Part shown: positions 1-64,000 of the stretch, piece by piece
Layout of the letters: every line of letters starts with the position of its first letter
Numbering within the stretch: position 1 is the first letter of the stretch
DNA from: Anaerolineae bacterium
GTDB lineage: Bacteria > Chloroflexota > Anaerolineae > Promineifilales > Promineifilaceae
Length of the DNA: 64,000 bases
Direction: 5' to 3'
Assembly: GCA_023954475.1 (NCBI GenBank)
Contig: JAMLHW010000001.1
Location: forward strand, 558,001-622,000
Notes under the pieces: generated by a model
Told to the model about the DNA's origin: nothing
Seen by the model: the letters and a program-made list of their open reading frames with translations, nothing else
The model's database searches: none
Made by a program: the position numbers and the translations under genes

Positions 1-462
1 ATTTTCAGCCGCATCTGCATTCTCAACGATATAGGCATCAATGCACTGCCGCACCATTTTGCGCGCCCGCCGCGCCATTTTGGGTAAGTCGTAAAATGAC
101 TCTTCGGGCGGTGAGATTGTCTCTCTTTCCAGACGCGTCGCCAGGCGGGCGATACCGGCAGCATGATCGCCGATGCGTTCCAACTCGATGGCGATATGAA
201 TTGAAGCGATCACGCGGCGCAAATCGCTTGCTGCCGGGAATTGTGTTGCCAAAATGCGCAAACCGGCTTCTTCGACGGCATAGCGCAGCGCATTGACGTC
301 GGCGTCCGCCGCTTCAACTTGCAACGCCAGTTCGATATCGCGATCGTTGAGCGCCTGCATCGCGTTTTCAATCGCTTCTTCAACCATGCTGGTCATCGCC
401 AGAATGTTGTTGCGGACATTGCTGACTTCTTTATCGAGTAAGGAGCGCTGTGGTAACGTCAT
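1..462 (-). CDS. phoU: PhoU-like phosphate signalling protein, 3' end outside window
   Basis: The reading frame is open from an ATG at 462 to the left edge, giving 154 codons without a stop. The translation begins MTLPQRSLLDKEVSNVRNNI and is wholly helical, with the PhoU-type pattern of a short helix pair followed by 'DLRRVIASIHIAIELERIGDHA', in which the E(R/L)xGD metal-binding motif is clear. PhoU proteins modulate the Pst phosphate transporter and the PhoR/PhoB system by binding metal clusters. The usual length is about 215-230 residues, so roughly a third is missing beyond the edge. It follows the metallo-beta-lactamase gene by about 55 bases on the same strand and may be cotranscribed with it. 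Pst genes, if linked, would lie to the left. Confidence 0.88.
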   Translation of the reverse strand, partial: MTLPQRSLLDKEVSNVRNNILAMTSMVEEAIENAMQALNDRDIELALQVEAADADVNALRYAVEEAGLRILATQFPAASDLRRVIASIHIAIELERIGDHAAGIARLATRLERETISPPEESFYDLPKMARRARKMVRQCIDAYIVENADAAEN

Positions 463-516
463 GTGGAATCCCGGCTTGATTTTGGGCGGTGCTTGTGTCG
501 ATGACTGGAATGCTGA

Positions 517-1194
517 TTACGCATCACGCAAGCTATTAAAAAAGGCCATGATATCTGTGTCAGTATGCGTTTGCAGTGGCTCTCCGTGTCCACAAGCAAA
601 AATAGCCGGGGAAAGCGGCAGCAATTTCAGTGCCGTGCGGCGTCCTTCTTCGTAATCGGCCGAAAGAAATTTCCCGCTGCTTGCCAGACCGTTGCGCGTA
701 AACAAGGCGTCACCGGCGAACAGAATGCCACGCGCCTTGCAAAAGAATACGATTTGGTCAGCCGTGTGGCCCGGTGCGGCAATCACCTGCACGCCGTCGA
801 GAATGGGCAGCCGCTCACCATCGCCGATCACGTGAATGTGTTCCGGCGCGACCGATTCAAAACGCATGAAATGATCGATGATCCATTTCATCAACCGATT
901 GCCGTGCGATGGCGACTCACCACGAATCAGCAATTCGGCCGAAGCCGGACTGGCATATACCGTTGCACCGGATTGTCGTTGGATGGCAGCGAGATTACCG
1001 ACGTGATCGATGTCAGCGTGTGTGACCAGAATATGGGTGATCGCGGTAGGTGGGTGCCCCAATTGAGCCAGATAACTGGCGATGTCGATGCGACCCGGCA
1101 TACCCGTATCGACCAAGATGAAACCGTCGTCATCTTGTGCCAGATACGCGTTTCCGCCACCGCTTAACCAATGCAATCGGGGATAAATTTCCAT
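517..1194 (-). CDS. Metallo-beta-lactamase-fold hydrolase
   Basis: A 225-residue protein with the metal-binding signature THADIDHVGN (HxHxDH form with an alanine-aspartate spacing) near residue 58. Further ligands are seen in APGHTADQ near residue 139 and in FAGDALF near residue 157. It resembles glyoxalase II-like MBL hydrolases, but the substrate cannot be read from sequence. There is no signal peptide, so it is probably cytoplasmic. The ATG at 1194 is preceded six bases upstream by TACAAT, so the message is probably leaderless. A TCGGCCGA palindrome lies inside the gene. Confidence 0.85.
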   Translation of the reverse strand: MEIYPRLHWLSGGGNAYLAQDDDGFILVDTGMPGRIDIASYLAQLGHPPTAITHILVTHADIDHVGNLAAIQRQSGATVYASPASAELLIRGESPSHGNRLMKWIIDHFMRFESVAPEHIHVIGDGERLPILDGVQVIAAPGHTADQIVFFCKARGILFAGDALFTRNGLASSGKFLSADYEEGRRTALKLLPLSPAIFACGHGEPLQTHTDTDIMAFFNSLRDA

Positions 1195-1200
1195 AACCGA

Positions 1201-1206
1201 ATTGTA
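1201..1206 (-). promoter_or_regulatory. -10 hexamer of a probable leaderless promoter for the MBL-fold gene
   Basis: TACAAT on the minus strand ends six bases before the ATG at 1194, too close for a ribosome binding site. No convincing -35 hexamer is visible at the usual distance, so this is a moderate call based on position and on the same arrangement at other genes here. Confidence 0.45.
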
Positions 1207-1360
1207 ACACGGATCACCTGTCCGCGATTACATTACAGTGGCGCAAACACGATTTCTGCAAAGCTGGATTTTTCAACTGAACCTTTTAGCGTTACAAAGC
1301 ACCAGAGAGCCACTCGTTGCCCGTGGTTACATGGAAAATCTGGCAAGGGCGATTGATCAG

Positions 1361-2086
1361 CTAATCATCATCTTCACCGTCAGCCAGCGGTCCGGCTTTG
1401 GCGTCAAAAGCAGCGCGAATTGAGTCGTATTGTGCTTTGGGCATCGGTGCGCCACGATGTTTTTTTAGGTAAGAGCGCAGCGCTTTGTGGTGCATGGCCG
1501 GAATCGACGAATTGCGCACGTCGAGTTTGTCCGGCTCAATGCGCGTAAACACGATGATGACGCCAATCGGGATTTCTTCTTCACTCAGTTCTGGCGCATT
1601 TTTGCGCAAGAAATTGGCGATGGCGCCGACCTGTGCGTCGGCTTCTTTCGTGGGATTGCCCACGCCTTCCTGTCCCAGATATTTGCGCAGGCCAACGCCT
1701 GTTTGTTTCCACGTTTCACCTTCGGCCGAAATGGTGCCGCCCTGAAACTTGGGAACCAATACGACCGGCCCGGCCAAAGTCAACAGCACATGAGGGGCGG
1801 GCAGGATGTAATGATAGAAACGGTTCTTTGGTGTGTTACCCACCGCCTGATCCAGCAGAATATCGGTGCGCGGATTACGTCCGTAGCGGTTGCTGAGGTA
1901 AATCGAAATTTGCGACAGGACAAATCCCACCGCCAATGCCAGGAGTTGGTAGATGATTAGATTCGGGTCGCGGATGACAAAAGCCATTACGAGACCGCCC
2001 AGTAAAATGATCATACCGACTGCGGCCAGTACATTGCCGGCCGTTTTCAGCCGTCTGATTCGGGTTTCATTGCGGATTATTTTCAT
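1361..2086 (-). CDS. Two-helix membrane protein with a cytoplasmic domain, function unknown
   Basis: A 241-residue protein. Residues about 15-65 form two hydrophobic helices (AAVGMIILLGGLVMAF and LIIYQLLALAVGFVLSQI). The soluble remainder contains a beta-rich segment (VLLTLAGPVVLVPKFQGGTI) that faintly recalls nuclease-related (NERD) domains, but I cannot identify the catalytic residues. The C-terminus is acidic. Its ATG overlaps the fabF stop as ATGA, so it is translationally coupled to fabF. I do not recognise a family with confidence. Confidence 0.75.
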   Translation of the reverse strand: MKIIRNETRIRRLKTAGNVLAAVGMIILLGGLVMAFVIRDPNLIIYQLLALAVGFVLSQISIYLSNRYGRNPRTDILLDQAVGNTPKNRFYHYILPAPHVLLTLAGPVVLVPKFQGGTISAEGETWKQTGVGLRKYLGQEGVGNPTKEADAQVGAIANFLRKNAPELSEEEIPIGVIIVFTRIEPDKLDVRNSSIPAMHHKALRSYLKKHRGAPMPKAQYDSIRAAFDAKAGPLADGEDDD

Positions 2087-3378
2087 GCGTTGTGGTTGCC
2101 GTTGCTGTGTCCATTGCCGTATTTACCCAGGACGATGCACGCATTTTGCCCGCCGAGGCCAAACGAATTGGACATGGCAACGCGCAAATCGGCCGAACGT
2201 GGCCCATTGGTGACATAATCGAGATCACAATCCGGGTCCGGTGTCTCAAAGTTCCATGTCGGCGGCAAAATACCTTTTTCCAACCCATATGTGCAGAAAA
2301 TCGCTTCGATAGTGCCGGTACCGCCCATCGCGTGCCCCATAATCGACTTGGTGCTACTGACAGCCAAATTGTACGCTTGTTCGCCGAACAATTTCTTGAT
2401 CGCATACGTTTCCAGCGCATCGTTTATCGGCGTCGAAGAGCCGTGCGCATTGATGTAATCGATCTCGTCGTAGGCAACACCGGCATCCTCAATCGCCCAG
2501 CGCATGGCGCGGATGGCACCGGCAGCTTCAGGGTCGGGAATGGCCATGTGGTGGGCGTCGGATGCGGTCGATTGCCCCAACACCTCAGCGTAGATATAGG
2601 CCCCACGTGCCAATGCGTGGTCAAGACGCTCCAGAACTACGAGACCGGCTCCTTCGCTGAGAATGAAACCTTCGCGGTGGAGGTCAAAGGGGCGGCTGGC
2701 GCGTCCCGGATCGTCGTTGTAGTTGACCGGCATGGCACGCATGGCGCAAAAACCGGCCATGGCCGCTTCCACGACCAGCCCTTCGACGCCACCGGCCAAC
2801 ACCATATCGGCCGCGCCGCGACGAATCAATTCGGCCCCTTCACCAATCGACTGGGTGCCGGATGCGCAGGCAGCGACAGTCGTGTTGATCGGTCCCAATG
2901 TCTGTAATTCCAAGCTGATGTGATGGGAGGGCATGTTGCACAGCGAACTGGTCAGCGCAAACGGATTGGCGCGGGCGAATCCTTTTTCCTTATACACTTC
3001 ATACCCTTCATTGCCTTTTTCCCAGCCGCCCATCGCTGTACCCATGACGACGCCGACGCGTTCCGGATCGCGAAAACCGCCAGCAAGCCCGGCATCTTCA
3101 ACCGCTTGTTTGGCAACGGCGACACCCAATTGAGAGGCGCGTGACATGCGCCGTGCATCTTTGTGGTTCATATAGGCGCGTGGATCGAATCCTTTTATTT
3201 CGCCGGCGATTTGTGTGGGTAGGTCGGAAGGATCGAATTGGGTAATTCGGCCGATGCCGGAATTGCCTGCCAACAGATTTTCCCAACTTTCAACGGGGGT
3301 GTTGCCGACAGGGGTGATGGCACCAATGCCGGTAATAACGATGCGGGGGCGACCGCGCTGATCAACTGTGCTGTTCAT
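2083..3378 (-). CDS. fabF: 3-oxoacyl-[acyl-carrier-protein] synthase II
   Basis: KAS II condenses malonyl-ACP with a growing acyl-ACP in fatty acid elongation. The 431-residue length is typical. The thiolase-fold catalytic triad is visible: the nucleophile Cys in VAACASGTQSIGEG (about residue 170), His in INAHGSSTPIND (about 310) and His in SIMGHAMGGTG (about 347). The start at 3378 has GGAGAG eight bases upstream. The gene lies downstream of plsX on the same strand, separated by 86 bases that contain a terminator-like hairpin, and it overlaps the following membrane-protein gene by four bases. The C-terminus carries a short glycine/asparagine/histidine tail. Confidence 0.96.
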   Translation of the reverse strand: MNSTVDQRGRPRIVITGIGAITPVGNTPVESWENLLAGNSGIGRITQFDPSDLPTQIAGEIKGFDPRAYMNHKDARRMSRASQLGVAVAKQAVEDAGLAGGFRDPERVGVVMGTAMGGWEKGNEGYEVYKEKGFARANPFALTSSLCNMPSHHISLELQTLGPINTTVAACASGTQSIGEGAELIRRGAADMVLAGGVEGLVVEAAMAGFCAMRAMPVNYNDDPGRASRPFDLHREGFILSEGAGLVVLERLDHALARGAYIYAEVLGQSTASDAHHMAIPDPEAAGAIRAMRWAIEDAGVAYDEIDYINAHGSSTPINDALETYAIKKLFGEQAYNLAVSSTKSIMGHAMGGTGTIEAIFCTYGLEKGILPPTWNFETPDPDCDLDYVTNGPRSADLRVAMSNSFGLGGQNACIVLGKYGNGHSNGNHNA

Positions 3379-3403
3379 AAATACTCTCCAAAAAGTGACT
3401 GCG

Positions 3404-3436
3404 AAAAAACCGAGTTTCTGCCAGAAACCCGGTGTT
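3404..3436 (-). terminator. Hairpin terminator after plsX (repeat family member)
   Basis: Read on the minus strand this is CCGGGTTTCT, a short loop, AGAAACTCGG, then TTTTTT, an intrinsic terminator just past the plsX stop. It belongs to the dispersed family also found after pruA, thiD, the ABC-F gene and the OmpR-type regulator gene. Confidence 0.65.
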
Positions 3437-3464
3437 TAGCGATATGGCATAAGCCGGTAACCGG

Positions 3465-4451
3465 TCAGGTGACAATACCGGCTTGAATCGCACTGACGAC
3501 ATCCTCGGCAACGCACAAGCGAGCCTGGCGCACCGCTTGTTTGATCGCGTAGGCGTTGGAGCGTCCATGTCCAATAATTACAACCCCGTTGACGCCCAGG
3601 AGTGGCGCACCACCTATTTCATCCGGATCCAAAGCCATGCGTGCCGCGTCAAAAGCCGGTTTGGCGAGCAAACCGCCCAGCTTAGTGCGTGTACTCCCCA
3701 TTATTTCGGCACGCAGGAGTTTGAGCAGTTCGCTGGCAGTTGCTTCGGCCGTTTTGATGAGGACGTTGCCGGTAAACCCGTCGGTCACGGTCAAATCGGC
3801 CGCGCCGCGCATGAACTCTTTGGGTTCGATGTTGCCGATATAGTTTAGGCCACTAGCCTCCAGCAAAGGAATTGTCTCTTTGACGAGCTGGTTGCCTTTA
3901 CCTTCTTCCTCACCGTTGGACAAAATGGCGATGCGTGGATTGCTGATGCTGCGCACCCGTTCCAGGTAAATGCTGCCCATGACGGCAAATTGCAGCAGGT
4001 ATTCCGGCTTGCAATCGGCATTGGCACCGTTGTCGATCACCATTGGTTTGGAGGGCATGGGGAAAACGACGCCGAGGGCCGGACGCTTGACGCCGCGAAT
4101 GCGCCGTAAAGTGTGCAACATGGCGACGGCGAGAATGCCGCCGGTGTTGCCGGCGCTGACAAAGGCGTCGGCTTCCCCGTTCTTGACCAGGTTCATGCCG
4201 ACATGCATGGAGGAATCAGGCTTGCTGCGCGACGCCTCGGATGGTTTGTCGGTCATCGTGATGACCTGGGAGGCATGGCGGATGTGGAGCTTGAGGCCGA
4301 CGGTGTCGTGTTGGGCTAATTCGGCGGCAATGCGCTGTTCATCACCGACGAGGATGATGTCGTCGCCAAACTCGCGTGCAGCGAGAATGGCACCGGCTAC
4401 GTCTGGTGTGGGATGCGTGTCACTGCCCATGGCGTCGACGACGATTTTCAT
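3465..4451 (-). CDS. plsX: Phosphate acyltransferase PlsX
   Basis: PlsX converts acyl-ACP to acyl-phosphate, the donor for PlsY in membrane phospholipid synthesis. The 328-residue length fits the family. The N-terminal hallmark MKIVVDAMGSDTHPTPDVAGA is present, as are the SAGNTGG and NGANADCKPEYL motifs of the phosphate acetyl/butaryl-transferase-like fold and the C-terminal VIIGHGRSNAYAIKQAV. It is placed upstream of fabF as in many plsX-fab clusters. A strong sigma-70-type promoter ends eight bases before the ATG, which predicts a leaderless message. Confidence 0.96.
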   Translation of the reverse strand: MKIVVDAMGSDTHPTPDVAGAILAAREFGDDIILVGDEQRIAAELAQHDTVGLKLHIRHASQVITMTDKPSEASRSKPDSSMHVGMNLVKNGEADAFVSAGNTGGILAVAMLHTLRRIRGVKRPALGVVFPMPSKPMVIDNGANADCKPEYLLQFAVMGSIYLERVRSISNPRIAILSNGEEEGKGNQLVKETIPLLEASGLNYIGNIEPKEFMRGAADLTVTDGFTGNVLIKTAEATASELLKLLRAEIMGSTRTKLGGLLAKPAFDAARMALDPDEIGGAPLLGVNGVVIIGHGRSNAYAIKQAVRQARLCVAEDVVSAIQAGIVT

Positions 4452-4459
4452 AGAAGCGG

Positions 4460-4488
4460 ATTCTAACGGCGGGCTGGGGGAATGTCAA
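4460..4488 (-). promoter_or_regulatory. Strong promoter giving a leaderless plsX transcript
   Basis: On the minus strand TTGACA (4488-4483, perfect -35) is followed after exactly 17 bases by TAGAAT (4465-4460). Eight bases then separate it from the plsX ATG at 4451. Transcription would start at or next to the ATG and no Shine-Dalgarno sequence exists. Confidence 0.8.
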
Positions 4489-4624
4489 TATGCGGCGCGG
4501 GGTTCTGGTGAACTGTTGAGGTTGGGCGTCTGAGGAGGTGTGATCGGCCGAAAATGTCCAAAGCGCAATATTGGATTCGTGCTGGAAATTACCTGTTGAT
4601 TGCACCTGGATGCGATAGGTCACC

Positions 4625-4674
4625 TGTAGGTCGGGTTGGCAACCCGACCGGGGCGGAATGCCATTCCACCCTAC
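4625..4674. repeat. Small intergenic palindromic element
   Basis: Two adjacent hairpins: GGTCGGGTT-GGC-AACCCGACC (perfect nine-base stem, 4629-4649) and a GGCGGAATG/CATTCCACC pair. The element is bounded by GTAGG and CCTAC. It resembles the REP-like elements common in Chloroflexota and cyanobacteria. It sits in the gap between plsX and the hydrolase lipoprotein gene and may also act as a terminator of the latter. Confidence 0.6.
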
Positions 4675-4680
4675 GCTCGA

Positions 4681-5568
4681 TTAGCGCAAATGCGCGTCGA
4701 GCCAGTCGATGATCAACGCATCGAGATCGTCATGCACCGCGAACATACGCGTACCGTGCGTACCGTCCTCATACAATTGCAACACGGCGCTCTCACCGGC
4801 CAATTCAGCTAACGTGCGCGAAGAATCGGCGGCATAGCTGTCGCCATTAGCCGCGACGATCAACAGCGGTCGATCACCATACGCCGCCAGCGCATCCTCC
4901 GTCGTTACGCCCCGATAATCGAGTCCCGGTGACAGCAAAACAACAGTCGCTATCTCCGGTTCGCCGGCGCCAGTGATCAATGCCATATTGGCGCCAATGC
5001 TGGCCCCGACCACCGCTGTCTGTGCCGCAGCGACGCTTTCTTGATCTGCGAGGAATTGCCGGGCACGCAGTAAATCATCGCGTGCAGTGGCCCAATCTTG
5101 TCTACCGCCCGTCTCGCCATGACCGCGCATATCGAGCGTCAATGCCGTATAGCCGTTTGCTGCCAGCAGCGTGGCGAATTGGTCCCAATCACTGCGCTGT
5201 CCGCCAAGCATGTGCAGCAACAGGACGCCGGGTGCAGGGCTTGCTGTCTGTGCCGGATAGAGCGTACCGACCAGTTCCAGACCATCGACTGCAGCGAAAG
5301 TGACGATTTGTGGTTCGGCCGAAACCACACGCTCTTCTTCAGGTTCTGGTGTCACTATTGGCTCTGCCGTCGCAACCAGTTCAGACGTCGCCGTAGGCGG
5401 AGCGAGGGTCGGCATTACTTCCGCCGTAGCGGCAATTGTCGCCACTTCCGTCGGGTTTGGCAGTGTCGTCGGTTGCACCGTTTCATCGGCGCACGCAGCG
5501 AGGAACAGGCCGGCGACAATGACCAGAACGGTTAGCCAGGCGATGGGATTAGTAAGCGTTTGTTGCAT
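4681..5568 (-). CDS. Alpha/beta hydrolase lipoprotein
   Basis: A 295-residue exported esterase-like protein. I start it at the ATG at 5568 because the next residues form a signal peptide ending in a lipobox (VAGLFLAAC); the longer upstream frame is only the shadow of the preceding gene. A threonine/proline/glutamate-rich linker (to about residue 85) leads to an alpha/beta hydrolase domain. It shows the oxyanion region LLLHMLGG, the [10 protein letters not shown] turn, the nucleophile elbow VVGASIGAN, an acid in AANGDSYA and the catalytic His in [10 protein letters not shown]. It overlaps the aldolase/deaminase gene by 20 bases, so translation is probably coupled. The substrate is unknown; carboxylester or peptide bonds are possible. 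Confidence 0.85.
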
Positions 5569-6772
5569 TGTCGATTTCCTGCCACGGCGTGTGTGTACTC
5601 CAATAGGTGCGGTGGGTGGCGGCTGCTTCTTCTTCCAGCACGGGGCCGATAACGGTGACGCGGCGCACCGCCCGCGCATACAGCTCACGCGACGGCACGA
5701 CAAACTTGCTGCCGGTGAACGCTCCCAATGTTTCGGCCGAACAGCCATACACCACCGTGCCAATGCCGCCCCATAAAATTGCACCTGCACACATCGCACA
5801 CGGCTCCGTACTCGTATACAACACGCTGGTGGCCAACGTCTTCAGGTCAAACTGTCGGGTTGCCGCACTGACGAGATTCATTTCGGCGTGGCGTGTGGCA
5901 TCGTGCTCCGTATGCACAGTGTTTTCCGCTGTCAGCAACACCGCGCCGTCTTTCACCAACAACGCGCCAAACGGATGGTTGCCGTGCGCGACGGCCTGTT
6001 CAGCCAGTGCAATGGCCTGGCGCATGAATAGCTCCGTGTCGCCCAGCGCCAGCGCTGCGGCTTGCTCATAGATCGCGACACCGGCGCTCAGACCCAGACG
6101 CGTCGCACCGGCGCGAATCATCGCCACGGCTGCTTCGTAGTCGCGGATGCCGCCGGATGCCTTGACGCCCATCGTCGGGCCGACGGTGTGGCGCATCAGG
6201 GCGACATCGCCGACTTTAGCACCTGCGGTGCTGAAGCCGGTCGAGGTCTTGACAAAATCAGCGGCGGCTTTTTGGGCAGCCAGACAGACACGGACGATCT
6301 CTTCGGCCGATAAGTACGATGTCTCGATGATCACCTTGCACAACGCGCCTCCGGCATGTGCGGCGGCGACGACGGCCGCGATTTGTTCGGAGACAAAGGC
6401 GTACTCGCCATCCTTGAGCGCCCCGATATTGATCACCATGTCGATTTCCGTCGCGCCGTGTTCGATGGCTGTCTTTGTTTCGCGGATTTTGTCGTCAGTC
6501 GTCGTCGCACCCAGTGGAAAGCCGACGACGGTACACACTCTAACGTCGGAACCGGCCACCATCTGGGCACACAACGGCACATGCGTCGGATTGACACACA
6601 CGGATGCGAAGCCGTAGCGTACCGCCTCGCGGCACAGTTGCCGGATCATCCGTTCCGTCGCGTCCGGCTTGAGTAAGGTATGGTCGATTAGTCGCGCGAT
6701 TTGTCGTGGATCGTCATCCAGAAATGTCAGTAAGTTTTCGACCGAAGCCACATCCAGGTCACTCAAAAACAT
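5549..6772 (-). CDS. deoC: Deoxyribose-phosphate aldolase fused to a nucleoside/base deaminase
   Basis: A 407-residue two-domain enzyme. Residues about 20-240 are DeoC, which cleaves 2-deoxyribose 5-phosphate to glyceraldehyde 3-phosphate and acetaldehyde. Visible residues are the Schiff-base Lys175 in [12 protein letters not shown], Asp111 in DMVINIG and Lys204 in VKASGGIRD. Residues about 245-400 are a zinc-dependent CDA-fold deaminase with His295/Glu297 (HAEMNL) and Cys325/Cys328 ([10 protein letters not shown]), most like guanine/tRNA-adenosine-type deaminases. The two parts are in one uninterrupted frame with a short linker. AAAGGTGATG precedes the ATG. The combination suggests nucleoside salvage in one polypeptide. 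Normal DeoC is about 220 residues and normal deaminases about 155, so both halves are full length. Confidence 0.9.
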
Positions 6773-6831
6773 GCATCACCTTTGCGGACAGGGATGTCCG
6801 CGCTCCAAGTAACAATAACCATTAAACTGCC

Positions 6832-7986
6832 TCAAAATTCAGATTGCAGCGCCGCAATACAGCGGTCAATGTCGTCTTGTGTATTATACCCTTGCACCGA
6901 AACGCGCATGTAAGCGCGACCACGCCACTCTGTGACCGGGATTTCGACGCGGTGTCGCTCGTAAAAACGGCGCTTGAACGCCTGCGCGTCGTCCAGCGGT
7001 GGTAGCGGCGCCAGCGCCATTTGTTGATAAAAACCGGCGTCGTCCGGATAAGGCGGCACCGAACCGGTCAACTCGCAAACACGGTGCAGCCATTGTTGCG
7101 CCAATGTGTGGCAACGTATCCGCACCGACGGCCAGTCGTGCGCGTCGAGGAAATCAAGCGCCGCTGGTACAGTCAGGTAAGCTGACGGATCGGCTGTGCC
7201 GCTCCATTGCAAAACATCGAGGTAGGGTGATCCGCTGGGATTCTGCGGGTTGGGTCCCCAGCCCCAACTGACGACCAACGGCTCGATTAAAGACTGCAAC
7301 CTGCGGCGCGTGTAGAGAAAGGCGGCCCCTTTGGGTGCGCAGACCCATTTATGCAGGTTGCCGGTATAAAAATCGGCATCCACGGCGGCGAGGTCGAGCG
7401 CAAGCTGGCCGGGTGCGTGTGCGCCGTCGACGACGGTCAAAATACCGGCCTCGCGTGCGCGGGCGCAAATTGCCGCGACGGGCAGGGTCAGTGCCGTGAC
7501 CGATGTGATATGGCTGATGAAAATCAGTTTGGTGCGTGGTGTGACACCGGCCCAAAATTGCTCAACGATGGCATCGGCCGAACTGACAGGGAGATCGATC
7601 GGCCGAACCACCAGTTTCGCTCCCGTTTTCTGGCATACTGCTTGCCAGGCGTTGACACACGCGCCGTATTCGTGGTCAGTGGTCAGAATTTCGTCGCCCG
7701 GGTGCAGCGCCAGCGACCGCGCCACGATATTGACGCCGGTCGTCGCATTGGTCACAAACGCCAGATCGTCGGGATCGGCGTTGAGAAACGCACCGAGCCG
7801 GGCGCGTGCCGCTGCCAGCAACGGATAAATATCGGTTCCCAGAAACTGCACCGGCTGCCTTTCTAAATGACGCTGCCAGGATTGATACGCCTCAAAAACA
7901 GGGCGTGGCGTTGCGCCAAACGAACCGTGATTGAGAAAGGTCACATCGGGATCGAGCAAAAACTGCTCGCGCAAGGAAATGGTCAT
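6832..7986 (-). CDS. Class V aminotransferase, isopenicillin-N-epimerase-like
   Basis: A 384-residue PLP enzyme. The N-terminus FLNHGSFGATP is typical of the isopenicillin N epimerase/cysteine desulfurase-like branch. VVDGAHAPGQLALDL holds the PLP-binding Asp and His. The Schiff-base lysine is in YTGNLHKWVCAPKG at about residue 234. GGTGGAG precedes the ATG at 7986. The family includes epimerases, desulfurases and ergothioneine-pathway lyases; the exact substrate cannot be told. It is cytoplasmic and is divergent from pruA. Confidence 0.88.
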   Translation of the reverse strand: MTISLREQFLLDPDVTFLNHGSFGATPRPVFEAYQSWQRHLERQPVQFLGTDIYPLLAAARARLGAFLNADPDDLAFVTNATTGVNIVARSLALHPGDEILTTDHEYGACVNAWQAVCQKTGAKLVVRPIDLPVSSADAIVEQFWAGVTPRTKLIFISHITSVTALTLPVAAICARAREAGILTVVDGAHAPGQLALDLAAVDADFYTGNLHKWVCAPKGAAFLYTRRRLQSLIEPLVVSWGWGPNPQNPSGSPYLDVLQWSGTADPSAYLTVPAALDFLDAHDWPSVRIRCHTLAQQWLHRVCELTGSVPPYPDDAGFYQQMALAPLPPLDDAQAFKRRFYERHRVEIPVTEWRGRAYMRVSVQGYNTQDDIDRCIAALQSEF

Positions 7987-8115
7987 TGAAACTCCACCGT
8001 GAAATGATGCTGAATGATAATCGCATTTGCACCATCAAACCAATCACGGGGCAGGATGAGGTTCGGCAGTGTTGGAAGGTGATGAACAGCACGTTTCGGA
8101 ATAACGAGATAGGAT

Positions 8116-8121
8116 TATAAT
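8116..8121 (+). promoter_or_regulatory. Possible -10 hexamer upstream of pruA
   Basis: A perfect TATAAT lies 54 bases before the chosen pruA start. The matching -35 region (GTTTCG) is poor, so only the -10 is supported. Confidence 0.4.
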
Positions 8122-8175
8122 TGGCGCTAATTGAGTATTTGCACAACCATGAGCAACACATCCCAGGAGCAACTG

Positions 8176-9813
8176 ATGTCTAACGCTTATTTCTACGTTC
8201 CCAGACCCGTTAACGAACCGATCTTGTCCTATGCGCCCGGTTCGGCCGAAAAGAAAGCACTGCAAGCCGAATTAACCCGCCTGCAAGCAGAACCGGTCGA
8301 CGTGCCACTGGTCATCGGCGGCAAAGATGTGGTGACCGGCAATTCGGCCGAAATGCGCGCCCCACACAATCACAGTATTTATCTCGGCAGTTACCAGAAG
8401 GCGGGTAAAGTTGAGGTCGAGGCGGCCATCGACGCGGCGCTGGCTGCACGGCAAGCGTGGGCTGATCTGTCGTGGGAGCATCGCATCAGCATCTTCCTGC
8501 GCGCCGCCGAACTGCTGGCCGGGCCATGGCGGGCGACGATCAACGCGGCGACGATGCTGGGGCAATCGAAGACCGCTCATCAGGCGGAAATTGATTCCGC
8601 GTGCGAATTGGTCGATTTCTTGCGCTTCAACGCGTACTACATGTCGCAAATTATGGCGGATCAACCGATTTCGGCCGATGGTGCCTGGAATCGCGTCGAA
8701 TACCGGGCGTTGGAAGGGTTCATCTTTGCCGTGACACCGTTTAACTTTACGTCCATTGCGGGTAACTTGCCTACCGCCCCAGCGATGGTCGGCAATGTTG
8801 TCCTCTGGAAGCCGGCTTCAAGCGCCGTGCTGTCGGCGTATTATTTGATGCGCATGTATCAGGAAGCCGGTGTGCCGGACGGCGTCATCAACTTCGTGCC
8901 TGGCTCAGGACGACAGGTCGGCGATCCGGTGCTCGCCAGCCCTGATCTGGCCGGTATCCATTTCACCGGCTCAACCGGCGTTTTTCAGGGCATGTGGCGC
9001 ACCGTCGGCGACACGATTCACGAGAAGAAATATTACCCTCGTATTGTCGGCGAGACGGGCGGCAAGGATTTTATCTTTGCGCACAATTCGGCCGATGTCG
9101 ACGAGTTGGTCGTGGCAGCACTGCGCGGTGCGTTTGAATATCAGGGACAAAAATGTTCGGCAGCGTCGCGCATGTACGTACCGCGCTCTATCTGGTCGGC
9201 GTTCAAAGCCAAATATACGGCCGAAGTCGCCCAAATCAAGATGGGTGAGCCGACTGATTTCAGCAATTTCTTCTGCGCCGTTATCGACCGAGGTGCATAT
9301 AATGACATCAAGGGATACATCGACGGTGCCAAAGCCGATCCCGATGTTGAAGTGCTGACCGGCGGCAACTGCGACGATACGCACGGCTTTTTCATCGAGC
9401 CGACGACGCTGGTGAGCAAAAATCCGGCTTCGACGACGATGTGCGAGGAAATTTTTGGCCCGGTATTGACGATCTACGTCTACGATGATGAGAAGCTCGA
9501 TGATGCGTTGGCGTTGTGTGATACGACATCGCCGTATGCGCTGACGGGCGCAATTTTCGGCCGAGATCGCTACGTGCTATCCTACATGGCCGACAAATTG
9601 CGCGATGCGGCGGGTAATTTCTACATCAACGACAAGCCGACCGGCGCTGTCGTCGGCCAGCAGCCGTTTGGCGGTGGCCGCGCTTCCGGTACCAATGACA
9701 AAGCGGGCAGTGCGCTCAACATGATGCGCTGGATGACGGTGCGCACTATCAAGGAAAACTTGAACCCGCCCAAGACATGGCGTTATCCGTTCATGAACGA
9801 CGACGCAGCATAA
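8176..9813 (+). CDS. pruA: 1-pyrroline-5-carboxylate dehydrogenase
   Basis: An aldehyde dehydrogenase superfamily protein of 545 residues that oxidises glutamate semialdehyde to glutamate in proline catabolism. I chose the ATG at 8176 because AGGAG lies six bases upstream and the following residues (MSNAYFYVPRPVNEP) match PruA N-termini; an in-frame ATG at 8131 has no such site. The catalytic Cys is in GQKCSAASR (about residue 330), the general base Glu in GETGGKDF, and the NAD-binding glycine stretch in HFTGSTGVF. The C-terminal PFGGGRASGTNDKAG is diagnostic of P5C dehydrogenases. No proline dehydrogenase gene is nearby. Confidence 0.95.
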   Translation: MSNAYFYVPRPVNEPILSYAPGSAEKKALQAELTRLQAEPVDVPLVIGGKDVVTGNSAEMRAPHNHSIYLGSYQKAGKVEVEAAIDAALAARQAWADLSWEHRISIFLRAAELLAGPWRATINAATMLGQSKTAHQAEIDSACELVDFLRFNAYYMSQIMADQPISADGAWNRVEYRALEGFIFAVTPFNFTSIAGNLPTAPAMVGNVVLWKPASSAVLSAYYLMRMYQEAGVPDGVINFVPGSGRQVGDPVLASPDLAGIHFTGSTGVFQGMWRTVGDTIHEKKYYPRIVGETGGKDFIFAHNSADVDELVVAALRGAFEYQGQKCSAASRMYVPRSIWSAFKAKYTAEVAQIKMGEPTDFSNFFCAVIDRGAYNDIKGYIDGAKADPDVEVLTGGNCDDTHGFFIEPTTLVSKNPASTTMCEEIFGPVLTIYVYDDEKLDDALALCDTTSPYALTGAIFGRDRYVLSYMADKLRDAAGNFYINDKPTGAVVGQQPFGGGRASGTNDKAGSALNMMRWMTVRTIKENLNPPKTWRYPFMNDDAA

Positions 9814-9817
9814 GCAT

Positions 9818-9856
9818 TCAAAAACCGGGTTTTTCGGAAAAACTCGGTTTTTTAGC
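9818..9856 (+). terminator. Intrinsic terminator after pruA (repeat family member)
   Basis: AAAAACCGGGTTTTTC, two bases, then GAAAAACTCGGTTTTTT: a hairpin with a T-run immediately downstream of the pruA stop at 9813. It has the same sequence family as the hairpins at 3404, 23711, 36753 and 45806. Confidence 0.75.
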
Positions 9857-9867
9857 TTACCCATACC

Positions 9868-11193
9868 ATGACCCACATCCGAAAATTACGCGTATTGCCG
9901 CAAACGACACCGTTGCACGGCACGATCACTGTGCCCGGCGATAAATCGATCAGCCATCGTGCGGTGATGTTCGCGGCATTGGCTGAGGGCACGAGTCACA
10001 TCAGGCGCTGGCTGCCTGCGGGCGATACATTGGCGACTCTGGCGGCGATGCGTGCATTGGGCGTCGTCGTCACGGTGGATGAGGCTGAATCGGCTGCGTG
10101 GAATTTGACGGTGGCAGGGCGTGGGTTGGATGGATTGCAGCCACCGGATCAGCCGCTTGATTGTCGCAATGCCGGTACCTGTATGCGTCTGCTGGCGGGA
10201 ATCATGGCGGGGCAGGCATTTGCATCGGTGTTGGATGGCACGCCTCAGTTGCGCAATCGGCCGATGCGCCGTATCATCCAGCCACTGCAACAAATGGGCG
10301 CGGATATTACCAGCAGTGACGACAAAGCACCTCTGACCATCAGACCCGCCCAACTCGAAGGGATAGCCTATCGTTTGCCCGTTGCCAGCGCCCAGGTCAA
10401 GAGTGCCGTCTTGCTGGCCGGACTCTACGCCAAAGGCGCTACCCACGTCATCGAACCCGGCCCGGCTCGCGATCACACAGAACGCATGTTAGCGGCGATG
10501 AATGCCGACATTATCCGTCGCGACGACACGATCATACTCGCGCCGCACCGGTCGCTGTGGCCGCTCCATGTGACAATTCCGGCCGATATTTCCAGTGCCG
10601 CGTTTCCGCTGGTGGCTGCGGCGATTGTGCCGCATTCGGAGATAGTCGTGACGGGAATCGGCCGAAATCCGACGCGGACAGGCATTCTCGATATTCTCGC
10701 CATGATGGGAGCCGAATTCAGCGTCACCAACGAAATCGAAACGGGCGGCGAACCGGCGGCTGACGTGGCCTGCCGTTTCAGCGAGTTGCACAGCGCTGCC
10801 ATCAGCGGCGACGTTGTCGTGCGTGCCATCGATGAGTTTCCCATTCTGACCGTTGCCGCTACCCAGGCAGCCGGCGTGACCACTGTCCGTGATGCGGCTG
10901 AATTGCGCGTCAAGGAAGTTGACCGCATCAGTATCTTGGCCGGGGAATTGCGCAAAATGGGTGTAACGATGGTAGAACACGCCGACGGCTACACGGTGCA
11001 AGGTCCGATTCGGTTGCGTGGCGCAGAAGTCGATAGCCACGACGATCACCGACTCGGCATGGCTTTGGCCGTCGCAGCACTCATCGCCGATCGGCCGACG
11101 ACCATCTTGCAAGCCAACTGCATTGCCGACAGTTTTCCCGGCTTTGTCGAGACAATGCAGACGCTTGGCGCTACAATGCAATGGGAAGAATAG
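9868..11193 (+). CDS. aroA: 3-phosphoshikimate 1-carboxyvinyltransferase (EPSP synthase)
   Basis: EPSP synthase transfers enolpyruvyl from PEP to shikimate 3-phosphate in aromatic amino acid synthesis. The 441-residue length is normal. Visible motifs: the substrate loop VPGDKSISHRAVMF near residue 21, DCRNAGTCMRLLAGI near residue 95 (the class I NAGT form), SAQVKSAVLLAGLYA near 170, and the C-terminal EVDRISILAGEL and DSHDDHRLGMALAVA. It follows pruA across a terminator and therefore probably has its own promoter. Confidence 0.96.
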   Translation: MTHIRKLRVLPQTTPLHGTITVPGDKSISHRAVMFAALAEGTSHIRRWLPAGDTLATLAAMRALGVVVTVDEAESAAWNLTVAGRGLDGLQPPDQPLDCRNAGTCMRLLAGIMAGQAFASVLDGTPQLRNRPMRRIIQPLQQMGADITSSDDKAPLTIRPAQLEGIAYRLPVASAQVKSAVLLAGLYAKGATHVIEPGPARDHTERMLAAMNADIIRRDDTIILAPHRSLWPLHVTIPADISSAAFPLVAAAIVPHSEIVVTGIGRNPTRTGILDILAMMGAEFSVTNEIETGGEPAADVACRFSELHSAAISGDVVVRAIDEFPILTVAATQAAGVTTVRDAAELRVKEVDRISILAGELRKMGVTMVEHADGYTVQGPIRLRGAEVDSHDDHRLGMALAVAALIADRPTTILQANCIADSFPGFVETMQTLGATMQWEE

Positions 11194-11195
11194 GC

Positions 11196-11273
11196 TGATT
11201 TTGGATTTGCGATTTTGGATTTCGGAAAGGCGCTATTCCTGCCGAAATCCGACATCCAAAATCCCAAATGCGA
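11196..11273. repeat. Imperfect inverted repeat between aroA and rsgA
   Basis: The left arm (GCGATTTTGGATTTCGG) and right arm (CCGAAATCCGACATCCAAAATC) form a long imperfect hairpin built from repeated GATTTTGGATTT units. Such degenerate elements are widespread in Chloroflexota and cyanobacterial intergenic regions. It could terminate aroA, although it has no T-run. Confidence 0.55.
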
Positions 11274-11285
11274 CACATCAACTTT

Positions 11286-12260
11286 ATGAATGAAACAGCT
11301 TTTACCGGTCTCGTCATCAAATCAATCAGTGGCTTTTTCACTGTGCGCACGGACGCAGGTGATTTCGTCTGCCAGATTCCCAAGCGGCTAAAATACGAAA
11401 TTCAGCAGCGTCAGAAAACGGAAGATGAGAAGTACACCGACATTGTCGCCGTCGGTGATCAGGTCACCATTGAGCCAATTGATGACGAAACCGGTCAAAT
11501 TATCGCTGTGGCCGAACGTCATCACGTTCTCTCGCGCACGCGACCGGCACCGGCCGCACGCAAAGCCCTTCTCGACCGTGAACAAGTCCTCGTCGCCAAT
11601 CCCGATCAGGCCGTCTTCGTTTTTTCTATCAAAGACCCTGAACCCAGTCTACGCAAGCTGGATCGCCTGCTCGTCATCACCGAACGGCAGGATATTCCCA
11701 CTGTTGTCTGTGTCAACAAAATCGATCTCGCTGCACCGGGCGAAGCGCAAGCCGCGTTTCGCATCTACGAGGAAATCGACTATTCAGTGATTTATACCAG
11801 TGTCAAAACGGGTGAAGGTATTGATGCGCTGCGTGATCAGTTGCGCGGCAAGTTATCGGTATTGGCCGGGTCATCTGGTGTAGGTAAATCGAGTCTGCTC
11901 AACGCGGTGCAACCAGGATTGGGCCTGGCGGTGAGCGCAGTGAGCGAGGCGACGACGAAGGGCAGGCACACGACGCGCCACACGGAGTTGATTCCACTCG
12001 ATGTCGGCGGCTACGTAGCTGACACACCGGGCATCCGCGGGATTGCATTGTTTGACCTGGAGCCGGGCGAGTTGGACGGTTATTTTCGCGAAATTGCGCC
12101 GCTGGTTGCTGAATGTCAGTTCAGTGATTGTACACATGTCCATGAGGAGAATTGTGCTGTGTTGGCTGCTCTGACCTCCGGGAATATTTCGGCCGAACGT
12201 TACGACAGTTATCTCCGTTTGCGCGAAGAACATCAAGACCTCCACGACACAGCATATTAA
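11286..12260 (+). CDS. rsgA: Small ribosomal subunit biogenesis GTPase RsgA
   Basis: A circularly permuted GTPase that helps 30S maturation. From the ATG at 11286 it is 324 residues long. An OB-fold (about 1-75) precedes the permuted G motifs: G4 CVNKIDLA, then the P-loop GSSGVGKSSLLNAV, then G3 DTPGIRG. The C-terminal zinc-binding segment carries CQFSDCTHVHEENC. An upstream in-frame ATG at 11268 lies in the repeat, so the later one is preferred, although neither has a clear ribosome site. Confidence 0.94.
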   Translation: MNETAFTGLVIKSISGFFTVRTDAGDFVCQIPKRLKYEIQQRQKTEDEKYTDIVAVGDQVTIEPIDDETGQIIAVAERHHVLSRTRPAPAARKALLDREQVLVANPDQAVFVFSIKDPEPSLRKLDRLLVITERQDIPTVVCVNKIDLAAPGEAQAAFRIYEEIDYSVIYTSVKTGEGIDALRDQLRGKLSVLAGSSGVGKSSLLNAVQPGLGLAVSAVSEATTKGRHTTRHTELIPLDVGGYVADTPGIRGIALFDLEPGELDGYFREIAPLVAECQFSDCTHVHEENCAVLAALTSGNISAERYDSYLRLREEHQDLHDTAY

Positions 12261-12320
12261 AGCCTCCAGTCGCTCGTTTTGTCGTTCTCAAATATTCCTG
12301 TTTTGGCAGGGTGACCGTGT

Positions 12321-12326
12321 TACAAT
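12321..12326 (+). promoter_or_regulatory. -10 hexamer of a probable leaderless promoter for the M23 gene
   Basis: TACAAT ends eight bases before the ATG at 12335. This spacing supports 12335 over the GTG at 12329 as the start. The -35 region is not convincing. Confidence 0.45.
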
Positions 12327-12334
12327 AGGTGCGT

Positions 12335-13882
12335 ATGGAGCGTTTGTGGCGGATTCCACGGCAATGGTTGATAGTGGTGGTATTAGGGGCTTTGCTGGTA
12401 GCGGTCGGCGCGATTGTGTTGTCTGCCCGTGAGCCGTACAATCCACCGGATATGCCTGTTGCTGGTGTTGCACCTTCATCGAGCACCGGCGACGGTCAGT
12501 TCGCGCCGCAATCGAGTTACGCCGGTACGCCAACGCCTAATCCGACACCTGTCGGATGGTCTCTTGATGATCAGTCGGTGCAAACGCGGCACACGGTCGC
12601 TGCGGGGGAAACTTTGGGCTATATTGGTCAATTGTATGGTGTTTCGGCCGAAGAGATTGCCGCTGCCAGTAGTTTGGCCAATCTCGATTCCCTGGAAATC
12701 GGCCAATCGTTGATTATCCCCATTCAAAACGACATCATTGTCGGTCCTGATAACAAGATCATTCCCGATAGTGAGCTGGTTTACGGTCCCGCTGCCCGCG
12801 ATTTTGACGTACGGGCGTTTGTGCAACCGTTTAACAGTTATTTGTTGCGCTATCAGGAGACGGTGGAAGGTCAGCCGCTCAACGGCACGGACATTGTACA
12901 GCTCGCCGCTGACCGGCTGATGGTCAATCCGCGCCTGTTACTGGCAGCACTCGAATACCAGTCAGGTTGGGTGACACAGCCGACTCCGAATGATGACGGG
13001 TTTCCTTTGGGCTATTACGATCCCAATATTGCCGGGCTGTATGAGCAATTGATCTGGGCCGGCGACCGGCTCAACGGTGGGTTTTATGGACGCGCAGAGG
13101 GTGGACTAACGACGACGACGTTGCTGGATGGTACGCGGGTTCTCTACGCACCGGAAATCAACGACGGAACAGCAGGTGTGCAAAACTGGCTCGCTGTGCG
13201 GTCAGGTACGACGTATGCGACGTGGTTGGATGCGGTTGGGCCGGATGGCTTTTATGCCACGTATGAGACGCTTTTCGGCCGATCGCCATTTGCTTATACT
13301 GTTGAACCACTGCTGCCCGCAAATTTACAGCAACCTACTTTCACGCTGCCGTGGACAGACGGCGATATGTGGTTTTTCTCGGGTGGGCCGCACGGCGGTT
13401 GGGCATCCGGCTCCGCATGGGCAGCGCTCGACTTTGCGCCCGATGACGGTGCGGCACGTGGTTGTTATGACACGGATAAATGGGTGACGGCAATTGCGCC
13501 CGGCACGGTGACGCGCAGCGACTTTGGCGCCGTTGTTGTCGATTTGGACGGTGATGAATACGCTGGAACCGGGTGGGCTGTTTTGTACCAGCATATCGCT
13601 ACCTCTGAACGTGTCCCGGTCGGCACGCGGGTGCAGGTGGGTGATAATCTCGGCCATCCGTCTTGTGAAGGTGGTTTTTCGAGTGCAACCCATTTGCATC
13701 TGGCACGGACGTACAATGGGCGCTGGATTTCGGCCGATGGTGCTATTCCCTTTAACCTCAACGGCTGGCTGATCACCGGTTCTGGTAGTGAATACAATGG
13801 CGTCTTGGAGAAAAACGGTGTTGTAAAAGAAGCGTGTGCCGGTTGCCGCGATGAGGTCAATTCACTGGTTGGCGGGCAATGA
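12335..13882 (+). CDS. Membrane-anchored LysM/M23-type peptidoglycan protein
   Basis: A 515-residue protein with an N-terminal hydrophobic anchor (WLIVVVLGALLVAVGAIVL). A low-complexity linker leads to one LysM domain at about 85-130 (TRHTVAAGETLGYIGQLYGVS) that should bind peptidoglycan. A large middle domain follows, then a C-terminal M23/lysostaphin-like fold. There the HLH zinc motif (SATHLHLAR) is clear, but the first zinc ligand pair is atypical: the segment reads SAWAALDFAP instead of HxGxD. Catalysis is therefore uncertain and it may be a binding or activator protein like divergent EnvC-type M23 proteins. A strong terminator follows. Confidence 0.85.
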   Translation: MERLWRIPRQWLIVVVLGALLVAVGAIVLSAREPYNPPDMPVAGVAPSSSTGDGQFAPQSSYAGTPTPNPTPVGWSLDDQSVQTRHTVAAGETLGYIGQLYGVSAEEIAAASSLANLDSLEIGQSLIIPIQNDIIVGPDNKIIPDSELVYGPAARDFDVRAFVQPFNSYLLRYQETVEGQPLNGTDIVQLAADRLMVNPRLLLAALEYQSGWVTQPTPNDDGFPLGYYDPNIAGLYEQLIWAGDRLNGGFYGRAEGGLTTTTLLDGTRVLYAPEINDGTAGVQNWLAVRSGTTYATWLDAVGPDGFYATYETLFGRSPFAYTVEPLLPANLQQPTFTLPWTDGDMWFFSGGPHGGWASGSAWAALDFAPDDGAARGCYDTDKWVTAIAPGTVTRSDFGAVVVDLDGDEYAGTGWAVLYQHIATSERVPVGTRVQVGDNLGHPSCEGGFSSATHLHLARTYNGRWISADGAIPFNLNGWLITGSGSEYNGVLEKNGVVKEACAGCRDEVNSLVGGQ

Positions 13883-13913
13883 CAAGCTCGCTCACTGTAA
13901 ATACCCGACCTAC

Positions 13914-13951
13914 AAAAAAAGCCCCGACTCAGCAGAGTCTGGGGCTTTTTT
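13914..13951. terminator. Bidirectional intrinsic terminator
   Basis: AGCCCCGACTC, loop AGCA, GAGTCTGGGGCT, flanked by an A-run on the left and a T-run on the right. It stops the M23 gene on the plus strand and the small gene at 13974-14177 on the minus strand. Confidence 0.9.
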
Positions 13952-13973
13952 GTGTGCAGTGTAAATTAAAAAA

Positions 13974-14177
13974 TTAGGCTGCTTTTTTCAAGACCGGCAG
14001 TCCGTTCTTGGTTTCGGCGACGATGCGCCCTGCCGGTACTGCGTCCAACGGTGTCGCGTCATTCTTCACTTCTTTGGCAAAGAAATAGATGGTTTGTTGA
14101 CGGCCATTTTTCAGAACCGTATCTTTGCTGTGGAGGTAATAGGTGTTGCCACTTTTATTTGTGTATGCAAATGTCAT
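13974..14177 (-). CDS. Small conserved basic protein, function unknown
   Basis: A 67-residue protein starting MTFAYTNKSGNTYYLHSKDT and ending in a lysine-rich tail. The start is well supported by AGGAAGGA seven bases upstream, and the gene is followed by the strong bidirectional terminator, so it is a real expressed gene. It has no signal peptide or transmembrane segment. The beta-strand-like N-terminal half with aromatic residues and basic C-terminus suggest a small nucleic-acid or cofactor binder, but this is speculative. Confidence 0.75.
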   Translation of the reverse strand: MTFAYTNKSGNTYYLHSKDTVLKNGRQQTIYFFAKEVKNDATPLDAVPAGRIVAETKNGLPVLKKAA

Positions 14178-14356
14178 TGTAATCCTTCCTTTTCGTCATT
14201 TCAACGTTTGTTGGTTGCCCCGCTAAACTGAAGCGTATGCGCGGGCGCAGCATGGTAAGCCATCTGAAAAAGAGAGGCAAGCTTTTCGGCCGAAATTGGC
14301 ATCAGAATGGATGTTCCTCTGAAAATTCTCATCTTTTCCAGAGTAAATCGCGTGAT

Positions 14357-15277
14357 TTAGCGCAATGCATCCACGATTGCAACGGCTACGATATTGAGAT
14401 AAACAGCGCCGAGTAGCACAGTGAGGAAGATATTGGAGCTGATAAAAAAGCCGCGTGCATTGACGGGTGACGGATCCCGGATCAATCTGACATTGCGGCG
14501 AAGGAGATCGGCCGAAACCAACAGCGTCGGCACAAAATAGAGCCAGCCGAGCGATGGTGTCAATACCAACAGCAACGAACCGATTACCGTAGGCAACGCA
14601 TGTGACAGCACCCACCATGCGGCCTGGTGCGGCGTCACCTTAGTCGGCAGCATCGGCACATCTGCACGGGTGTAATCATCGCGATAGAGCAATGCCAGGC
14701 TCCAGAAGTGACACGGCGACCAGACAAACAAAACAAGCGCCAACACAATGACGGCTGGTTCCTGCCAGTTGAAGACAGCGGCCCCACCACTCATCACTGC
14801 CGCACTGCCTGCTGCGCCGCCAATCACGACATTGAGCAAAGTGCGTGGCTTGAGCCAAATCGTGTAGATAACGACATAGATAAATGCCCCAAACAGCAGC
14901 CAGAACGTCAGCCACGGGTTGTATGGCAGCACCGCCAGAGAAGGTACAAAAATCAGCGCCAATGCGACGACAGGAACCCAGCGCTGCTCAATCATGCCGG
15001 TCGGCAACGGACGATGCCGGGTTCGTGCCATTTTCTTGTCTTTTTCACGTTCCCAATATTGATTAAGCGCCGATGACCCCGCTGCCGCTGCCCCACCGGT
15101 GAGCAACAGGATAGCCAGATCAGTCATGCCCGGCCAACCCTGTGCACCGAGAAATGCGCCGCCGACAGCCGCCATGAGCAGCAAGGAGACGACGCGCAGT
15201 TTGAACAGCACCGTAATGATGTTCAAATAGCTGCGCAGCGTGTGCGGTTTGGCTATGGTCGTATTGCCGACTGACAT
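14357..15277 (-). CDS. ctaB: Protoheme IX farnesyltransferase (heme O synthase)
   Basis: An integral membrane prenyltransferase of the UbiA family that attaches farnesyl to heme b to make heme O for terminal oxidases. The protein has 306 residues with about eight or nine transmembrane helices. The prenyl diphosphate-binding motif NQYWEREKDKKMARTRHRPLP (near residue 70) matches CyoE/CtaB, and YTIWLKPRT gives the second loop. It is isolated from the cytochrome c maturation genes at 54-59 kb but fits the same respiratory system. Confidence 0.93.
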   Translation of the reverse strand: MSVGNTTIAKPHTLRSYLNIITVLFKLRVVSLLLMAAVGGAFLGAQGWPGMTDLAILLLTGGAAAAGSSALNQYWEREKDKKMARTRHRPLPTGMIEQRWVPVVALALIFVPSLAVLPYNPWLTFWLLFGAFIYVVIYTIWLKPRTLLNVVIGGAAGSAAVMSGGAAVFNWQEPAVIVLALVLFVWSPCHFWSLALLYRDDYTRADVPMLPTKVTPHQAAWWVLSHALPTVIGSLLLVLTPSLGWLYFVPTLLVSADLLRRNVRLIRDPSPVNARGFFISSNIFLTVLLGAVYLNIVAVAIVDALR

Positions 15278-15389
15278 GGCGTTACTAATTCCGTGAAGAA
15301 GCTCCCGTTATATTTGCAAAGCGCATTGTAACAAAGTTCACAAGGCGTAACAATGGGAACGATTCAAATGTGAGCAGTGACATCTCGGA

Positions 15390-17102
15390 TCACCCATAGA
15401 GCGCGTCATTGGTGTCATCAAGAAAATCCTTTGTACTGTGTTTTGCCCGTGCTTGTGGCGTGTCTTTGCCGCGCATGTCGGCGTAAAAATCGTCATCGTA
15501 GCGGCGTGAGCGCACCGGAATGGGCATTTTGACGCCCCAGCCGAGCAGCAGAACCTCTTCTTTTTCCTGCAAACGCGCTAACATGCCGCGCAACTGGTCG
15601 CGTCCTGCCAGCCCGCTGAGTACGGCGCGGATGTCGTCTTCGTCGCCCAGCCAGCCAGTGATGCGTGTGCCGAGCTGTGACATGATCTCATCGTCAATGC
15701 CGGATGGCCGCTGATCGATGACGAGCAGGGTGACGTAATATTTGCGCAGTTCGCGGGCGATGATACCGAACGATGTATGTCTGGCAAGCTGCGGGTTGAG
15801 CAGTTTGTGTGCTTCCTCGATGGCGATCATCAACGGTTTTGGTGCAGGGGCGCCGTCGCTCTTGTGTTTGTTGGTCAGTTCGACCCAATGGGCGCGGATG
15901 CGGCGCGTCAGGATGTTGCTGACCAGCAAATAGTCGAGATCGCTTTCAAACTCGCCGAAGCTGAGTACGACGTGTTTGCCGTTCTGCAATTGGTCGACCA
16001 TCATCGAAACGGGGTTGATTTCTTTGTTAGTGACGTATGGTTTGCGGAAAATCGGGACGAGTTTGCGGTGCAGGGCTGTGGCTGATTTTTCATGGATGTT
16101 GTTGCTGCGCGCCCACGCTTCGACGGAATCGGGTGCAGGGTATTTCTTGACCTTGCCGTTTTCGTCAACGACTTCTTCTGTTTTACCGGGCACGAGGGCC
16201 ATGAATTCGCGGAACCAGTTATTGCTGAAGCTGTTTTCGAGCGCGTCGAGGACGATGGTGGCTGATTCGTTGAGGCCGATGGCGTCGGAGAGCAGCAGCA
16301 TGTCGCTTGCCAGGAAGTCGGACGTGGGCAGTTCGAGCGTGAAGTCGGGCGTTTTGCCGCGAATGGTCGCGCCTGCGCCGAGTGCGGCGAGTTGGACCCG
16401 GGTTCGGCCGAATAAATCTCTCAGACCTTCCACTCGCACACCCCGGTCCGAATCGGTGTCGCCGACGCCGTATTCGTTGTGCATGTCAAACACCAGGGCC
16501 GATGCGACATCTCCCTTCATTACCCCGGCCAGCACCATGCGCGTGAGGAAACTCTTGCCGGTTCCTGTCGCCCCAAAAATGCCGCTGGAACGCTTGACCA
16601 GCTTGCCTAAATCGAGCTTGACGGGATGATGCGGTTCCTCAATCGTCGTCCCGATTACAAAATCACCCCTGAAAATCAGTTCCACGTCAAAAGCATCGGC
16701 CAAACGTACTGGCGAATGGTGGGCGGGTACGGTTTTGACCGGGCGCGGACTGATCTCGCCCTGGTCGGCGCGTTCCTGCCATTCCCAGTACCCATCCTTG
16801 TCTACTTCGATGTCAGGCTGATTTTCCACCATCAGGGTAGGGAACATCGTCAATGTGGTGAACAAGGTCTTGCCCAGAATCTGGGCGCGGATGGCCGGTT
16901 GCAGCCGGTCGCCTTGCTCGTCGGCAAAGCGCGGATCGGTGGCGCCGAGCTGGAGATCGGTGATCAGGCCAAAGTAGCGCCACGGCCCGCTGTCGCAGAC
17001 GACGAAGCTGCCTTCCTGCACCTGGTCGGCGGGGATAGTGAGGCGGATGTTGAGACCTTCCTTGAGGCCGCCGCCGACGACATAGCCAATTGTTTCATTC
17101 AT
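15390..17102 (-). CDS. herA: HerA-like DNA translocase ATPase
   Basis: A 570-residue FtsK/HerA-superfamily ATPase. An N-terminal HAS-barrel (about 1-110, with FVVCDSGPWRYFGLITDL) is followed by the motor domain with Walker A GATGTGKSFLTRMV near residue 197, Walker B LMIAIEEAHKLL near 425, and the arginine-finger/QRP region LLVIDQRPSGIDDEI. HerA forms hexamers that pump DNA and pairs with the NurA nuclease for end resection. It is the last gene of a four-gene minus-strand cluster: methylase, NurA-like, HAS-barrel protein, HerA. The role could be recombination repair or phage defence; sequence alone does not decide. Confidence 0.9.
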   Translation of the reverse strand: MNETIGYVVGGGLKEGLNIRLTIPADQVQEGSFVVCDSGPWRYFGLITDLQLGATDPRFADEQGDRLQPAIRAQILGKTLFTTLTMFPTLMVENQPDIEVDKDGYWEWQERADQGEISPRPVKTVPAHHSPVRLADAFDVELIFRGDFVIGTTIEEPHHPVKLDLGKLVKRSSGIFGATGTGKSFLTRMVLAGVMKGDVASALVFDMHNEYGVGDTDSDRGVRVEGLRDLFGRTRVQLAALGAGATIRGKTPDFTLELPTSDFLASDMLLLSDAIGLNESATIVLDALENSFSNNWFREFMALVPGKTEEVVDENGKVKKYPAPDSVEAWARSNNIHEKSATALHRKLVPIFRKPYVTNKEINPVSMMVDQLQNGKHVVLSFGEFESDLDYLLVSNILTRRIRAHWVELTNKHKSDGAPAPKPLMIAIEEAHKLLNPQLARHTSFGIIARELRKYYVTLLVIDQRPSGIDDEIMSQLGTRITGWLGDEDDIRAVLSGLAGRDQLRGMLARLQEKEEVLLLGWGVKMPIPVRSRRYDDDFYADMRGKDTPQARAKHSTKDFLDDTNDALYG

Positions 17103-17129
17103 ATCTTGTTCTCTTTGAGAAGAAATGGC

Positions 17130-17215
17130 TGCGCGGATGATACAGATTAGACGGATATTCGCGGATAAGATTTCAATAAATCCGCGTTAATCTGCGCTAT
17201 CAGCAAAATCCGTGC
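17130..17215. repeat. Degenerate inverted-repeat element between herA and the HAS-barrel gene
   Basis: Contains GCGGAT-(13)-ATCCGC and repeated AATCCGCG/TTAATCTGCG units, the kind of short dispersed intergenic repeat seen in many bacterial genomes. It occupies almost all of the gap. Confidence 0.5.
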
Positions 17216-17217
17216 CT

Positions 17218-17850
17218 CTATTCAATCATTTCGGCCGAAACCGGCAACTCCGGCAGCGCATCATTCAGCGCTTCCAGCGTCGGCATCAAGGTCTCGTAAT
17301 TGGCACGCAATAGCTCGATCACCTCTTCGATGACGCGCAACGCCCACGCTGCGTCGTCCCCGCGCAGACGGTAAACGTCGCGAATATGGGCGACCAACAG
17401 TTGATCGACCGGCACGTTTTCGTTGGCGGCGCGCAAAATCAGGCGTAAATAGCTCAATTTATCGGTGAAGCGCGCGATTTCGTCTTGATCGAGCACCATC
17501 ACGACCGGGTCGAGGTTGAGCGGCGGACGCGGTGGAAATCCCTGCCGAATGATGCCGTCGCGTTCGTAGCCGATGGCGATGACGCTCATTTCTATCGGCA
17601 AAATGCGATTCTGGCGCTGGTCTTCGATGACGGCAGGCTTGGGACTTTCGGCGAGCACCAGGCGCTGCACGAGCGGATCGTCGTCGACGTTGATGTTGTA
17701 GATCAGACCGTAAATCGTTTCCTGGCCGTTGAGCGGTGTGACCTTGACCAGGGCACCGAACGCCGGCAAGTCGAGTTGCGTGGCCCGGCACCCAACGGCA
17801 AATCCCTGTGTGGCGGCGCGTAGAATTCGGCCGATTTCGATATTTTGCAT
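17218..17850 (-). CDS. Stand-alone HAS-barrel protein of the HerA/NurA cluster
   Basis: A 210-residue protein whose first about 110 residues read as a HAS-barrel: IGRILRAATQGFAVGC, then FGALVKVTP, then IYGLIYNINVDD. This is the beta-barrel found at the N-terminus of HerA and of F1-ATPase subunits. The C-terminal half is helical (PVDQLLVAHIRDVYRL, WALRVIEEVIELLRANYETL). GGAG precedes the ATG. Lying between NurA and HerA on one strand, it could seat on the HerA hexamer or couple HerA to NurA; this is inference from context. Confidence 0.8.
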   Translation of the reverse strand: MQNIEIGRILRAATQGFAVGCRATQLDLPAFGALVKVTPLNGQETIYGLIYNINVDDDPLVQRLVLAESPKPAVIEDQRQNRILPIEMSVIAIGYERDGIIRQGFPPRPPLNLDPVVMVLDQDEIARFTDKLSYLRLILRAANENVPVDQLLVAHIRDVYRLRGDDAAWALRVIEEVIELLRANYETLMPTLEALNDALPELPVSAEMIE

Positions 17851-17859
17851 TTAGTTCTC

Positions 17860-17890
17860 CAGTGGTCAGTAGTCAGTGATCAGTGGTTGG
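17860..17890. repeat. CAGTGGTCAGTAGTCAGTGATCAGTGG-type simple repeat
   Basis: A run of degenerate GTCAGT/GATCAGT units in the 48-base gap between the nurA-like and HAS-barrel genes. It is a known kind of short intergenic repeat in Chloroflexota and cyanobacteria. Confidence 0.5.
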
Positions 17891-17898
17891 TAGCGCGA

Positions 17899-19098
17899 TC
17901 ACATGCTGAACCGTTTTTTGCCACTGCGCGTCAGGTTTTTGCCGATCTGTTTGCCTGTGTCTTGCACTGTCAGGCCACGCCGCTGCAATTCTGATTGCAC
18001 GAGCCGGTCCAGATAATCGCGATCATCACCACGCACGACAGCGACCTCATCAGCGCGGGTCAAAATGTATGGATAACTGCCGAGTTGTGAGCATTGATCG
18101 TCGAGCAGCGCGTGAATCTGCGCGATCACTTCCGGTTGTTGCGCGGCCCATTTGGGTACATCGACGCGGGCAATGTCGCCCAAACCCGGCGGACAATAGT
18201 AAAAAAAACAGATTTCCTGGTTCTTTTCCTGAAATTTGCTGTAATTGGTCGAGTTGTTGACGATTTCGAAGACACAACTGCGTTCGCCAGGTTGCAAAAC
18301 ACGCCTGAAAATCGCAGCATCACTCATCTGAGGCCGCTCTATTAACCGTTCCGGTTTGAAATCTTGGGTGCCCATGTCGAGCGTATACAACAAGGTGATG
18401 ATCGCGCCGGTTTCCGGGCGTTCAATGTAACCCGCCAACCATGCGCCACATTGTTGCATTATCGCCATCGCTTCTACCCAGCGCTTGACTGCGTCTTGCT
18501 GGGCAACAGAATCCTGGACGCCAATCGGCCAATATTGCAGGCGTTGATCGAGGATGGCGAGCAACGGCGTGGTTGCCGTGCGATTTTCCCAGACCGTGCG
18601 CGCCAATAGCTCGATTTCGCCCATGTCGCGGAGTACGGTGACGGCGACGGCGGTAAAATCTTTGTCGTCCGTCTCCTCATCATCCCCGTGAAAATAGAGT
18701 TGCGGGTCACTGAAAATCTCGGGTGCCTGATCGGTTCCGCGTTCGTAAATGATGCCGCCGATGTTGATGAGGAAGTAGGGGTAAGACTGATGGCGTGAGG
18801 GCATCGTTTGTGAGCCGTCGACGCTGATGAAGGTTGCCTGGGGTGGCGGCGGTGCGGGCGCGATGCCTGCGTTGAGCGGTTCGGTTTGCGTCAAGGGGCG
18901 GGCGGCGCGATATTTTTGTTGATCGACGATACTGACCGCTTTTTCCAGGCTCAAATCGATATGTGACCATGCTGTGGCGTAGCGATTGAGCTTGTCGAGC
19001 AGGTCGTCGAGTTGGTGTGCGGAGGCGTCGCGCCGTTTTTCGGCCGAATCGCCCAAGGCTCGCACCTGATCAATCACACGTTCAAATTCAACAGACAT
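17899..19098 (-). CDS. nurA: NurA-like 5'-3' nuclease
   Basis: A 399-residue protein. The NurA domain starts with FISVDGSQTMPSRHQ near residue 92, where the aspartate of the VDGS motif is a predicted metal ligand, and continues with an RNase H-like arrangement. A second acidic cluster lies in YTLDMGTQDF near residue 243. The C-terminal segment carries ADEVAVVRGDDRDYL and a basic tail. An N-terminal helical region (about 1-60) precedes it. It starts two bases after the methylase stop, so translation is coupled. NurA works with HerA, encoded two genes downstream. Confidence 0.85.
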   Translation of the reverse strand: MSVEFERVIDQVRALGDSAEKRRDASAHQLDDLLDKLNRYATAWSHIDLSLEKAVSIVDQQKYRAARPLTQTEPLNAGIAPAPPPPQATFISVDGSQTMPSRHQSYPYFLINIGGIIYERGTDQAPEIFSDPQLYFHGDDEETDDKDFTAVAVTVLRDMGEIELLARTVWENRTATTPLLAILDQRLQYWPIGVQDSVAQQDAVKRWVEAMAIMQQCGAWLAGYIERPETGAIITLLYTLDMGTQDFKPERLIERPQMSDAAIFRRVLQPGERSCVFEIVNNSTNYSKFQEKNQEICFFYYCPPGLGDIARVDVPKWAAQQPEVIAQIHALLDDQCSQLGSYPYILTRADEVAVVRGDDRDYLDRLVQSELQRRGLTVQDTGKQIGKNLTRSGKKRFSM

Positions 19099-19100
19099 GG

Positions 19101-21081
19101 TTATTCCAGCAGCGTTTTCCAGCGATGTGCCACTTCAAGAGGCGACAACTCCGATTGTAGCAAAGCTCCCAATGCCGTGCCGCAACTCTCACAAAATGCG
19201 CGGCTGTCGCTTTTGTCGATAGTGTCGGGCGTGGCCCAGATGCGACGCTGGTTTTCGGCCGATGCCAGCACGAGAATGACATCATGCAGCAGTGCATTCT
19301 GATTAGCGATGTGAATTGACGTGAGGTTTTCCGCATGCACCACGTAGCGATTGACAAGCGAGAAACCAGATTGCATCAGCGCCACGGTAAGTGCCGCCCA
19401 CGCCTGTGGTTTCCAATGGTGAAATGTGAAGATCAAGCGGCCATCCGGACGCAGCACACGCCGACATTCACCGAAAATTGCACCGAGAACGGCGTCATAC
19501 TGACCGTTGCCGTTTGCGTGTTGATCGACGGCGGCGGCGTTCAAATCGTAATGCCAGGTTGCGTCGTCGGGCAGCATCTGACATAGCCAAACACGAAAAT
19601 AGGCGGCCAAATCGCCGTATTGCACGCTGTCGAAGTAGGGCGGATCGGTGACAACAAAATCGACGGTTGCATCAGGCAAGGGCAATTCGGCCGAACTGCC
19701 CTGAAGCAGCATGAAACGCTGTTTGCCCTCGCACAAGTGATTGTAGCTGGTTACTTCGCGGCCGATCGATCTGGATGGGTACGGTGGCCCCAAATCGCCG
19801 TCGATGCGGCGTTCGACCGGTTGGGCTGCCCAGCGTTTGCCCTGTGCCAATCGGCCGAAAAAGAGTGCGCAGCGTGCCGGATGTGCGCCGCTCGTACAGC
19901 GGATTGACTTCCAGCGCCGTCGCCGGAATCGTGTAGGCGTGTCGGGTGAACGTGTGACGAACGGCGCCCGGTCTACTCTTCAACGCGCCTTTGTAGCCGC
20001 ACAACAGCGAGTTGAATTCCAGTGACGTGGAGAGCAAGAGGGCAAAATTGAGCCGTACCGCAGGTTCAAATGTGCTGATGATGTCGCAGGCATGGCGCAG
20101 AAACAGCAATTGGCGGCTGCTAAAGACGTCGAGGTAGCTGGCGGCACCGTGTTGACGTAAATTGTCTGATTTGGGGCCGGGCGCGAGCGGAAATTCGGCC
20201 GAATCAAAGCCCAATGTATCCCGCATTTCGTCGAGAACGGCGCTGCGCTCCCGGTCGCTGTGACGTGCGGGCAAATAGCGCAGCCCCGTGTGTGGGCAGT
20301 GGGTGACGACGGCGAATGGCTCGTAGCGGCGGAAAAAGGGTTGTGAGCTGTCAGCGCGATAGACGACATGGCAGCGTGGACACCGTTTGTCTTTCTTGGC
20401 GACAAACGGCAGCGGATTGAGTTGGTCGCCGGCGGCAATGATCTGTCCGTCGTGCATCACAGCGCCATTCTCTGGGTCGATATGGACAATGGAATCGTCG
20501 CTATTGTGGCGCAGCACAAATGAATCGACGAGGCGTACGTTGCGGCAGTCACATGCGGCACACAGGCTGTAGAGTGTGAATTGTACTGCGTGTGTGTCTC
20601 CACAGTCGGGGCAGTGGGTCGCGTAGTGGTGCCCCATTGCGCTTTGCAGTTTGTCGAGCAATGTGTGGAATGCATGCTCCAATCGGCCGATGTCGATCTC
20701 GGTCAATGCCGCACGCGCCTGCAAAATCGGGATGGGATCGATATCTGCACCGATGACGTTGGCGTTGAGTCGCACGGCTTCATGCACGGTCGTGCCGCCG
20801 CCCATCATCGGATCGAGGATGATTTTGCCCTCCAGGCCGCCGGACGCGTAAAAGGCACATTGCTCACCGTCGGTGACGAGGTGCTTCAAAATGGCGCGAA
20901 ATGTCGTGCCGCAGCGTCGCGCCCACCATTTGTGCAGGTAGCTGTTCGGCCGATAATGATGCTTGTTGTACGTTTCTTGCTGTGCGAGCGCGTCGACAAA
21001 GTCTACATCGAACGCGTCGTCAATGGGGAAGCTTTCAGGCACAACCGCCCTGGGAGACTTATGTGGTTGTGCTGCACTCAT
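19101..21081 (-). pseudogene. DUF1156-type DNA methyltransferase interrupted by a frameshift
   Basis: The N-terminal part (from ATG 21081) reads to about 19863 and contains NSYLHKWWARRCG (the LHxWWARR motif of DUF1156 methylases), the SAM-binding motif DPMMGGGTTVHEAV, and ADIDPIPI. An inserted zinc ribbon follows (HCPDCGD, CAACDC, and RCPRCH). The C-terminal part carries the catalytic DPPYFDSV motif, in another frame. The two frames join cleanly at a run of five T residues in the coding strand (19858-19862): with one T fewer the protein reads RTLFGRLAQGKRWAAQPVERR without a break, about 659 residues. This could be an assembly error, a true mutation or frameshifting. It is the first gene of the NurA/HerA cluster. 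Confidence 0.8.
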
Positions 21082-21249
21082 ATGTGAACATCCTCTTTGC
21101 ACTATCTGTCATTGCAAAGTGTAGCAGGAAGCAGACAGGCAGCCAACGACCAGGCATGGCGTAGAGCGTTTTCAATTTTCGTCTATGCGTTGAAGATGAC
21201 ACATCATTCGGCCGAAAACAGGAAACCTCATAGCGATTCAATCCGTCAC

Positions 21250-21279
21250 TTTACCGGAGACGACTAAACCGTCTATAAT
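21250..21279 (+). promoter_or_regulatory. Promoter of the patatin gene
   Basis: TTTACC (21250-21255) and a perfect TATAAT (21274-21279) separated by 18 bases, with the gene's Shine-Dalgarno sequence about 32 bases further on. Confidence 0.5.
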
Positions 21280-21321
21280 GCAGGCTAACACAACAGAATT
21301 CACACATTCCGGGAGGAAACG

Positions 21322-22491
21322 ATGACAACATATGATCTCGTATTTGAAGGCGGAGGCGCTAAGGGCATGGTATTTGCCGGCGCATTGCAGGCGTTTGAAG
21401 AAGCAGAATACGAACAAGGCCGACTCATGGGCACATCGGCCGGTTCGATTACCGCCGTTTTGCTCGCTGCCGGTTACATGGTTGACGACATTCTGCCGTC
21501 ATTGAGCGAAAAACTGGAAGACGGCACGCCCCGGTTTGCCACATTCATGGGCGTCCCCGAATCATTCTCGGACGATGTGCTCAATGCCAGTTTGATCAAG
21601 AAAGTGTTGACCAGTATTGATTTGCCGCTCATTCCCGAATCATGGGAAGGTGAAGCGGACAAAGCAATTATTCGTGGCTTGCTCAAATCGCGCATCTATC
21701 GCCACATTTTCTCGTTTGAAGAGGCCGGTGGACTGTATTCGGCCGATGCATTTGTCGAATGGCTGATAGAAAAACTCGACGCTGACGGACGCAATCTCAG
21801 CGACAAGTCATTGGCGCAGTTCCACGAAGCCACTGGACGTCACTTGACCGTCATCGCAGCCGACATCACCGAAGGTCAGATGTTGGTTCTCAACCACAAC
21901 ACCGCGCCCGATTTACCCGTCGTCATGGCAGTGCGCATGTCAATGAGCGTGCCACTGCTCTGGCAAGAAGTGATCTGGCAGGCGAGCTGGGGTACATACC
22001 GCGGCGACGACATCGCTGGACACGCTATCGTCGACGGTGGCCTCGTTTCCAACTTTCCCATCGAACTGTTCCTCTCAACCTCGCCGCATGTCGTGGCCTT
22101 GATGGGTGAACCAAGCGAAGACGTGTTGGGTTTTCTCATCGACGAGAAGAAAGAGGTGCCCGATGCGCCCGATAAACCTGGTGTCGTTGACGATAAATCC
22201 GGCATTGATCTGGGCCAGGTAGCATCTGTGCGTCGTATTGCCGGTTTGGCTAATACAATGAGCCAGGCACATGATAAATTTGTCATGCGCGACTACAAAA
22301 GTAAAGTGGTCCGACTGCCTGCCAAAGGGTACGGGACAACCGAGTTTGACATGACGGATGAACGACGGGAAGCGTTGATTAGGGCGGGTTATGATGTGAC
22401 CAAAACCCATTTCGAAACGCCGACATTTGAGACCGGTCTCTTCGATCAGGAAGCTATTGACGATGTGGCGGAAAGTATGTTGATGCCGTAA
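21322..22491 (+). CDS. Patatin-like phospholipase
   Basis: A 389-residue lipid acyl hydrolase. The oxyanion-hole motif GGGAKGMVFAGAL lies near residue 11 and the nucleophile GTSAGS near residue 38. The catalytic Asp is in DGGLVSNFP near residue 235. There is no signal peptide, so it is cytoplasmic. GGGAGGA lies six bases before the ATG. The 3' end overlaps the convergent NTPase gene by 38 bases. Patatin enzymes occur in housekeeping lipid turnover and as defence effectors; no sensor gene lies beside it, so housekeeping is likelier. Confidence 0.93.
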   Translation: MTTYDLVFEGGGAKGMVFAGALQAFEEAEYEQGRLMGTSAGSITAVLLAAGYMVDDILPSLSEKLEDGTPRFATFMGVPESFSDDVLNASLIKKVLTSIDLPLIPESWEGEADKAIIRGLLKSRIYRHIFSFEEAGGLYSADAFVEWLIEKLDADGRNLSDKSLAQFHEATGRHLTVIAADITEGQMLVLNHNTAPDLPVVMAVRMSMSVPLLWQEVIWQASWGTYRGDDIAGHAIVDGGLVSNFPIELFLSTSPHVVALMGEPSEDVLGFLIDEKKEVPDAPDKPGVVDDKSGIDLGQVASVRRIAGLANTMSQAHDKFVMRDYKSKVVRLPAKGYGTTEFDMTDERREALIRAGYDVTKTHFETPTFETGLFDQEAIDDVAESMLMP

Positions 22492-22987
22492 ACGGAGCGA
22501 GGGCGTAGGCAACGGCAATGGCGAATGCGGCGTCGCGCGGCACCAGTCCGCCTGTAAGCGCACCGATGGCGCCGCCGCGATGATTGGATTTGGTTTCGCC
22601 GAGGATGTCATCCATCACCGGGCCGAGTTCTTCTCCGGCCAGGATGCGATTGGCGATCAAAGGTGGCAGTGGCAGGCGCGGCGTGGAGGCCAGTCCTTCA
22701 CGCCCATCAGCGTGTGTGATGACGACCCAGCCGAGCAGCATCAAGCCATCCGGTTCGGGATTTACACCACCTTCGAGTCCGATGCCCAGTTCGGCATTGA
22801 GTGCCAGGCGTGCAGCCTGGGCGCGATTGCGTGCGCCGGCAATGCACGCGGCGTCGCTCATGGGCATAGCTGCTACGCTGCTGGGTACGGCTATGCCTTG
22901 AATGTCGGCGTCGGGCCATACGCGCACGATAGTCTGACGTACAGCGCTGAGTTTAGCCGGATTGGTGGAGCCGACGGCGATTAGCAT
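22454..22987 (-). CDS. yjjX: Inosine/xanthosine triphosphatase (DUF84, YjjX-like)
   Basis: A 177-residue house-cleaning NTPase that removes non-canonical purine nucleoside triphosphates. The start MLIAVGSTNPAKLSAVRQT is the hallmark of the family, followed by SSVAAMPMSDAACIAGARNRA and GIGLEGGVN, which hold the substrate and metal contacts. It overlaps the end of the patatin gene tail to tail. Confidence 0.9.
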   Translation of the reverse strand: MLIAVGSTNPAKLSAVRQTIVRVWPDADIQGIAVPSSVAAMPMSDAACIAGARNRAQAARLALNAELGIGLEGGVNPEPDGLMLLGWVVITHADGREGLASTPRLPLPPLIANRILAGEELGPVMDDILGETKSNHRGGAIGALTGGLVPRDAAFAIAVAYALAPFTASTYFPPHRQ

Positions 22988-23004
22988 TTACAAATTTCAA
23001 TGTA

Positions 23005-23066
23005 GGTGACAGTCACTTTTCCAGAGTTGATAGTTGCCGTCAACTGTCCTATAAGTGACTGTCACC
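23005..23066. terminator. Long inverted repeat after the GbsR-like gene
   Basis: Perfect 14-base arms GGTGACAGTCACTT (23005-23018) and AAGTGACTGTCACC (23053-23066) enclose a shorter AGTTGA/TCAACT pair. It lies between two minus-strand genes just after the regulator's stop. It has no T-run, so it may be a terminator or a dispersed repeat; a decayed relative lies at 58091-58119. Confidence 0.55.
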
Positions 23067-23072
23067 CGGCAA

Positions 23073-23609
23073 TTATCTGATTTCGATGGTTGTGACGGCG
23101 TCGAAGTCGAGGGTGGCATCCGAGCCGACAACGGTTTCGAGCGCGATTTGGGCTACGTTGAAGAAGGCTTGCAAGTCGTCGATGCGTTGCAGATAGAATT
23201 GTGCCAGTTCGCGCTCTTCGGCCGAAAGTGTCGTTTCGGCCGATTGGAGTTGCTCAACACTTTCCCCCAGTACACTCAGTGCGATTTGAACTTCACGCCG
23301 TTCACGTCCGCCCAGGACGTTGCGGATCACCTGCCAGATGTCCGGTTCCGCCTCGTAATATTTCTTACGCTCACCGCGCATCCAATATTCTTTGGCCATG
23401 CCCCAGCGCTCCAGCGCCCGCATATTCATGCTCACGGACCCTTTGCTGATTTTGAGTTGGCTTGCCAATTCGTCCAGAGAGAGTGGTTCGGGGCTCATTA
23501 ACAATGTCCCGTACAGGCGACCCATGACATCGTTAAAGCCAAAAAATCGCGCCAGCCGCCCCAGCCCGGCAACCGTACTCTCGTTTACATTCACCAGCGT
23601 CTGATCCAT
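23073..23609 (-). CDS. GbsR/MarR-family transcriptional regulator
   Basis: A 178-residue protein with a winged-helix domain at about 30-95. The recognition helix lies in LDELASQLKISKGSVSMNMRALERWG and the wing in MRGERKKYYEA. A helical C-terminal dimerisation region follows. This matches the GbsR branch, which represses osmoprotectant (glycine betaine) genes in Bacillus, but no such genes are nearby. AAGAGGT precedes the ATG, and a perfect 16-base palindrome sits just upstream, suggesting autoregulation. Confidence 0.88.
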   Translation of the reverse strand: MDQTLVNVNESTVAGLGRLARFFGFNDVMGRLYGTLLMSPEPLSLDELASQLKISKGSVSMNMRALERWGMAKEYWMRGERKKYYEAEPDIWQVIRNVLGGRERREVQIALSVLGESVEQLQSAETTLSAEERELAQFYLQRIDDLQAFFNVAQIALETVVGSDATLDFDAVTTIEIR

Positions 23610-23625
23610 TCGTACCTCTTAAACA

Positions 23626-23641
23626 TTCAAAACGTTTTGAA
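23626..23641. promoter_or_regulatory. Perfect 16-base palindrome, probable operator of the GbsR-like regulator
   Basis: TTCAAAACGTTTTGAA, a perfect two-fold symmetric site ending 17 bases upstream of the regulator's ATG. MarR/GbsR dimers bind such sites, and this one lies where binding would block the regulator's own expression. Confidence 0.6.
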
Positions 23642-23710
23642 AGAAGGGTAACAAAGTTTGCGCTTATGGGCAAGGAGCAGCACACGCGAAAACCAACATC
23701 TAACGTTGCC

Positions 23711-23742
23711 GAAAGACTGAATTTCTGCCGGAAACTCGGTTT
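23711..23742 (-). terminator. Hairpin after thiD (repeat family member)
   Basis: On the minus strand AACCGAGTTTCC-GGCA-GAAATTCAGTCTTT, an imperfect copy of the CCGAGTTT hairpin family, directly following the thiD stop at 23751. Confidence 0.5.
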
Positions 23743-23750
23743 ATGATTTC

Positions 23751-24563
23751 TTATGGGGCTACACTGTGCCATAGGGGGCCATGGCCGGCACCGAGCTGCC
23801 AATCGGCAGCAGCCCGGATGGCAGCCTGTGTGAAAGCGCGGGCGCGGTTAATGGCCGTTGTCAGGTCATCGCCTTGTGCCAGGTAGGTAGCGATGGCGGC
23901 CGAAAGGGTGTCGCCGCTCCCGTGGGTGTTGCGTGTGGGAATTGTTTCGGCCGAAAAGCGCACTACCTCACCGCTCACTGCCAACAGATCAAGTATGTTG
24001 CCTGCTTCCGGTACGCCGGTGAGCAACACGGCGGTGGCGGCCGCGAGCGATAGTTGACGTACTGCGCGTTCTGCGTCCTCGACTGTCTGCAGCGGTTTTC
24101 CGGTCAATAGAGCAGCTTCATGCCGGTTGGGGGTGATCAGGTGAGCGAGCGGAAACAAATGCGTGCGATAAGCAATGGCAATTTCGGCCGAAAACATGGC
24201 TTCACCGCGATGGTTCACCAGAATGGGATCGACGATGATGGGACAGGTGACGTGCTGTAGCGCCTGGGCGATGGCATGGATGAGGTCGATTCGGCCAATA
24301 AACCCCGTTTTGATGCCGTCTGCACCGTAATCGTCGAGCACCGTGCGGATTTGCAATGCCAGGAAATCCGGCGCTGCAAACTGGACACCGGCAACAGTCA
24401 GGCTGTTTTGTGCTGTCACGGCAGTCAGCGCCGACATGCCGTAGACGCCAAGCACCGTCCACGTTTTCAAGTCGGCTTGAATACCGGCCGCCCCGCCGCT
24501 ATCGGAACCGCCGACAGACAGGAGTTTTGTTGGTTGTGGTGTTGAGTTTTTAGTGTTTAGCAT
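23751..24563 (-). CDS. thiD: Hydroxymethylpyrimidine/phosphomethylpyrimidine kinase
   Basis: ThiD phosphorylates HMP and HMP-P for thiamine synthesis. The ribokinase-like fold is shown by LLSVGGSDSGGAAGIQADLKT near the N-terminus, YGMSALTAVTAQNS, VDPILVNHRG, and the anion-hole motif THGSGDTLSAAIATYLAQG near residue 212. I start it at the ATG at 24563 since the family begins just before LLSVGGSDSGG; an upstream in-frame ATG at 24608 has no ribosome site. No other thiamine gene is in the window. It diverges from the large NACHT gene. Confidence 0.9.
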   Translation of the reverse strand: MLNTKNSTPQPTKLLSVGGSDSGGAAGIQADLKTWTVLGVYGMSALTAVTAQNSLTVAGVQFAAPDFLALQIRTVLDDYGADGIKTGFIGRIDLIHAIAQALQHVTCPIIVDPILVNHRGEAMFSAEIAIAYRTHLFPLAHLITPNRHEAALLTGKPLQTVEDAERAVRQLSLAAATAVLLTGVPEAGNILDLLAVSGEVVRFSAETIPTRNTHGSGDTLSAAIATYLAQGDDLTTAINRARAFTQAAIRAAADWQLGAGHGPLWHSVAP

Positions 24564-24594
24564 TTCGATCGGTTTATTCAGAAAGATCGGCAGC

Positions 24595-24628
24595 GAACAT
24601 GTGTTCATGTTCTATATTCTGATAAAAT
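24595..24628 (+). promoter_or_regulatory. Inverted repeat and -10 region of the NACHT-nuclease gene
   Basis: GAACATG-TGTT-CATGTTC (24595-24612) is a perfect seven-base inverted repeat. TAAAAT (24623-24628) lies six bases before the ATG at 24635. The repeat covers the position expected for a -35 element, so a regulator bound there would control a leaderless transcript. Low certainty. Confidence 0.4.
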
Positions 24629-24634
24629 CGTACC

Positions 24635-27600
24635 ATGACAAAGCAAATCTACAAATGGCAACGTTTCTGGCAGAAAAGAGGCTCCCAATCGAACAGACAA
24701 GACTCACTTGGATTCTTGTACAGAGTAAGCGATTTCGTTGACTCTACCTATGCTGGAGATAACGACGCTAAATTACTCGAAGAATTGCTGGACATACCAT
24801 GTCTGATACTGTTGGGTGAACCAGGTATGGGAAAGAGCTTCATACTGTCTCAAGTTTACGACAAACTCACACAAGATACCGAGTATGGTAAATGCGAATG
24901 GTTGAACTTACGTGATTATTCAGGCGTCAAAGATATCATTGATTCGCTATTCATAGATAATCCGGTGTTTGATGAGTGGGTAAGAGGGAATTTCACGCTT
25001 CATTTGTTCTTTGATAGCTTGGATGAATCTCCGATCTCATCCGATACGTTGGGCAGGCAGTTACATCGCATAATTGAACGATATTCTGACAAGCTTTCAG
25101 ATATTCGATTGTGGATCGCTTGCCGGATAGTCGATTGGCCTATTGAGATGGAAACACATCTCCAAGCGATATGGGGCAAGGACAATGTGCAAGCTTACGA
25201 GCTAGCTCCTCTTCGTAGACAGGATATCGAACTAGCATTGCAAGCGAATGACATCAATTCTGATGTATTCTGGCGAGAGGTTAGCAACGCCGATGTCGAT
25301 TCCTTTGTTGCGCGTCCGATTACGCTGGATTTCTTGCTTAACGAGTTTCAACGCGAAGGTGCCAGACAACTGCCGACATCGAAGTATTCTCTCTACAAGT
25401 CTGGTTGTTTGAAGCTTTGCCGGGAGGCTCCCGATGACCAGCATCGTCGAAGAGAGCTAGAACCAGAACAGAGATTTGAGATTGCAGCCCGCATCGCCGC
25501 TTATACGATATTTTGCTTCAGAAGTGGTGTTAATCTAGCTGGGCCTCCAATTCACGACAACACCTTCCTGGAATTGCGTTCTGTTGTGGGAGAGACCGAA
25601 ACTATATTCGATTTCTATTTTCCAGTGTATGAGGCCGACGTTCGAGAAACCTTGGAAATGCCACTCTTTTCTGGTGGTGATGTTCGATCATGGACTCATC
25701 AAACCTATGCTGAGTTTTTGGCTGCACATTATGTGGTCAATCGTCTTGAAACGAAGCAGATCATAGATTTGCTTTATCATCCGTCAGGTAAGTTGGTCCC
25801 ACAATTGCGCGGAGTAGCCGCCTGGATCTCGTCACTGAATCACGAAATACTTGGTTCGATTCTCGATTCCGATCCCGAAGTGCTGCTTATGGGGGATACT
25901 GCGCCTGAATCAGAACTGCGACAGCGTATTCTGCAATCACTTCTGCAAGAAATAAATCTCAACATCTACCGGCGCTTGCAGGACAAACATTTCCGCAGGT
26001 TGAAATACCCGACAATGAATGTTGATCTGGATCATGTTCTTGCTGACAAGACCTGTTCTTACATTGCAAGAGTAGTAGCGGTACAGATCGCGATTGAGTG
26101 TGAGGTCACCGAATTAGTTGAGCGGCTAACGATTATCGCCCTTGATGATTCTGAGGAGGTTGTAACGAGAAGCCGAGCATCTCATGGTGTCATGAAACTT
26201 GGCACAAGAGATGAAAAGTCAAAGCTAAAACCTCTTGCCTTCCTGTCGCTTGCTAAGAACAGAGATTTGGGTGAGTTGAAAATTGATGGCATACGAGCGA
26301 CATGGCCACACGCACTCACCTTGACCGAACTATTTGAATGTCTGGAAGCGATCCCGAGAGGTTCTTTAATTGATACCTACTCGACCAAAGATTGGACTTC
26401 CCTAATCCTTCCGCATCTAACATCTGAGAATATTCACATAGCGTTTCATTGGTTGCAGCAGCAGAATTGGACAAATGGCGACTTACTAATCGAAATGGGG
26501 CGGTTGGTGGACGGCATTCTTGAGCAAGGATGGAATCTGCTTGATCAACCTGGTGTGTTGCCTCATTTCGCAGACCTCGTGCTAGCAATGTGGGATCAAG
26601 GTGCTGATGTGTTGATCGAGCGGTCTGGGAAACGATATTTTACAAGCTACGGAAACCGCCACCAAACTGGAGTGACAAGGGAAATGGCGCTTGCGGACTC
26701 TGCAAGACGGTATCTGCTCTTCGAAGGTATTTTGGCGAAGATCGGTCTTGAACCTGAAACTGTTTATAAATACGCCTATCGCTTTGTTCATGATTTACCT
26801 TTGATGTCACGAAATGATTTGGACTTTCTGATTTCGAACTATGACTTAGCGGAATTAGCTGAAACGAAAGCCCTAATCGCCAACATAATTCAGCGATTAC
26901 TAAATGTTAATGATCCAGAGCTGTTTCAAATAGCATGGAAAATCAAGGAAACAAATGAGGATCTTTGGAAAGCACTTGGGATTGTTCTGTTTGTAGAATT
27001 ATCATCTGAGTCCGCTCATAAGCAACGCGAACTTTACAAGCAACAGCAAGAATGGGAAAAAGACATACTGCCTTCAGAAGAGATTGTAAAAGATCATCGG
27101 CCATCACCGTATAAATATGTGTCTACAGTGCTGCAACAGCAGAATCTCAATGCAAATTCATGGTGGATGATTAGCAGAGCACTCAAATGTGCTGAGGATT
27201 GGCACTACGATCTAGTAGATACTTTTGAGTCCGATGTAAGCAGGTTGCCCGTCTGGCAACAACTTAATGAGTCGCAGCAGTCATATTTCTTGGAATACGC
27301 AGGATACTATTTGCATGAATACAAGCTGAATCACCAAACTTGCCACTCGGACAGTTGGTGGCATAAGTACAATTGTATCTATTGGCCTATTGTGGCTGGT
27401 TGCCAAGCATTTTCCCATTTATGGCATCACAACACATTACAGACTGTCCCAGTTCACGTGATTAAAGACTGGGCTGCGGCCCTTTGCTATTATTTTTACC
27501 GAGCAAGTGATGTTACAAACGACGAAAGGAAGAATTGGCATATCGAGCATTTGATCCAGCTAAAACTGATCGCTCCTGAAGAATTCCACGAGACGATCCT

Positions 27601-28951
27601 CTGGATAGCTGATATTGAATGCAAGAGAGGTGCCTTTGCTGAGTTGCCAAGCACGCTTAAGAACTTTTGCGATGATTTGTTAGCTGAAGAGTTGCTGGTT
27701 CGTGTCGAGAATGGCTTGTTCCCTCAAGAACAGGTTGCGAGGTATTTGGATGTATTGTTACAATGTGCCCCAATACGAACACGAGAAAAGATTCGAAAAT
27801 GGTTTGTTATTATTGAACATGCGGTTGTTACTAATCAGGATTTTTTGAGGAGTGTCGGTTTTGCCCTTTTACAAAGCGAAGAGATTGAAGACGTAGAACT
27901 TGCCGTTGATCTCATGCTCCAGTTCCCTGAGGTCGGCAAGTCGCTCATTAACATACACAATTTGTGGAGAGATACTGTTTGGACACGAATCGAAGAATTG
28001 AAGTTGGCGAATCTCTATCTTTGGGTAAGAAACGAGCACCCTCCTGAAGATGATCCACCAGACGAATCACGTCCGGGTCGCATGACCAGGGTTACACCGG
28101 AACTAGCAGTTGCCAGATTTCGTGACAGTTTATTACGACATTTGGCTAATCGCGGAACAGATGAGGCGATCATTCAGATTCAGCGCATTAGTGAAGTTCT
28201 GGCCATTAATCTCGATGAATATATGAATGATGCCCGAGAAACAATGTTGAATAAGACTTGGCAACCAATAGATCCTTCTCAACTAAAAGCGTTGTTGCAG
28301 AGTAATCAGATACGCTGGATCCGGACTGAGTCACAGCTTCTCGGTGTGATAGTGGATAAGCTAGAGCAATTGCAGTCTGAGTTACAGGGAAAGGAAAGGG
28401 CAACTTCCAGTTCGATTGATCTATGGAACGAGTCTCGGAAAACGATTGACAACAATGGGTGCAATAGGCGCACTACCTTAAGAACGCCAAAAGATGAAAA
28501 CCGACTGTCTGACTACATCGAACGATTTCTGACAAGAGAATTGAAGCAAAAAAAGGTGTTAGTTGATCGTGAGGTTCAGGTCGAGCGAGGAAACTTTACT
28601 GATATATTGATAGAGACATTCCCTGAAGGTTTGGAGCGGGATTCTAGCGCGTCCATAGCTGTAATCATCGAAGTCAAAGGTGATTGGCATACTGATGTTT
28701 ACAAGGCAATGAGAGAGCAATTGGCGGATCGTTATCTTGCTCCAAAAGGAATGCATCATGGAGTGTACTTGGTAGGGAAATTCTTTTGCTCACAATGGGA
28801 TAATGAAGATGATCTCAGCCGCTGGGAAGCAAGCCAACGTCACAATTCACGTGATCTTGTTGGAGTCTTGTCTTCCCAAGCAGAAGATTTGAGTCGTCAG
28901 CACTTCAACATCGCTTTGATTGTTCTGGATTGTACATTACCTGAATCGTAG
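24635..28951 (+). CDS. NACHT/STAND NTPase with C-terminal PD-(D/E)xK nuclease, putative defence protein
   Basis: A single 1438-residue protein. The NTPase core has Walker A LLGEPGMGKS (residues 61-68), a NACHT-type Walker B LFFDSLDE (about 124-131) and a sensor segment LWIACRIVDW (about 159-168). Residues about 250-1250 are mostly helical and probably act as the sensor, with no recognisable repeat. The C-terminus, from about residue 1285, is a restriction-endonuclease-like fold with Asp1323 in NFTDILIE and Glu1346/Lys1348 in VIIEVKGDW, the D-(n)-ExK catalytic triad. The gene is visibly richer in A/T than its neighbours, lacks the TCGGCCGA octamer and has no ribosome site, all signs of acquisition. 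NACHT/STAND proteins that carry nucleases serve in antiphage immunity by abortive DNA cleavage; that role here is inference. No partner gene is adjacent. Confidence 0.85.
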   Translation: MTKQIYKWQRFWQKRGSQSNRQDSLGFLYRVSDFVDSTYAGDNDAKLLEELLDIPCLILLGEPGMGKSFILSQVYDKLTQDTEYGKCEWLNLRDYSGVKDIIDSLFIDNPVFDEWVRGNFTLHLFFDSLDESPISSDTLGRQLHRIIERYSDKLSDIRLWIACRIVDWPIEMETHLQAIWGKDNVQAYELAPLRRQDIELALQANDINSDVFWREVSNADVDSFVARPITLDFLLNEFQREGARQLPTSKYSLYKSGCLKLCREAPDDQHRRRELEPEQRFEIAARIAAYTIFCFRSGVNLAGPPIHDNTFLELRSVVGETETIFDFYFPVYEADVRETLEMPLFSGGDVRSWTHQTYAEFLAAHYVVNRLETKQIIDLLYHPSGKLVPQLRGVAAWISSLNHEILGSILDSDPEVLLMGDTAPESELRQRILQSLLQEINLNIYRRLQDKHFRRLKYPTMNVDLDHVLADKTCSYIARVVAVQIAIECEVTELVERLTIIALDDSEEVVTRSRASHGVMKLGTRDEKSKLKPLAFLSLAKNRDLGELKIDGIRATWPHALTLTELFECLEAIPRGSLIDTYSTKDWTSLILPHLTSENIHIAFHWLQQQNWTNGDLLIEMGRLVDGILEQGWNLLDQPGVLPHFADLVLAMWDQGADVLIERSGKRYFTSYGNRHQTGVTREMALADSARRYLLFEGILAKIGLEPETVYKYAYRFVHDLPLMSRNDLDFLISNYDLAELAETKALIANIIQRLLNVNDPELFQIAWKIKETNEDLWKALGIVLFVELSSESAHKQRELYKQQQEWEKDILPSEEIVKDHRPSPYKYVSTVLQQQNLNANSWWMISRALKCAEDWHYDLVDTFESDVSRLPVWQQLNESQQSYFLEYAGYYLHEYKLNHQTCHSDSWWHKYNCIYWPIVAGCQAFSHLWHHNTLQTVPVHVIKDWAAALCYYFYRASDVTNDERKNWHIEHLIQLKLIAPEEFHETILWIADIECKRGAFAELPSTLKNFCDDLLAEELLVRVENGLFPQEQVARYLDVLLQCAPIRTREKIRKWFVIIEHAVVTNQDFLRSVGFALLQSEEIEDVELAVDLMLQFPEVGKSLINIHNLWRDTVWTRIEELKLANLYLWVRNEHPPEDDPPDESRPGRMTRVTPELAVARFRDSLLRHLANRGTDEAIIQIQRISEVLAINLDEYMNDARETMLNKTWQPIDPSQLKALLQSNQIRWIRTESQLLGVIVDKLEQLQSELQGKERATSSSIDLWNESRKTIDNNGCNRRTTLRTPKDENRLSDYIERFLTRELKQKKVLVDREVQVERGNFTDILIETFPEGLERDSSASIAVIIEVKGDWHTDVYKAMREQLADRYLAPKGMHHGVYLVGKFFCSQWDNEDDLSRWEASQRHNSRDLVGVLSSQAEDLSRQHFNIALIVLDCTLPES

Positions 28952-28962
28952 GATGTTTGCAT

Positions 28963-31227
28963 TCACTCACGACTTTTAGTTTGGGAGAACAAGAGGAGTA
29001 GAAGCAAAATTACTACACAGGTTAGTAGCGAAACGAGTATCGCAATTTTCCAGACAGGTGGACGGAACTGCATGGCGACGGTGTGTTGGCCTGCTTCGAG
29101 GTAAATAGCCCGGAAAGCGGTGTTGGCTTTCAGGATTTCGGCCGATTCCCCGTTCACCGTCGCCTGCCAATGCGGATAGTACATGTCGCTGAGCAAGAGA
29201 TAACCCGGCGCATCTGTCTGCACATCAATTCTGACCTCATTGAGCCAGTACCCGACAACCTCAATCCGGTGCGCCGCCGGTTCCTGCTCCAGCGCAGCGC
29301 CGTCTGTCAAGTAAATGACCTGGTCCGGTGCGAAATCCGGCGCGTGAATGGCATCAAACACCGCCTGATCGTCGGCCAGCACTGTGGCGCGATACACCAT
29401 CATCACGCGTGGCAGGGCGCGGGTGTTGAGGTAAATGTCTACATTGGGATCATCGGCAAAGACGGGCACGAGAAAAGCTGTATCACCGGGCGGCTCTGTT
29501 TTGTCGGCAACGATGTATTTGACGCCGAGTAGATTGTACGGCGGCGATCCGCGATAACCGAGCGACTGCATGTAGACGTCGTAGTCGGAAAGTGCCAGCG
29601 GATTGAAAACGCCGCCGATGGCGTAGAGGCCGTGCAATTGTGCCGCGCTCGGCTGCCAAGCACCGGTCGCCGCGTCGATGCGGTTTAGTCCGGCGTTGGC
29701 CTGCAAAAATGTGGTTGCACTCTCGTTTTGGTAGCCGGTTGTAGGATCGTTGCGATCGATTTCGACCGATTGGCCGTTGGCGATCAATTCGGCCGAAACC
29801 AGACCCAACGCCAACCAACCAAACAATAGCGCCGGCAACCAGCCGATCAGCCGCAGCCAGACAAGCCCCCAACCCAGCGTCGCCGCCACCGCAAAACCTA
29901 CCACTGCCTGCTGCATTTGCTTTGCCGGGCCATCAACCTGTCCCATCAACCATACCAGACCCAGTACCATCCCAACTAGCATCCCACCCACAAGCACCCA
30001 ATCCCATCGTCTGCTTCTCTGCATGACCGCTGTGGTCAACCCATTTGCCGCAATTGCCGCTAGCAGCGCCACACAGAAATTGACCAACACGATAAACCGT
30101 GCCGGAACCTGAAACGGCAGTGCCAACGGCTCAAAAATCAGCCGGTGTGTCGCCGTGTTACTGCCCAACGCCAGCAGCAGAAAAAAGAGAGCGGCGACGA
30201 CAAAAAACAGATTGTGTCGTGTGCGGTAGCGCAGCACAGCGATCAGCGCTAGTAGCCATGGCATCACGCCGAGATAACCGACTTCGACGCGCGACCAATC
30301 ACCCCAGAAACTGAGTGCACCTCGGCCGAAAAAATTCGGTGCGGCAATGCCGGTCAATCCCAGCCACGGCAGCGAATAGTTGACTGATTGGGCATAGCTG
30401 AATGTGCCGCGCACTGTCTCGCTACGCAAAACGACAGCGGGCAGCACATTGACGGCAGCCAATCCGACGCCAATCAATCCGGCGACGGCCAACCAAGCCA
30501 GCGGATGCCATGTCCGGCCGATCAGAATGCAATATACGGCATAGATACCGAGGAAAAAGGCGATAAAAAACGTCATCTGACCGTGCCCGGCAAGGGTGCT
30601 GATGCCGATGAGGACGCCGCAAGCCAGTGACCACGCCAGGGATGCGGCAACGCGGTGGTGGAAGGATGGCGTGACGGCGCGATGGAATGACAGAAAGATC
30701 AGGGGCAACCAGGCGATGACGGCGATCAGGTTATAGTTGCCAACATGGGTGACGAACAGGTCGGAGAGCATGAAGGCGACAGCGGCGATCAGGGCGGGTA
30801 TCGGCCGAATTCGATCCCGATCGCGCCAGCCACGTGCGCACGCATACATGCCCACGCCGGCTAGAAAGATGTGCCCGACAACCAATCCTTCCAATGCCGC
30901 ATAGCTAAACGTCGGCCAAAGCACAAACAACAGCCAATTGATCGGATAAAACATTCCGTTCTGATTGTCGGCAATCAGCGGAAAACCGGCGTATTGGTGT
31001 GGATTCCACAGAGGGATTTCGCCATTGCTGATGCCGGCAGCGATAAAGCGATACATTGGGTAGAGGAATGAGACATTATCGCCGCCGCCGTGTGGCAGCC
31101 ATGCACCGCCAAACAATACCGGGCGAAAAAAAAGTGCAGTGATCAAGGCAATGAGCAGGATTGCTCCGCCGTCGCGCCAATATCGGCCGAAACGCAACGC
31201 GTCAGCCCGCGAAGTTACCGTTTGCAT
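28963..31227 (-). CDS. YfhO-like polytopic membrane protein
   Basis: A protein of about 754 residues with about 12 transmembrane helices followed by a C-terminal extracytoplasmic domain and a final helix (IAILVSLLTCVVILLLLLLF). Near the N-terminus GDNVSFLYPMYRF and later IPLWNPHQYAGFPL are typical of the YfhO/GT-C-like family, whose Bacillus member is needed for lipoteichoic acid glycosylation. The C-terminal ADMYYPHWQATVNGE-like segment (DMYYPHWQATVNG) is characteristic. I chose the ATG at 31227; TATAAT stands six bases before it, so the transcript is probably leaderless. Confidence 0.85.
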   Translation of the reverse strand: MQTVTSRADALRFGRYWRDGGAILLIALITALFFRPVLFGGAWLPHGGGDNVSFLYPMYRFIAAGISNGEIPLWNPHQYAGFPLIADNQNGMFYPINWLLFVLWPTFSYAALEGLVVGHIFLAGVGMYACARGWRDRDRIRPIPALIAAVAFMLSDLFVTHVGNYNLIAVIAWLPLIFLSFHRAVTPSFHHRVAASLAWSLACGVLIGISTLAGHGQMTFFIAFFLGIYAVYCILIGRTWHPLAWLAVAGLIGVGLAAVNVLPAVVLRSETVRGTFSYAQSVNYSLPWLGLTGIAAPNFFGRGALSFWGDWSRVEVGYLGVMPWLLALIAVLRYRTRHNLFFVVAALFFLLLALGSNTATHRLIFEPLALPFQVPARFIVLVNFCVALLAAIAANGLTTAVMQRSRRWDWVLVGGMLVGMVLGLVWLMGQVDGPAKQMQQAVVGFAVAATLGWGLVWLRLIGWLPALLFGWLALGLVSAELIANGQSVEIDRNDPTTGYQNESATTFLQANAGLNRIDAATGAWQPSAAQLHGLYAIGGVFNPLALSDYDVYMQSLGYRGSPPYNLLGVKYIVADKTEPPGDTAFLVPVFADDPNVDIYLNTRALPRVMMVYRATVLADDQAVFDAIHAPDFAPDQVIYLTDGAALEQEPAAHRIEVVGYWLNEVRIDVQTDAPGYLLLSDMYYPHWQATVNGESAEILKANTAFRAIYLEAGQHTVAMQFRPPVWKIAILVSLLTCVVILLLLLLFSQTKSRE

Positions 31228-31233
31228 GGGGCG

Positions 31234-31239
31234 ATTATA
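31234..31239 (-). promoter_or_regulatory. -10 hexamer of a probable leaderless promoter for the YfhO-like gene
   Basis: A perfect TATAAT on the minus strand ends six bases before the ATG at 31227. There is no good -35 hexamer. Confidence 0.5.
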
Positions 31240-31464
31240 GCGGATTGGCAACTGTTTGGCGTGGGTCAACCGTCCTGGCGCACCAGACAATTGACTGAGG
31301 TTTACGCATCGAATAGGTGTGATTTGATGTTTCCGTTGTCTTGCAGTCGATCAGTTTCGCGTGATATTCGTCCTGTCAGGTACAATTCGGCATGTACTAT
31401 TTGAATTGAAACGGCAAGCAGCCAATCATTTGAGCATGCGCACTACAAACAACATGGAAACGAC

Positions 31465-32508
31465 ATGATGCAGTTCGATGGCACAGAACACCCACACCGA
31501 CGGTTTAATCCCTTGACTGGCGAACATGTTCTCGTGTCGCCGCATCGCGCCAAACGTCCGTGGCAGGGTCAGCGCGAGAAAGCGGTTGACGAGACCAGAC
31601 CACGCTACGATCCGCTGTGTTATTTGTGCGCCGGCAATCAGCGCACCAGTGGTGAAATCAATCCGCAGTACGCCTTCACCCATGTCTTTACCAATGATTT
31701 TCCGGCCCTGCTGCCTGACACACCACCTGTCGATCAAGCGGTGTCCAGCTTACTGCAAATCGAACCGGTTCGGGGCACGTGTCGTGTGCTTTGTTTTTCG
31801 CCACGCCATGATTTGTCTCTGCCGCAAATGACGACGCATGAAATTCGCCATGTCGTCGATGCCTGGGCACAGGAATCGGCCGAATTGGGCAAAACATTTC
31901 GCTGGGTGCAGTTGTTTGAAAATAAAGGCGCGACAATGGGTTGCTCAATGCCCCATCCGCACGGCCAAATTTGGGCGCTCGACGCCCTACCGAATGAGGC
32001 GTTCAAAGAAGATAATCGGCAGCGCGACTACCTGAAACAAAACGGGCGCCCGTTGCTCCTCGACTATCTTGCAGTCGAAGTGGCGGCACGTGAACGGATC
32101 ATCGTTGAAAATGCGTCGTGGGTCGCCGTTGTGCCGTTTTGGGCGATATGGCCATTTGAATTATTGCTCCTGCCGCGCAGCCACGTATTGCGCGTGAATG
32201 ATTTAGCCGATTCTGAGCGCGACGATCTCGCTGACATTCTCAAGCGAATGTTGACGCGTTACGATAATTTGTTTGAAACGTCGTTCCCGTATTCGATGGG
32301 TTGGCACGGTGCACCGTTTGACGACGGCGAGAATTCACATTGGCAATTGCACGCTCACTTTTATCCGCCGCTGCTGCGGTCGGCAACCGTCAGGAAATTT
32401 ATGGTTGGCTTTGAGATGTTGGGCGAGGCACAGCGGGATTTATCGGCCGAACAGGCAGCCCAACGATTGCGCGATCTGTCTGAAGTGCATTACACGGAAC
32501 GCCTATAG
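31465..32508 (+). CDS. galT: Galactose-1-phosphate uridylyltransferase
   Basis: A Leloir-pathway enzyme that exchanges UMP between UDP-glucose and galactose 1-phosphate. The 347-residue length is normal. The zinc-binding CYLCAGN near residue 52, [10 protein letters not shown] near residue 73 and the active-site [10 protein letters not shown] (HxH nucleophile region, about residue 165) are all present. A second ATG codon follows directly at 31468, and either may be used. It is followed by galK after 60 bases. Confidence 0.95.
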
Positions 32509-32568
32509 CACCCCCAAAGCCGCGAAACTGCCAGTAACTCAAAAACCATTTGCAACCCCTCCAAAAAC

Positions 32569-33711
32569 ATGAGCATTCAAGACACTATTATTCAAGCTTT
32601 TGTCGATCAATTCGATACAGAACCCACTTTCGTAATACGTGCACCCGGTCGCGTCAATCTGATAGGTGAGCATACCGACTATAACGATGGTTTCGTGCTG
32701 CCTATGGCAATTGACCGCGCCGTGTGGCTGGCAGTTCGCCCACGTGCCGCTGACCGTGTCTTTTTGCGTTCGCTGGAACAAGTGGAACCGACTGACTTTG
32801 CGCTCAATGCCATTCATCATACCAACGCAGGTTGGTCTGAATATGTCAAAGGCATGGCGTTCATGCTGCAACGGGCAGGCTATGATCTGCGTGGCTGGGA
32901 AGGGGTGATGAGCAGTGATGTGCCAATTGGATCGGGTTTGTCGTCTTCTGCTGCGCTGGAAATGGGCGTTGGCTGTGCGTTTGCTGCGGTGTCCGGATTT
33001 CCGTTCGATGGCGTAGAAATGGCCCAATTGGGTCAGAAAAACGAAAATGAATGGGTTGGTGCGAACACGGGCATTATGGATCAGATGATTTCTGCCAACG
33101 GTCGCGAAGGGTATGCCTTGCTGATCGATTGCCGCGATCTTTCCATGCGAGCTACGCCTCTGCCGTCTGACACGCTGGTCGTGATCATGGATACCAAAAC
33201 GCGTCACAGCCATACTGAATCCGGTTACAACGAGCGGCGTATGAGCTGTGAACGTGCCGCAGCTTTTTTCGGTGTCAGCCATTTGCGCGATGTCACCGTG
33301 GCGCAGGTTCAGCATGCCAAGTTGGAACTCGATGATGTAACATTGCGGCGTGCGCGGCATGTCGTGACCGAGAATCAGCGGGTTTTGGATGCGATAGCGG
33401 CGATGCGTATGGATGATCCGGTGACGCTGGGAAGGCTGATGAATGCCAGTCACGCCAGTTTGCGTGATGATTTTGAGGTGACGAATGACGCACTGGATGT
33501 GATGGCGATGTTGGCGCAGGCGACGCCGGGCTGTTATGGAGCACGGATGACAGGGGGCGGGTTTGGGGGATGCGCAGTGGCGTTGGTGCGGCGCGATTCG
33601 GCCGAAACCATCTCCACAACCGTTGCCCAACAATACGAAGCCGCTACCGGCCTGCAACCTGACATGTTTGTCACCACAGCCACAGCCGGCACGGCAATCA
33701 TCCAGTTATGA
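32569..33711 (+). CDS. galK: Galactokinase
   Basis: Phosphorylates galactose in the Leloir pathway. A GHMP kinase of 380 residues. The family signature GRVNLIGEHTDYNDGFVLPMAIDRA lies near residue 26, the ATP loop VPIGSGLSSSAALEM near 121, the catalytic-base region GIMDQMIS near 168 and the third motif MTGGGFGGCAVALV near 330. It forms an operon with galT; no epimerase gene is nearby. Confidence 0.96.
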   Translation: MSIQDTIIQAFVDQFDTEPTFVIRAPGRVNLIGEHTDYNDGFVLPMAIDRAVWLAVRPRAADRVFLRSLEQVEPTDFALNAIHHTNAGWSEYVKGMAFMLQRAGYDLRGWEGVMSSDVPIGSGLSSSAALEMGVGCAFAAVSGFPFDGVEMAQLGQKNENEWVGANTGIMDQMISANGREGYALLIDCRDLSMRATPLPSDTLVVIMDTKTRHSHTESGYNERRMSCERAAAFFGVSHLRDVTVAQVQHAKLELDDVTLRRARHVVTENQRVLDAIAAMRMDDPVTLGRLMNASHASLRDDFEVTNDALDVMAMLAQATPGCYGARMTGGGFGGCAVALVRRDSAETISTTVAQQYEAATGLQPDMFVTTATAGTAIIQL

Positions 33712-33783
33712 TCCGCGATTGACTGGCTATTCAGCGCATTCGGAGAGGGTAAGTCAGCGTTCGGGGGCGGTATCGAATTCGTG

Positions 33784-36684
33784 CTATTGACCAATTGCCT
33801 TTCTGGCCATTGCGAGCATGTCGTCAATGCCATCCGGAGGCTGTGGTGCCGATTGCAGTAACTCATAGTCGGTGGTGGTGAGCACATCAGCCGGCCCACG
33901 ACTGTCGAGAGCGTCAACCAGAGCAGCCATTGCTTCGTCTTTGCGTTCCAAGAGCAATAATGCCAGCGCCCTGTTCTCAAATAAACCAGATCGTGATTGG
34001 ATACCCTTCTGTTGCACAGTGTCCCAGATTTCCAATGCCTGTTCGCAATAAGTGCGGCTTTGTATTGTGTCGCCGTCGTGCCGTGAAAGAATACCCAGCA
34101 TTACCAATGCATTGAGCGCAGTTTGCGGTTCAAGCCGAATACGCTCCTCGTAATGCTGCATCGCTTTTTTATTTTCCCCTTTCTCGACAAATGCATCAGC
34201 TAAATTATTGTGTAAGTAAGCGTAGTCAGGATCGAGGTCGAGTGCTGTTTGGTAGGCGGCGATGGCGTCGTCCGTGCGGCCGAGGGCGCTGTACACATTA
34301 CCCAGGCTGTTCCACGGATGAGCGAAGTCGGGGTCGCGCTCGATGGCTGTTTGGTAGGCGGCGATGGCGTCGTCCGTGCGGCCGAGGGCGCTGTACACAA
34401 TGCCCAGACCGTTCCACGGAGAAGCGAAGTCGGGGTCGCGCTCGATGGCTGTTTGGTAGGCGGCGATGGCGTCGTCCGTGCGGCCGAGGGCGCGGTACAC
34501 ATTGCCCAGACCGTGCCACGGATAAGCGTAGTCGGGGTCGCGCTCGATGGCTGTTTGGTAAGCGGCGATGGCAGCATTATGTTCACCCCCAAGATACATT
34601 GCGACCCCTAATCGATACCATGCACTCGACTTTTCTGGTAACCATGTAACCACTTTGGGCATTATGCGCATTGCCTCAGACGAGTAGGCAGCATTACTTG
34701 TCCCGGCAGGCCAAAGAAACTCGCCAGCGAGCGTGTACAATGATTCCCCCAATTTCTTCTGCAAAGCTTCGCCATCTTCGGGCAATCCGGTTTCACATTG
34801 TAGATACGCTTGCAATGCTTCTTCATAGCGTTCTTGCTTGAAGAGCCATTGACCTCGCTGCCAGGCAAGAATGGCGTTGCGCTCCGCTTCCCCTGCGCCG
34901 ACCAGCCAGTGGCGCTGCTTGCGCAATTCCTCCAGCATCTCTTCGTTTGGGGTAGAATCAAATAATTGAAACGATCCAGACCGTCCACTTTCTAATTTTT
35001 TCAGGCGAAGCTGACCACGACGACTAAATGTGTCCTGCCAGTCACGCGCCTTGTTGAGCAAGCCTGCACGCAAATCACGACTATAGGCCAGACTTTCCAC
35101 AAAACGCGGCAACAACCATTGCCATCCCTCCCGTTCATCGAGACCAAACAGGTAGCCGGCCAGATCAATCGCCACCTGACTCCATTCCTCGTCTTCACAG
35201 CGCTCCTCGATCAGCGGTATTTCCTCTTCCAGTTCGGCGATCTGCTGACGCAATGCTGCTACAGCTCGTTGATACAGTTGTCTTACCTGCGGGCGCTCCC
35301 GTTGTTCTGCTCGCCGCAAAAGCGCACGGAGATAGAGAGCCGGTTCGTCGTGCAGTCGCATTTCCTCCAGATGAACCGAAGCGTACGCTCGCTGCAACAT
35401 CTCGACCCGTGCCAGCCAATCAAACGCTGGCGCGTCGTCTGGCGTCAACATTGCCCTTAAAATACGCTGGTTGCCTTGCGCCAGCGCCAGGGCATAGAGT
35501 GCCTGCCGATCATCTTCTTTGACGACATGCAGGAGATAGCGTCCCGTCATCTCACCGACAATGTCACGAGCGGGCAGGCGACGGCTCGTATCGCCAACAA
35601 TGTCGGCTGCGTCCGTACCCTTCGCCCACATTTCGGCGGCTACCCGCAATGCCAGTGGAATACCGCGTGTGGCCTGGTTGACCATCTGTGCCTCCTCATC
35701 GCTCAGAGGACGATCAGGCACCATAGCTGCAAAATACGCTTGCAAATCAGCCAGAGCCAATTCGGGCAAATCATATGCCAGCAAGCGCGGTGCAAATTGG
35801 GCTTCATATCCCAGGAAGTAGTCTGTACCATAACTGCGACTCTTGGCTAGGTTGTCGCGACCGCTGATCAGCCAGACGATGCGCGACCCTGCGTCCGCGA
35901 TGACCTTGCGCAGCCAGTGATCGGCATAATCGACGATTTCGTACGTGTCCAAAACCAGCAATAAACGTCTGCGTTGCGCAATCTTTCCCAACCCATCTGC
36001 CAAAGCGGAAGCCAATTGTGCTTGCGGCTGCAAATAAATGTTGAACTGTTCCGGTTTGAGACGGCTCTTGAGGCGTGTTTGTAGCACTTCAGACAGCTTC
36101 CGGGCTTGCTCAGTCGTCAGTTTGAGGCCGACATCGGCGGCGGCAGCCACCCATTTCTCGCCCGTGTCACCGATTGGGACTTGTGAAAAATTGCGCACCA
36201 ATTTGCCTACGGCGTCAGCGCTGAGTGAACGCAGCGCAGATGTTTCTCCAGCCCAATCTCCCGCCAGTGCCTGAGCAGCGGCATGCTCGGCTTCAGCCCG
36301 CTGATCGACGATACGTTGATACGCTTTGAAATGCCTGCCCCATTTCTGGCGTATGGCAGCGGTATGGATCGTGTCAAATACGGTTTCAGGCGTGATATTT
36401 TCGCGACCGCCTTGCAAATGCGGATTGAGTCGGCGTTCTTCTTCCCAATCGATCCAGAGCAGTTCAAACTCACCCTCAAATGGCGCTTCCCAGCGCACAA
36501 TGTCGCGCAAGCGCTTGCTGAGTGTGGTCTTGCCCATGCCGCCATCCCCGTAGAGCAGGATGACATAGGGATTGTCGTTGTCATTGTACGGATCGAGCAC
36601 TTCGCGCATGGCGGCGCGGAATGCGTTCTGCTGCTGCACACGTCCGAGAAAGAGCGCTTTGTCGACGTAAATTGGCTGATCCAT
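33784..36684 (-). CDS. STAND-type NTPase with C-terminal TPR repeats
   Basis: A 966-residue protein. The P-loop GDGGMGKTT lies at 46-54, Walker B in RLLLVLDTYE near 244 and the sensor segment LISGRDNLA near 271, followed by a winged-helix-like region. The C-terminal third holds TPR units: at least four consecutive 34-residue copies beginning AIAAYQTAIERDP, encoded by nearly identical 102-base repeats at about 34230-34600. No catalytic effector domain is recognisable. STAND proteins are switch ATPases in signalling, transcription control or immunity. Like the NACHT gene it lacks the TCGGCCGA octamer across its whole length. It follows the ABC-F gene on the same strand, with a terminator-like hairpin between. 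Confidence 0.85.
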   Translation of the reverse strand: MDQPIYVDKALFLGRVQQQNAFRAAMREVLDPYNDNDNPYVILLYGDGGMGKTTLSKRLRDIVRWEAPFEGEFELLWIDWEEERRLNPHLQGGRENITPETVFDTIHTAAIRQKWGRHFKAYQRIVDQRAEAEHAAAQALAGDWAGETSALRSLSADAVGKLVRNFSQVPIGDTGEKWVAAAADVGLKLTTEQARKLSEVLQTRLKSRLKPEQFNIYLQPQAQLASALADGLGKIAQRRRLLLVLDTYEIVDYADHWLRKVIADAGSRIVWLISGRDNLAKSRSYGTDYFLGYEAQFAPRLLAYDLPELALADLQAYFAAMVPDRPLSDEEAQMVNQATRGIPLALRVAAEMWAKGTDAADIVGDTSRRLPARDIVGEMTGRYLLHVVKEDDRQALYALALAQGNQRILRAMLTPDDAPAFDWLARVEMLQRAYASVHLEEMRLHDEPALYLRALLRRAEQRERPQVRQLYQRAVAALRQQIAELEEEIPLIEERCEDEEWSQVAIDLAGYLFGLDEREGWQWLLPRFVESLAYSRDLRAGLLNKARDWQDTFSRRGQLRLKKLESGRSGSFQLFDSTPNEEMLEELRKQRHWLVGAGEAERNAILAWQRGQWLFKQERYEEALQAYLQCETGLPEDGEALQKKLGESLYTLAGEFLWPAGTSNAAYSSEAMRIMPKVVTWLPEKSSAWYRLGVAMYLGGEHNAAIAAYQTAIERDPDYAYPWHGLGNVYRALGRTDDAIAAYQTAIERDPDFASPWNGLGIVYSALGRTDDAIAAYQTAIERDPDFAHPWNSLGNVYSALGRTDDAIAAYQTALDLDPDYAYLHNNLADAFVEKGENKKAMQHYEERIRLEPQTALNALVMLGILSRHDGDTIQSRTYCEQALEIWDTVQQKGIQSRSGLFENRALALLLLERKDEAMAALVDALDSRGPADVLTTTDYELLQSAPQPPDGIDDMLAMARKAIGQ
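34230..34600. repeat. Tandem 102-base TPR-coding repeats
   Basis: Near-identical units, each containing GGCGGCGATGGCGTCGTCCG on the plus strand, encode the TPR units of the STAND protein. Identity is much higher than TPR function requires, pointing to recent duplication or gene conversion and to copy-number variability. Confidence 0.85.
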
Positions 36685-36752
36685 ACGACACTCCCAACTG
36701 GCTTTTCATCCATTGTAATCGGTCGGACGTATGGTTTCAACTACGAATCACA

Positions 36753-36786
36753 AGAAATCGGGTTTCTGGCGAAAACTCGGTTTTTG
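36753..36786 (-). terminator. Hairpin after the ABC-F gene (repeat family member)
   Basis: On the minus strand AAAAACCGAGTTTTCGCCAGAAACCCGATTTCTT, directly after the ABC-F stop at 36792; the same family as at 3404, 9818, 23711 and 45806. Confidence 0.6.
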
Positions 36787-36791
36787 AGGTT

Positions 36792-38690
36792 TCACTCAAC
36801 CCGTTCAGAGAGGGCGAGCCAGCGTTCGAGGGCTGTGTCGAGTTCGGCCGAAATCAGATCAAATTCGGCCGATAATTCGCCCAAAAGCACATAATCACCG
36901 CCCGCATTATTCATCGCCTTCGTCAATTCCGCCTTGCGCGATTCCAGTTCAGCCATCTGTGTTTCCAGCGCTTCCAGTTCGCGCTTTTCTTTCCAGGAGA
37001 GTTTGTCGGAAGGCTGAGCAGTCTGCTGCATCACTGGTTTGCCGGTCGGTTTAGTAGTCGGCTCCGGCGTCTCGAGGCGAGCGCGTTCTGCCTGTCGCGC
37101 CTGCTGGAATGCGCTGAACGGCGCAGGATAACGCGTGCCGACGTGTCCGTCTTCAAATGACATGATGAAATCGACATTGCGATCCAGAAAATAGCGGTCA
37201 TGGGTGACGACTACCAACGCACCGCTGAAATTGTCGAGAAATTCTTCCAGCACCTGCAGGGTTTCAATATCGAGATCATTGGTTGGCTCGTCGAGGAAAA
37301 CGACATTCGGCCGATGCATCAACACATAGAGCATGTAGAGCCGCCGGCGCTCACCGCCGCTCAGACTCACAATCCGCGCGCGCTGCTCCGGTCGCGTAAA
37401 CAAAAACCATTCCAACATCCGCGCCGCGTCCACCCGTTCCCCTTCATCCGTGCGAATTAGCGCTGCATCACGGGCGATGAAATCGAAGACGCGCATTTGC
37501 TCGTTCGCCTTGAGCACAGCCATGTGCTGGTCAAAATAGCCCAGATGTACCGTCGATCCCCAGATGACATCACCCGTATCAGGCTTTGTTTTCTCCGCCA
37601 GAATGTCGAGCAGCGTCGTCTTGCCGACACCGTTTGGGCCGACGATACCGATGCGGTCGCCTTGCTCCAGTTGTAAATTGAGGCCGGCAAACAGCGTGTG
37701 TTCCCCGTATGTTTTACTCAAGTTGCGGGCGATGAGGACTTTTTTGCCGAGTCGCCGTCCGGCCAATGCCATTGCAACGCGCCGGTCGTCGCGATCATAT
37801 GCGATTTGCTGCAGCTCAGCGACGCGTTGTTTGCGTGCTTTTTGTTTAGTCGAGCGTGCTTGCGCCCCGCGTTGCAACCAGGCCAGTTCTCGTCTGAGCA
37901 AAATCTGGCGTTTTTCTTCCTGCGCAGCCAGTTTTTGTTCGCGTTGCTCGCGCAGAGCTAGATAATCGGAGTAGTTGCCGGGATAGGCGATTAATTCCTG
38001 ACGATTGAGTTCGACAATGCGGTTGGTGACGCGGTCAAGGAAGTAGCGATCGTGGGTCACCATTAGCAGGGCGTTGGGCACGGTGAGTAAGTACCGTTCC
38101 AGCCAGTCAATCGTTTCGGCGTCGATGTGATTGGTCGGTTCATCGAGGATCAGCAAATCGGCCGAATCGATCAACGCCTGTGCTAACGCAACGCGTTTGC
38201 GTTGGCCGCCGCTCAGTAGACCGACCGGTGAGTCATAATCGGTGATGCCCAGCTTTGTGAGAATTGTTTTGGCATTGGCTTCGGCCGACCAGCCGTCAGT
38301 GCGATCCATTTCGGCCGAAAGCTGTGTCAGACGCTGTTGCAAATGTGCATCGGTCGGCGTTTGCTGCAACTGTCGGCTGACCTGCTCGTAATCGCGCAGC
38401 AGCCGCATTTGCGGTGATGACGCCGCAAAAACTGTGTCGAGTACGGTCAGCGCCGGATCGAGATGCAACCCTTGCGACAGAAAACGGATACGCACGCCGC
38501 CCCAAACTGTAATTGTGCCGTCGTCCGGTGCTTCTTCCCCGGCGATCAGGCGCAGCAGCGTTGTTTTGCCGCTGCCGTTGCGCCCAATCAGTCCCACCCG
38601 GTCGCCGCTGTTGATCAGCAGGTTAACGCGGTTGAGCAAGACGCGCTCGCTGAACTGTTTGGATACGTCGGTAATGGTGACGAGATTCAT
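36792..38690 (-). CDS. ABC-F family ATPase (Uup/EttA-like)
   Basis: A soluble protein of 632 residues with two ABC domains. First domain: Walker A GRNGSGKTT and signature LSGGQRKRVALAQAL, with Walker B LLILDEPTNHID. Second domain: GPNGVGKTT, LSGGERRRLYML and VVFLDEPTNDLD. The linker between them and a C-terminal coiled coil (about 560-632, KRELEALETQMAELESRKAEL) match Uup-like proteins. ABC-F proteins act on the ribosome or on branched DNA. The start at 38690 is used because an upstream extension runs into asd. It is followed by the STAND-TPR gene. Confidence 0.93.
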   Translation of the reverse strand: MNLVTITDVSKQFSERVLLNRVNLLINSGDRVGLIGRNGSGKTTLLRLIAGEEAPDDGTITVWGGVRIRFLSQGLHLDPALTVLDTVFAASSPQMRLLRDYEQVSRQLQQTPTDAHLQQRLTQLSAEMDRTDGWSAEANAKTILTKLGITDYDSPVGLLSGGQRKRVALAQALIDSADLLILDEPTNHIDAETIDWLERYLLTVPNALLMVTHDRYFLDRVTNRIVELNRQELIAYPGNYSDYLALREQREQKLAAQEEKRQILLRRELAWLQRGAQARSTKQKARKQRVAELQQIAYDRDDRRVAMALAGRRLGKKVLIARNLSKTYGEHTLFAGLNLQLEQGDRIGIVGPNGVGKTTLLDILAEKTKPDTGDVIWGSTVHLGYFDQHMAVLKANEQMRVFDFIARDAALIRTDEGERVDAARMLEWFLFTRPEQRARIVSLSGGERRRLYMLYVLMHRPNVVFLDEPTNDLDIETLQVLEEFLDNFSGALVVVTHDRYFLDRNVDFIMSFEDGHVGTRYPAPFSAFQQARQAERARLETPEPTTKPTGKPVMQQTAQPSDKLSWKEKRELEALETQMAELESRKAELTKAMNNAGGDYVLLGELSAEFDLISAELDTALERWLALSERVE

Positions 38691-38746
38691 TGCAGCCAAA
38701 TCTATCAGAACGGATGACGGAATGCCATAATTGGCTGTCCATGACG

Positions 38747-39799
38747 CTACCTCTCGATGTAGCCCTGCACGACCAACAATTCTGCATTGAGTACCGATCC
38801 ACTGGCTGCGCCGCGCAATGTGTTGTGTGTCAACGCCATAAATTTCAGGTCGAGGACGCCGCAGTTGGCTACTTTGCCGACTGTCCACGCCAATCCGTCA
38901 CCCCAGTTGCGGTCGAGGCGCGGCTGCGGGCGATCCGGCTCATCCCGCACGACGAGCAGTTGGTCCGGGCAACTGGGCAGTTGTCGAATCTGTTCCGGAA
39001 TTTGCCATGCCTTGAATGCTGCGATACCTTCTTCAACTGTCGCGGGCTGCTTGAGTTTAACGGAAATGCTGGATAGATGGCCGTCGAAAACGGGAACGCG
39101 GTTGGCCTGAGCGCTAACTCTGAAATCGGCCGAATGCACCACACCGTCTGCATAGGAGCCGAGAATCTTGAGCGGCTCACTTTCCAGCTTGCCATCTTCA
39201 CCACCGATATACGGCACGACATTACCGAGAATGTCCATTGACGCCACTCCTGGATACCCTGCACCGGAAATCGCCTGCAGCGTCACCATGTGCACGGCTT
39301 CCAACCCAAAGGCGTTCTGCCAGATTTTGAGTGGCAGCATCGCCGTCGTCGTTGAACAATTGGCGTTGGCTATGATAAATCCGTCCCAGCCGCGATTGCG
39401 ACGCTGCACGTCGATCAGGGCTGAATGGTCGGGATTGACTTCGGGAATGAGCAGCGGCACGTCGCGCATCATGCGGTAGGGCGATGCGTTGGTGCAGACA
39501 TAGTAGCCGGCGGTAGCGAATTGTGGTTCCAATTCTCGTGCTTCGGCCGACGGCAGACCGGAAAAGACGACTTGTGCGTCGAGATTGGGTTCTGTTGCCT
39601 GTACGGTCAACTCGGCAACAGCAGCCGGTACGTCACCGTCGAGACGCCATTCAACGCCTTCACCGTATTTTCGGCCGATGGTACGTGGCGAACCGGTCAC
39701 GGCCGTGATTTCGAACCAGGGATGGTTAGCCAGTAATTGAACAAAGCGCTGCCCGACAGTTCCGGTAGCGCCGAGAACACCAACTTTGATTTTGCTCAT
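38747..39799 (-). CDS. asd: Aspartate-semialdehyde dehydrogenase
   Basis: Reduces aspartyl phosphate to aspartate semialdehyde for lysine, threonine and methionine. The protein has 350 residues from the ATG at 39799, chosen for AAGGAGA eight bases upstream and the Rossmann start VGVLGATGTVGQRFVQLL. The catalytic Cys is in NANCSTTTAMLPL (about residue 150) and the active-site His lies in the FDGHLSSIS segment. This sequence type is the archaeal/fungal-like Asd branch. A T-box riboswitch in the leader controls it. Confidence 0.94.
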   Translation of the reverse strand: MSKIKVGVLGATGTVGQRFVQLLANHPWFEITAVTGSPRTIGRKYGEGVEWRLDGDVPAAVAELTVQATEPNLDAQVVFSGLPSAEARELEPQFATAGYYVCTNASPYRMMRDVPLLIPEVNPDHSALIDVQRRNRGWDGFIIANANCSTTTAMLPLKIWQNAFGLEAVHMVTLQAISGAGYPGVASMDILGNVVPYIGGEDGKLESEPLKILGSYADGVVHSADFRVSAQANRVPVFDGHLSSISVKLKQPATVEEGIAAFKAWQIPEQIRQLPSCPDQLLVVRDEPDRPQPRLDRNWGDGLAWTVGKVANCGVLDLKFMALTHNTLRGAASGSVLNAELLVVQGYIER

Positions 39800-39931
39800 T
39801 AGTATCTCCTTGTAAGTGCACAGTCGAAAGGTTTTACACCTTTTTGTGCGGCCAGATGTATTCGTCCGGCCACATAAGTGATCGAACCTTTGTACAACGA
39901 CGACGTTTCTCAACTATCGCTGTGTTCAACA

Positions 39932-39970
39932 CAACAAAAACGCCGCCGCCCACTGTTTGGGGCGACGGCG
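39932..39970 (-). terminator. Regulated terminator of the asd T-box
   Basis: An 11-pair GC-rich stem with one wobble pair, followed on the minus strand by TTTTTGTTGT. It is alternative to the antiterminator that includes the T-box sequence. Confidence 0.85.
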
Positions 39971-40240
39971 CACAATGACACGCATCACGGTTCCACCCAA
40001 CTTCAGCGCTCGGCTTCAAACATTTGCTTGAGCCGTCACTCTTGCTGTGATCGGTAACGGGATCAGCCGGGCATACTTACTGGCAACCGGTGCAGTTGCG
40101 TTCCATCTGCCACTCATGGGTGGTGTTGTCAGCCGTCTTTGCGATGCAGGCTCTCAGCCAGTGACCCGCAATTGCTGGCGCAGGCTCGTCAAACAACGTG
40201 TCCCAATCGACGTGTTGCTGTTTTGATTATTGCGATCATT
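39932..40240 (-). promoter_or_regulatory. T-box riboswitch controlling asd
   Basis: On the minus strand the 3' part reads GTTGGGTGGAACCGTGATG (39983-40001), the conserved T-box that pairs with an uncharged tRNA acceptor end. Upstream is GATCCCGTTACC (about 40053-40064), a conserved stem III-region sequence of T-boxes. Downstream is a terminator: CGCCGTCGCCC, eight-base loop, GGGCGGCGGCG, then TTTTT (39932-39970). The 5' part (about 40080-40240) can form a long stem I with a GAGAG-type distal motif. The specifier triplet is not certain, so the sensed amino acid (threonine, methionine or lysine would fit asd) is open. The 5' boundary is approximate. Confidence 0.85.
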
Positions 40241-40316
40241 ATCCACACGCACGCAGGTCTGTCAAGCATCGTGCGGGGAAAGACAGTCGTTTTCCCGGAG
40301 AAAGCGGCTGATTGCA

Positions 40317-41534
40317 TCAGCTGTACCACGCTGCAATAGTGTGAATGTGATACGTTTGCGGTTGCATGTCGATGGGCTGCACGTCTTTAAGGCGGTAGCC
40401 GGCTTTATGCAACAGACGGGCATCGCGGGCAAATGCGCCAAGATTGGCACTACTGTAAATGATGCGCGCCGGGCCGTAGTCGATGATGGCACGTAGTGCT
40501 TCGGCCGAAATCCCTTCAGACGGCGCATCGATGACCAACACATCCGCTTCAGGCAGTTGGGGCAATGTTTTCTCTACCGAATCGAGAATCAGTGATACAT
40601 TGTCGGTGTTTTCCAAGTTGACCGCAGCATCGTTGATCGCGTCTTCGTTGATGTCAATGCCGACCACGGCATCGGCCGAATCAGCCAGAAACGCCGTCAA
40701 CACGCCCACACCGCTGTAGGCGTCGACTACCAAATCACTTTCCGACAGCCTGGCGGCACGCAGCACTGCATCGACCCATGCGCCGGCCAATGCTGGACTG
40801 GGTACAAATTCACAACCGGACGACACGCGAAATTCACGCCCTTTGACCCCGTAGTAGAGAAACGGCTCGCCGATCAGGGTGGCCGCAGTCTTGTCAGGAA
40901 AGAGAATGGTGACCGAAACGGGAATATCTGCTGCCAATTCCGGCGGTTCGACGTTGTTGATTTCCAGCGCTATGAGAACAGCGTCGTCATCGTCAATCCG
41001 CAGGGTCAATTTGCGCATATCGCTCAGGTCGAGATCGATGTCGTGAAACAGTTCGCGCAGTTGGGGAAGGATGATATGACAGTCGTCGATGGGAATAACC
41101 CGGCGCTCGCCGGGCGACCATAAGCCCAGTCGACCGTCATTGGTTGGACTGAAGGTGAGATCGGCGCGGTAATGGTATGGCTGGGGATGGGGAATAATCG
41201 GCCGAATCGATACTTTCTTCAGCTTGCCCACGCGTTCCAACTGATCGGCGACCATCTGCATTTTGAAACGCAATTGAGCGCCGTATTCAATGTGCTGCAA
41301 CTGGCAACCGCCACACACGCCGAAATGTGCGCAGCGTGATGGTACGCGTTCCCTGGCTACCTGTTCGATGGTCAGGATCTGTCCTTCACGTCGTTTGCCT
41401 TGTTGTGTAATGGCGACGCGGACGCGCTCACCGGGGATGCCGCCGGGTACAAATACGATTTGTCCTTTGCTGTCGCGCCCCAGTGCCAGGCCACCATGTG
41501 CCATGGATTGTAATTTGATCGTTTCAGTTTGCAT
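40317..41534 (-). CDS. RlmD/TrmA-like rRNA methyltransferase homologue with altered catalytic motifs
   Basis: A 405-residue protein with the RNA m5U methyltransferase architecture: a TRAM domain (about 1-60), an iron-sulfur cysteine set (Cys68, Cys74, Cys77, and one in DDCHII), and a SAM-binding Rossmann domain (VVDAYSGVGVLTAFLA near residue 258). The two catalytic motifs are changed: DPPRxG is DAPSEGI (336-342) and SCNPxTxARD is SSANLGAFARD (361-371), so the methyl-transfer nucleophile Cys is replaced by Ser. It may be an inactive RNA-binding relative or use other chemistry. GGTGAT precedes the ATG. Confidence 0.85.
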   Translation of the reverse strand: MQTETIKLQSMAHGGLALGRDSKGQIVFVPGGIPGERVRVAITQQGKRREGQILTIEQVARERVPSRCAHFGVCGGCQLQHIEYGAQLRFKMQMVADQLERVGKLKKVSIRPIIPHPQPYHYRADLTFSPTNDGRLGLWSPGERRVIPIDDCHIILPQLRELFHDIDLDLSDMRKLTLRIDDDDAVLIALEINNVEPPELAADIPVSVTILFPDKTAATLIGEPFLYYGVKGREFRVSSGCEFVPSPALAGAWVDAVLRAARLSESDLVVDAYSGVGVLTAFLADSADAVVGIDINEDAINDAAVNLENTDNVSLILDSVEKTLPQLPEADVLVIDAPSEGISAEALRAIIDYGPARIIYSSANLGAFARDARLLHKAGYRLKDVQPIDMQPQTYHIHTIAAWYS

Positions 41535-41550
41535 TCAATCACCGCTTTGA

Positions 41551-41586
41551 GAAAACAAAAAGGGGCGGGTCATTGGACCTGCCCCT
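41551..41586 (-). terminator. Intrinsic terminator after the 370-residue membrane-protein gene
   Basis: AGGGGCAGGTC, loop, GACCCGCCCCT followed by TTTTTGTTTT on the minus strand, 23 bases beyond the stop at 41609. Confidence 0.85.
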
Positions 41587-41608
41587 GAAAAACTCATCGG
41601 AAAGGATA

Positions 41609-42721
41609 CTAGAAGTCGAGCAAATCGGCCGAATCCGCTTCCGAGCTACCATCGGCAGCCTGTGGCATATCCCCTTTGACCCATGCCGATAAATCTATTG
41701 TCAGACGGTCGAAGACACCATTCAGCGGCATGGCATCTTCATTGTAAAGTAATTCGGCGATCTCGGCATTAATGATCAGAGAAGCCGTTTCCAGCGGAAT
41801 CGTGCGCCCCAACTCCGCCATGATGAGTTCACCGCGTGTTGCCAATTTGGCACGTATACCGTCATCATTATAGGCGCCGTCACTCATCAAAACTTTGGTG
41901 ACTGTTTGCGTATCGTTCTTGTCAAACAGCCAGATTTCAAATGCGGTCACGTTACGTGTGTCACCTGCATTACTGGCTTCTGATATGCTGATACCGCATT
42001 CGCCGAGGAAATCACCATTGTCATTTTCAATGATGTACGACTTGTCAAACATATCGTCACCGCGACGATAGGCCGGTCTGAAGCTGGCGAGCAATTCGGG
42101 TTCAGGTTCGCTGCTCACACTCTGGGAAACAGCACCTGGCGGTTGTGTGCTGCCTGTCGGCCCCGCCGTATCAGTTGGCCATGCTTCCTGTTGGCGCTGT
42201 CGCCTGCTCAGGAAATAGTACAATGCACCCAGCAGAAGTAGCAGCAACACGGCAAAACCGACAATGCGCAGCAGATTGCTGGAGAAAAGACCACCCGTAC
42301 TGCCGGTTTCCGTGCCTGGAACGGCGTCCTGACCTGCCACGCGTGCTCTAAAGGCGGTGCAATCTTCCTGAGCCAGAATAGCAAGTATGGTCATATAGCT
42401 GTCTGCATTTTGCGGGTCGCTCTGTACAAGCGCCTGCAGTTGGGCAGTGACTTCCTGCGTGGCGGTGTCGGGATCTTCGTCCCACCAGCACAGAGCATAG
42501 CGCACGCGATCTGCATTGCCGTCAACAGCATAGGCGTCTGCCAATGCGCCTAAATAAATCTTGAGGTCGCGTTCGGAGAGATGTTGTGGGCCGCCGTCGA
42601 CAAATGTAGGGGGTGTCAGTCCCCAGCCAAAAATGACCAAGCCGACGAAAAACCCCACGAGCGCTGAAATCAGTAGCCAGAGCAGCGGGCGCTTTTGCAC
42701 TTGTTGGTTGATTGATTCCAT
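41609..42721 (-). CDS. Membrane protein with two helices and unknown domains
   Basis: A 370-residue protein. An N-terminal helix (LLWLLISALVGFFVGLVIFGWGL) is followed by an external region of about 110 residues with helix-pair character (DLKIYLGALADAYAVDGNADRVRYALCWW) and a second helix (IVGFAVLLLLLLGALYYFL). The C-terminal domain of about 170 residues should face the cytoplasm by the positive-inside rule (RRQRQQ). That domain (DKSYIIENDNGDFLGECGISI) is beta-rich and of no family I know. GAGGT precedes the start. Possibly a Chloroflexota-specific protein. Confidence 0.75.
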   Translation of the reverse strand: MESINQQVQKRPLLWLLISALVGFFVGLVIFGWGLTPPTFVDGGPQHLSERDLKIYLGALADAYAVDGNADRVRYALCWWDEDPDTATQEVTAQLQALVQSDPQNADSYMTILAILAQEDCTAFRARVAGQDAVPGTETGSTGGLFSSNLLRIVGFAVLLLLLLGALYYFLSRRQRQQEAWPTDTAGPTGSTQPPGAVSQSVSSEPEPELLASFRPAYRRGDDMFDKSYIIENDNGDFLGECGISISEASNAGDTRNVTAFEIWLFDKNDTQTVTKVLMSDGAYNDDGIRAKLATRGELIMAELGRTIPLETASLIINAEIAELLYNEDAMPLNGVFDRLTIDLSAWVKGDMPQAADGSSEADSADLLDF

Positions 42722-42862
42722 TGCCGTTTACCTCGGATCTGCGTACTTTGCTATTACTATAGGAAAATTAGAACGTATTGCCCAAATAGTACCATAGGAC
42801 AAATCGGGACACAAGCAGGTTTTGTTTTGTAGCGGTGTGGCGTGGGGCGTACAGAAAATGAA

Positions 42863-42887
42863 AAGCGGCCTGTATTTCAGGCCGCTT
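42863..42887 (-). terminator. Intrinsic terminator after the early-set-domain gene
   Basis: A perfect ten-base stem AAGCGGCCTG/CAGGCCGCTT with a five-base loop, followed on the minus strand by TTCATTTT. Confidence 0.8.
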
Positions 42888-42939
42888 CAGTTTGTTTGGA
42901 CAAGGCACCTGCGCTCAATTTGCAGGCACTGTGTTGCAA

Positions 42940-43239
42940 TTACGATTGTGATGTGAAGAGGATGCTGTTTTCTTCGCCAAATTCATTCGGCCGATATGCG
43001 TCAGCCTCTTCATCATTAACCCAAACCGTATCGTTCAACAGATAACGGAACTCAACTTCACCATTTGTGGGGAAGCGCATTTTGGTGACATAAGCGCCAT
43101 CTTTCTTACGCTTGCTCATTTCCACCGGCTGCCATTCATTGGCATCACATAACAGCAATGCACTTTCGGCATCTTCGCGCTCGACCACAAAGGTCACTTC
43201 GACTTCGTCTTTGGTTTTGAAAAAACGTTTGTTCAACAT
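42940..43239 (-). CDS. Stand-alone isoamylase early-set (glycan-binding-like) domain protein
   Basis: A 99-residue protein from the ATG at 43239 (GAGG five bases upstream). It reads as one immunoglobulin-like early-set domain related to the CBM48/AMPK glycogen-binding domain: EVEVTFVVEREDAESALLLCDANEWQPVEM, then FPTNGEVEFRYLLNDTVWVNDEEAD. Such small proteins occur alone in Chloroflexota and cyanobacteria; the role may be binding alpha-glucan, but no glycogen gene is nearby. TATACAAT upstream is a plausible -10. Confidence 0.82.
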   Translation of the reverse strand: MLNKRFFKTKDEVEVTFVVEREDAESALLLCDANEWQPVEMSKRKKDGAYVTKMRFPTNGEVEFRYLLNDTVWVNDEEADAYRPNEFGEENSILFTSQS

Positions 43240-43505
43240 AGTTGCCTCACTGGTATACACAAATTGTATAGTTTTCTAGTTTGTGTTCTGGCATTAGGAT
43301 TGCCAAAACGGGGCCGATTATACATAACCACGCCCATGAACACTATCATCCGCACTCCTGACTGTCATCTGCTCATGTGGTGATCATGTGGTGATAAGGA
43401 AGGCAACGAACGGCGATGCCGCTATCCGGTAGATTTTTTGTTGAAGTTTACAGTGATAGGCCGTTTCAATCTGTTTGAGGCATGACGGCAAGATCAAGGA
43501 TGAAA

Positions 43506-45761
43506 TTACTCTGGATGATAAAAGGGTGTAGTCAGCATGCCTGGCACTTCGTCATCATCTTCAGGTAAACAAGACACCATGCGTACATTGACCAGCGCCT
43601 GAATGCGATGCAGGATGCGCACCAGCAGACGGGCGTTGGGCACTTCCAGGCCGATATAAACGTGTAATCCGGTTCGATCGCGCTCTGTGCGTATGGAGGC
43701 GATGTTGACCATCTCCGGTCGCAACAAGTCGGTGATTTCATAGAGCAGATGAGGGCGATCATGAACTTGAATGTCAATTTCGACAAGCCGTACGTTGCGC
43801 CCTTCTTCGCCCCATGCCAATCGGATCAGCCGATAGGTGAAGGGATCGGGAGGTAAGGTGTGACACGCTTCCTTGTGTACGGTAATGTTCCCGTCCTTGC
43901 GGAAGAAGCCGACGATATTATCACCCGGGCGCGGATTGCAACTGTGACACATGCGCAAGGTGCTATTGCCGGCGTTGTTGATAATAAAGCGCTCCCCATC
44001 GGCCGATTCAACAATTTGACCGATACGTCGAATATGCCCTCTATTCCACGTATCCGTCAACACCTTTGTTGCCACCGTGGTCACAAGTACATCCGCACGC
44101 CCCAACGCGTGGTAAAGCTGTTTCGGTTTCGCCAGACCCACCCATTGCGCTACCTGCTTGTGCGAATATGTCGGATGCCCTATCCGATGCAACTCCTCTT
44201 GCAATAACTCGTAACCCTCACGAATTGCGACATCGGTATCCAGACGACGGAAATGTCGCCGCACTTGCATCCGCGCGCGACCTGTTTGTAAAAACCCCAA
44301 ATCTTCGTCGAGCCAGATACGTTGCGGATTCGGGTGACGGAATTTGACAATCTCAACGATTTCACCGTCGTGAAGAGGCTCATTTAGTGCCCTCAGCCGC
44401 CCATTGACATAAGCCTTGCGGCAACTGTCGCCAACATCAGTGTGCACAGTGTAGGCAAAATCAATTGCCGTGGCGCCTTCAGGCAAGCTCTTGGCCGCGC
44501 CGTGAGGTGTATAAACAGTAATCCGCGCCTGCAGAATATCTTCCACTACATTCTGTACGCCGTCTGTCAAGTCATGTGCTTCTGACGCGATATCCTCATC
44601 GACCGTGCGCAGAAAATCGGTGACCTGATCAGATACCTCGTCATCCAATTCACTGGACCATGAATGGTCGCCGTACGCCCAGTTTGCTAACACGCCAATA
44701 TCCGAAGCTATATTCATCACCTCAGTACGGAACCGCAACTTAATCAACTCTCCTTTTTGCCCCGGCTTGGTCTGATACATAACCGTTGTATGCAGGGCGC
44801 GATAGAGATTTTTGCGTGGATGAGCGATGTAATCGTCAAAGGTGCCGGGTACTGGTCTCCACATTGCATGCACTGCGCCGAGGGCCGCATAACAATCCAG
44901 ACGAGCAGGCACAACGACGACAAGCCGGATAACGGTGTCGAGTTGCGGCTTGGTATGACCGTTTTGACGTGACCGTTCGTACACTGTATAGATATTGCGT
45001 GGAGATGGGAGAACGTCGATATAGGGAATATCCTGAGCTTCTAGCTGTGCCTTGATGCGACGCCGGATATCGGTGAGTTTAGGTTCAAGCTTATCGTAGA
45101 GATCGGCAAGCTGATCACGAATCTGATAAAATGTTTCGGGGTCAGTAATCAGGAGAGAGAGCGACTGAAGTGCGTTTTTCAGTTCCCACATACCCAGTCG
45201 ATTGGCGAGCGGCGCATAAACATATAACGTCTCTTCGACCTTTTGCACGCGCTTTTCCTGAGGCATCGCGCCCATCGTTTGCATGTTGTGCAGCCGGTCA
45301 AACAGTTTGATAATGACGACGCGTTTGTCGCGGATCATGAACTGGAACAGCTTGTGCAACGTTGCATCGCGGATCTGTTTTTTGGTGAGCGCGCCCATTT
45401 GGTCGATGGATTCGGCCGTCTGTTCAAATTTGGTGACGCCATCGACGATTTGAGCCACATCATCGCCAAAACGCGCGGCAATACCAGCTACCGACTCTTC
45501 TGTATCTTCTGCGACATCGTGCAGCAGGGCGGCACTGAGGGCGGCGCTATCCAGCTTGTAACGGGCGAGATAAATGGCGACTGTTACCGGGTGGGTAAAA
45601 AAAAGCTCGCCAGATTGACGGCGTTGGTCACCGTGCATCTGGCGAGCGTACTCGAAGGCTGCCTGTACGCGCTCAAATTCTTGAGGCTCAAGGTAACCGA
45701 TCAGATCGGCCAGGGTTTGCCACGTAGCCGAAAACTCTTGCGTAATCGTTGCCGTAACCAT
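43506..45761 (-). CDS. RelA/SpoT-family (p)ppGpp enzyme, hydrolase intact, synthetase altered
   Basis: A 751-residue RSH protein from the ATG at 45761. The domains are HD hydrolase (about 30-190, with HPVTVAIYLA and LLHDVAEDT), synthetase (about 240-390), TGS (about 420-480, TVYTPHGAAKSLPEGATAIDFAYTVH), a helical/zinc-finger region with MCHSCNPRPGD, and C-terminal ACT. The HD residues look complete. In the synthetase domain the DYIAHPRKNLYRALHTTV stretch is present, but the usual catalytic ExQIRT reads KLRFRT and the YRKM-type substrate loop reads YERSRQNG. It may therefore act mainly as a (p)ppGpp hydrolase. The upstream in-frame extension lies over the regulator gene and is not used. Confidence 0.9.
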   Translation of the reverse strand: MVTATITQEFSATWQTLADLIGYLEPQEFERVQAAFEYARQMHGDQRRQSGELFFTHPVTVAIYLARYKLDSAALSAALLHDVAEDTEESVAGIAARFGDDVAQIVDGVTKFEQTAESIDQMGALTKKQIRDATLHKLFQFMIRDKRVVIIKLFDRLHNMQTMGAMPQEKRVQKVEETLYVYAPLANRLGMWELKNALQSLSLLITDPETFYQIRDQLADLYDKLEPKLTDIRRRIKAQLEAQDIPYIDVLPSPRNIYTVYERSRQNGHTKPQLDTVIRLVVVVPARLDCYAALGAVHAMWRPVPGTFDDYIAHPRKNLYRALHTTVMYQTKPGQKGELIKLRFRTEVMNIASDIGVLANWAYGDHSWSSELDDEVSDQVTDFLRTVDEDIASEAHDLTDGVQNVVEDILQARITVYTPHGAAKSLPEGATAIDFAYTVHTDVGDSCRKAYVNGRLRALNEPLHDGEIVEIVKFRHPNPQRIWLDEDLGFLQTGRARMQVRRHFRRLDTDVAIREGYELLQEELHRIGHPTYSHKQVAQWVGLAKPKQLYHALGRADVLVTTVATKVLTDTWNRGHIRRIGQIVESADGERFIINNAGNSTLRMCHSCNPRPGDNIVGFFRKDGNITVHKEACHTLPPDPFTYRLIRLAWGEEGRNVRLVEIDIQVHDRPHLLYEITDLLRPEMVNIASIRTERDRTGLHVYIGLEVPNARLLVRILHRIQALVNVRMVSCLPEDDDEVPGMLTTPFYHPE

Positions 45762-45805
45762 TGACGGTGAGACATACCCCAAAAAACAGGAAAAGAAACG
45801 GAATT

Positions 45806-45838
45806 GAGAAACCGAGTTTTTAGAAAAACTCGGCTTCT
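45806..45838 (-). terminator. Hairpin after the OmpR-type regulator gene (repeat family member)
   Basis: On the minus strand AGCCGAGTTTTTCTAAAAACTCGGTTTCT, 18 bases past the regulator's stop; fifth copy of the CCGAGTTT hairpin family. Confidence 0.65.
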
Positions 45839-45855
45839 GGCAGATACTTAAGTGA

Positions 45856-46608
45856 CTATGTTGTTTCGGCCGAACTTGCTTTGCGATAATCCATGAAACG
45901 ATAACCAACGCCACGTTCCGTCAGGATATATTTCGGATTGGCCGGATCCGGTTCGATCTTCTTGCGTAAATAATTGATGTACAGGCGCAGATAATGCGTC
46001 TCATCACGGTATTCGTATCCCCACACCTTCGCCAACAGCGTGTCGTGTGGCACGACCCAGCCTGCATTCTGGATCAGATGATTGAGCAAACGGTACTCAG
46101 TCGGACGCAAGTCAATGCGCTCATCATTGACAATGACCTGGTGCCGGTTAAAGTCGACCTGAAGTCGATCATCAATACGCAACACAGTGCGTGGCGGCAA
46201 TGTAGGCCAGTTGGCGCGTCGCAATACGGCCTTCACACGACTGATTAACTCGCGTGGACTGAACGGCTTGGTGATATAGTCATCGGCGCCCAGTTCCAGA
46301 CCATGAATACGATCTTCCTCATCGGACTTGACTGTGAGCAAGATGACCGGGACGGTGGAAATCTCACGCAGCAGGCGCAATGTTTCAAAGCCGTCCATTT
46401 CCGGCATCATCACATCCATGACGACAAGGTCGGGTACGTGCTGGCGCACGTTTTCCAGCGCCTGAATGCCGTTGCCGGCTTCGATAACTTGATAGCCTTC
46501 GAGTTCGAGGTTCATGCGGATAAAACGGATCATCCGCGACTCGTCATCGACAACCAGAATGAGTTGGGATGGGGTGGAATCGAGATTGTCGGGCACTTTT
46601 TCTAACAT
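45856..46608 (-). CDS. OmpR/KdpE-family response regulator
   Basis: A 250-residue two-component regulator. The receiver domain (about 15-130) has the acidic pair in ILVVDDE, the phosphoacceptor Asp in [13 protein letters not shown] and the conserved Lys in [13 protein letters not shown]. The C-terminal winged helix (about 155-245) carries [17 protein letters not shown] and [15 protein letters not shown], closest to KdpE-like regulators. AAGGAG precedes the ATG. No histidine kinase is adjacent, so it is an orphan. Confidence 0.93.
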
Positions 46609-46723
46609 CAGCTTAACTCCTTGATGGAACTATTGTAGCGACGCACGGAGGAAATTCAAGAGTATGCCGCATGCCTATGCCGAACCGGGTGCAGGTACTC
46701 ATATTATTGCCTTAGTCGTCGGC

Positions 46724-47491
46724 TCAAGCACTATGCCAATAGCGTTCGCCGCCGGTCGCAGCAATGAAATGGATTAGCTGATTGTACAATTGCTCTGTTG
46801 AGCCGAAAAGTGTGGCGATTTGTGAGGTGTAGGCGCAGATGGCATCAAAACGGGCTTGAATGGCGGCGGCGGAAAGCGCTACGGTTTGGGGGTGTAATCC
46901 AGACCGGCTTAGAATAGCGACGCGCTCATCAGGTCGGGCAGCATAGGGATAATCTTCGTAGTAAACAAGCTGAGTTGGTGGGTTATTGGTCGCGAAAACG
47001 TATTCGGCCGAAATGCGGGTCAATTGATGATCGACGTGATTGCCGATTGCCAATGGAACGAATAGGGTGCCACATGTGGGCATTGTGGTGATGCTGGCAA
47101 CCAGATGCGCCATCATACCAATATCGGCCGAAGCTACCTTGCCGAAAATAGCATCATCGCCAATGTAAAACGGCTCACCGGTGACCGGATCGTGGCGATA
47201 AATGCAATCTACTAGACTCCAGTGCAGCCAATCCGCTCCTACTATGCGGCACGCCGCTGCATCCTCTGCCCGCCGCGCAGCAATGGGACTGACATCCAAT
47301 GCCCATTGCTGATGTTGTTGCTGTGCAAAAGATGAAACGGCGCGCGGCGCATCGCCGGCAGTTACCGTGACAATCAGCACTGAGCGACTATTTTGTGTCG
47401 TTTGAAAGATATGCCCACCGCATGAAAGCACGGCGTCGTCGAGGTGCGGCGAGAGATAAATGGCGTCGTAGTAGGGCAAGGGCGACCACAT
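46724..47491 (-). CDS. PIG-L (LmbE) family deacetylase
   Basis: A 255-residue zinc-dependent N-acetylglucosaminyl-type deacetylase. SPHLDDAVLSCGGH near the N-terminus gives the HxDD metal/catalytic motif, and the distant histidines in GNHVDHQLTR complete the site. The ATG at 47491 is chosen because the longer frame would run into the divergent moaC promoter. Substrates in the family include GlcNAc-inositol and malate-GlcNAc (mycothiol and bacillithiol pathways). TACACT eight bases before the ATG hints at another leaderless start. Confidence 0.85.
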   Translation of the reverse strand: MWSPLPYYDAIYLSPHLDDAVLSCGGHIFQTTQNSRSVLIVTVTAGDAPRAVSSFAQQQHQQWALDVSPIAARRAEDAAACRIVGADWLHWSLVDCIYRHDPVTGEPFYIGDDAIFGKVASADIGMMAHLVASITTMPTCGTLFVPLAIGNHVDHQLTRISAEYVFATNNPPTQLVYYEDYPYAARPDERVAILSRSGLHPQTVALSAAAIQARFDAICAYTSQIATLFGSTEQLYNQLIHFIAATGGERYWHSA

Positions 47492-47529
47492 GGCGCATAA
47501 GTGTAGCCCGGTTGCAGTGCGCCGTCTAC

Positions 47530-47557
47530 TTGCCGTCACCGCCGCGCCTACTATAAT
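47530..47557 (+). promoter_or_regulatory. Promoter giving a leaderless moaC transcript
   Basis: TTGCCG (47530-47535), 16 bases, TATAAT (47552-47557), then six bases to the moaC ATG at 47564. There is no ribosome binding site. Confidence 0.7.
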
Positions 47558-47563
47558 CCGTTT

Positions 47564-48043
47564 ATGTCGAAACAGTTAACTCATGTAGATGAACACGGTC
47601 GGGTGACGATGGTCGATGTCGGTGTCAAAGATGTGACACGACGTGAAGCCACGGCGCGTGGCGCTGTGCAGATGCAGCCGGAGACATTGGCGCTCATTAT
47701 GGCTGGTCAGATGAAAAAGGGGGATGTGCTTGTAACGGCGCAGTTGGCGGGCGTGATGGCAGCGAAACGCACGAGCGAGTTGATTCCACTATGCCATCCG
47801 CTGCCGTTAACGTATATCGATGTGCTGTGCGAACCGAATTCGGCCGAATCACGCATCGACATCACCGCCACCGTGCGTTGCGACGGCAAAACCGGCGTCG
47901 AAATGGAAGCATTGACTGCCGCCACGGTTGCCGCTCTCACAATTTACGACATGGCTAAAGCGGTCGATCGTTGCATGACACTGACCGGCATCCGTGTCGT
48001 TGCCAAAACGGGCGGCAAAAGCAGCGATTTTTACCAGGAATAG
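47564..48043 (+). CDS. moaC: Cyclic pyranopterin monophosphate synthase
   Basis: MoaC converts 3',8-cyclo-GTP to cPMP in molybdenum cofactor synthesis. The 159-residue length is normal. Motifs: [17 protein letters not shown], the catalytic-Lys region in [19 protein letters not shown] and [20 protein letters not shown]. It leads a moaC-moaD-moaE operon; no moaA is present in the window. Confidence 0.96.
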
Positions 48044-48072
48044 GCAGGCTTTTGATCTGCGACCCAAAAAAC

Positions 48073-48318
48073 ATGAACCTCACGATCCAGTTATTTGCGA
48101 CGTTGAAAGATCGAGCCGGAGAACGGCACATTGATGTGACGGTGGCCGAACCGGCGACAGTTGCCGATGTGCTGAATACAATTTCGGCCGAATATCCGGC
48201 TCTGGCTCCCGCTCTGCCGTCATCACTCGTTGCCGTCAACCGCCAGTTTGCCGAACCGACCACACGCGTCGACGTCGGTGATGAAGTGGCCCTGTTCCCA
48301 CCGGTAAGCGGTGGCTGA
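48073..48318 (+). CDS. moaD: Molybdopterin synthase sulfur-carrier subunit
   Basis: An 81-residue beta-grasp protein starting MNLTIQLFATLKDRAGER and ending in the thiocarboxylated tail FPPVSGG. The ATG at 48073 gives the normal family length. It lies 29 bases after moaC and partners MoaE, encoded next. Confidence 0.93.
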   Translation: MNLTIQLFATLKDRAGERHIDVTVAEPATVADVLNTISAEYPALAPALPSSLVAVNRQFAEPTTRVDVGDEVALFPPVSGG

Positions 48319-48354
48319 TAGCCAAAAGCGACGGCTGAACGCCGAAAAACATTT

Positions 48355-48822
48355 ATGTCCCATCCAACCTATTTTGCCGTTACGACTGACACACCCGATC
48401 TCAATGCCGTCACGGCGCTCCTGAAACAACCGGATGTCGGCGCGATCATCACGTTTACCGGCTCAGTGCGCGGCGCAACGCGACGTGATGGGTTGCCGGC
48501 GCAAACGCTGCATTTGGAATATGAAGCGTATGCACGCATGGCAGAGGAGAAAATGGCGCAAATTGCGGAGGAAATCTGGGAACGTTGGCCTTTGGTCAAA
48601 GGCATTGCGATTGTGCAGCGGGTCGGCACACTGCAAGTCGGTGAAATGACGACATTGGTGGCTTGTGCTGCCGGACATCGCGATCAAGGGGCATTTGAAG
48701 CTGCCCGCTACGGGATCGACCGGCTCAAACAAATCGTGCCGGTATGGAAAAAAGAAGTGGGCGCGGATCACAGTGTTTGGATAGAAGGGGATTATCGGCC
48801 GACATCGGCCGATAACAACTGA
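48355..48822 (+). CDS. moaE: Molybdopterin synthase catalytic subunit
   Basis: A 155-residue MoaE that inserts sulfur from MoaD into cPMP. Visible are GAIITFTGSVRG, LHLEYEAYARMAEEKM, IVQRVGTLQVGE, ACAAGHRDQGAFEAARYGIDRLKQIVPVWKKE with the catalytic lysines. The 3' end contains two TCGGCCGA octamers arranged as a hairpin. Confidence 0.95.
   Translation: MSHPTYFAVTTDTPDLNAVTALLKQPDVGAIITFTGSVRGATRRDGLPAQTLHLEYEAYARMAEEKMAQIAEEIWERWPLVKGIAIVQRVGTLQVGEMTTLVACAAGHRDQGAFEAARYGIDRLKQIVPVWKKEVGADHSVWIEGDYRPTSADNN
48792..48815. repeat. Hairpin made of two TCGGCCGA octamers at the end of moaE
   Basis: TTATCGGCCGA, CA, TCGGCCGATAA: perfect 11-base arms with a two-base spacer, just before the moaE stop. 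It could shape 3' RNA or simply reflect clustering of the octamer. Confidence 0.6.
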
Positions 48823-48843
48823 ACAACCGCCATCCTTCCCCAG

Positions 48844-49575
48844 TCAAAAGCCATACTGTAAGCGCGCAATCAACGGCGGTGGCAGCTCGTGCGCGATCAT
48901 GCGCCGTTGTGTTTCTGCCACATCATACGCCACACGAAAATGCGTCAATGTCACCGCGTCCGTATCCAGAACAGCATAGGCAGCACGCGCATCTGTATCA
49001 CGCGGTTGGCCCACACTACCCGGATTGATGATAAAACGATCTGTTCCCGCCAGTGACAGCGGTTCGCCATAGACAGGTGCATACGCCGTTACAGCTTGCA
49101 GCGCATCCAGCACGAAGATGACCGGTACATGTGTATGGCCCACAAAGCAGACGTTGGTTTCAAAATGGGCGAAATTGGAAGCGGCTGTTTCGAGATCGGA
49201 TACATACTCCCAAACAGGATCGCGCGGACTAGCGTGCGCATAGGTGAATTGACTATCCATTGTCAGTGGTGGCAATTCAGCCAGATAGTCGTAACTGGCG
49301 GTTGATAAGGTTGCCTGTGTCCAATGCATTGCCTGGCGTGCATTGGCGTTGAATGATTCAATGTCGATGCGCCCCAATGCCGCCCAGTCGTGATTGCCTG
49401 AAAGCGCCACGTGCGGCAGTTGTCGCATGAGCGCTACACATTCATTCGGCTCAGGGCCGTAACCAACGAGGTCACCAAGAAACATGACCTGATCCCATTG
49501 GTTGACGGAAGCTTCCAGAACAGCCTCAAATGCGACCAGGTTCGCATGAATATCGGAGATGAGCAATATTCGCAT
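48844..49575 (-). CDS. Calcineurin-like metallophosphoesterase
   Basis: A 243-residue protein with the dimetal signature: SDIHANLVAFEAVL, FLGDLVGYGPEP, LSGNHDWAALG, and the later GHTHVPVI and NPGSVGQPRD. This is the YfcE/MJ0936-like group of phosphodiesterases; the natural substrate is unknown. GGAAGG precedes the ATG. Convergent with moaE and divergent from tsaE. Confidence 0.92.
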   Translation of the reverse strand: MRILLISDIHANLVAFEAVLEASVNQWDQVMFLGDLVGYGPEPNECVALMRQLPHVALSGNHDWAALGRIDIESFNANARQAMHWTQATLSTASYDYLAELPPLTMDSQFTYAHASPRDPVWEYVSDLETAASNFAHFETNVCFVGHTHVPVIFVLDALQAVTAYAPVYGEPLSLAGTDRFIINPGSVGQPRDTDARAAYAVLDTDAVTLTHFRVAYDVAETQRRMIAHELPPPLIARLQYGF

Positions 49576-49702
49576 ACAAGACCTTCCAACGGATACACGA
49601 AATATGATACCATGAATGTCTGTGATGAGTATAATAGGTTAAATGCGCGGCTGTAATTAATATGTGCAGCGTATTGTCGCATAGTAAGAGATTGGATTGG
49701 CT

Positions 49703-50203
49703 ATGGCAATTCTCAGCAACAAAGCAATTGATTTTACGAGCAACAGTGTCGAGCAGACGGAGCGCTTAGGCATCCGGCTGGGTGAGTTGCTGGCGTTGCA
49801 GGACATTGTCTGTCTTTCAGGTGATTTGGGTGCGGGTAAGACGGTTTTGGCGCGTGGCATTGGCCGCGGCTGGGGAACGACGATGCGCGTGACCAGCCCG
49901 ACCTTTACTTTGATCAACGAATACCCGCGTGCGCGTGACGGCGGCATTTTGTATCACGTCGATTGCTATCGCCTGCACAATTCGGCCGATATTATCACGA
50001 CCGGCATTGAAGACATTCTCGATGCGCCGGGCGCCATGATGATCGAGTGGCCTGAAATACTGGAACCGTTTTTGCCGGTGGATTACTTGCTGATCGGTTT
50101 GCGATATGTCAGCGAAACGCGGCGCGGTTTACGCATTACGGCCGGCGGTGAGCGTTCCCTGCAATTGCTGACCGAATTTCGTCGTAGCGCATTCGGCCGA
50201 TAA
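49703..50203 (+). CDS. tsaE: tRNA threonylcarbamoyladenosine synthesis ATPase TsaE
   Basis: A 166-residue P-loop protein with LSGDLGAGKTVLARGI (about 35-50), SPTFTLINEY and HVDCYRL motifs, and IEWPEI near residue 115. TsaE, with TsaB and TsaD, makes t6A at position 37 of ANN-decoding tRNAs. The ATG at 49703 is preferred over the in-frame TTG at 49697. First gene of tsaE-tsaB-rimI; tsaD is not in the window. Confidence 0.94.
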   Translation: MAILSNKAIDFTSNSVEQTERLGIRLGELLALQDIVCLSGDLGAGKTVLARGIGRGWGTTMRVTSPTFTLINEYPRARDGGILYHVDCYRLHNSADIITTGIEDILDAPGAMMIEWPEILEPFLPVDYLLIGLRYVSETRRGLRITAGGERSLQLLTEFRRSAFGR

Positions 50204-50246
50204 GACAACGTTACCCGCGTCGGTGACAAGCATATTGAGACTCACT

Positions 50247-50927
50247 ATGATTTTAGCTATCGATACCGCTACCCGCTGGACCGGCGTTGCTCTTCATGAC
50301 GGTGATGCCGTCGTTGCTGAGTATGGGCGGCAAGTTTTTAATACACAAACAGTTGAGCTAGCCCCGACGGTGGCTGAAATGCTCACCAATGCCGCCGTGT
50401 CTGCTGCGGATTTGAAGGCGATTGCCGTTGCTATCGGTCCCGGCTCGTACACTGGTTTGCGGGTTGGTTTGGGATTTGCCAAAGGCATCGCGCTGGCCCA
50501 TGGTGTGGCGCTGATTGGTGTGTCCACGCTCGATATCGTGGCGGCAGCGTTTGGGCGTGGCGAAGGCGTGCTCGTGCCGATTGCTGAGGCGGGACGCAAA
50601 CGCGTTTGTGCGGCACCGTACGAGTGGAGCAATCGGTATGGATGGCGTGCTACGGAAAGTGCCGATATTTACAGTTGGGATGACTTGTTGCAAAGGCTAG
50701 ACGGATCGGTGACGTTTGCGGGTGAGGTTTCGGCCGATGCGCGCAAGTTGATTCGCAATAGTGACCAGGATTTTCGCGTCGTCGGCGTTGCGGCCGGTGT
50801 GCGGCGTGCTGGTTATCTGGCTGAAATTGGCTGGCGTCGGCTGCGGCGCAATCACACTGACGATGCTGCTGCGTTGACACCTGTTTACTTGCGCGATCCT
50901 GCCGGAAACAAAGTCAGTGAGCCATGA
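50247..50927 (+). CDS. tsaB: tRNA threonylcarbamoyladenosine synthesis scaffold TsaB
   Basis: A 226-residue ASKHA-fold protein beginning MILAIDTATRWTGVALHD, with AIGPGSYTGLRVGLGFAKGIALA near residue 70, the TsaB hallmark. It forms the TsaD partner for t6A synthesis. The ATG at 50247 gives the correct N-terminus. It overlaps rimI by four bases (ATGA). Confidence 0.93.
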   Translation: MILAIDTATRWTGVALHDGDAVVAEYGRQVFNTQTVELAPTVAEMLTNAAVSAADLKAIAVAIGPGSYTGLRVGLGFAKGIALAHGVALIGVSTLDIVAAAFGRGEGVLVPIAEAGRKRVCAAPYEWSNRYGWRATESADIYSWDDLLQRLDGSVTFAGEVSADARKLIRNSDQDFRVVGVAAGVRRAGYLAEIGWRRLRRNHTDDAAALTPVYLRDPAGNKVSEP

Positions 50928-51511
50928 CAACGCTACCGGCTCACGTACCGCCTGCTGAATTGGCGGTATTGCCTCATGGGTTAGCCATTCGGCCGATGCT
51001 TGTGTCGGATCTCGACGCAGTCATGGTCATAGAACAACAGTCATTGTCCGCACCGTGGGCGGCGGCAGGCTACGCACATGAGCTACGCAACAACACCCTG
51101 GCGACCTATCAGGTGTTACAGCGCAGCATTTCGGCCGAAACGCATCTCCTGGGCTATGTGGGGCACTGGATCATCGCCGACGAATGCCACATCAGCATCA
51201 TCGCCGTAGCCCCCCAGTGGCGCCGCCGTCGCCTGGGCGAGTTGCTGCTGCTCGGCACGCTCTTTGTCGCCTTGTCACAGCAAGCGACTTTAGTCACACT
51301 GGAAGTACGCCGCAGCAACACCATTGCCCAATCGCTTTACAGCAAATATCGTTTTGAGAAAGCCGGTGTGCGCAAGGGGTACTATCGTGACACCGGCGAA
51401 GATGGCTTGATCATGACCGTGCAGCCACTGGATGGGGAATATCAGCGCTTTTTACACACACAATGTGATGAGTTGATTAGCTATTTGACTACCCGGTTAG
51501 ATACAGAATGA
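50924..51511 (+). CDS. rimI: RimI-like ribosomal protein N-acetyltransferase
   Basis: A 195-residue GNAT enzyme. The acetyl-CoA-binding A motif is IIAVAPQWRRRRLGELLL, and EVRRSNTIAQSLYSKYRFEKAGVRKGYY is typical of RimI. It starts inside the tsaB stop (ATGA), giving the widely conserved tsaB-rimI arrangement. Confidence 0.9.
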   Translation: MTTLPAHVPPAELAVLPHGLAIRPMLVSDLDAVMVIEQQSLSAPWAAAGYAHELRNNTLATYQVLQRSISAETHLLGYVGHWIIADECHISIIAVAPQWRRRRLGELLLLGTLFVALSQQATLVTLEVRRSNTIAQSLYSKYRFEKAGVRKGYYRDTGEDGLIMTVQPLDGEYQRFLHTQCDELISYLTTRLDTE

Positions 51512-51599
51512 GAAAACCGGAGAGTAGCGTCGGGTTCACCGCAGTATCGCTTGCCCAAAGGTATAGACAGTACAGATGGCTTGATCAGGAGTGTGACAC

Positions 51600-52058
51600 A
51601 TGAATCCGATACGCCAGTTTGCCATTACAATGATTATGGAACGCCCGGCACGCAAACTCGATTTGGCAGGACACGCCAGTCAGTTGCAGCAATCGGGCGA
51701 GGTATTGTCGAAGCGACTGGGATCAATGATGGATAGTGACCGCAACCGGCAAGTACTCAGTCACATTATTGGTATTGAGCGCTGGTCACAAAGTCGGCTA
51801 CGCGTACCGTTGGGTAGTGAGTTTGTCAATGACGAGTATGATCGGTATCGGCCGAAGCGCGACACATCGTGGTCTGACCTCAAAACGCAGTTCCACACGA
51901 CACGCGCCGCGTCTGTCGACCTTGTCGGTGCGTTGCAGGCCGCTGACGTTGACCCGGCTACGATTATCAAGCACAACAATTATGGCCCGCTGACGATACG
52001 CGGTTGGTTGCATTACATCAATATGCATGCCAATTTGGAAAGTAAGCGGTTGAAGTAA
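51600..52058 (+). CDS. DinB/YfiT-superfamily protein
   Basis: A 152-residue four-helix-bundle protein. The histidines suited to a DinB-type metal site are in LSHIIGIERWS (about residue 60) and LHYINMHANLESKRL (about 137-151). AGGAGTG lies eight bases before the ATG. The family includes putative thiol transferases and damage-inducible proteins; function unknown here. Confidence 0.75.
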   Translation: MNPIRQFAITMIMERPARKLDLAGHASQLQQSGEVLSKRLGSMMDSDRNRQVLSHIIGIERWSQSRLRVPLGSEFVNDEYDRYRPKRDTSWSDLKTQFHTTRAASVDLVGALQAADVDPATIIKHNNYGPLTIRGWLHYINMHANLESKRLK

Positions 52059-52103
52059 TCAAGACGACCTGTCGGGCACCCAGAGCCGGAAGTAATATAG
52101 GCA

Positions 52104-52439
52104 ATGGCTGAAAGTACTGTCAATTTCACTTATCTCGCGTCATGCGCGTGTGTTGGAGTGATTGCCGTGCTGCTGATTACCATATTCGGTGGAGCTGCTG
52201 TTGACGCCCTGATGCCTTTGTTCATGGCAATGTTGGTGGGTGGCTGCATCGGCGCCGTGGCATTTGTGTTTATCGGGGCATTTCTGGAATATTATCGCAT
52301 CCTCACACAAGTCACTTTATTCAACCAATTGCATGTCACCTCAATGTGGCATATTGCATTGGCCGGTGCCGTGTTGGGCATGTTGATCGGTTTGGCGTTT
52401 GGCATCTATTTCGCGATTGACGATCGGCCGATGAACTAA
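52104..52439 (+). CDS. Small three-helix membrane protein, unknown
   Basis: A 111-residue protein with three hydrophobic helices: LASCACVGVIAVLLITIFGGAAV, FMAMLVGGCIGAVAFVFIGAFLEYY, and IALAGAVLGMLIGLAFGIYFAI. It lies 45 bases after the DinB-like gene on the same strand. I do not recognise a family. The glycine-rich helices suggest tight packing or oligomers. Confidence 0.7.
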   Translation: MAESTVNFTYLASCACVGVIAVLLITIFGGAAVDALMPLFMAMLVGGCIGAVAFVFIGAFLEYYRILTQVTLFNQLHVTSMWHIALAGAVLGMLIGLAFGIYFAIDDRPMN

Positions 52440-52510
52440 CAGGTTGGTAGACAGGTGTTGCCGAGCTTGTGAAAATTGCCCTTCCCCAAAAAACCATTGA
52501 CTGGCCCGTG

Positions 52511-52549
52511 AAAACAAAAACGCCGTACCCGGTTAAAAGTACAGCGTTT
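52511..52549 (-). terminator. Terminator of the infC-rpmI-rplT operon
   Basis: On the minus strand AACGCTGTAC, loop, GTACGGCGTT followed by TTTGTTTT, 28 bases after the rplT stop. Confidence 0.85.
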
Positions 52550-52576
52550 GTTGTCAGTGTGTGTTGTGTGGTGAGT

Positions 52577-52930
52577 TTATGCAAGCGCCTGCTTGGCGAC
52601 ATCGACAATCGCAGCGAAAGCTTGATCGTCGCGAACGGCGATATCGGCCAATGCTTTGCGGTCGAGGTTGACGTTCGCCAGCTTGAGGCCATGCATCAAA
52701 CGGCTGTAGCTCAATCCGTGCATCCGGGCTGCCGCGTTGATGCGGGTGATCCAGAGGCGTCGGAAGTCACGACGACGTTGCCGACGGTCGCGGTATGCGT
52801 ACCAGTACGACTTCATCATCGCTTCGTTGGCGCGACGGTACAGGCGGTGTTTTGTGCCGCGCTGCCCGCTAACCATGTTTAAGATTTTCTTGTGTCGTTG
52901 CCGACGAGTTGTTCCTGTCTTAACGCGCAT
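52577..52930 (-). CDS. rplT: Ribosomal protein L20
   Basis: A 117-residue 50S subunit protein beginning [19 protein letters not shown], with the conserved [24 protein letters not shown] and [22 protein letters not shown] precedes the ATG. It is the last gene of infC-rpmI-rplT, an operon often controlled by L20 binding to its leader. Confidence 0.97.
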
Positions 52931-53004
52931 GTTTGATTCCTCGCATTTAGGGAGCTCTGGCGCTCAAATCCGATTGACATCGTATCGAGGCCAGGCAGCG
53001 AGTG

Positions 53005-53028
53005 AATCGGCCGAATTTTCGGCCGATT
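53005..53028. repeat. Hairpin made of two TCGGCCGA octamers between rpmI and rplT
   Basis: AATCGGCCGAA, TT, TTCGGCCGATT: perfect 11-base arms, immediately after the rpmI stop on the minus strand. Its place in a translationally controlled operon makes a regulatory RNA role conceivable. Confidence 0.65.
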
Positions 53029-53037
53029 ACTCAATTA

Positions 53038-53286
53038 CTATCTAGGCGGATTTGCCTTGTACTTTTTCAAGTAGGGCGCCATACGCTGAATGCGTTTGCG
53101 ATCACCTGAGCAAGTCACCACCAACATTTTGTCGAACTTTTGCTTGGTTCGTTGTGATTTGCGACGGCGCAAGTGACTCTTGCCACCCTTTGTACGCACA
53201 ATCTTGCCTGTGCCGGTCACGCGAAAGCGTTTTGCGGCTGCCTTATAGGTCTTGATCTTGTATTTTTTCGTCTTTTTCTTAGCCAT
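53038..53286 (-). CDS. rpmI: Ribosomal protein L35
   Basis: An 82-residue highly basic protein with the L35 signature KTYKAAAKRFRVTGTGKIVR and HLRRRKSQRTKQKFDK. It is longer than the usual 65 residues because of an N-terminal KKKTKKYKIK stretch and a C-terminal tail. AAGGTG precedes the ATG. Confidence 0.95.
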   Translation of the reverse strand: MAKKKTKKYKIKTYKAAAKRFRVTGTGKIVRTKGGKSHLRRRKSQRTKQKFDKMLVVTCSGDRKRIQRMAPYLKKYKANPPR

Positions 53287-53413
53287 TGTTACACCTTATT
53301 ACGTTCGGAAGTCAACGTCATCATCAACTGTTTACCCGATACCTTTCTGCCGATCCGTGCACATCGGGCCGAACGAATAACACACACTGAAACGGATCGT
53401 TGCTTGCAGATAA

Positions 53414-53968
53414 TCAGCTTTTTTCGTTTGCCGGAGCCAACATCATGACCATGGTGCGGCGGTCCATCTGTGGAGCTTGTTCCATCACGGCGATGTCTTT
53501 CAACTCCTCCCAAATGGTGTCCATCATGGCCCGACCCAACTCTGGCATTGTGATTTCACGCGCGTAAAAGCGAATCTCTGCTTTGACCTTTTTGCCTTCT
53601 TCCAACCAACCACGCGCTTTCTTGATCTGAATATCGCGGTGAAAATCAGATGTTTTCACCTTGAGTCGAATGGTTTTGATCTCAACTGTCTTCTGATTTT
53701 TGCGTGCCTCACGTTCCTTACGATGTTTTTCGTAGATGAACTTGCTGTAGTCAATAATGCGGGCTACAGGCGGGTCCGCAGCAGGTGCAACCTCAACCAA
53801 ATCCAGGTCAGCATCAATTGCCATCTGGAGTGCGTCTCTTGTATCAACGACCCCATGATTCTTTCCATTATGGTCGATTAGACGAACTTGGGGAACTCGA
53901 ATCTGGCGGTTGCGGCGAAAGCTGATGTCGGAAGTTTTCGAATATTTCTTGCGGCGTGCTCTTCTAAT
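53414..53968 (-). CDS. infC: Translation initiation factor IF-3 with an AUU start codon
   Basis: IF-3 of 184 residues. The first in-frame ATG (53824) would remove the N-terminal domain. Reading upstream in the same frame restores DISFRRNRQIRVPQVRLID and NHGVVDTRDALQ, the normal IF-3 N-terminus. The only good start is ATT at 53968-53966, with GAGAGGT (53982-53976) seven bases before it. A non-AUG start is used in infC of many bacteria for autoregulation, because IF-3 rejects such codons. The C-terminal domain contains KTSDFHRDIQIKKARGWLEEG and RRTMVMMLAP. First gene of infC-rpmI-rplT. Confidence 0.93.
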   Translation of the reverse strand: MRRARRKKYSKTSDISFRRNRQIRVPQVRLIDHNGKNHGVVDTRDALQMAIDADLDLVEVAPAADPPVARIIDYSKFIYEKHRKEREARKNQKTVEIKTIRLKVKTSDFHRDIQIKKARGWLEEGKKVKAEIRFYAREITMPELGRAMMDTIWEELKDIAVMEQAPQMDRRTMVMMLAPANEKS

Positions 53969-54342
53969 TTCTTCTACCTCTCTTCTTAGATTAGTTGCCT
54001 TGCGGCAAACAACAATGAGCCGATTTTTTCAGGTCGGCACCTGGAAGATGATAACATAAGCAAATTGTGCCGTCAACACATGTTCGGTTAATGATTAGTA
54101 AGTTGTTACCTCTGGAAATCGGCCGATTTTGACGCTATCTTGGTCTTATGCCGATCGTCTGATGTGTGGTAAAAACACGCTCTTTGACATGACAATATAT
54201 CAGAGCGGATGTTCTGCTCATCGTGGTTTCGGCCGATTATCATGACTTCGTTACGCGATCTTTGTGACGGTTGTCATGCCGTAAGTTGCGAGAACGCGCT
54301 ATAATCCGGCTGAGCTATGACAGTTTGGATAGTGCATCGAAG
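53969..54342. other. Divergent intergenic region between infC and ccmA
   Basis: These 374 bases hold the infC leader (about 73 bases, with a small TTGCC-GCAA-GGCAA hairpin), the infC promoter, two TCGGCCGA octamers and a TATAAT at 54300-54305 facing ccmA. A nine-codon reading frame (54317-54346) overlaps the ccmA start as ATGA. No other gene is seen. Confidence 0.6.
54048..54076 (-). promoter_or_regulatory. infC operon promoter
   Basis: TTGACG (54076-54071), exactly 17 bases, TATCAT (54053-54048) on the minus strand. Transcription would start near 54041, about 73 bases before the AUU start. Confidence 0.75.
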
Positions 54343-55065
54343 ATGATACAGATCAAAGGCTTAACCAAACAATACGGTTTGACAACCGTGCTGCGCGGTG
54401 TAAATCTGCATGTGCGCGAAGGCGAATTTGTCACCCTGGTTGGCTCTAACGGCGCGGGCAAGTCGACATTGTTGCGCATTGTCGCCACGTTGCTCAAACC
54501 GAGCGGTGGTGAAGTCACGATTGGCGGCTGGCCGCTGCCCTCGCATGCGCACAACGTGCGCCGCCATATCGGCCTGGTTTCGCATCACGCGCTGCTGTAC
54601 GGCGATATGACGGCGGCCGAAAATCTGATGTTCTTTGCGCGGCTTTACGGGATCGATAATCGCGAAGAAGTCGTCAGCACGGCATTAAAGCGTGTTGGCC
54701 TGACGGCACGGCGCCGCGATGCAGTACGCACGTTTTCGCGGGGAATGGTGCAGCGGTTGACGATTGCGCGGGCGACGTTGCATGAGCCGGATGTGTTGCT
54801 GCTGGATGAGCCGTTCACAGGTTTGGATCAGGACGCGTCGGCGTTGCTCAACCGTCTCTTGTTGCGGGAGCATGAAATCGGCCGAACCATTCTCCTCATC
54901 ACCCATGATCTGATACGTGGCATCAGTTTGTCAGACAGGGTCGCCATTCTCAACCGGGGCAAAATTGTCCATACCGTAACCCGTGACGATATTTCAGCGA
55001 CTGAATTTGTGACTCTGTATCAGCAAGTGGTTCATGGTGACCACGTCGCGGAGCTGCCCGGATGA
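54343..55065 (+). CDS. ccmA: ABC transporter ATP-binding protein CcmA-like, heme/cytochrome c maturation
   Basis: A 240-residue ABC ATPase beginning MIQIKGLTKQYG. It shows Walker A GSNGAGKSTLL, the family's signature in a weakened form (FSRGMVQRLTIARATL) and Walker B VLLLDEPFTGLDQD. With CcmB and CcmC it supports delivery of heme to c-type cytochromes. The ATG at 54343 is chosen for length and because it is coupled (ATGA) to a short upstream reading frame. It overlaps ccmB by four bases. Confidence 0.9.
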   Translation: MIQIKGLTKQYGLTTVLRGVNLHVREGEFVTLVGSNGAGKSTLLRIVATLLKPSGGEVTIGGWPLPSHAHNVRRHIGLVSHHALLYGDMTAAENLMFFARLYGIDNREEVVSTALKRVGLTARRRDAVRTFSRGMVQRLTIARATLHEPDVLLLDEPFTGLDQDASALLNRLLLREHEIGRTILLITHDLIRGISLSDRVAILNRGKIVHTVTRDDISATEFVTLYQQVVHGDHVAELPG

Positions 55066-55751
55066 ACCGATCGGGACTTTTTTGGACTCAACTGCGGGCG
55101 CTGGTATGGAAAGATTTGCAGATCGAGCGCCACACGAAGCAGAGCATTGGTATTATGCTCATGTTCGCCATCGTGGCGGTGGTGACATTCAACTTTGCGC
55201 TGGAAAACAATCTGGGTGCGGTACGCGAGGTGGCCGGCGGTCTGCTATGGGTGACGATTTTGTTGGCGGGTACACTGGGGCTTAACCGGTCGTTTGCTTC
55301 GGAACTGGAAAATCGGCCGATTGACGCCATGTTGATTGCGCCGATGGATCGCAGTACCATGTTCATGGGCAAAGTGATCAGCGTTTCCCTGTTCACATTG
55401 GCGATGGAATTGATTTTGATTCCGGTTTTTATCGCCATATCCAATAAGCCGTTTTATCGACCCGAAGTCCTGCTGCTAATTACGCTGGGGACAATCGGGT
55501 ATGTCGCGGCTGGTGTGCTTGTTTCATCCATGGCTGTACAGACCCGTGCCAACTATGTGCTGGTGCCGGTGTTGTTGTTGCCGCTGAGTTTGCCGGTTGT
55601 GTTGGCTGCGGCGACTGGCGTGGCCCAATACATGGGTTTGAACAAGCCGCCCTTTGCAGATGTGAGCGCTACATTTGCGTTGGTCATTGCATACGACCTG
55701 CTCATGTTAGCTGCGGGTCTTTTTACCTATAATTATGTAGTGGAAGAGTAG
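55062..55751 (+). CDS. ccmB: Heme exporter membrane protein CcmB
   Basis: A 229-residue protein with six transmembrane helices. Typical motifs are RALVWKDLQIERHTKQ near the N-terminus, GLLWVTILLAGTLGLNRSFA and the FRPEVLLL-like loop (YRPEVLLLITLGTIG). Membrane partner of CcmA. The ATG lies within the ccmA stop region, so translation is coupled. Confidence 0.92.
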   Translation: MNRSGLFWTQLRALVWKDLQIERHTKQSIGIMLMFAIVAVVTFNFALENNLGAVREVAGGLLWVTILLAGTLGLNRSFASELENRPIDAMLIAPMDRSTMFMGKVISVSLFTLAMELILIPVFIAISNKPFYRPEVLLLITLGTIGYVAAGVLVSSMAVQTRANYVLVPVLLLPLSLPVVLAAATGVAQYMGLNKPPFADVSATFALVIAYDLLMLAAGLFTYNYVVEE

Positions 55752-55807
55752 AATGAAGCCTTCCGAACTATCAAGAGCTTCTGAAGGCAAGATTGTTAGG
55801 AGATTGT

Positions 55808-56593
55808 ATGACAAAGCTGAATCGTTGGAGCAACATTTTTAATTGGCTGGCTGTGATTGCGTTGGCCATCAACTTGCTCATGGTATTCTTCTATGCGCCG
55901 GTTGAGCTGACCATGGGTAATGTCCAGCGCATCTTCTATTTTCATGTCGGATCGGCATGGGTCGGTGCGGTCACGTTGGGCATCGCCTTAATTTGTGGTG
56001 TGCTTTACTTATATCGGCCGAAACCCCTGTACGATATTCTCGGTATGGCTTCCGTTGAAATCGGCGTCGTTTTTGTCACCATGACCATTGTTGCCGGTTC
56101 CGTGTGGGGACGCCCTGCCTGGAACACCTGGTGGACATGGAGTCCTCGGTTGACCAGTATCACAGTGATGTGGCTCGTTTACGTCGCTTATTTTATGCTG
56201 CGTGGCGCGGTTGAAGACGAACAAAAACGGGCGCGATTTGCCGCTGTTTATGTCATTGCCGCGTTTATCACTGTCATCATGACCTATGTCAGCATTCGCT
56301 TGCTGCGCGACATTCACCCTGTCGTCTTTGGCGATGCGGTTGAAGGTGTGCAGGCAGGCGCTGAAGGCTTGCAGGAATTTAGTGGCGTCGATTCAATCCG
56401 CATGGTGTTGACTTTGAACGTTTCAGTTGTCGCATTTTCGCTGCTTTACGTGGCGTGGCTGCTCAATCGTTATCGACTGCAATTACTGATCAACCGTGCC
56501 AATATGCTTAAAGCGCGTGTCGCTGCCCGTATGCAAGGTGATTCCCTGTCAGTTGCTGATGCGGAAGAGATGCGACCGGCGACAACTGACTGA
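55808..56593 (+). CDS. ccmC: Heme-handling protein CcmC
   Basis: A 261-residue member of the heme-handling (HHP) family with six helices. The tryptophan-rich WD loop WGRPAWNTWWTWSPRLTS lies near residue 103, flanked by conserved histidines (FHVGSAW and IHPVVF) that bind heme. CcmC presents heme to CcmE. TAGGAGAT precedes the ATG at 55808, favoured over the earlier in-frame start. Confidence 0.94.
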   Translation: MTKLNRWSNIFNWLAVIALAINLLMVFFYAPVELTMGNVQRIFYFHVGSAWVGAVTLGIALICGVLYLYRPKPLYDILGMASVEIGVVFVTMTIVAGSVWGRPAWNTWWTWSPRLTSITVMWLVYVAYFMLRGAVEDEQKRARFAAVYVIAAFITVIMTYVSIRLLRDIHPVVFGDAVEGVQAGAEGLQEFSGVDSIRMVLTLNVSVVAFSLLYVAWLLNRYRLQLLINRANMLKARVAARMQGDSLSVADAEEMRPATTD

Positions 56594-56691
56594 TCTGTGT
56601 TACGCATTATCGAAAGCTCCGAGTTTTTCGGCAGTTGGCACTGATGTCGATTACTCTGGAAAACTCGATTGTTGCTGAATAGAGGTGAACT

Positions 56692-56889
56692 GTGACAACC
56701 TTAATGGCTTTTTTTCAAATGAGTGAACCCAATAATTTTAACGGCTATCTGGTGCTGGGTTATTTTGTGATGTGGGTAGTCGGCATGCTGTATATTTTTA
56801 GTCTGGTTATGCGCCAGCGCAATGTGCGCCAGGATTTGCAACTTCTGCGCCAGTTATTACAGGAAGATGACGATTCGGCCGAAATGTAA
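56692..56889 (+). CDS. ccmD: CcmD-like small membrane protein
   Basis: A 65-residue protein with a GTG start at 56692 (AGGTG upstream). It has one transmembrane helix (YLVLGYFVMWVVGMLYIFSLVM) followed by a basic and then acidic helical tail (RQRNVRQDLQLLRQLLQED). Size, topology and position after ccmC fit CcmD, which stabilises the CcmABC heme-release complex. Sequence conservation in this family is weak. Confidence 0.75.
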   Translation: MTTLMAFFQMSEPNNFNGYLVLGYFVMWVVGMLYIFSLVMRQRNVRQDLQLLRQLLQEDDDSAEM

Positions 56890-56989
56890 ACCAACATACG
56901 GATCGTCAAGCAGCGACAGGTGATAATCGCTGTCGTTGCTTAAGCAGAAAATCAACGTGCATCCGGTCGTGGATGCAGGATCGAGTAGC

Positions 56990-58081
56990 ATGATTCAGGA
57001 TCAAAAACAACGTCGTTCGACATACCAGATGATGGTGATCGGTATTGCCATCCTCCTCGTAGGATTTCTTGTCATCGGTACGATTACGACATCGGGCGGT
57101 GAGCCAACCGGGTTCGGCATTGCCCGCCAGCCGTTCATTATTTTGGCTATGCTGTCATTGGTGGCCGGCTTTTTAAGCTTTTTGTCGCCCTGTACAATGC
57201 CTATATTGACCGCTTATTTTGCGTTTGCTTTTCAGAGTGGCCGGCGTCAAATCGCCGCCAACACCTTCATGTTTATGGTAGGTCTGGCGACGATGTTCAG
57301 CTTGCTCGGTGCCGGTGCTTCCGCTTTGGGAGCTGTGTTGCAACAGAACCAGCAATTGTTGATTGTTCTGGGCGGATCGCTAGTGCTGATTTTCGGCGTG
57401 ATGAACTTGCTGGGTAAAGGATTCGGCGGTTTGCAAACGCAATCTGAAGCAGGTGAACCACCGAAGGCGACGATGACAGGTTCGTTTGTGTTTGGTGTCA
57501 CGTTTGCTGCCGGTTGGTCGGGTTGTATTGGCCCGATTTTAGGTGCTGTCCTGGGGCTAGCCGCGACAAATGGCTCGGTTTTGGAAGGCACGATGCTGCT
57601 GTTCATCTATGCGATGGGTCTTGGGCTGCCGTTGATTTTGATCGCGACTCTTTTCGGCCGATTGCCGCGCGATCATGCCATCTGGCGTTTCCTACGCGGT
57701 CGCGGCTGGACCGTTGATATTTACACCGTTTTTATCGGTCTGATCTGGACGCTGGCGATTTGGCGAATTTTAGTTGCGGCCATGCAGTACACATTCCTCT
57801 TTATCATGTCCCCACCACAGCCTCTGTTGCCCTGGCAAGAGTGGGGTTTGTTGCTGGTTGCCGCCGTCGGTGTTGCACTGTGGATGTATACGAGTCCATT
57901 GGGTAAAAGCCGCCGCACTGCGCTTAATTTGCATTCGACCCAGTTGATCAGCGGTGCGCTGTTCATTATTTTGGGCTTGCTCATGCTCAATGGCACGTTG
58001 GCAACGCTCAATTCTGTACTCACAGAGATTGAATGGATCGATAATTTGCGCTATGCGCTGGTCGAACGCTTTAGCCAATGA
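56990..58081 (+). CDS. ccdA: CcdA/DsbD-type thiol-reducing membrane protein
   Basis: A protein of about 363 residues with eight or nine helices. The redox cysteines are in FLSPCTMPILTAYF near residue 63 and AAGWSGCIGPILGAVLG near residue 175, the pair that carries electrons across the membrane to TlpA/CcmG. I start at the ATG at 56990; a TTG at 56936 is also in frame. It lies between ccmD and the thioredoxin gene. Confidence 0.9.
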   Translation: MIQDQKQRRSTYQMMVIGIAILLVGFLVIGTITTSGGEPTGFGIARQPFIILAMLSLVAGFLSFLSPCTMPILTAYFAFAFQSGRRQIAANTFMFMVGLATMFSLLGAGASALGAVLQQNQQLLIVLGGSLVLIFGVMNLLGKGFGGLQTQSEAGEPPKATMTGSFVFGVTFAAGWSGCIGPILGAVLGLAATNGSVLEGTMLLFIYAMGLGLPLILIATLFGRLPRDHAIWRFLRGRGWTVDIYTVFIGLIWTLAIWRILVAAMQYTFLFIMSPPQPLLPWQEWGLLLVAAVGVALWMYTSPLGKSRRTALNLHSTQLISGALFIILGLLMLNGTLATLNSVLTEIEWIDNLRYALVERFSQ

Positions 58082-58134
58082 ACTGTGTTTAGGTGACTGT
58101 CGCACAGAGACTGTTACCTTGAACTGCAACTACC

Positions 58135-58773
58135 ATGAGTGAACAAATTCCTGAAACGACTAATGAACGGCGCAATCCGCTGGTCTTGCTGGTTGGCTTC
58201 ATCGTGCTCGGCATCGCTATCGGTGTTGTTTTGTTTGGGCGGGATTGGTTTGACGGCAGCAGTGATGCGGCGATTGAATCCGCTCCGGGACTCGATACGA
58301 CGCAGCAAACGGTGGCAGAGATTCCCGGCAGTTTACCCGGGCTTCAGGTCGGCGAAACGGCGCCCGACTTCACCTTGTCTGATCTCGATGGCAACGCATA
58401 TTCTCTCTCAGACTTTCGCGGCAAACCGGTCATGATCAATTTCTGGGCGACGTGGTGCGGCCCGTGTCGCGTTGAAATGCCGGAGATGCAAAAAGCGTTT
58501 GAGCAATACGGTCCTGAAGGCTTTACAATCCTGGCGCTTAATCAGGACGAATCGGCCGAAACTGTGCAGGATTTCTTCTACGACCAACTCAATCTTACTT
58601 TCACACCCCTTCTCGACAACAACAGCATCGTAGCCGCCGACTATGGGGCATTTGGTATTTATCCCACCTCATTTTTCATCGATTCGGACGGTGTTGTGGC
58701 GGCTGTTCATCGAGGCCCGGCTACGCTGGAGCAGATTGAGGCGTATTTGTCTTTGGCAGACTTGCAAGGATAA
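58135..58773 (+). CDS. Membrane-anchored TlpA/ResA-like thioredoxin
   Basis: A 212-residue protein. An N-terminal helix (PLVLLVGFIVLGIAIGVVLF) anchors it, and the thioredoxin domain faces outward with the active site FWATWCGPCRVEMP near residue 103 and a cis-proline in GIYPTSFFID. It reduces apocytochrome c cysteines before heme attachment, taking electrons from the CcdA protein encoded immediately upstream. Last gene of the ccm cluster. Confidence 0.93.
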   Translation: MSEQIPETTNERRNPLVLLVGFIVLGIAIGVVLFGRDWFDGSSDAAIESAPGLDTTQQTVAEIPGSLPGLQVGETAPDFTLSDLDGNAYSLSDFRGKPVMINFWATWCGPCRVEMPEMQKAFEQYGPEGFTILALNQDESAETVQDFFYDQLNLTFTPLLDNNSIVAADYGAFGIYPTSFFIDSDGVVAAVHRGPATLEQIEAYLSLADLQG

Positions 58774-58987
58774 TGCGCTTTTTGGCATTGCGCTCGAAAA
58801 TACAAGCACTGTTCGTATAGTATTGTTTATAGGCGTCATTGACTGCTTTTAGTCTGGTTTCCGTTGCTGCGAAACGATATTGACCCCAAATTGACTCTCA
58901 ATAATGCCATAAATCGATTGAATTTCGGCCGATTTGTGGCATTTTTTCAAAAAACAAGCTAAATTTCGTGTATTACTGAATTCGTAC

Positions 58988-59016
58988 TTTACCTGTAGCA
59001 CGAATCATGCTATAGT
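58988..59016 (+). promoter_or_regulatory. Promoter of the LysM/fasciclin gene
   Basis: TTTACC (58988-58993), 17 bases, TATAGT (59011-59016). A strong AAAAGGAGG site follows just before the ATG at 59051. Confidence 0.6.
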
Positions 59017-59050
59017 TTTTGCAATGATGTCCACCTAAAAGGAGGTTGTT

Positions 59051-61450
59051 ATGCCATCTAACGCTCGTACTCGCAAACAATTTATACCATTATTGGGTCT
59101 GTTATTGGTCCTGCTCTTGGCTATTGCTGCTTGTGATCAAATTCCGACCGAACAGATTCAAGAGCAAATTAATGAAGCGGTTGCTGCTCAAACTGAAAGC
59201 GATGCCGCTGATACCTTGCAAAGTGGCGAAGGCGATGCTGCCGCTGCTCAAGGCGAGGGTTATCCTGCCGCAGGTGAAGAGTCCGCTGCCACAGACGACG
59301 CTGCCGCAGCTGCTGAAGGCGAAAGCGCAGATGCCGCCGAAAGTGGTGACGCTGCCGTTGCTGAAGGCGAGGACGCCGCTGCCACTGAAGGCGAAGACGC
59401 CGCTCCTGCCGAAGGTGACGCTGCTGCTGCCGAAGGTGATGCCGCTGCTTCTACTGAATCCGGTGAACAAACGCACGTTGTAGCAACTGGCGAAACGCTA
59501 TTTGGTATTGCACAACAATATGGCGTGGACTGGACAGAACTGGCCGCCTATAACGACATCAGCAACCCCAACAACATCAAGGCTGGACAGGAACTGAAGA
59601 TACCGCCCGCTGTCGCCGAGAGCGAAGACGCCGCTGCCGCCGAAGGCGAAGATGCCGCTGCTGCTGAGGGCGAAGACGCCGCTGCTGCTGAAGGTGAAGA
59701 TGCCGCTGCCGCTGAAGGTGAAGATGCCGCTGCTGCTGAAGGTGAAGATGCCGCTGCCGCCGAAGGTGAAGACGCTGCTGCTGCTGAGGGCGAAGATGCC
59801 ACTGCCGCTGAGGGCGAAGACGCTGCTGCTGCTGAGGGCGAAGACGCTGCTGCTGCTGAGGGCGAAGACGCCGCTGCCGCTGAAGTTGAAGATGCCGCTG
59901 CCGCTGAGGGCGAAGACGCCGCTGCTGTGGTGAAGACGCCGCTGCTGCTGAAGGTGAAGACTGCCGCTGCCGCTGAGGTCGAAGACGCCGCTGCTGCCGA
60001 AGGTGAAGACGCCGCTGCCGCTGAAGGCGAAGACGCCGCTGCTGCTGAAGGTGAAGACGCCGCTGCCGCTGAAGGTGAAGATGCCGCTGCTGCTGAAGGT
60101 GAAGATGCCGCTGCTGCTGAAGGTGAAGACGCCGCTGCCGCCGAAGGTGAAGACGCCGCTGCTGCCGAAGGCGAAGACGCCGCCGCTGCTGAGAGTGGAG
60201 ATGGTGGTGAAGCGGCTGCTCAAGAAAGTGGTATGACAATCGCCACTATTGTTACCGGCGATGTCAACTTCGAAACGTTAGCTGCCGCTGTCACAGCCGC
60301 AAATCTTGCCGAAACATTATCAGGCGAAGGGCCGTTCACGGTATTTGCACCGACCGATGCCGCGTTCGATGCGTTGCCCGAAGGTGCGTTGGATGCGCTG
60401 CTTGCCGATAACACGGCGTTGTCGAATGTCTTGCTTGGCCATGTTATCGCGGGTGTGATCAATAGTGCTGATTTGATTGCCAGCGAAACGATCAATGCCG
60501 CAAATGGCGAGCCCATTAGCGTTACCGTGACTGATGATGGGATTTATCTCAATGACACCGCACGGGTACTGCTCGCCGATGTCGAGACTGACAATGGCGT
60601 TATCCATGTAATTGATTCCGTGCTGTTTGTACCGGAAGATATGGGAATGGGTGGCGTTGAAGACGAAGCCGCCGCTGATACAGGTGACGAAGCCGCCGCT
60701 GATACAGGTGACGAAGCTGCCGCTGATACAGGTGACGAAGCTGCCGCTGATACAGGTGACGAAGCTGCCGCTGATACGGGTGACGAAGCTGCTGCCGAAG
60801 CAGGTGATGAAGCCGCCGCTGATGCGGGTGATGAAGCTGCCGCTGATACGGGTGACGAAGCCACCGCTGATGCGGGTGACGAAGCCGCCGCTGATGCGGG
60901 TGACGAAGCTGCCGCTGATACGGGTGACGAAGCTGCTGCTGACACGGGTGACGAAGCCGCTGCTGAAGCAGGTGATGAAGCCGCCGCTGATACGGGTGAC
61001 GAAGCTGCCGCAGATACGGGTGACGAAGCCGCTGCTGAAGCAGGTGATGAAGCCGCCGCAGATACGGGTGACGAAGCTGCTGCCGAAGCAGGCGAAGAAG
61101 CCGCTGCTGCGACAGCTTCCAATGAACCTGTCACGCATGTCGTCCAGCGCGGTGAGACATTGTCTGGAATTGCTGATGATTATGGTGTGAGTTGGCAAGC
61201 AATCGCTCAGGCTAATCACATCAAGAATCCGAACAAGATTTATGCAGGGCAGACATTGATCATCCCGGTTGGTCAACCGGACATTCAGGCTAAGCATATG
61301 GTGCGCAGGGGTGAAACATTGTTCCGCATTTCGCTGCAATACCATGGCGTGACATGGCAGGATATCGCTGATGCCAACAACATTGAAAACCCGGATCTGA
61401 TTTATGCGGGTCAGGTGTTGATTATTCCGGCACCAGATTACGATTATTAG
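59051..61450 (+). CDS. Repeat-rich lipoprotein with three LysM domains and a fasciclin (FAS1) domain
   Basis: A 799-residue exported protein. The signal peptide ends in a lipobox (LLAIAAC). An acidic alanine/glutamate region comes first. LysM 1 lies at about 145-190 (THVVATGETLFGIAQQYGVD), followed by some 25 AEGEDAA heptads. A FAS1 domain lies at about 395-535 (TIATIVTGDVNFETLAAAV, then FTVFAPTDAAFDAL), followed by about 18 DTGDEAAA-type units. LysM 2 and LysM 3 are at the C-terminus. It probably links the membrane to peptidoglycan, with long acidic spacers and FAS1 for adhesion. Inside the heptads a short stretch (AAVVKTPLLLKVKT) is read in another frame and then restored. A terminator follows. 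Confidence 0.9.
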   Translation: MPSNARTRKQFIPLLGLLLVLLLAIAACDQIPTEQIQEQINEAVAAQTESDAADTLQSGEGDAAAAQGEGYPAAGEESAATDDAAAAAEGESADAAESGDAAVAEGEDAAATEGEDAAPAEGDAAAAEGDAAASTESGEQTHVVATGETLFGIAQQYGVDWTELAAYNDISNPNNIKAGQELKIPPAVAESEDAAAAEGEDAAAAEGEDAAAAEGEDAAAAEGEDAAAAEGEDAAAAEGEDAAAAEGEDATAAEGEDAAAAEGEDAAAAEGEDAAAAEVEDAAAAEGEDAAAVVKTPLLLKVKTAAAAEVEDAAAAEGEDAAAAEGEDAAAAEGEDAAAAEGEDAAAAEGEDAAAAEGEDAAAAEGEDAAAAEGEDAAAAESGDGGEAAAQESGMTIATIVTGDVNFETLAAAVTAANLAETLSGEGPFTVFAPTDAAFDALPEGALDALLADNTALSNVLLGHVIAGVINSADLIASETINAANGEPISVTVTDDGIYLNDTARVLLADVETDNGVIHVIDSVLFVPEDMGMGGVEDEAAADTGDEAAADTGDEAAADTGDEAAADTGDEAAADTGDEAAAEAGDEAAADAGDEAAADTGDEATADAGDEAAADAGDEAAADTGDEAAADTGDEAAAEAGDEAAADTGDEAAADTGDEAAAEAGDEAAADTGDEAAAEAGEEAAAATASNEPVTHVVQRGETLSGIADDYGVSWQAIAQANHIKNPNKIYAGQTLIIPVGQPDIQAKHMVRRGETLFRISLQYHGVTWQDIADANNIENPDLIYAGQVLIIPAPDYDY
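59610..60200. repeat. 21-base tandem repeats coding AEGEDAA
   Basis: About 25 degenerate copies of a 21-base unit (GCTGCTGAAGGTGAAGACGCC). Between about 59926 and 59962 a loss of four bases and a later gain of one leave the frame intact outside a short segment. Confidence 0.9.
60660..61110. repeat. 24-base tandem repeats coding DTGDEAAA/EAGDEAAA
   Basis: About 18 copies of a 24-base unit (GGTGACGAAGCTGCCGCTGA and variants) form the second acidic spacer of the LysM/fasciclin protein. Confidence 0.9.
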
Positions 61451-61760
61451 CTGGTGATAGTGCGTTAGTGCACCATCCTTCTGACAAAAGAGGCAATCGG
61501 CCGAATCGATTGCCTCTTTTTTATTTATGCAGACAGTTGCCCTGAACTCAGCCGGGGGTGTACGGTCGGCGATTTGTTGCACCAGCGAGACGGATCAGAA
61601 ACCCGTTCTCCAGAGTCGAATTTTTGGCTACAGTCGCGAAGAATCAGATACTAAAATCTGTTTGACAAAGCATATTGTCTTTCTCAATGCAGATACGCAC
61701 TAATTGAGAGCTCTATAATTTAGCGGGGAATCTACTTATTATTGGGAGTAACGACGCTGA
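61451..61760. other. Intergenic region, mostly featureless
   Basis: Apart from the terminator at 61488-61523 I see no gene, RNA or clear promoter in these 310 bases. Confidence 0.5.
61488..61523 (+). terminator. Intrinsic terminator of the LysM/fasciclin gene
   Basis: GAGGCAATCG, loop GCCGAAT, CGATTGCCTC, then TTTTTT. A TCGGCCGA octamer spans the stem-loop junction. Confidence 0.9.
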
Positions 61761-62564
61761 CTACGCGTCTGTTTGTAGAAATTCCAGTTGAATCCAGCCC
61801 GTAACCCCATCGACAGTCATGATTTGCTGCCAAATGACGCCATCGCGATTGGCACTGCCACCACGCACGATAACGATGTCACCATCGCGCACAAGCGCAA
61901 TATTAGCGCCGCCAGGTGTACCTCTGACCCACAATGTGCTGCCGCCTGTCGCAATGGTGCCGGTCGGATCTTCGATTGGTGTAGGTGTTAATGTCGGTTT
62001 GGGCGTTGGCGTGGGAGAAGGGGTCACAGTTGGGGTTGCCGTGGCTGTAGGTTCGGGAGTAGGTTCAGCAGGTGTGTCTGCAACGGCGGAATCGGGCGTT
62101 GCGGCAGCCAACTCGGCCGATTCTACGTCTGGTGCTTGTGGTTCAGTTGTGGCACTGGTAGAGATTTCAAAGTTTGAAGATGATGTCGGTGTTGCTGCTG
62201 TTTGTGGCGGTGGGCCGTTGAATGCCCCACTGGCAGAAGACCTGTCGCTGCTATCGGCCGAATCCAGTTCATCGTCGATAGCGTCATCTGCCTCTGCGAC
62301 ACCCGATGTCGTTGTCGTAACACCGGTCACATCGGCAACCGGTTCATCGACCGGCACACCGGCCAGAAAGAAGCCCATCATCAACAACAAGGCCGCAAAA
62401 GCAAAAGCGGTCAGTCGCCGGATGCGCGCTTCCAACTTGTAAGGCTCGATGCTTGTGCGGGCACGAATGCGCGGTGATTGCGAATACAGCGAAAAGCCCA
62501 GCAACACCACGGCGGTGAACCCGGCTCCTGCCATACCCCAAAGCGTCCACTCAGGAAAGTCCAT
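61761..62564 (-). CDS. Membrane protein with C-terminal SH3b-like domain
   Basis: A 267-residue protein. Two N-terminal helices (WGMAGAGFTAVVLLGFSLY and LTAFAFAALLLMMGFFLAGV) flank a basic loop. A long threonine/proline spacer (PTPEPTATATPTVTPSPTPTP) follows, and then a bacterial SH3 domain (about 205-267, STLWVRGTPGGANIALVRDGD and VIWQQIMTVDGVTGWIQLEFL). Such domains bind cell-wall peptides. TATAAT stands eight bases before the ATG, again suggesting a leaderless message. Confidence 0.85.
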   Translation of the reverse strand: MDFPEWTLWGMAGAGFTAVVLLGFSLYSQSPRIRARTSIEPYKLEARIRRLTAFAFAALLLMMGFFLAGVPVDEPVADVTGVTTTTSGVAEADDAIDDELDSADSSDRSSASGAFNGPPPQTAATPTSSSNFEISTSATTEPQAPDVESAELAAATPDSAVADTPAEPTPEPTATATPTVTPSPTPTPKPTLTPTPIEDPTGTIATGGSTLWVRGTPGGANIALVRDGDIVIVRGGSANRDGVIWQQIMTVDGVTGWIQLEFLQTDA

Positions 62565-62572
62565 GACGAGCG

Positions 62573-62578
62573 ATTATA
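62573..62578 (-). promoter_or_regulatory. -10 hexamer of a probable leaderless promoter for the SH3 protein
   Basis: A perfect TATAAT on the minus strand, eight bases before the ATG at 62564; no clear -35. Confidence 0.5.
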
Positions 62579-62800
62579 ACTGGTTTGATAGAGTAGGATA
62601 GATTTCGGCCGAAATTGCTTAATCTCTCCTCACCGGCATGCAGCGCAGTGCCCCGGTACATCGTGCGTCTCTATTCGCTTGCATGTATAATGAGCTTACT
62701 CAGCATATCTGCGAATTCGGCAACTGCCAAGACAGAGATGCTGCTTCCTGCTAATGAGTCATTCATCCCTGGCGGATGAGAAAACGCGACGGAGATTCCT

Positions 62801-64000
62801 ATGTCTGAACAATATGATGTCGTTGTCATTGGGGCCGGCCCCGGTGGTTATGTAGCTGCAATTCGTGCCGCCCAATTGGGACTGAAGAGTGCCATCATCG
62901 AAAAGCAATATATGGGCGGTGTTTGTCTCAATATCGGTTGTATTCCGTCTAAAGCGTTGCTCCACAATGCGTCCGTTGTCCACACGCTCAAACATCGGGG
63001 CAAAGAATTTGGATTCAGCTATGACAATCTGTCGATTGACTATGGTGTGGCATTCAAACGCAGCCGACAAATTGCCGACCGCTTATCAAAAGGAATCGGC
63101 TTTCTGATGAAGAAGAACGGCATCGACGTGTATGATGGCGTGGGTACGATCATGACGCCGACGTCGATCAATGTGACGCTCAACGCGGGTGGTTCGGCCG
63201 AAATCAGCACGAAAAACATCATCATCGCAACCGGCGCAACGCCCAATCAAATCCCGGGCATTGAACCGGACGGCAAACAGATCATTACGTACATTGAAGC
63301 AATCACGTCTGATACATTGCCGGAAAGCATCGTCATCATCGGCGGCGGGGCAATTGGCGTCGAATTCGCCTACATCATGTCCAACTATGGTGTTGACGTG
63401 ACCATCGTTGAGATGCTGCCGCACTTGCTGCCCCTGGAAGAGCCGGAAGTCAGTACCGTTCTGGAAAAGGCGTTCAAGCGCCTGGACGTTACCTTTCACA
63501 CCAACGCCACGGTTGATTCAGTTGCCCGTCAAAATGATCGGTTGGCTGTTACGCTGAAAGACGGCAATGTACTTTCGGCCGAACAGGTTCTGGTTGCCAT
63601 CGGATTCAAGCCCAATTCATCCAATTTGGGTCTGGAAAATGTGGGCGTGCAGCTTGGCCGTCGCGGCGAGATTGAAATTGATGCCGCCATGCGCACAAAC
63701 GTACCCAATATCTACGCCATTGGCGATGTGACCGGCAAGCTGATGTTGGCGCATGTGGCGTCGGCAATGGGCTTGATTGCGGCCGAAGTGATCGGTGATC
63801 ATCCGACTATCGAACTCGACTACGCCATGATGCCGCGTGCAACCTATGCCGAGCCGCAGGTCGCCAGCTTTGGTTACACCGAAGCGCAGGCACGCGAAAA
63901 AGGATACGAGATCAATGTGGGTCAGTTTCCGTTCCAGCCGAACGGCAAAGCATTGGGGCTGGGTGAGCGCGAAGGGTTCATCAAGATCATCGCTGACAAA
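62801..64000 (+). CDS. lpdA: Dihydrolipoyl dehydrogenase, 3' end outside window
   Basis: The frame is open from the ATG at 62801 (GGAG six bases upstream) to the right edge, 400 codons; the family has about 460-475. FAD binding is shown by VVVIGAGPGGYVAAIRAAQLG, the redox disulfide by GGVCLNIGCIPSK, NAD binding by VIIGGGAIGVEFAYIMSNYG and the second FAD motif by NIYAIGDVTG. E3 reoxidises lipoamide in pyruvate/oxoglutarate dehydrogenase or glycine cleavage complexes. The C-terminal HxxxxE dimer motif lies beyond the window. Confidence 0.95.
   Translation, partial: MSEQYDVVVIGAGPGGYVAAIRAAQLGLKSAIIEKQYMGGVCLNIGCIPSKALLHNASVVHTLKHRGKEFGFSYDNLSIDYGVAFKRSRQIADRLSKGIGFLMKKNGIDVYDGVGTIMTPTSINVTLNAGGSAEISTKNIIIATGATPNQIPGIEPDGKQIITYIEAITSDTLPESIVIIGGGAIGVEFAYIMSNYGVDVTIVEMLPHLLPLEEPEVSTVLEKAFKRLDVTFHTNATVDSVARQNDRLAVTLKDGNVLSAEQVLVAIGFKPNSSNLGLENVGVQLGRRGEIEIDAAMRTNVPNIYAIGDVTGKLMLAHVASAMGLIAAEVIGDHPTIELDYAMMPRATYAEPQVASFGYTEAQAREKGYEINVGQFPFQPNGKALGLGEREGFIKIIADK

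Follow-up and report, generated by a model that had tools for sequence, protein, structure and literature searches.

The question raised by this locus is whether a single long gene, in which a NACHT-type NTPase comes first and a nuclease last, encodes a defence receptor, and what kind of receptor it would be. The gene lies in a stretch of 64,000 nucleotides from an Anaerolineae bacterium, hereafter called the window. The 1438-residue gene named in a preliminary description of this DNA was recovered exactly, as an intact open reading frame (ORF) with an ATG start. The gene and its immediate neighbours are as follows.

24635..28951, plus strand: NACHT receptor with a C-terminal PD-(D/E)xK nuclease in a single gene, from the ORF, its relation to EruA and HyoA and the family alignment
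23751-24608, minus strand: thiD, immediate neighbour
28963-31290, minus strand: YfhO-family membrane gene, immediate neighbour

The composition of the gene was foreign to its surroundings. Its GC content was 44.4% (GC3 43.8%), compared with 52.8-58.3% (GC3 56-65%) in seven nearby genes, in agreement with the AT-richness described earlier. Moreover, the palindrome TCGGCCGA, already described as missing from the gene, occurred 95 times in the window and not once within it, while 6.4 copies would be expected there (Poisson P 0.0016, the expectation not being adjusted for the lower GC of the gene). This foreign composition was counted in favour of a defence receptor. The supposed solitary position among housekeeping genes held for the thiD and YfhO flanks, but a patatin phospholipase, a frameshifted DNA methylase, NurA and HerA were found 2-9 kb upstream. 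As marks of insertion, neither flanking direct repeats nor a tRNA was found at the locus. Among 52 family genomes, no syntenic empty site was demonstrable by means of thiD and YfhO, because these two genes were on separate contigs in the compared pairs.

The receptor part of the protein was delimited by motifs and by an AlphaFold2 (AF2) model of residues 1-1195 (pLDDT 83.5, pTM 0.70).

24650..24670, plus strand: conserved N-terminal YxWxRFW motif, residues 6-12 (Y6, W8, R10 and W12 invariant in one alignment; W8, R10 and W12 at least 90% conserved in alignment A3)
24770..26014, plus strand: NACHT module (NBD-HD1-WHD), residues 46-460, from the AF2 model compared with NLRC4
24815..24838, plus strand: Walker A GEPGMGKS, residues 61-68 (G66 and K67 in 75 of 77 relatives)
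25004..25027, plus strand: Walker B LFFDSLDE, residues 124-131 (D127 in 75, D130 in 76 and E131 in 74 of 77 relatives)
25121..25126, plus strand: C163-R164 (R164 invariant in alignment A3)
25697..25726, plus strand: winged-helix motif HQTYAEFLAA with residue H355 (invariant in alignment A3)
26015..28171, plus strand: helical HEAT-like superhelix, residues 461-1179, presumed sensor (all-helical in the AF2 model; alphaRep-type HEAT matches; conservation minimum)

The NACHT-type Walker B reported earlier was present and conserved in 74-76 of the 77 relatives. Together with the P-loop, it gave the motif pattern of the NACHT clade, namely, D-x-x-D-E with a small residue after the first D. The Pfam NACHT score was below gathering (12.7 bits vs 26.7), and Pfam NACHT was likewise weak or absent in the EruA and HyoA relatives; thus, the NACHT-type assignment was made by motifs, relatives and predicted fold. 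The predicted model showed the NBD-HD1-WHD fold of NLRC4 and NLRP3. Residues 1-522 were nearest to NLRC4 (Z 17.9, 4.8 A, 397 aligned), the likeness extending over NACHT, winged-helix and an HD2-like part, and Avs4 ranked first when the NACHT part was searched with Foldseek. Unlike NLRC4, the window protein has no CARD, its nuclease is at the far end, and a helical superhelix stands in place of the LRR. R164 is presumably a sensor-1-like arginine, as in other NACHT proteins. H355 is placed in the winged helix as in NLRs, and presumably has the role that it plays in them; the EFLAA motif was near-invariant in alignment A3. No domain ahead of the NACHT module was found by domain search or in the AF2 model, and since the NTPase starts after no more than about 45 residues, an N-terminal effector domain is absent. 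The helical stretch said to follow the NACHT module was borne out over about 700 residues of the model, against the roughly 1000 claimed, with conservation lowest at residues 601-800. The gene product is accordingly a bacterial relative of the animal NLR immune sensors, with a nuclease at its tail.

The C-terminus was modelled apart from the receptor part, as residues 1180-1438 (pLDDT 91.2).

28487..28948, plus strand: PD-(D/E)xK nuclease domain, residues 1285-1438 (AF2 pLDDT 91.2; BamHI Z 9.4, EcoT38I 8.7)
28601..28603, plus strand: D1323, predicted catalytic (invariant in alignment A2, which holds 57 nuclease-bearing rows)
28670..28678, plus strand: E1346-V-K1348, predicted catalytic (E and K invariant in alignment A2; same motif in EruA and HyoA)

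Structure prediction of this part had been set beforehand as the check on which the nuclease claim depended, and a nuclease core was predicted. The model had the alpha-beta-beta-beta-alpha-beta arrangement of the superfamily, with D1323 by one strand and E1346 and K1348 on the adjacent one, so that all three residues claimed earlier were correctly placed. The best VIA-align match was BamHI (Z 9.4, 4.2 A, 154 aligned), and most of the next best were further nucleases of restriction or CRISPR-ancillary type, including EcoT38I (8.7), PaqCI, McrC (Z 7.7), Can2, FokI and NucC. Foldseek alone was weak for this domain (E 0.02), and the fold call was therefore based on VIA-align, secondary structure and the invariant residues. 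A sequence search of the PDB gave no match for the whole protein or the nuclease profile, and Pfam gave two weak PDDEXK_3 matches and otherwise nothing useful on the nuclease domains. On the combined evidence, the C-terminus is a predicted PD-(D/E)xK nuclease.

The nearest named systems were found with NCBIfam. In hmmscan, the protein matched EruA (NF058535, 'NACHT domain-containing antiphage protein EruA') at 5.4e-72 and HyoA (NF058534) at 3.7e-42. The scores, 243.5 bits vs a curated cut-off of 1000 for EruA and 144.1 bits vs 1200 for HyoA, were below membership in either family, and the former marks the protein as a distant relative rather than an EruA member. When the window protein and five relatives were aligned with the EruA alignment by hhalign, the probability was 100 (E 9e-49, 1220 columns, 15% identity), and the nuclease domain alone matched EruA at E 1.6e-13 and HyoA at E 2e-6. 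The kinship with EruA is full-length, with NACHT first, a helical middle, no N-terminal effector, and the same C-terminal PD-(D/E)xK nuclease with RxD, ExK and QL...Y motifs. HyoA likewise combines NACHT with this nuclease, which was also found in the plasmid-borne relatives L018 and L023 (HyoA) and L019-L021 (EruA or near). The layout therefore has a known precedent, and the window protein belongs to a sister clade. This clade swaps its C-terminal effector, and in this it differs from EruA, since no such swap was observed among the few EruA members examined. The candidate antiphage system proposed earlier is supported by full-length kinship with two NCBI-named antiphage families, from which an antiphage function may be inferred for the window protein.

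The search against defence families thus found EruA and HyoA as relatives, but the PADLOC Avs models were unmatched, the only PADLOC match being JetB (E 0.04). The Avs/AVAST systems (Avs4, Avs5) share the STAND NTPase and the long helical sensor, and their effector is at the end opposite to that of the window protein. The order had been called unusual; this is correct with respect to canonical bNACHT and Avs proteins, but the same order is common to EruA and HyoA. bNACHT proteins are generally described as having the effector first (PMC12169576). bNACHT25 and bNACHT32 (clade 6) are NACHT receptors with a PD-(D/E)xK effector as well, their nuclease being N-terminal and the sensor C-terminal, an order stated for all STAND NTPases (PMC12169576); in the window protein, whose P-loop starts at residue 61, this order is reversed.

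Independent evidence that the C-terminus is an effector came from its exchange at one junction.

28250..28300, plus strand: junction of effector exchange at residues 1206-1222, around TWQP (beyond it, receptors that are 67-78% identical lose all similarity)

In 64 of 77 full-length rows, D1323, E1346 and K1348 were kept; one row was truncated at the end of its contig, and the remaining 12 had another C-terminus. The replacements comprised CHAT (L069, and L024 with CHAT and a second NACHT), a GT4-conflict glycosyltransferase (L008 and L022, E below 1e-100), an alpha/beta-hydrolase-like domain (L084 by a weak Pfam match, L096 by similarity to L084), a hydrophobic membrane segment (L068, L073, L079 and L085), and GDQIGTQ-type (GDQIG-repeat) sequence with helices (L064 and L091). 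The switch point was directly past a conserved RRxTWxP: L064 and L085 were 78% identical up to this motif and unrelated beyond it, and L064 was 70% identical to the nuclease-bearing L035. Frameshifts as the origin of the replaced C-termini were rejected, as no nuclease remnant was found downstream of them. Classical STAND NTPases with a C-terminal GT4 have been reported (PMC8195603), and L008 and L022 are such cases; however, that paper covers various STANDs, whereas in the single receptor family studied here the slot is occupied by GT4 or by one of several other effectors. The nuclease label required 8 changes when mapped onto the receptor tree, 7 of them forced by well-supported branches. 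A 36-row IQ-TREE analysis gave 6 changes, and the AU test rejected a single clade of the ten replaced rows (p about 5.5e-5). Judged from these sequences, effectors are exchanged in a C-terminal slot that changed at least 6-8 times, and a single origin of the ten tested replacements is rejected.

The distribution of the clade was patchy. Single-protein queries against genome contigs and viral contigs gave no matches, and a six-sequence alignment was consequently needed as the query. The genome scan, which used two baits, found 79 loci in Cyanobacteriota, Bacillota, Chloroflexota, Acidobacteriota, Nitrospirota, Planctomycetota, Bacteroidota, Pseudomonadota and others; because the nuclease motif was one of the baits, these counts are not effector frequencies. 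Wide vertical conservation in syntenic position, named in the preliminary description as one of two observations that would speak against its antiphage reading, was not seen. The gene was present in 7 of 400 genomes of its own phylum and in 2 of 59 relatives, including the genome of the window, and in the sole other family carrier (G031) it adjoins an amylase-like gene and none of the listed window flanks. Phage records gave no match and IMG/VR gave one, and several relatives were carried on conjugative plasmids. Among 757 neighbouring ORFs of the relatives, no conserved partner gene was found; the only genes to recur were a VapC-like PIN gene, at six cyanobacterial loci, and an ABC-type ATPase, at six loci and at scattered distances. 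The neighbours included GajB, pAgo, Drt2, AbiEii and R-M methylases, in a raw tally with no background control. Like the foreign composition, the patchy distribution, the lack of a recurrent partner and these neighbours were counted in favour of a defence receptor.

The promoter region of the gene contained a further element.

24595..24606, no strand assigned: LexA (SOS) box GAACATGTGTTC, read on the other strand as GAACACATGTTC, lying 28 bp upstream of the start codon

GAACATGTGTTC was first picked up in a terminator scan, and the motif was noticed after the fact. LexA boxes of Gram-positive bacteria are of the type GAAC-N4-GTTC. The motif GAACACMYGTTC, derived from the lexA, recA and lexA-adjacent sites, occurred at five sites in the 5.12 Mb genome, four of them at recA, lexA, the lexA-adjacent gene and the NACHT gene and the fifth at an unclear place; the reversed-motif control gave one site in the same genome. 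Of the 52 family genomes, 48 had a LexA match over the cut-off, and 18 of these 48 also had the motif upstream of lexA, at a distance of 83-133 bp from where the LexA domain starts; several relatives had the same 12-mer GAACACATGTTC upstream of lexA. None of the listed thiD matches in relatives coincided with a LexA-motif site, so that the NACHT gene is more likely than thiD to be the one served by the box. Upstream of other NACHT-family members, 1 match vs 0.3 expected was found, and the box is not a family trait. From these site data, the NACHT gene is probably a member of the LexA regulon and SOS-inducible.

Other explanations of the locus were weighed against a defence receptor. The target might be mainly plasmids or other mobile elements rather than lytic phages, or the gene might be an SOS-linked suicide module; the LexA-type box 28 bp upstream and the relatives on conjugative plasmids fit this. 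However, EruA and HyoA are both NCBI-named as antiphage, and relatives lack the LexA box, which makes this explanation unlikely. We consider it quite improbable that the protein works as a restriction machine driven by NTP, in the manner of McrBC or type IV systems, in which the ATPase would move or remodel DNA and the nuclease would cut modified or foreign DNA without a cue from an invader protein. McrC is indeed among the fold matches of the nuclease, and the NTPase has matches to AAA+ loaders (RFC, ORC; Z 10-11), but NLRC4 matches far better and covers the winged-helix part, where H355 is invariant and EFLAA nearly so. Moreover, the CHAT, GT4, hydrolase and membrane segment found in the same slot are effectors that do not act on DNA, and a DNA motor fits badly with them.

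A decaying or silent acquired gene with no present function would agree with the lower GC, the isolated position and the gene's own long branch in the receptor tree. Since the 1438-codon frame is intact and all active-site and NTPase residues are kept, this explanation is very unlikely.

Therefore, the gene most likely encodes a horizontally acquired, single-gene, NLR-like putative defence nuclease that is probably SOS-inducible. A probability of roughly 0.72 was assigned to an NLR-like immune receptor consisting of a NACHT switch, a superhelix sensor and a nuclease effector under probable LexA control. In such a receptor, the N-terminal NACHT module would act as a nucleotide (ATP) switch, and the central superhelix would sense an invader-derived cue. 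Recognition might release the NACHT module to oligomerise, and oligomerisation would cluster and activate the C-terminal nuclease. The activated nuclease would then cut phage or host DNA, so that the infection is stopped or the cell is killed. This mode would resemble that of bNACHT25, a NACHT-controlled DNase, with the domain order reversed, and the slot would be modular, with CHAT, GT4, hydrolase or membrane modules doing the work in related receptors. If LexA binds the box, DNA damage, including damage by the receptor's own nuclease, would raise the receptor level.

A broader proposal, that the gene represents a widespread NLR clade of reversed layout with at least 6 kinds of effector cassette at a fixed RRxTWxP junction and with SOS wiring that is self-amplifying here, is put forward tentatively, at somewhat less than even odds. 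As far as the literature was searched, most subscription journals and preprints lying outside the search, both the LexA box and the clade's use of its effectors as cassettes are new. Bacterial NLRs have been described as effector first and sensor last, and a large effector-last clade therefore poses a question of layout, namely, how a NACHT switch controls a domain beyond a superhelix of about 700 residues. Receptors that are 67-78% identical and carry unrelated effectors are natural chimeras that mark the point at which to cut and rejoin, and they indicate that sensing and killing are separable. Moreover, with a LexA box on a receptor of this kind, DNA damage would become tied to NLR immunity.

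Among loci carrying relatives of the receptor, the NACHT protein with a C-terminal PD-(D/E)xK nuclease, a related gene was observed within ~0.6 kb of the receptor gene in all three of L024, L032, and L058. The start of this adjacent gene in L032 resembled a calcineurin-type phosphoesterase, recalling DS-8, a NACHT-metallophosphatase defence protein (PMC13092281). In six cyanobacterial loci (L057, L064, L068, L074, L079, and L085), a VapC-like PIN toxin gene was located ~260-330 bp downstream of the receptor, irrespective of the effector that the receptor carried.

A further two LexA-type sites were found in the genome that contains the window:

G000:C9:74642-74653, preceding the gene adjoining lexA
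G000:C1:108784-108795, without an obvious SOS gene

The palindrome TCGGCCGA occurred 95 times in the whole 64 kb window, while the next commonest 8-base palindromes had 6 copies; as an over-represented palindrome, it resembles HIP1.

The following genes were also noted in the window:

33784-36684, minus strand, 966-aa P-loop protein, STAND-like with C-terminal TPR repeats, close to galT/galK
21322-22491, plus strand, patatin-like phospholipase (GC 53%; weak PADLOC phospholipase-effector matches)
19672-21102, minus strand, DNA adenine methylase-like gene running on in another frame towards 19000 (PADLOC MTase_II and HmaB matches)
17899-19098, minus strand, NurA nuclease
15390-17102, minus strand, HerA-type ATPase

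The reading frame of the methylase-like gene shifts midway, with the catalytic DPPY motif in the second frame, and this represents either a frameshifted pseudogene or a sequencing error. The paired HerA-type ATPase and NurA genes beside it may serve in DNA-end processing or may be a component of a defence locus.
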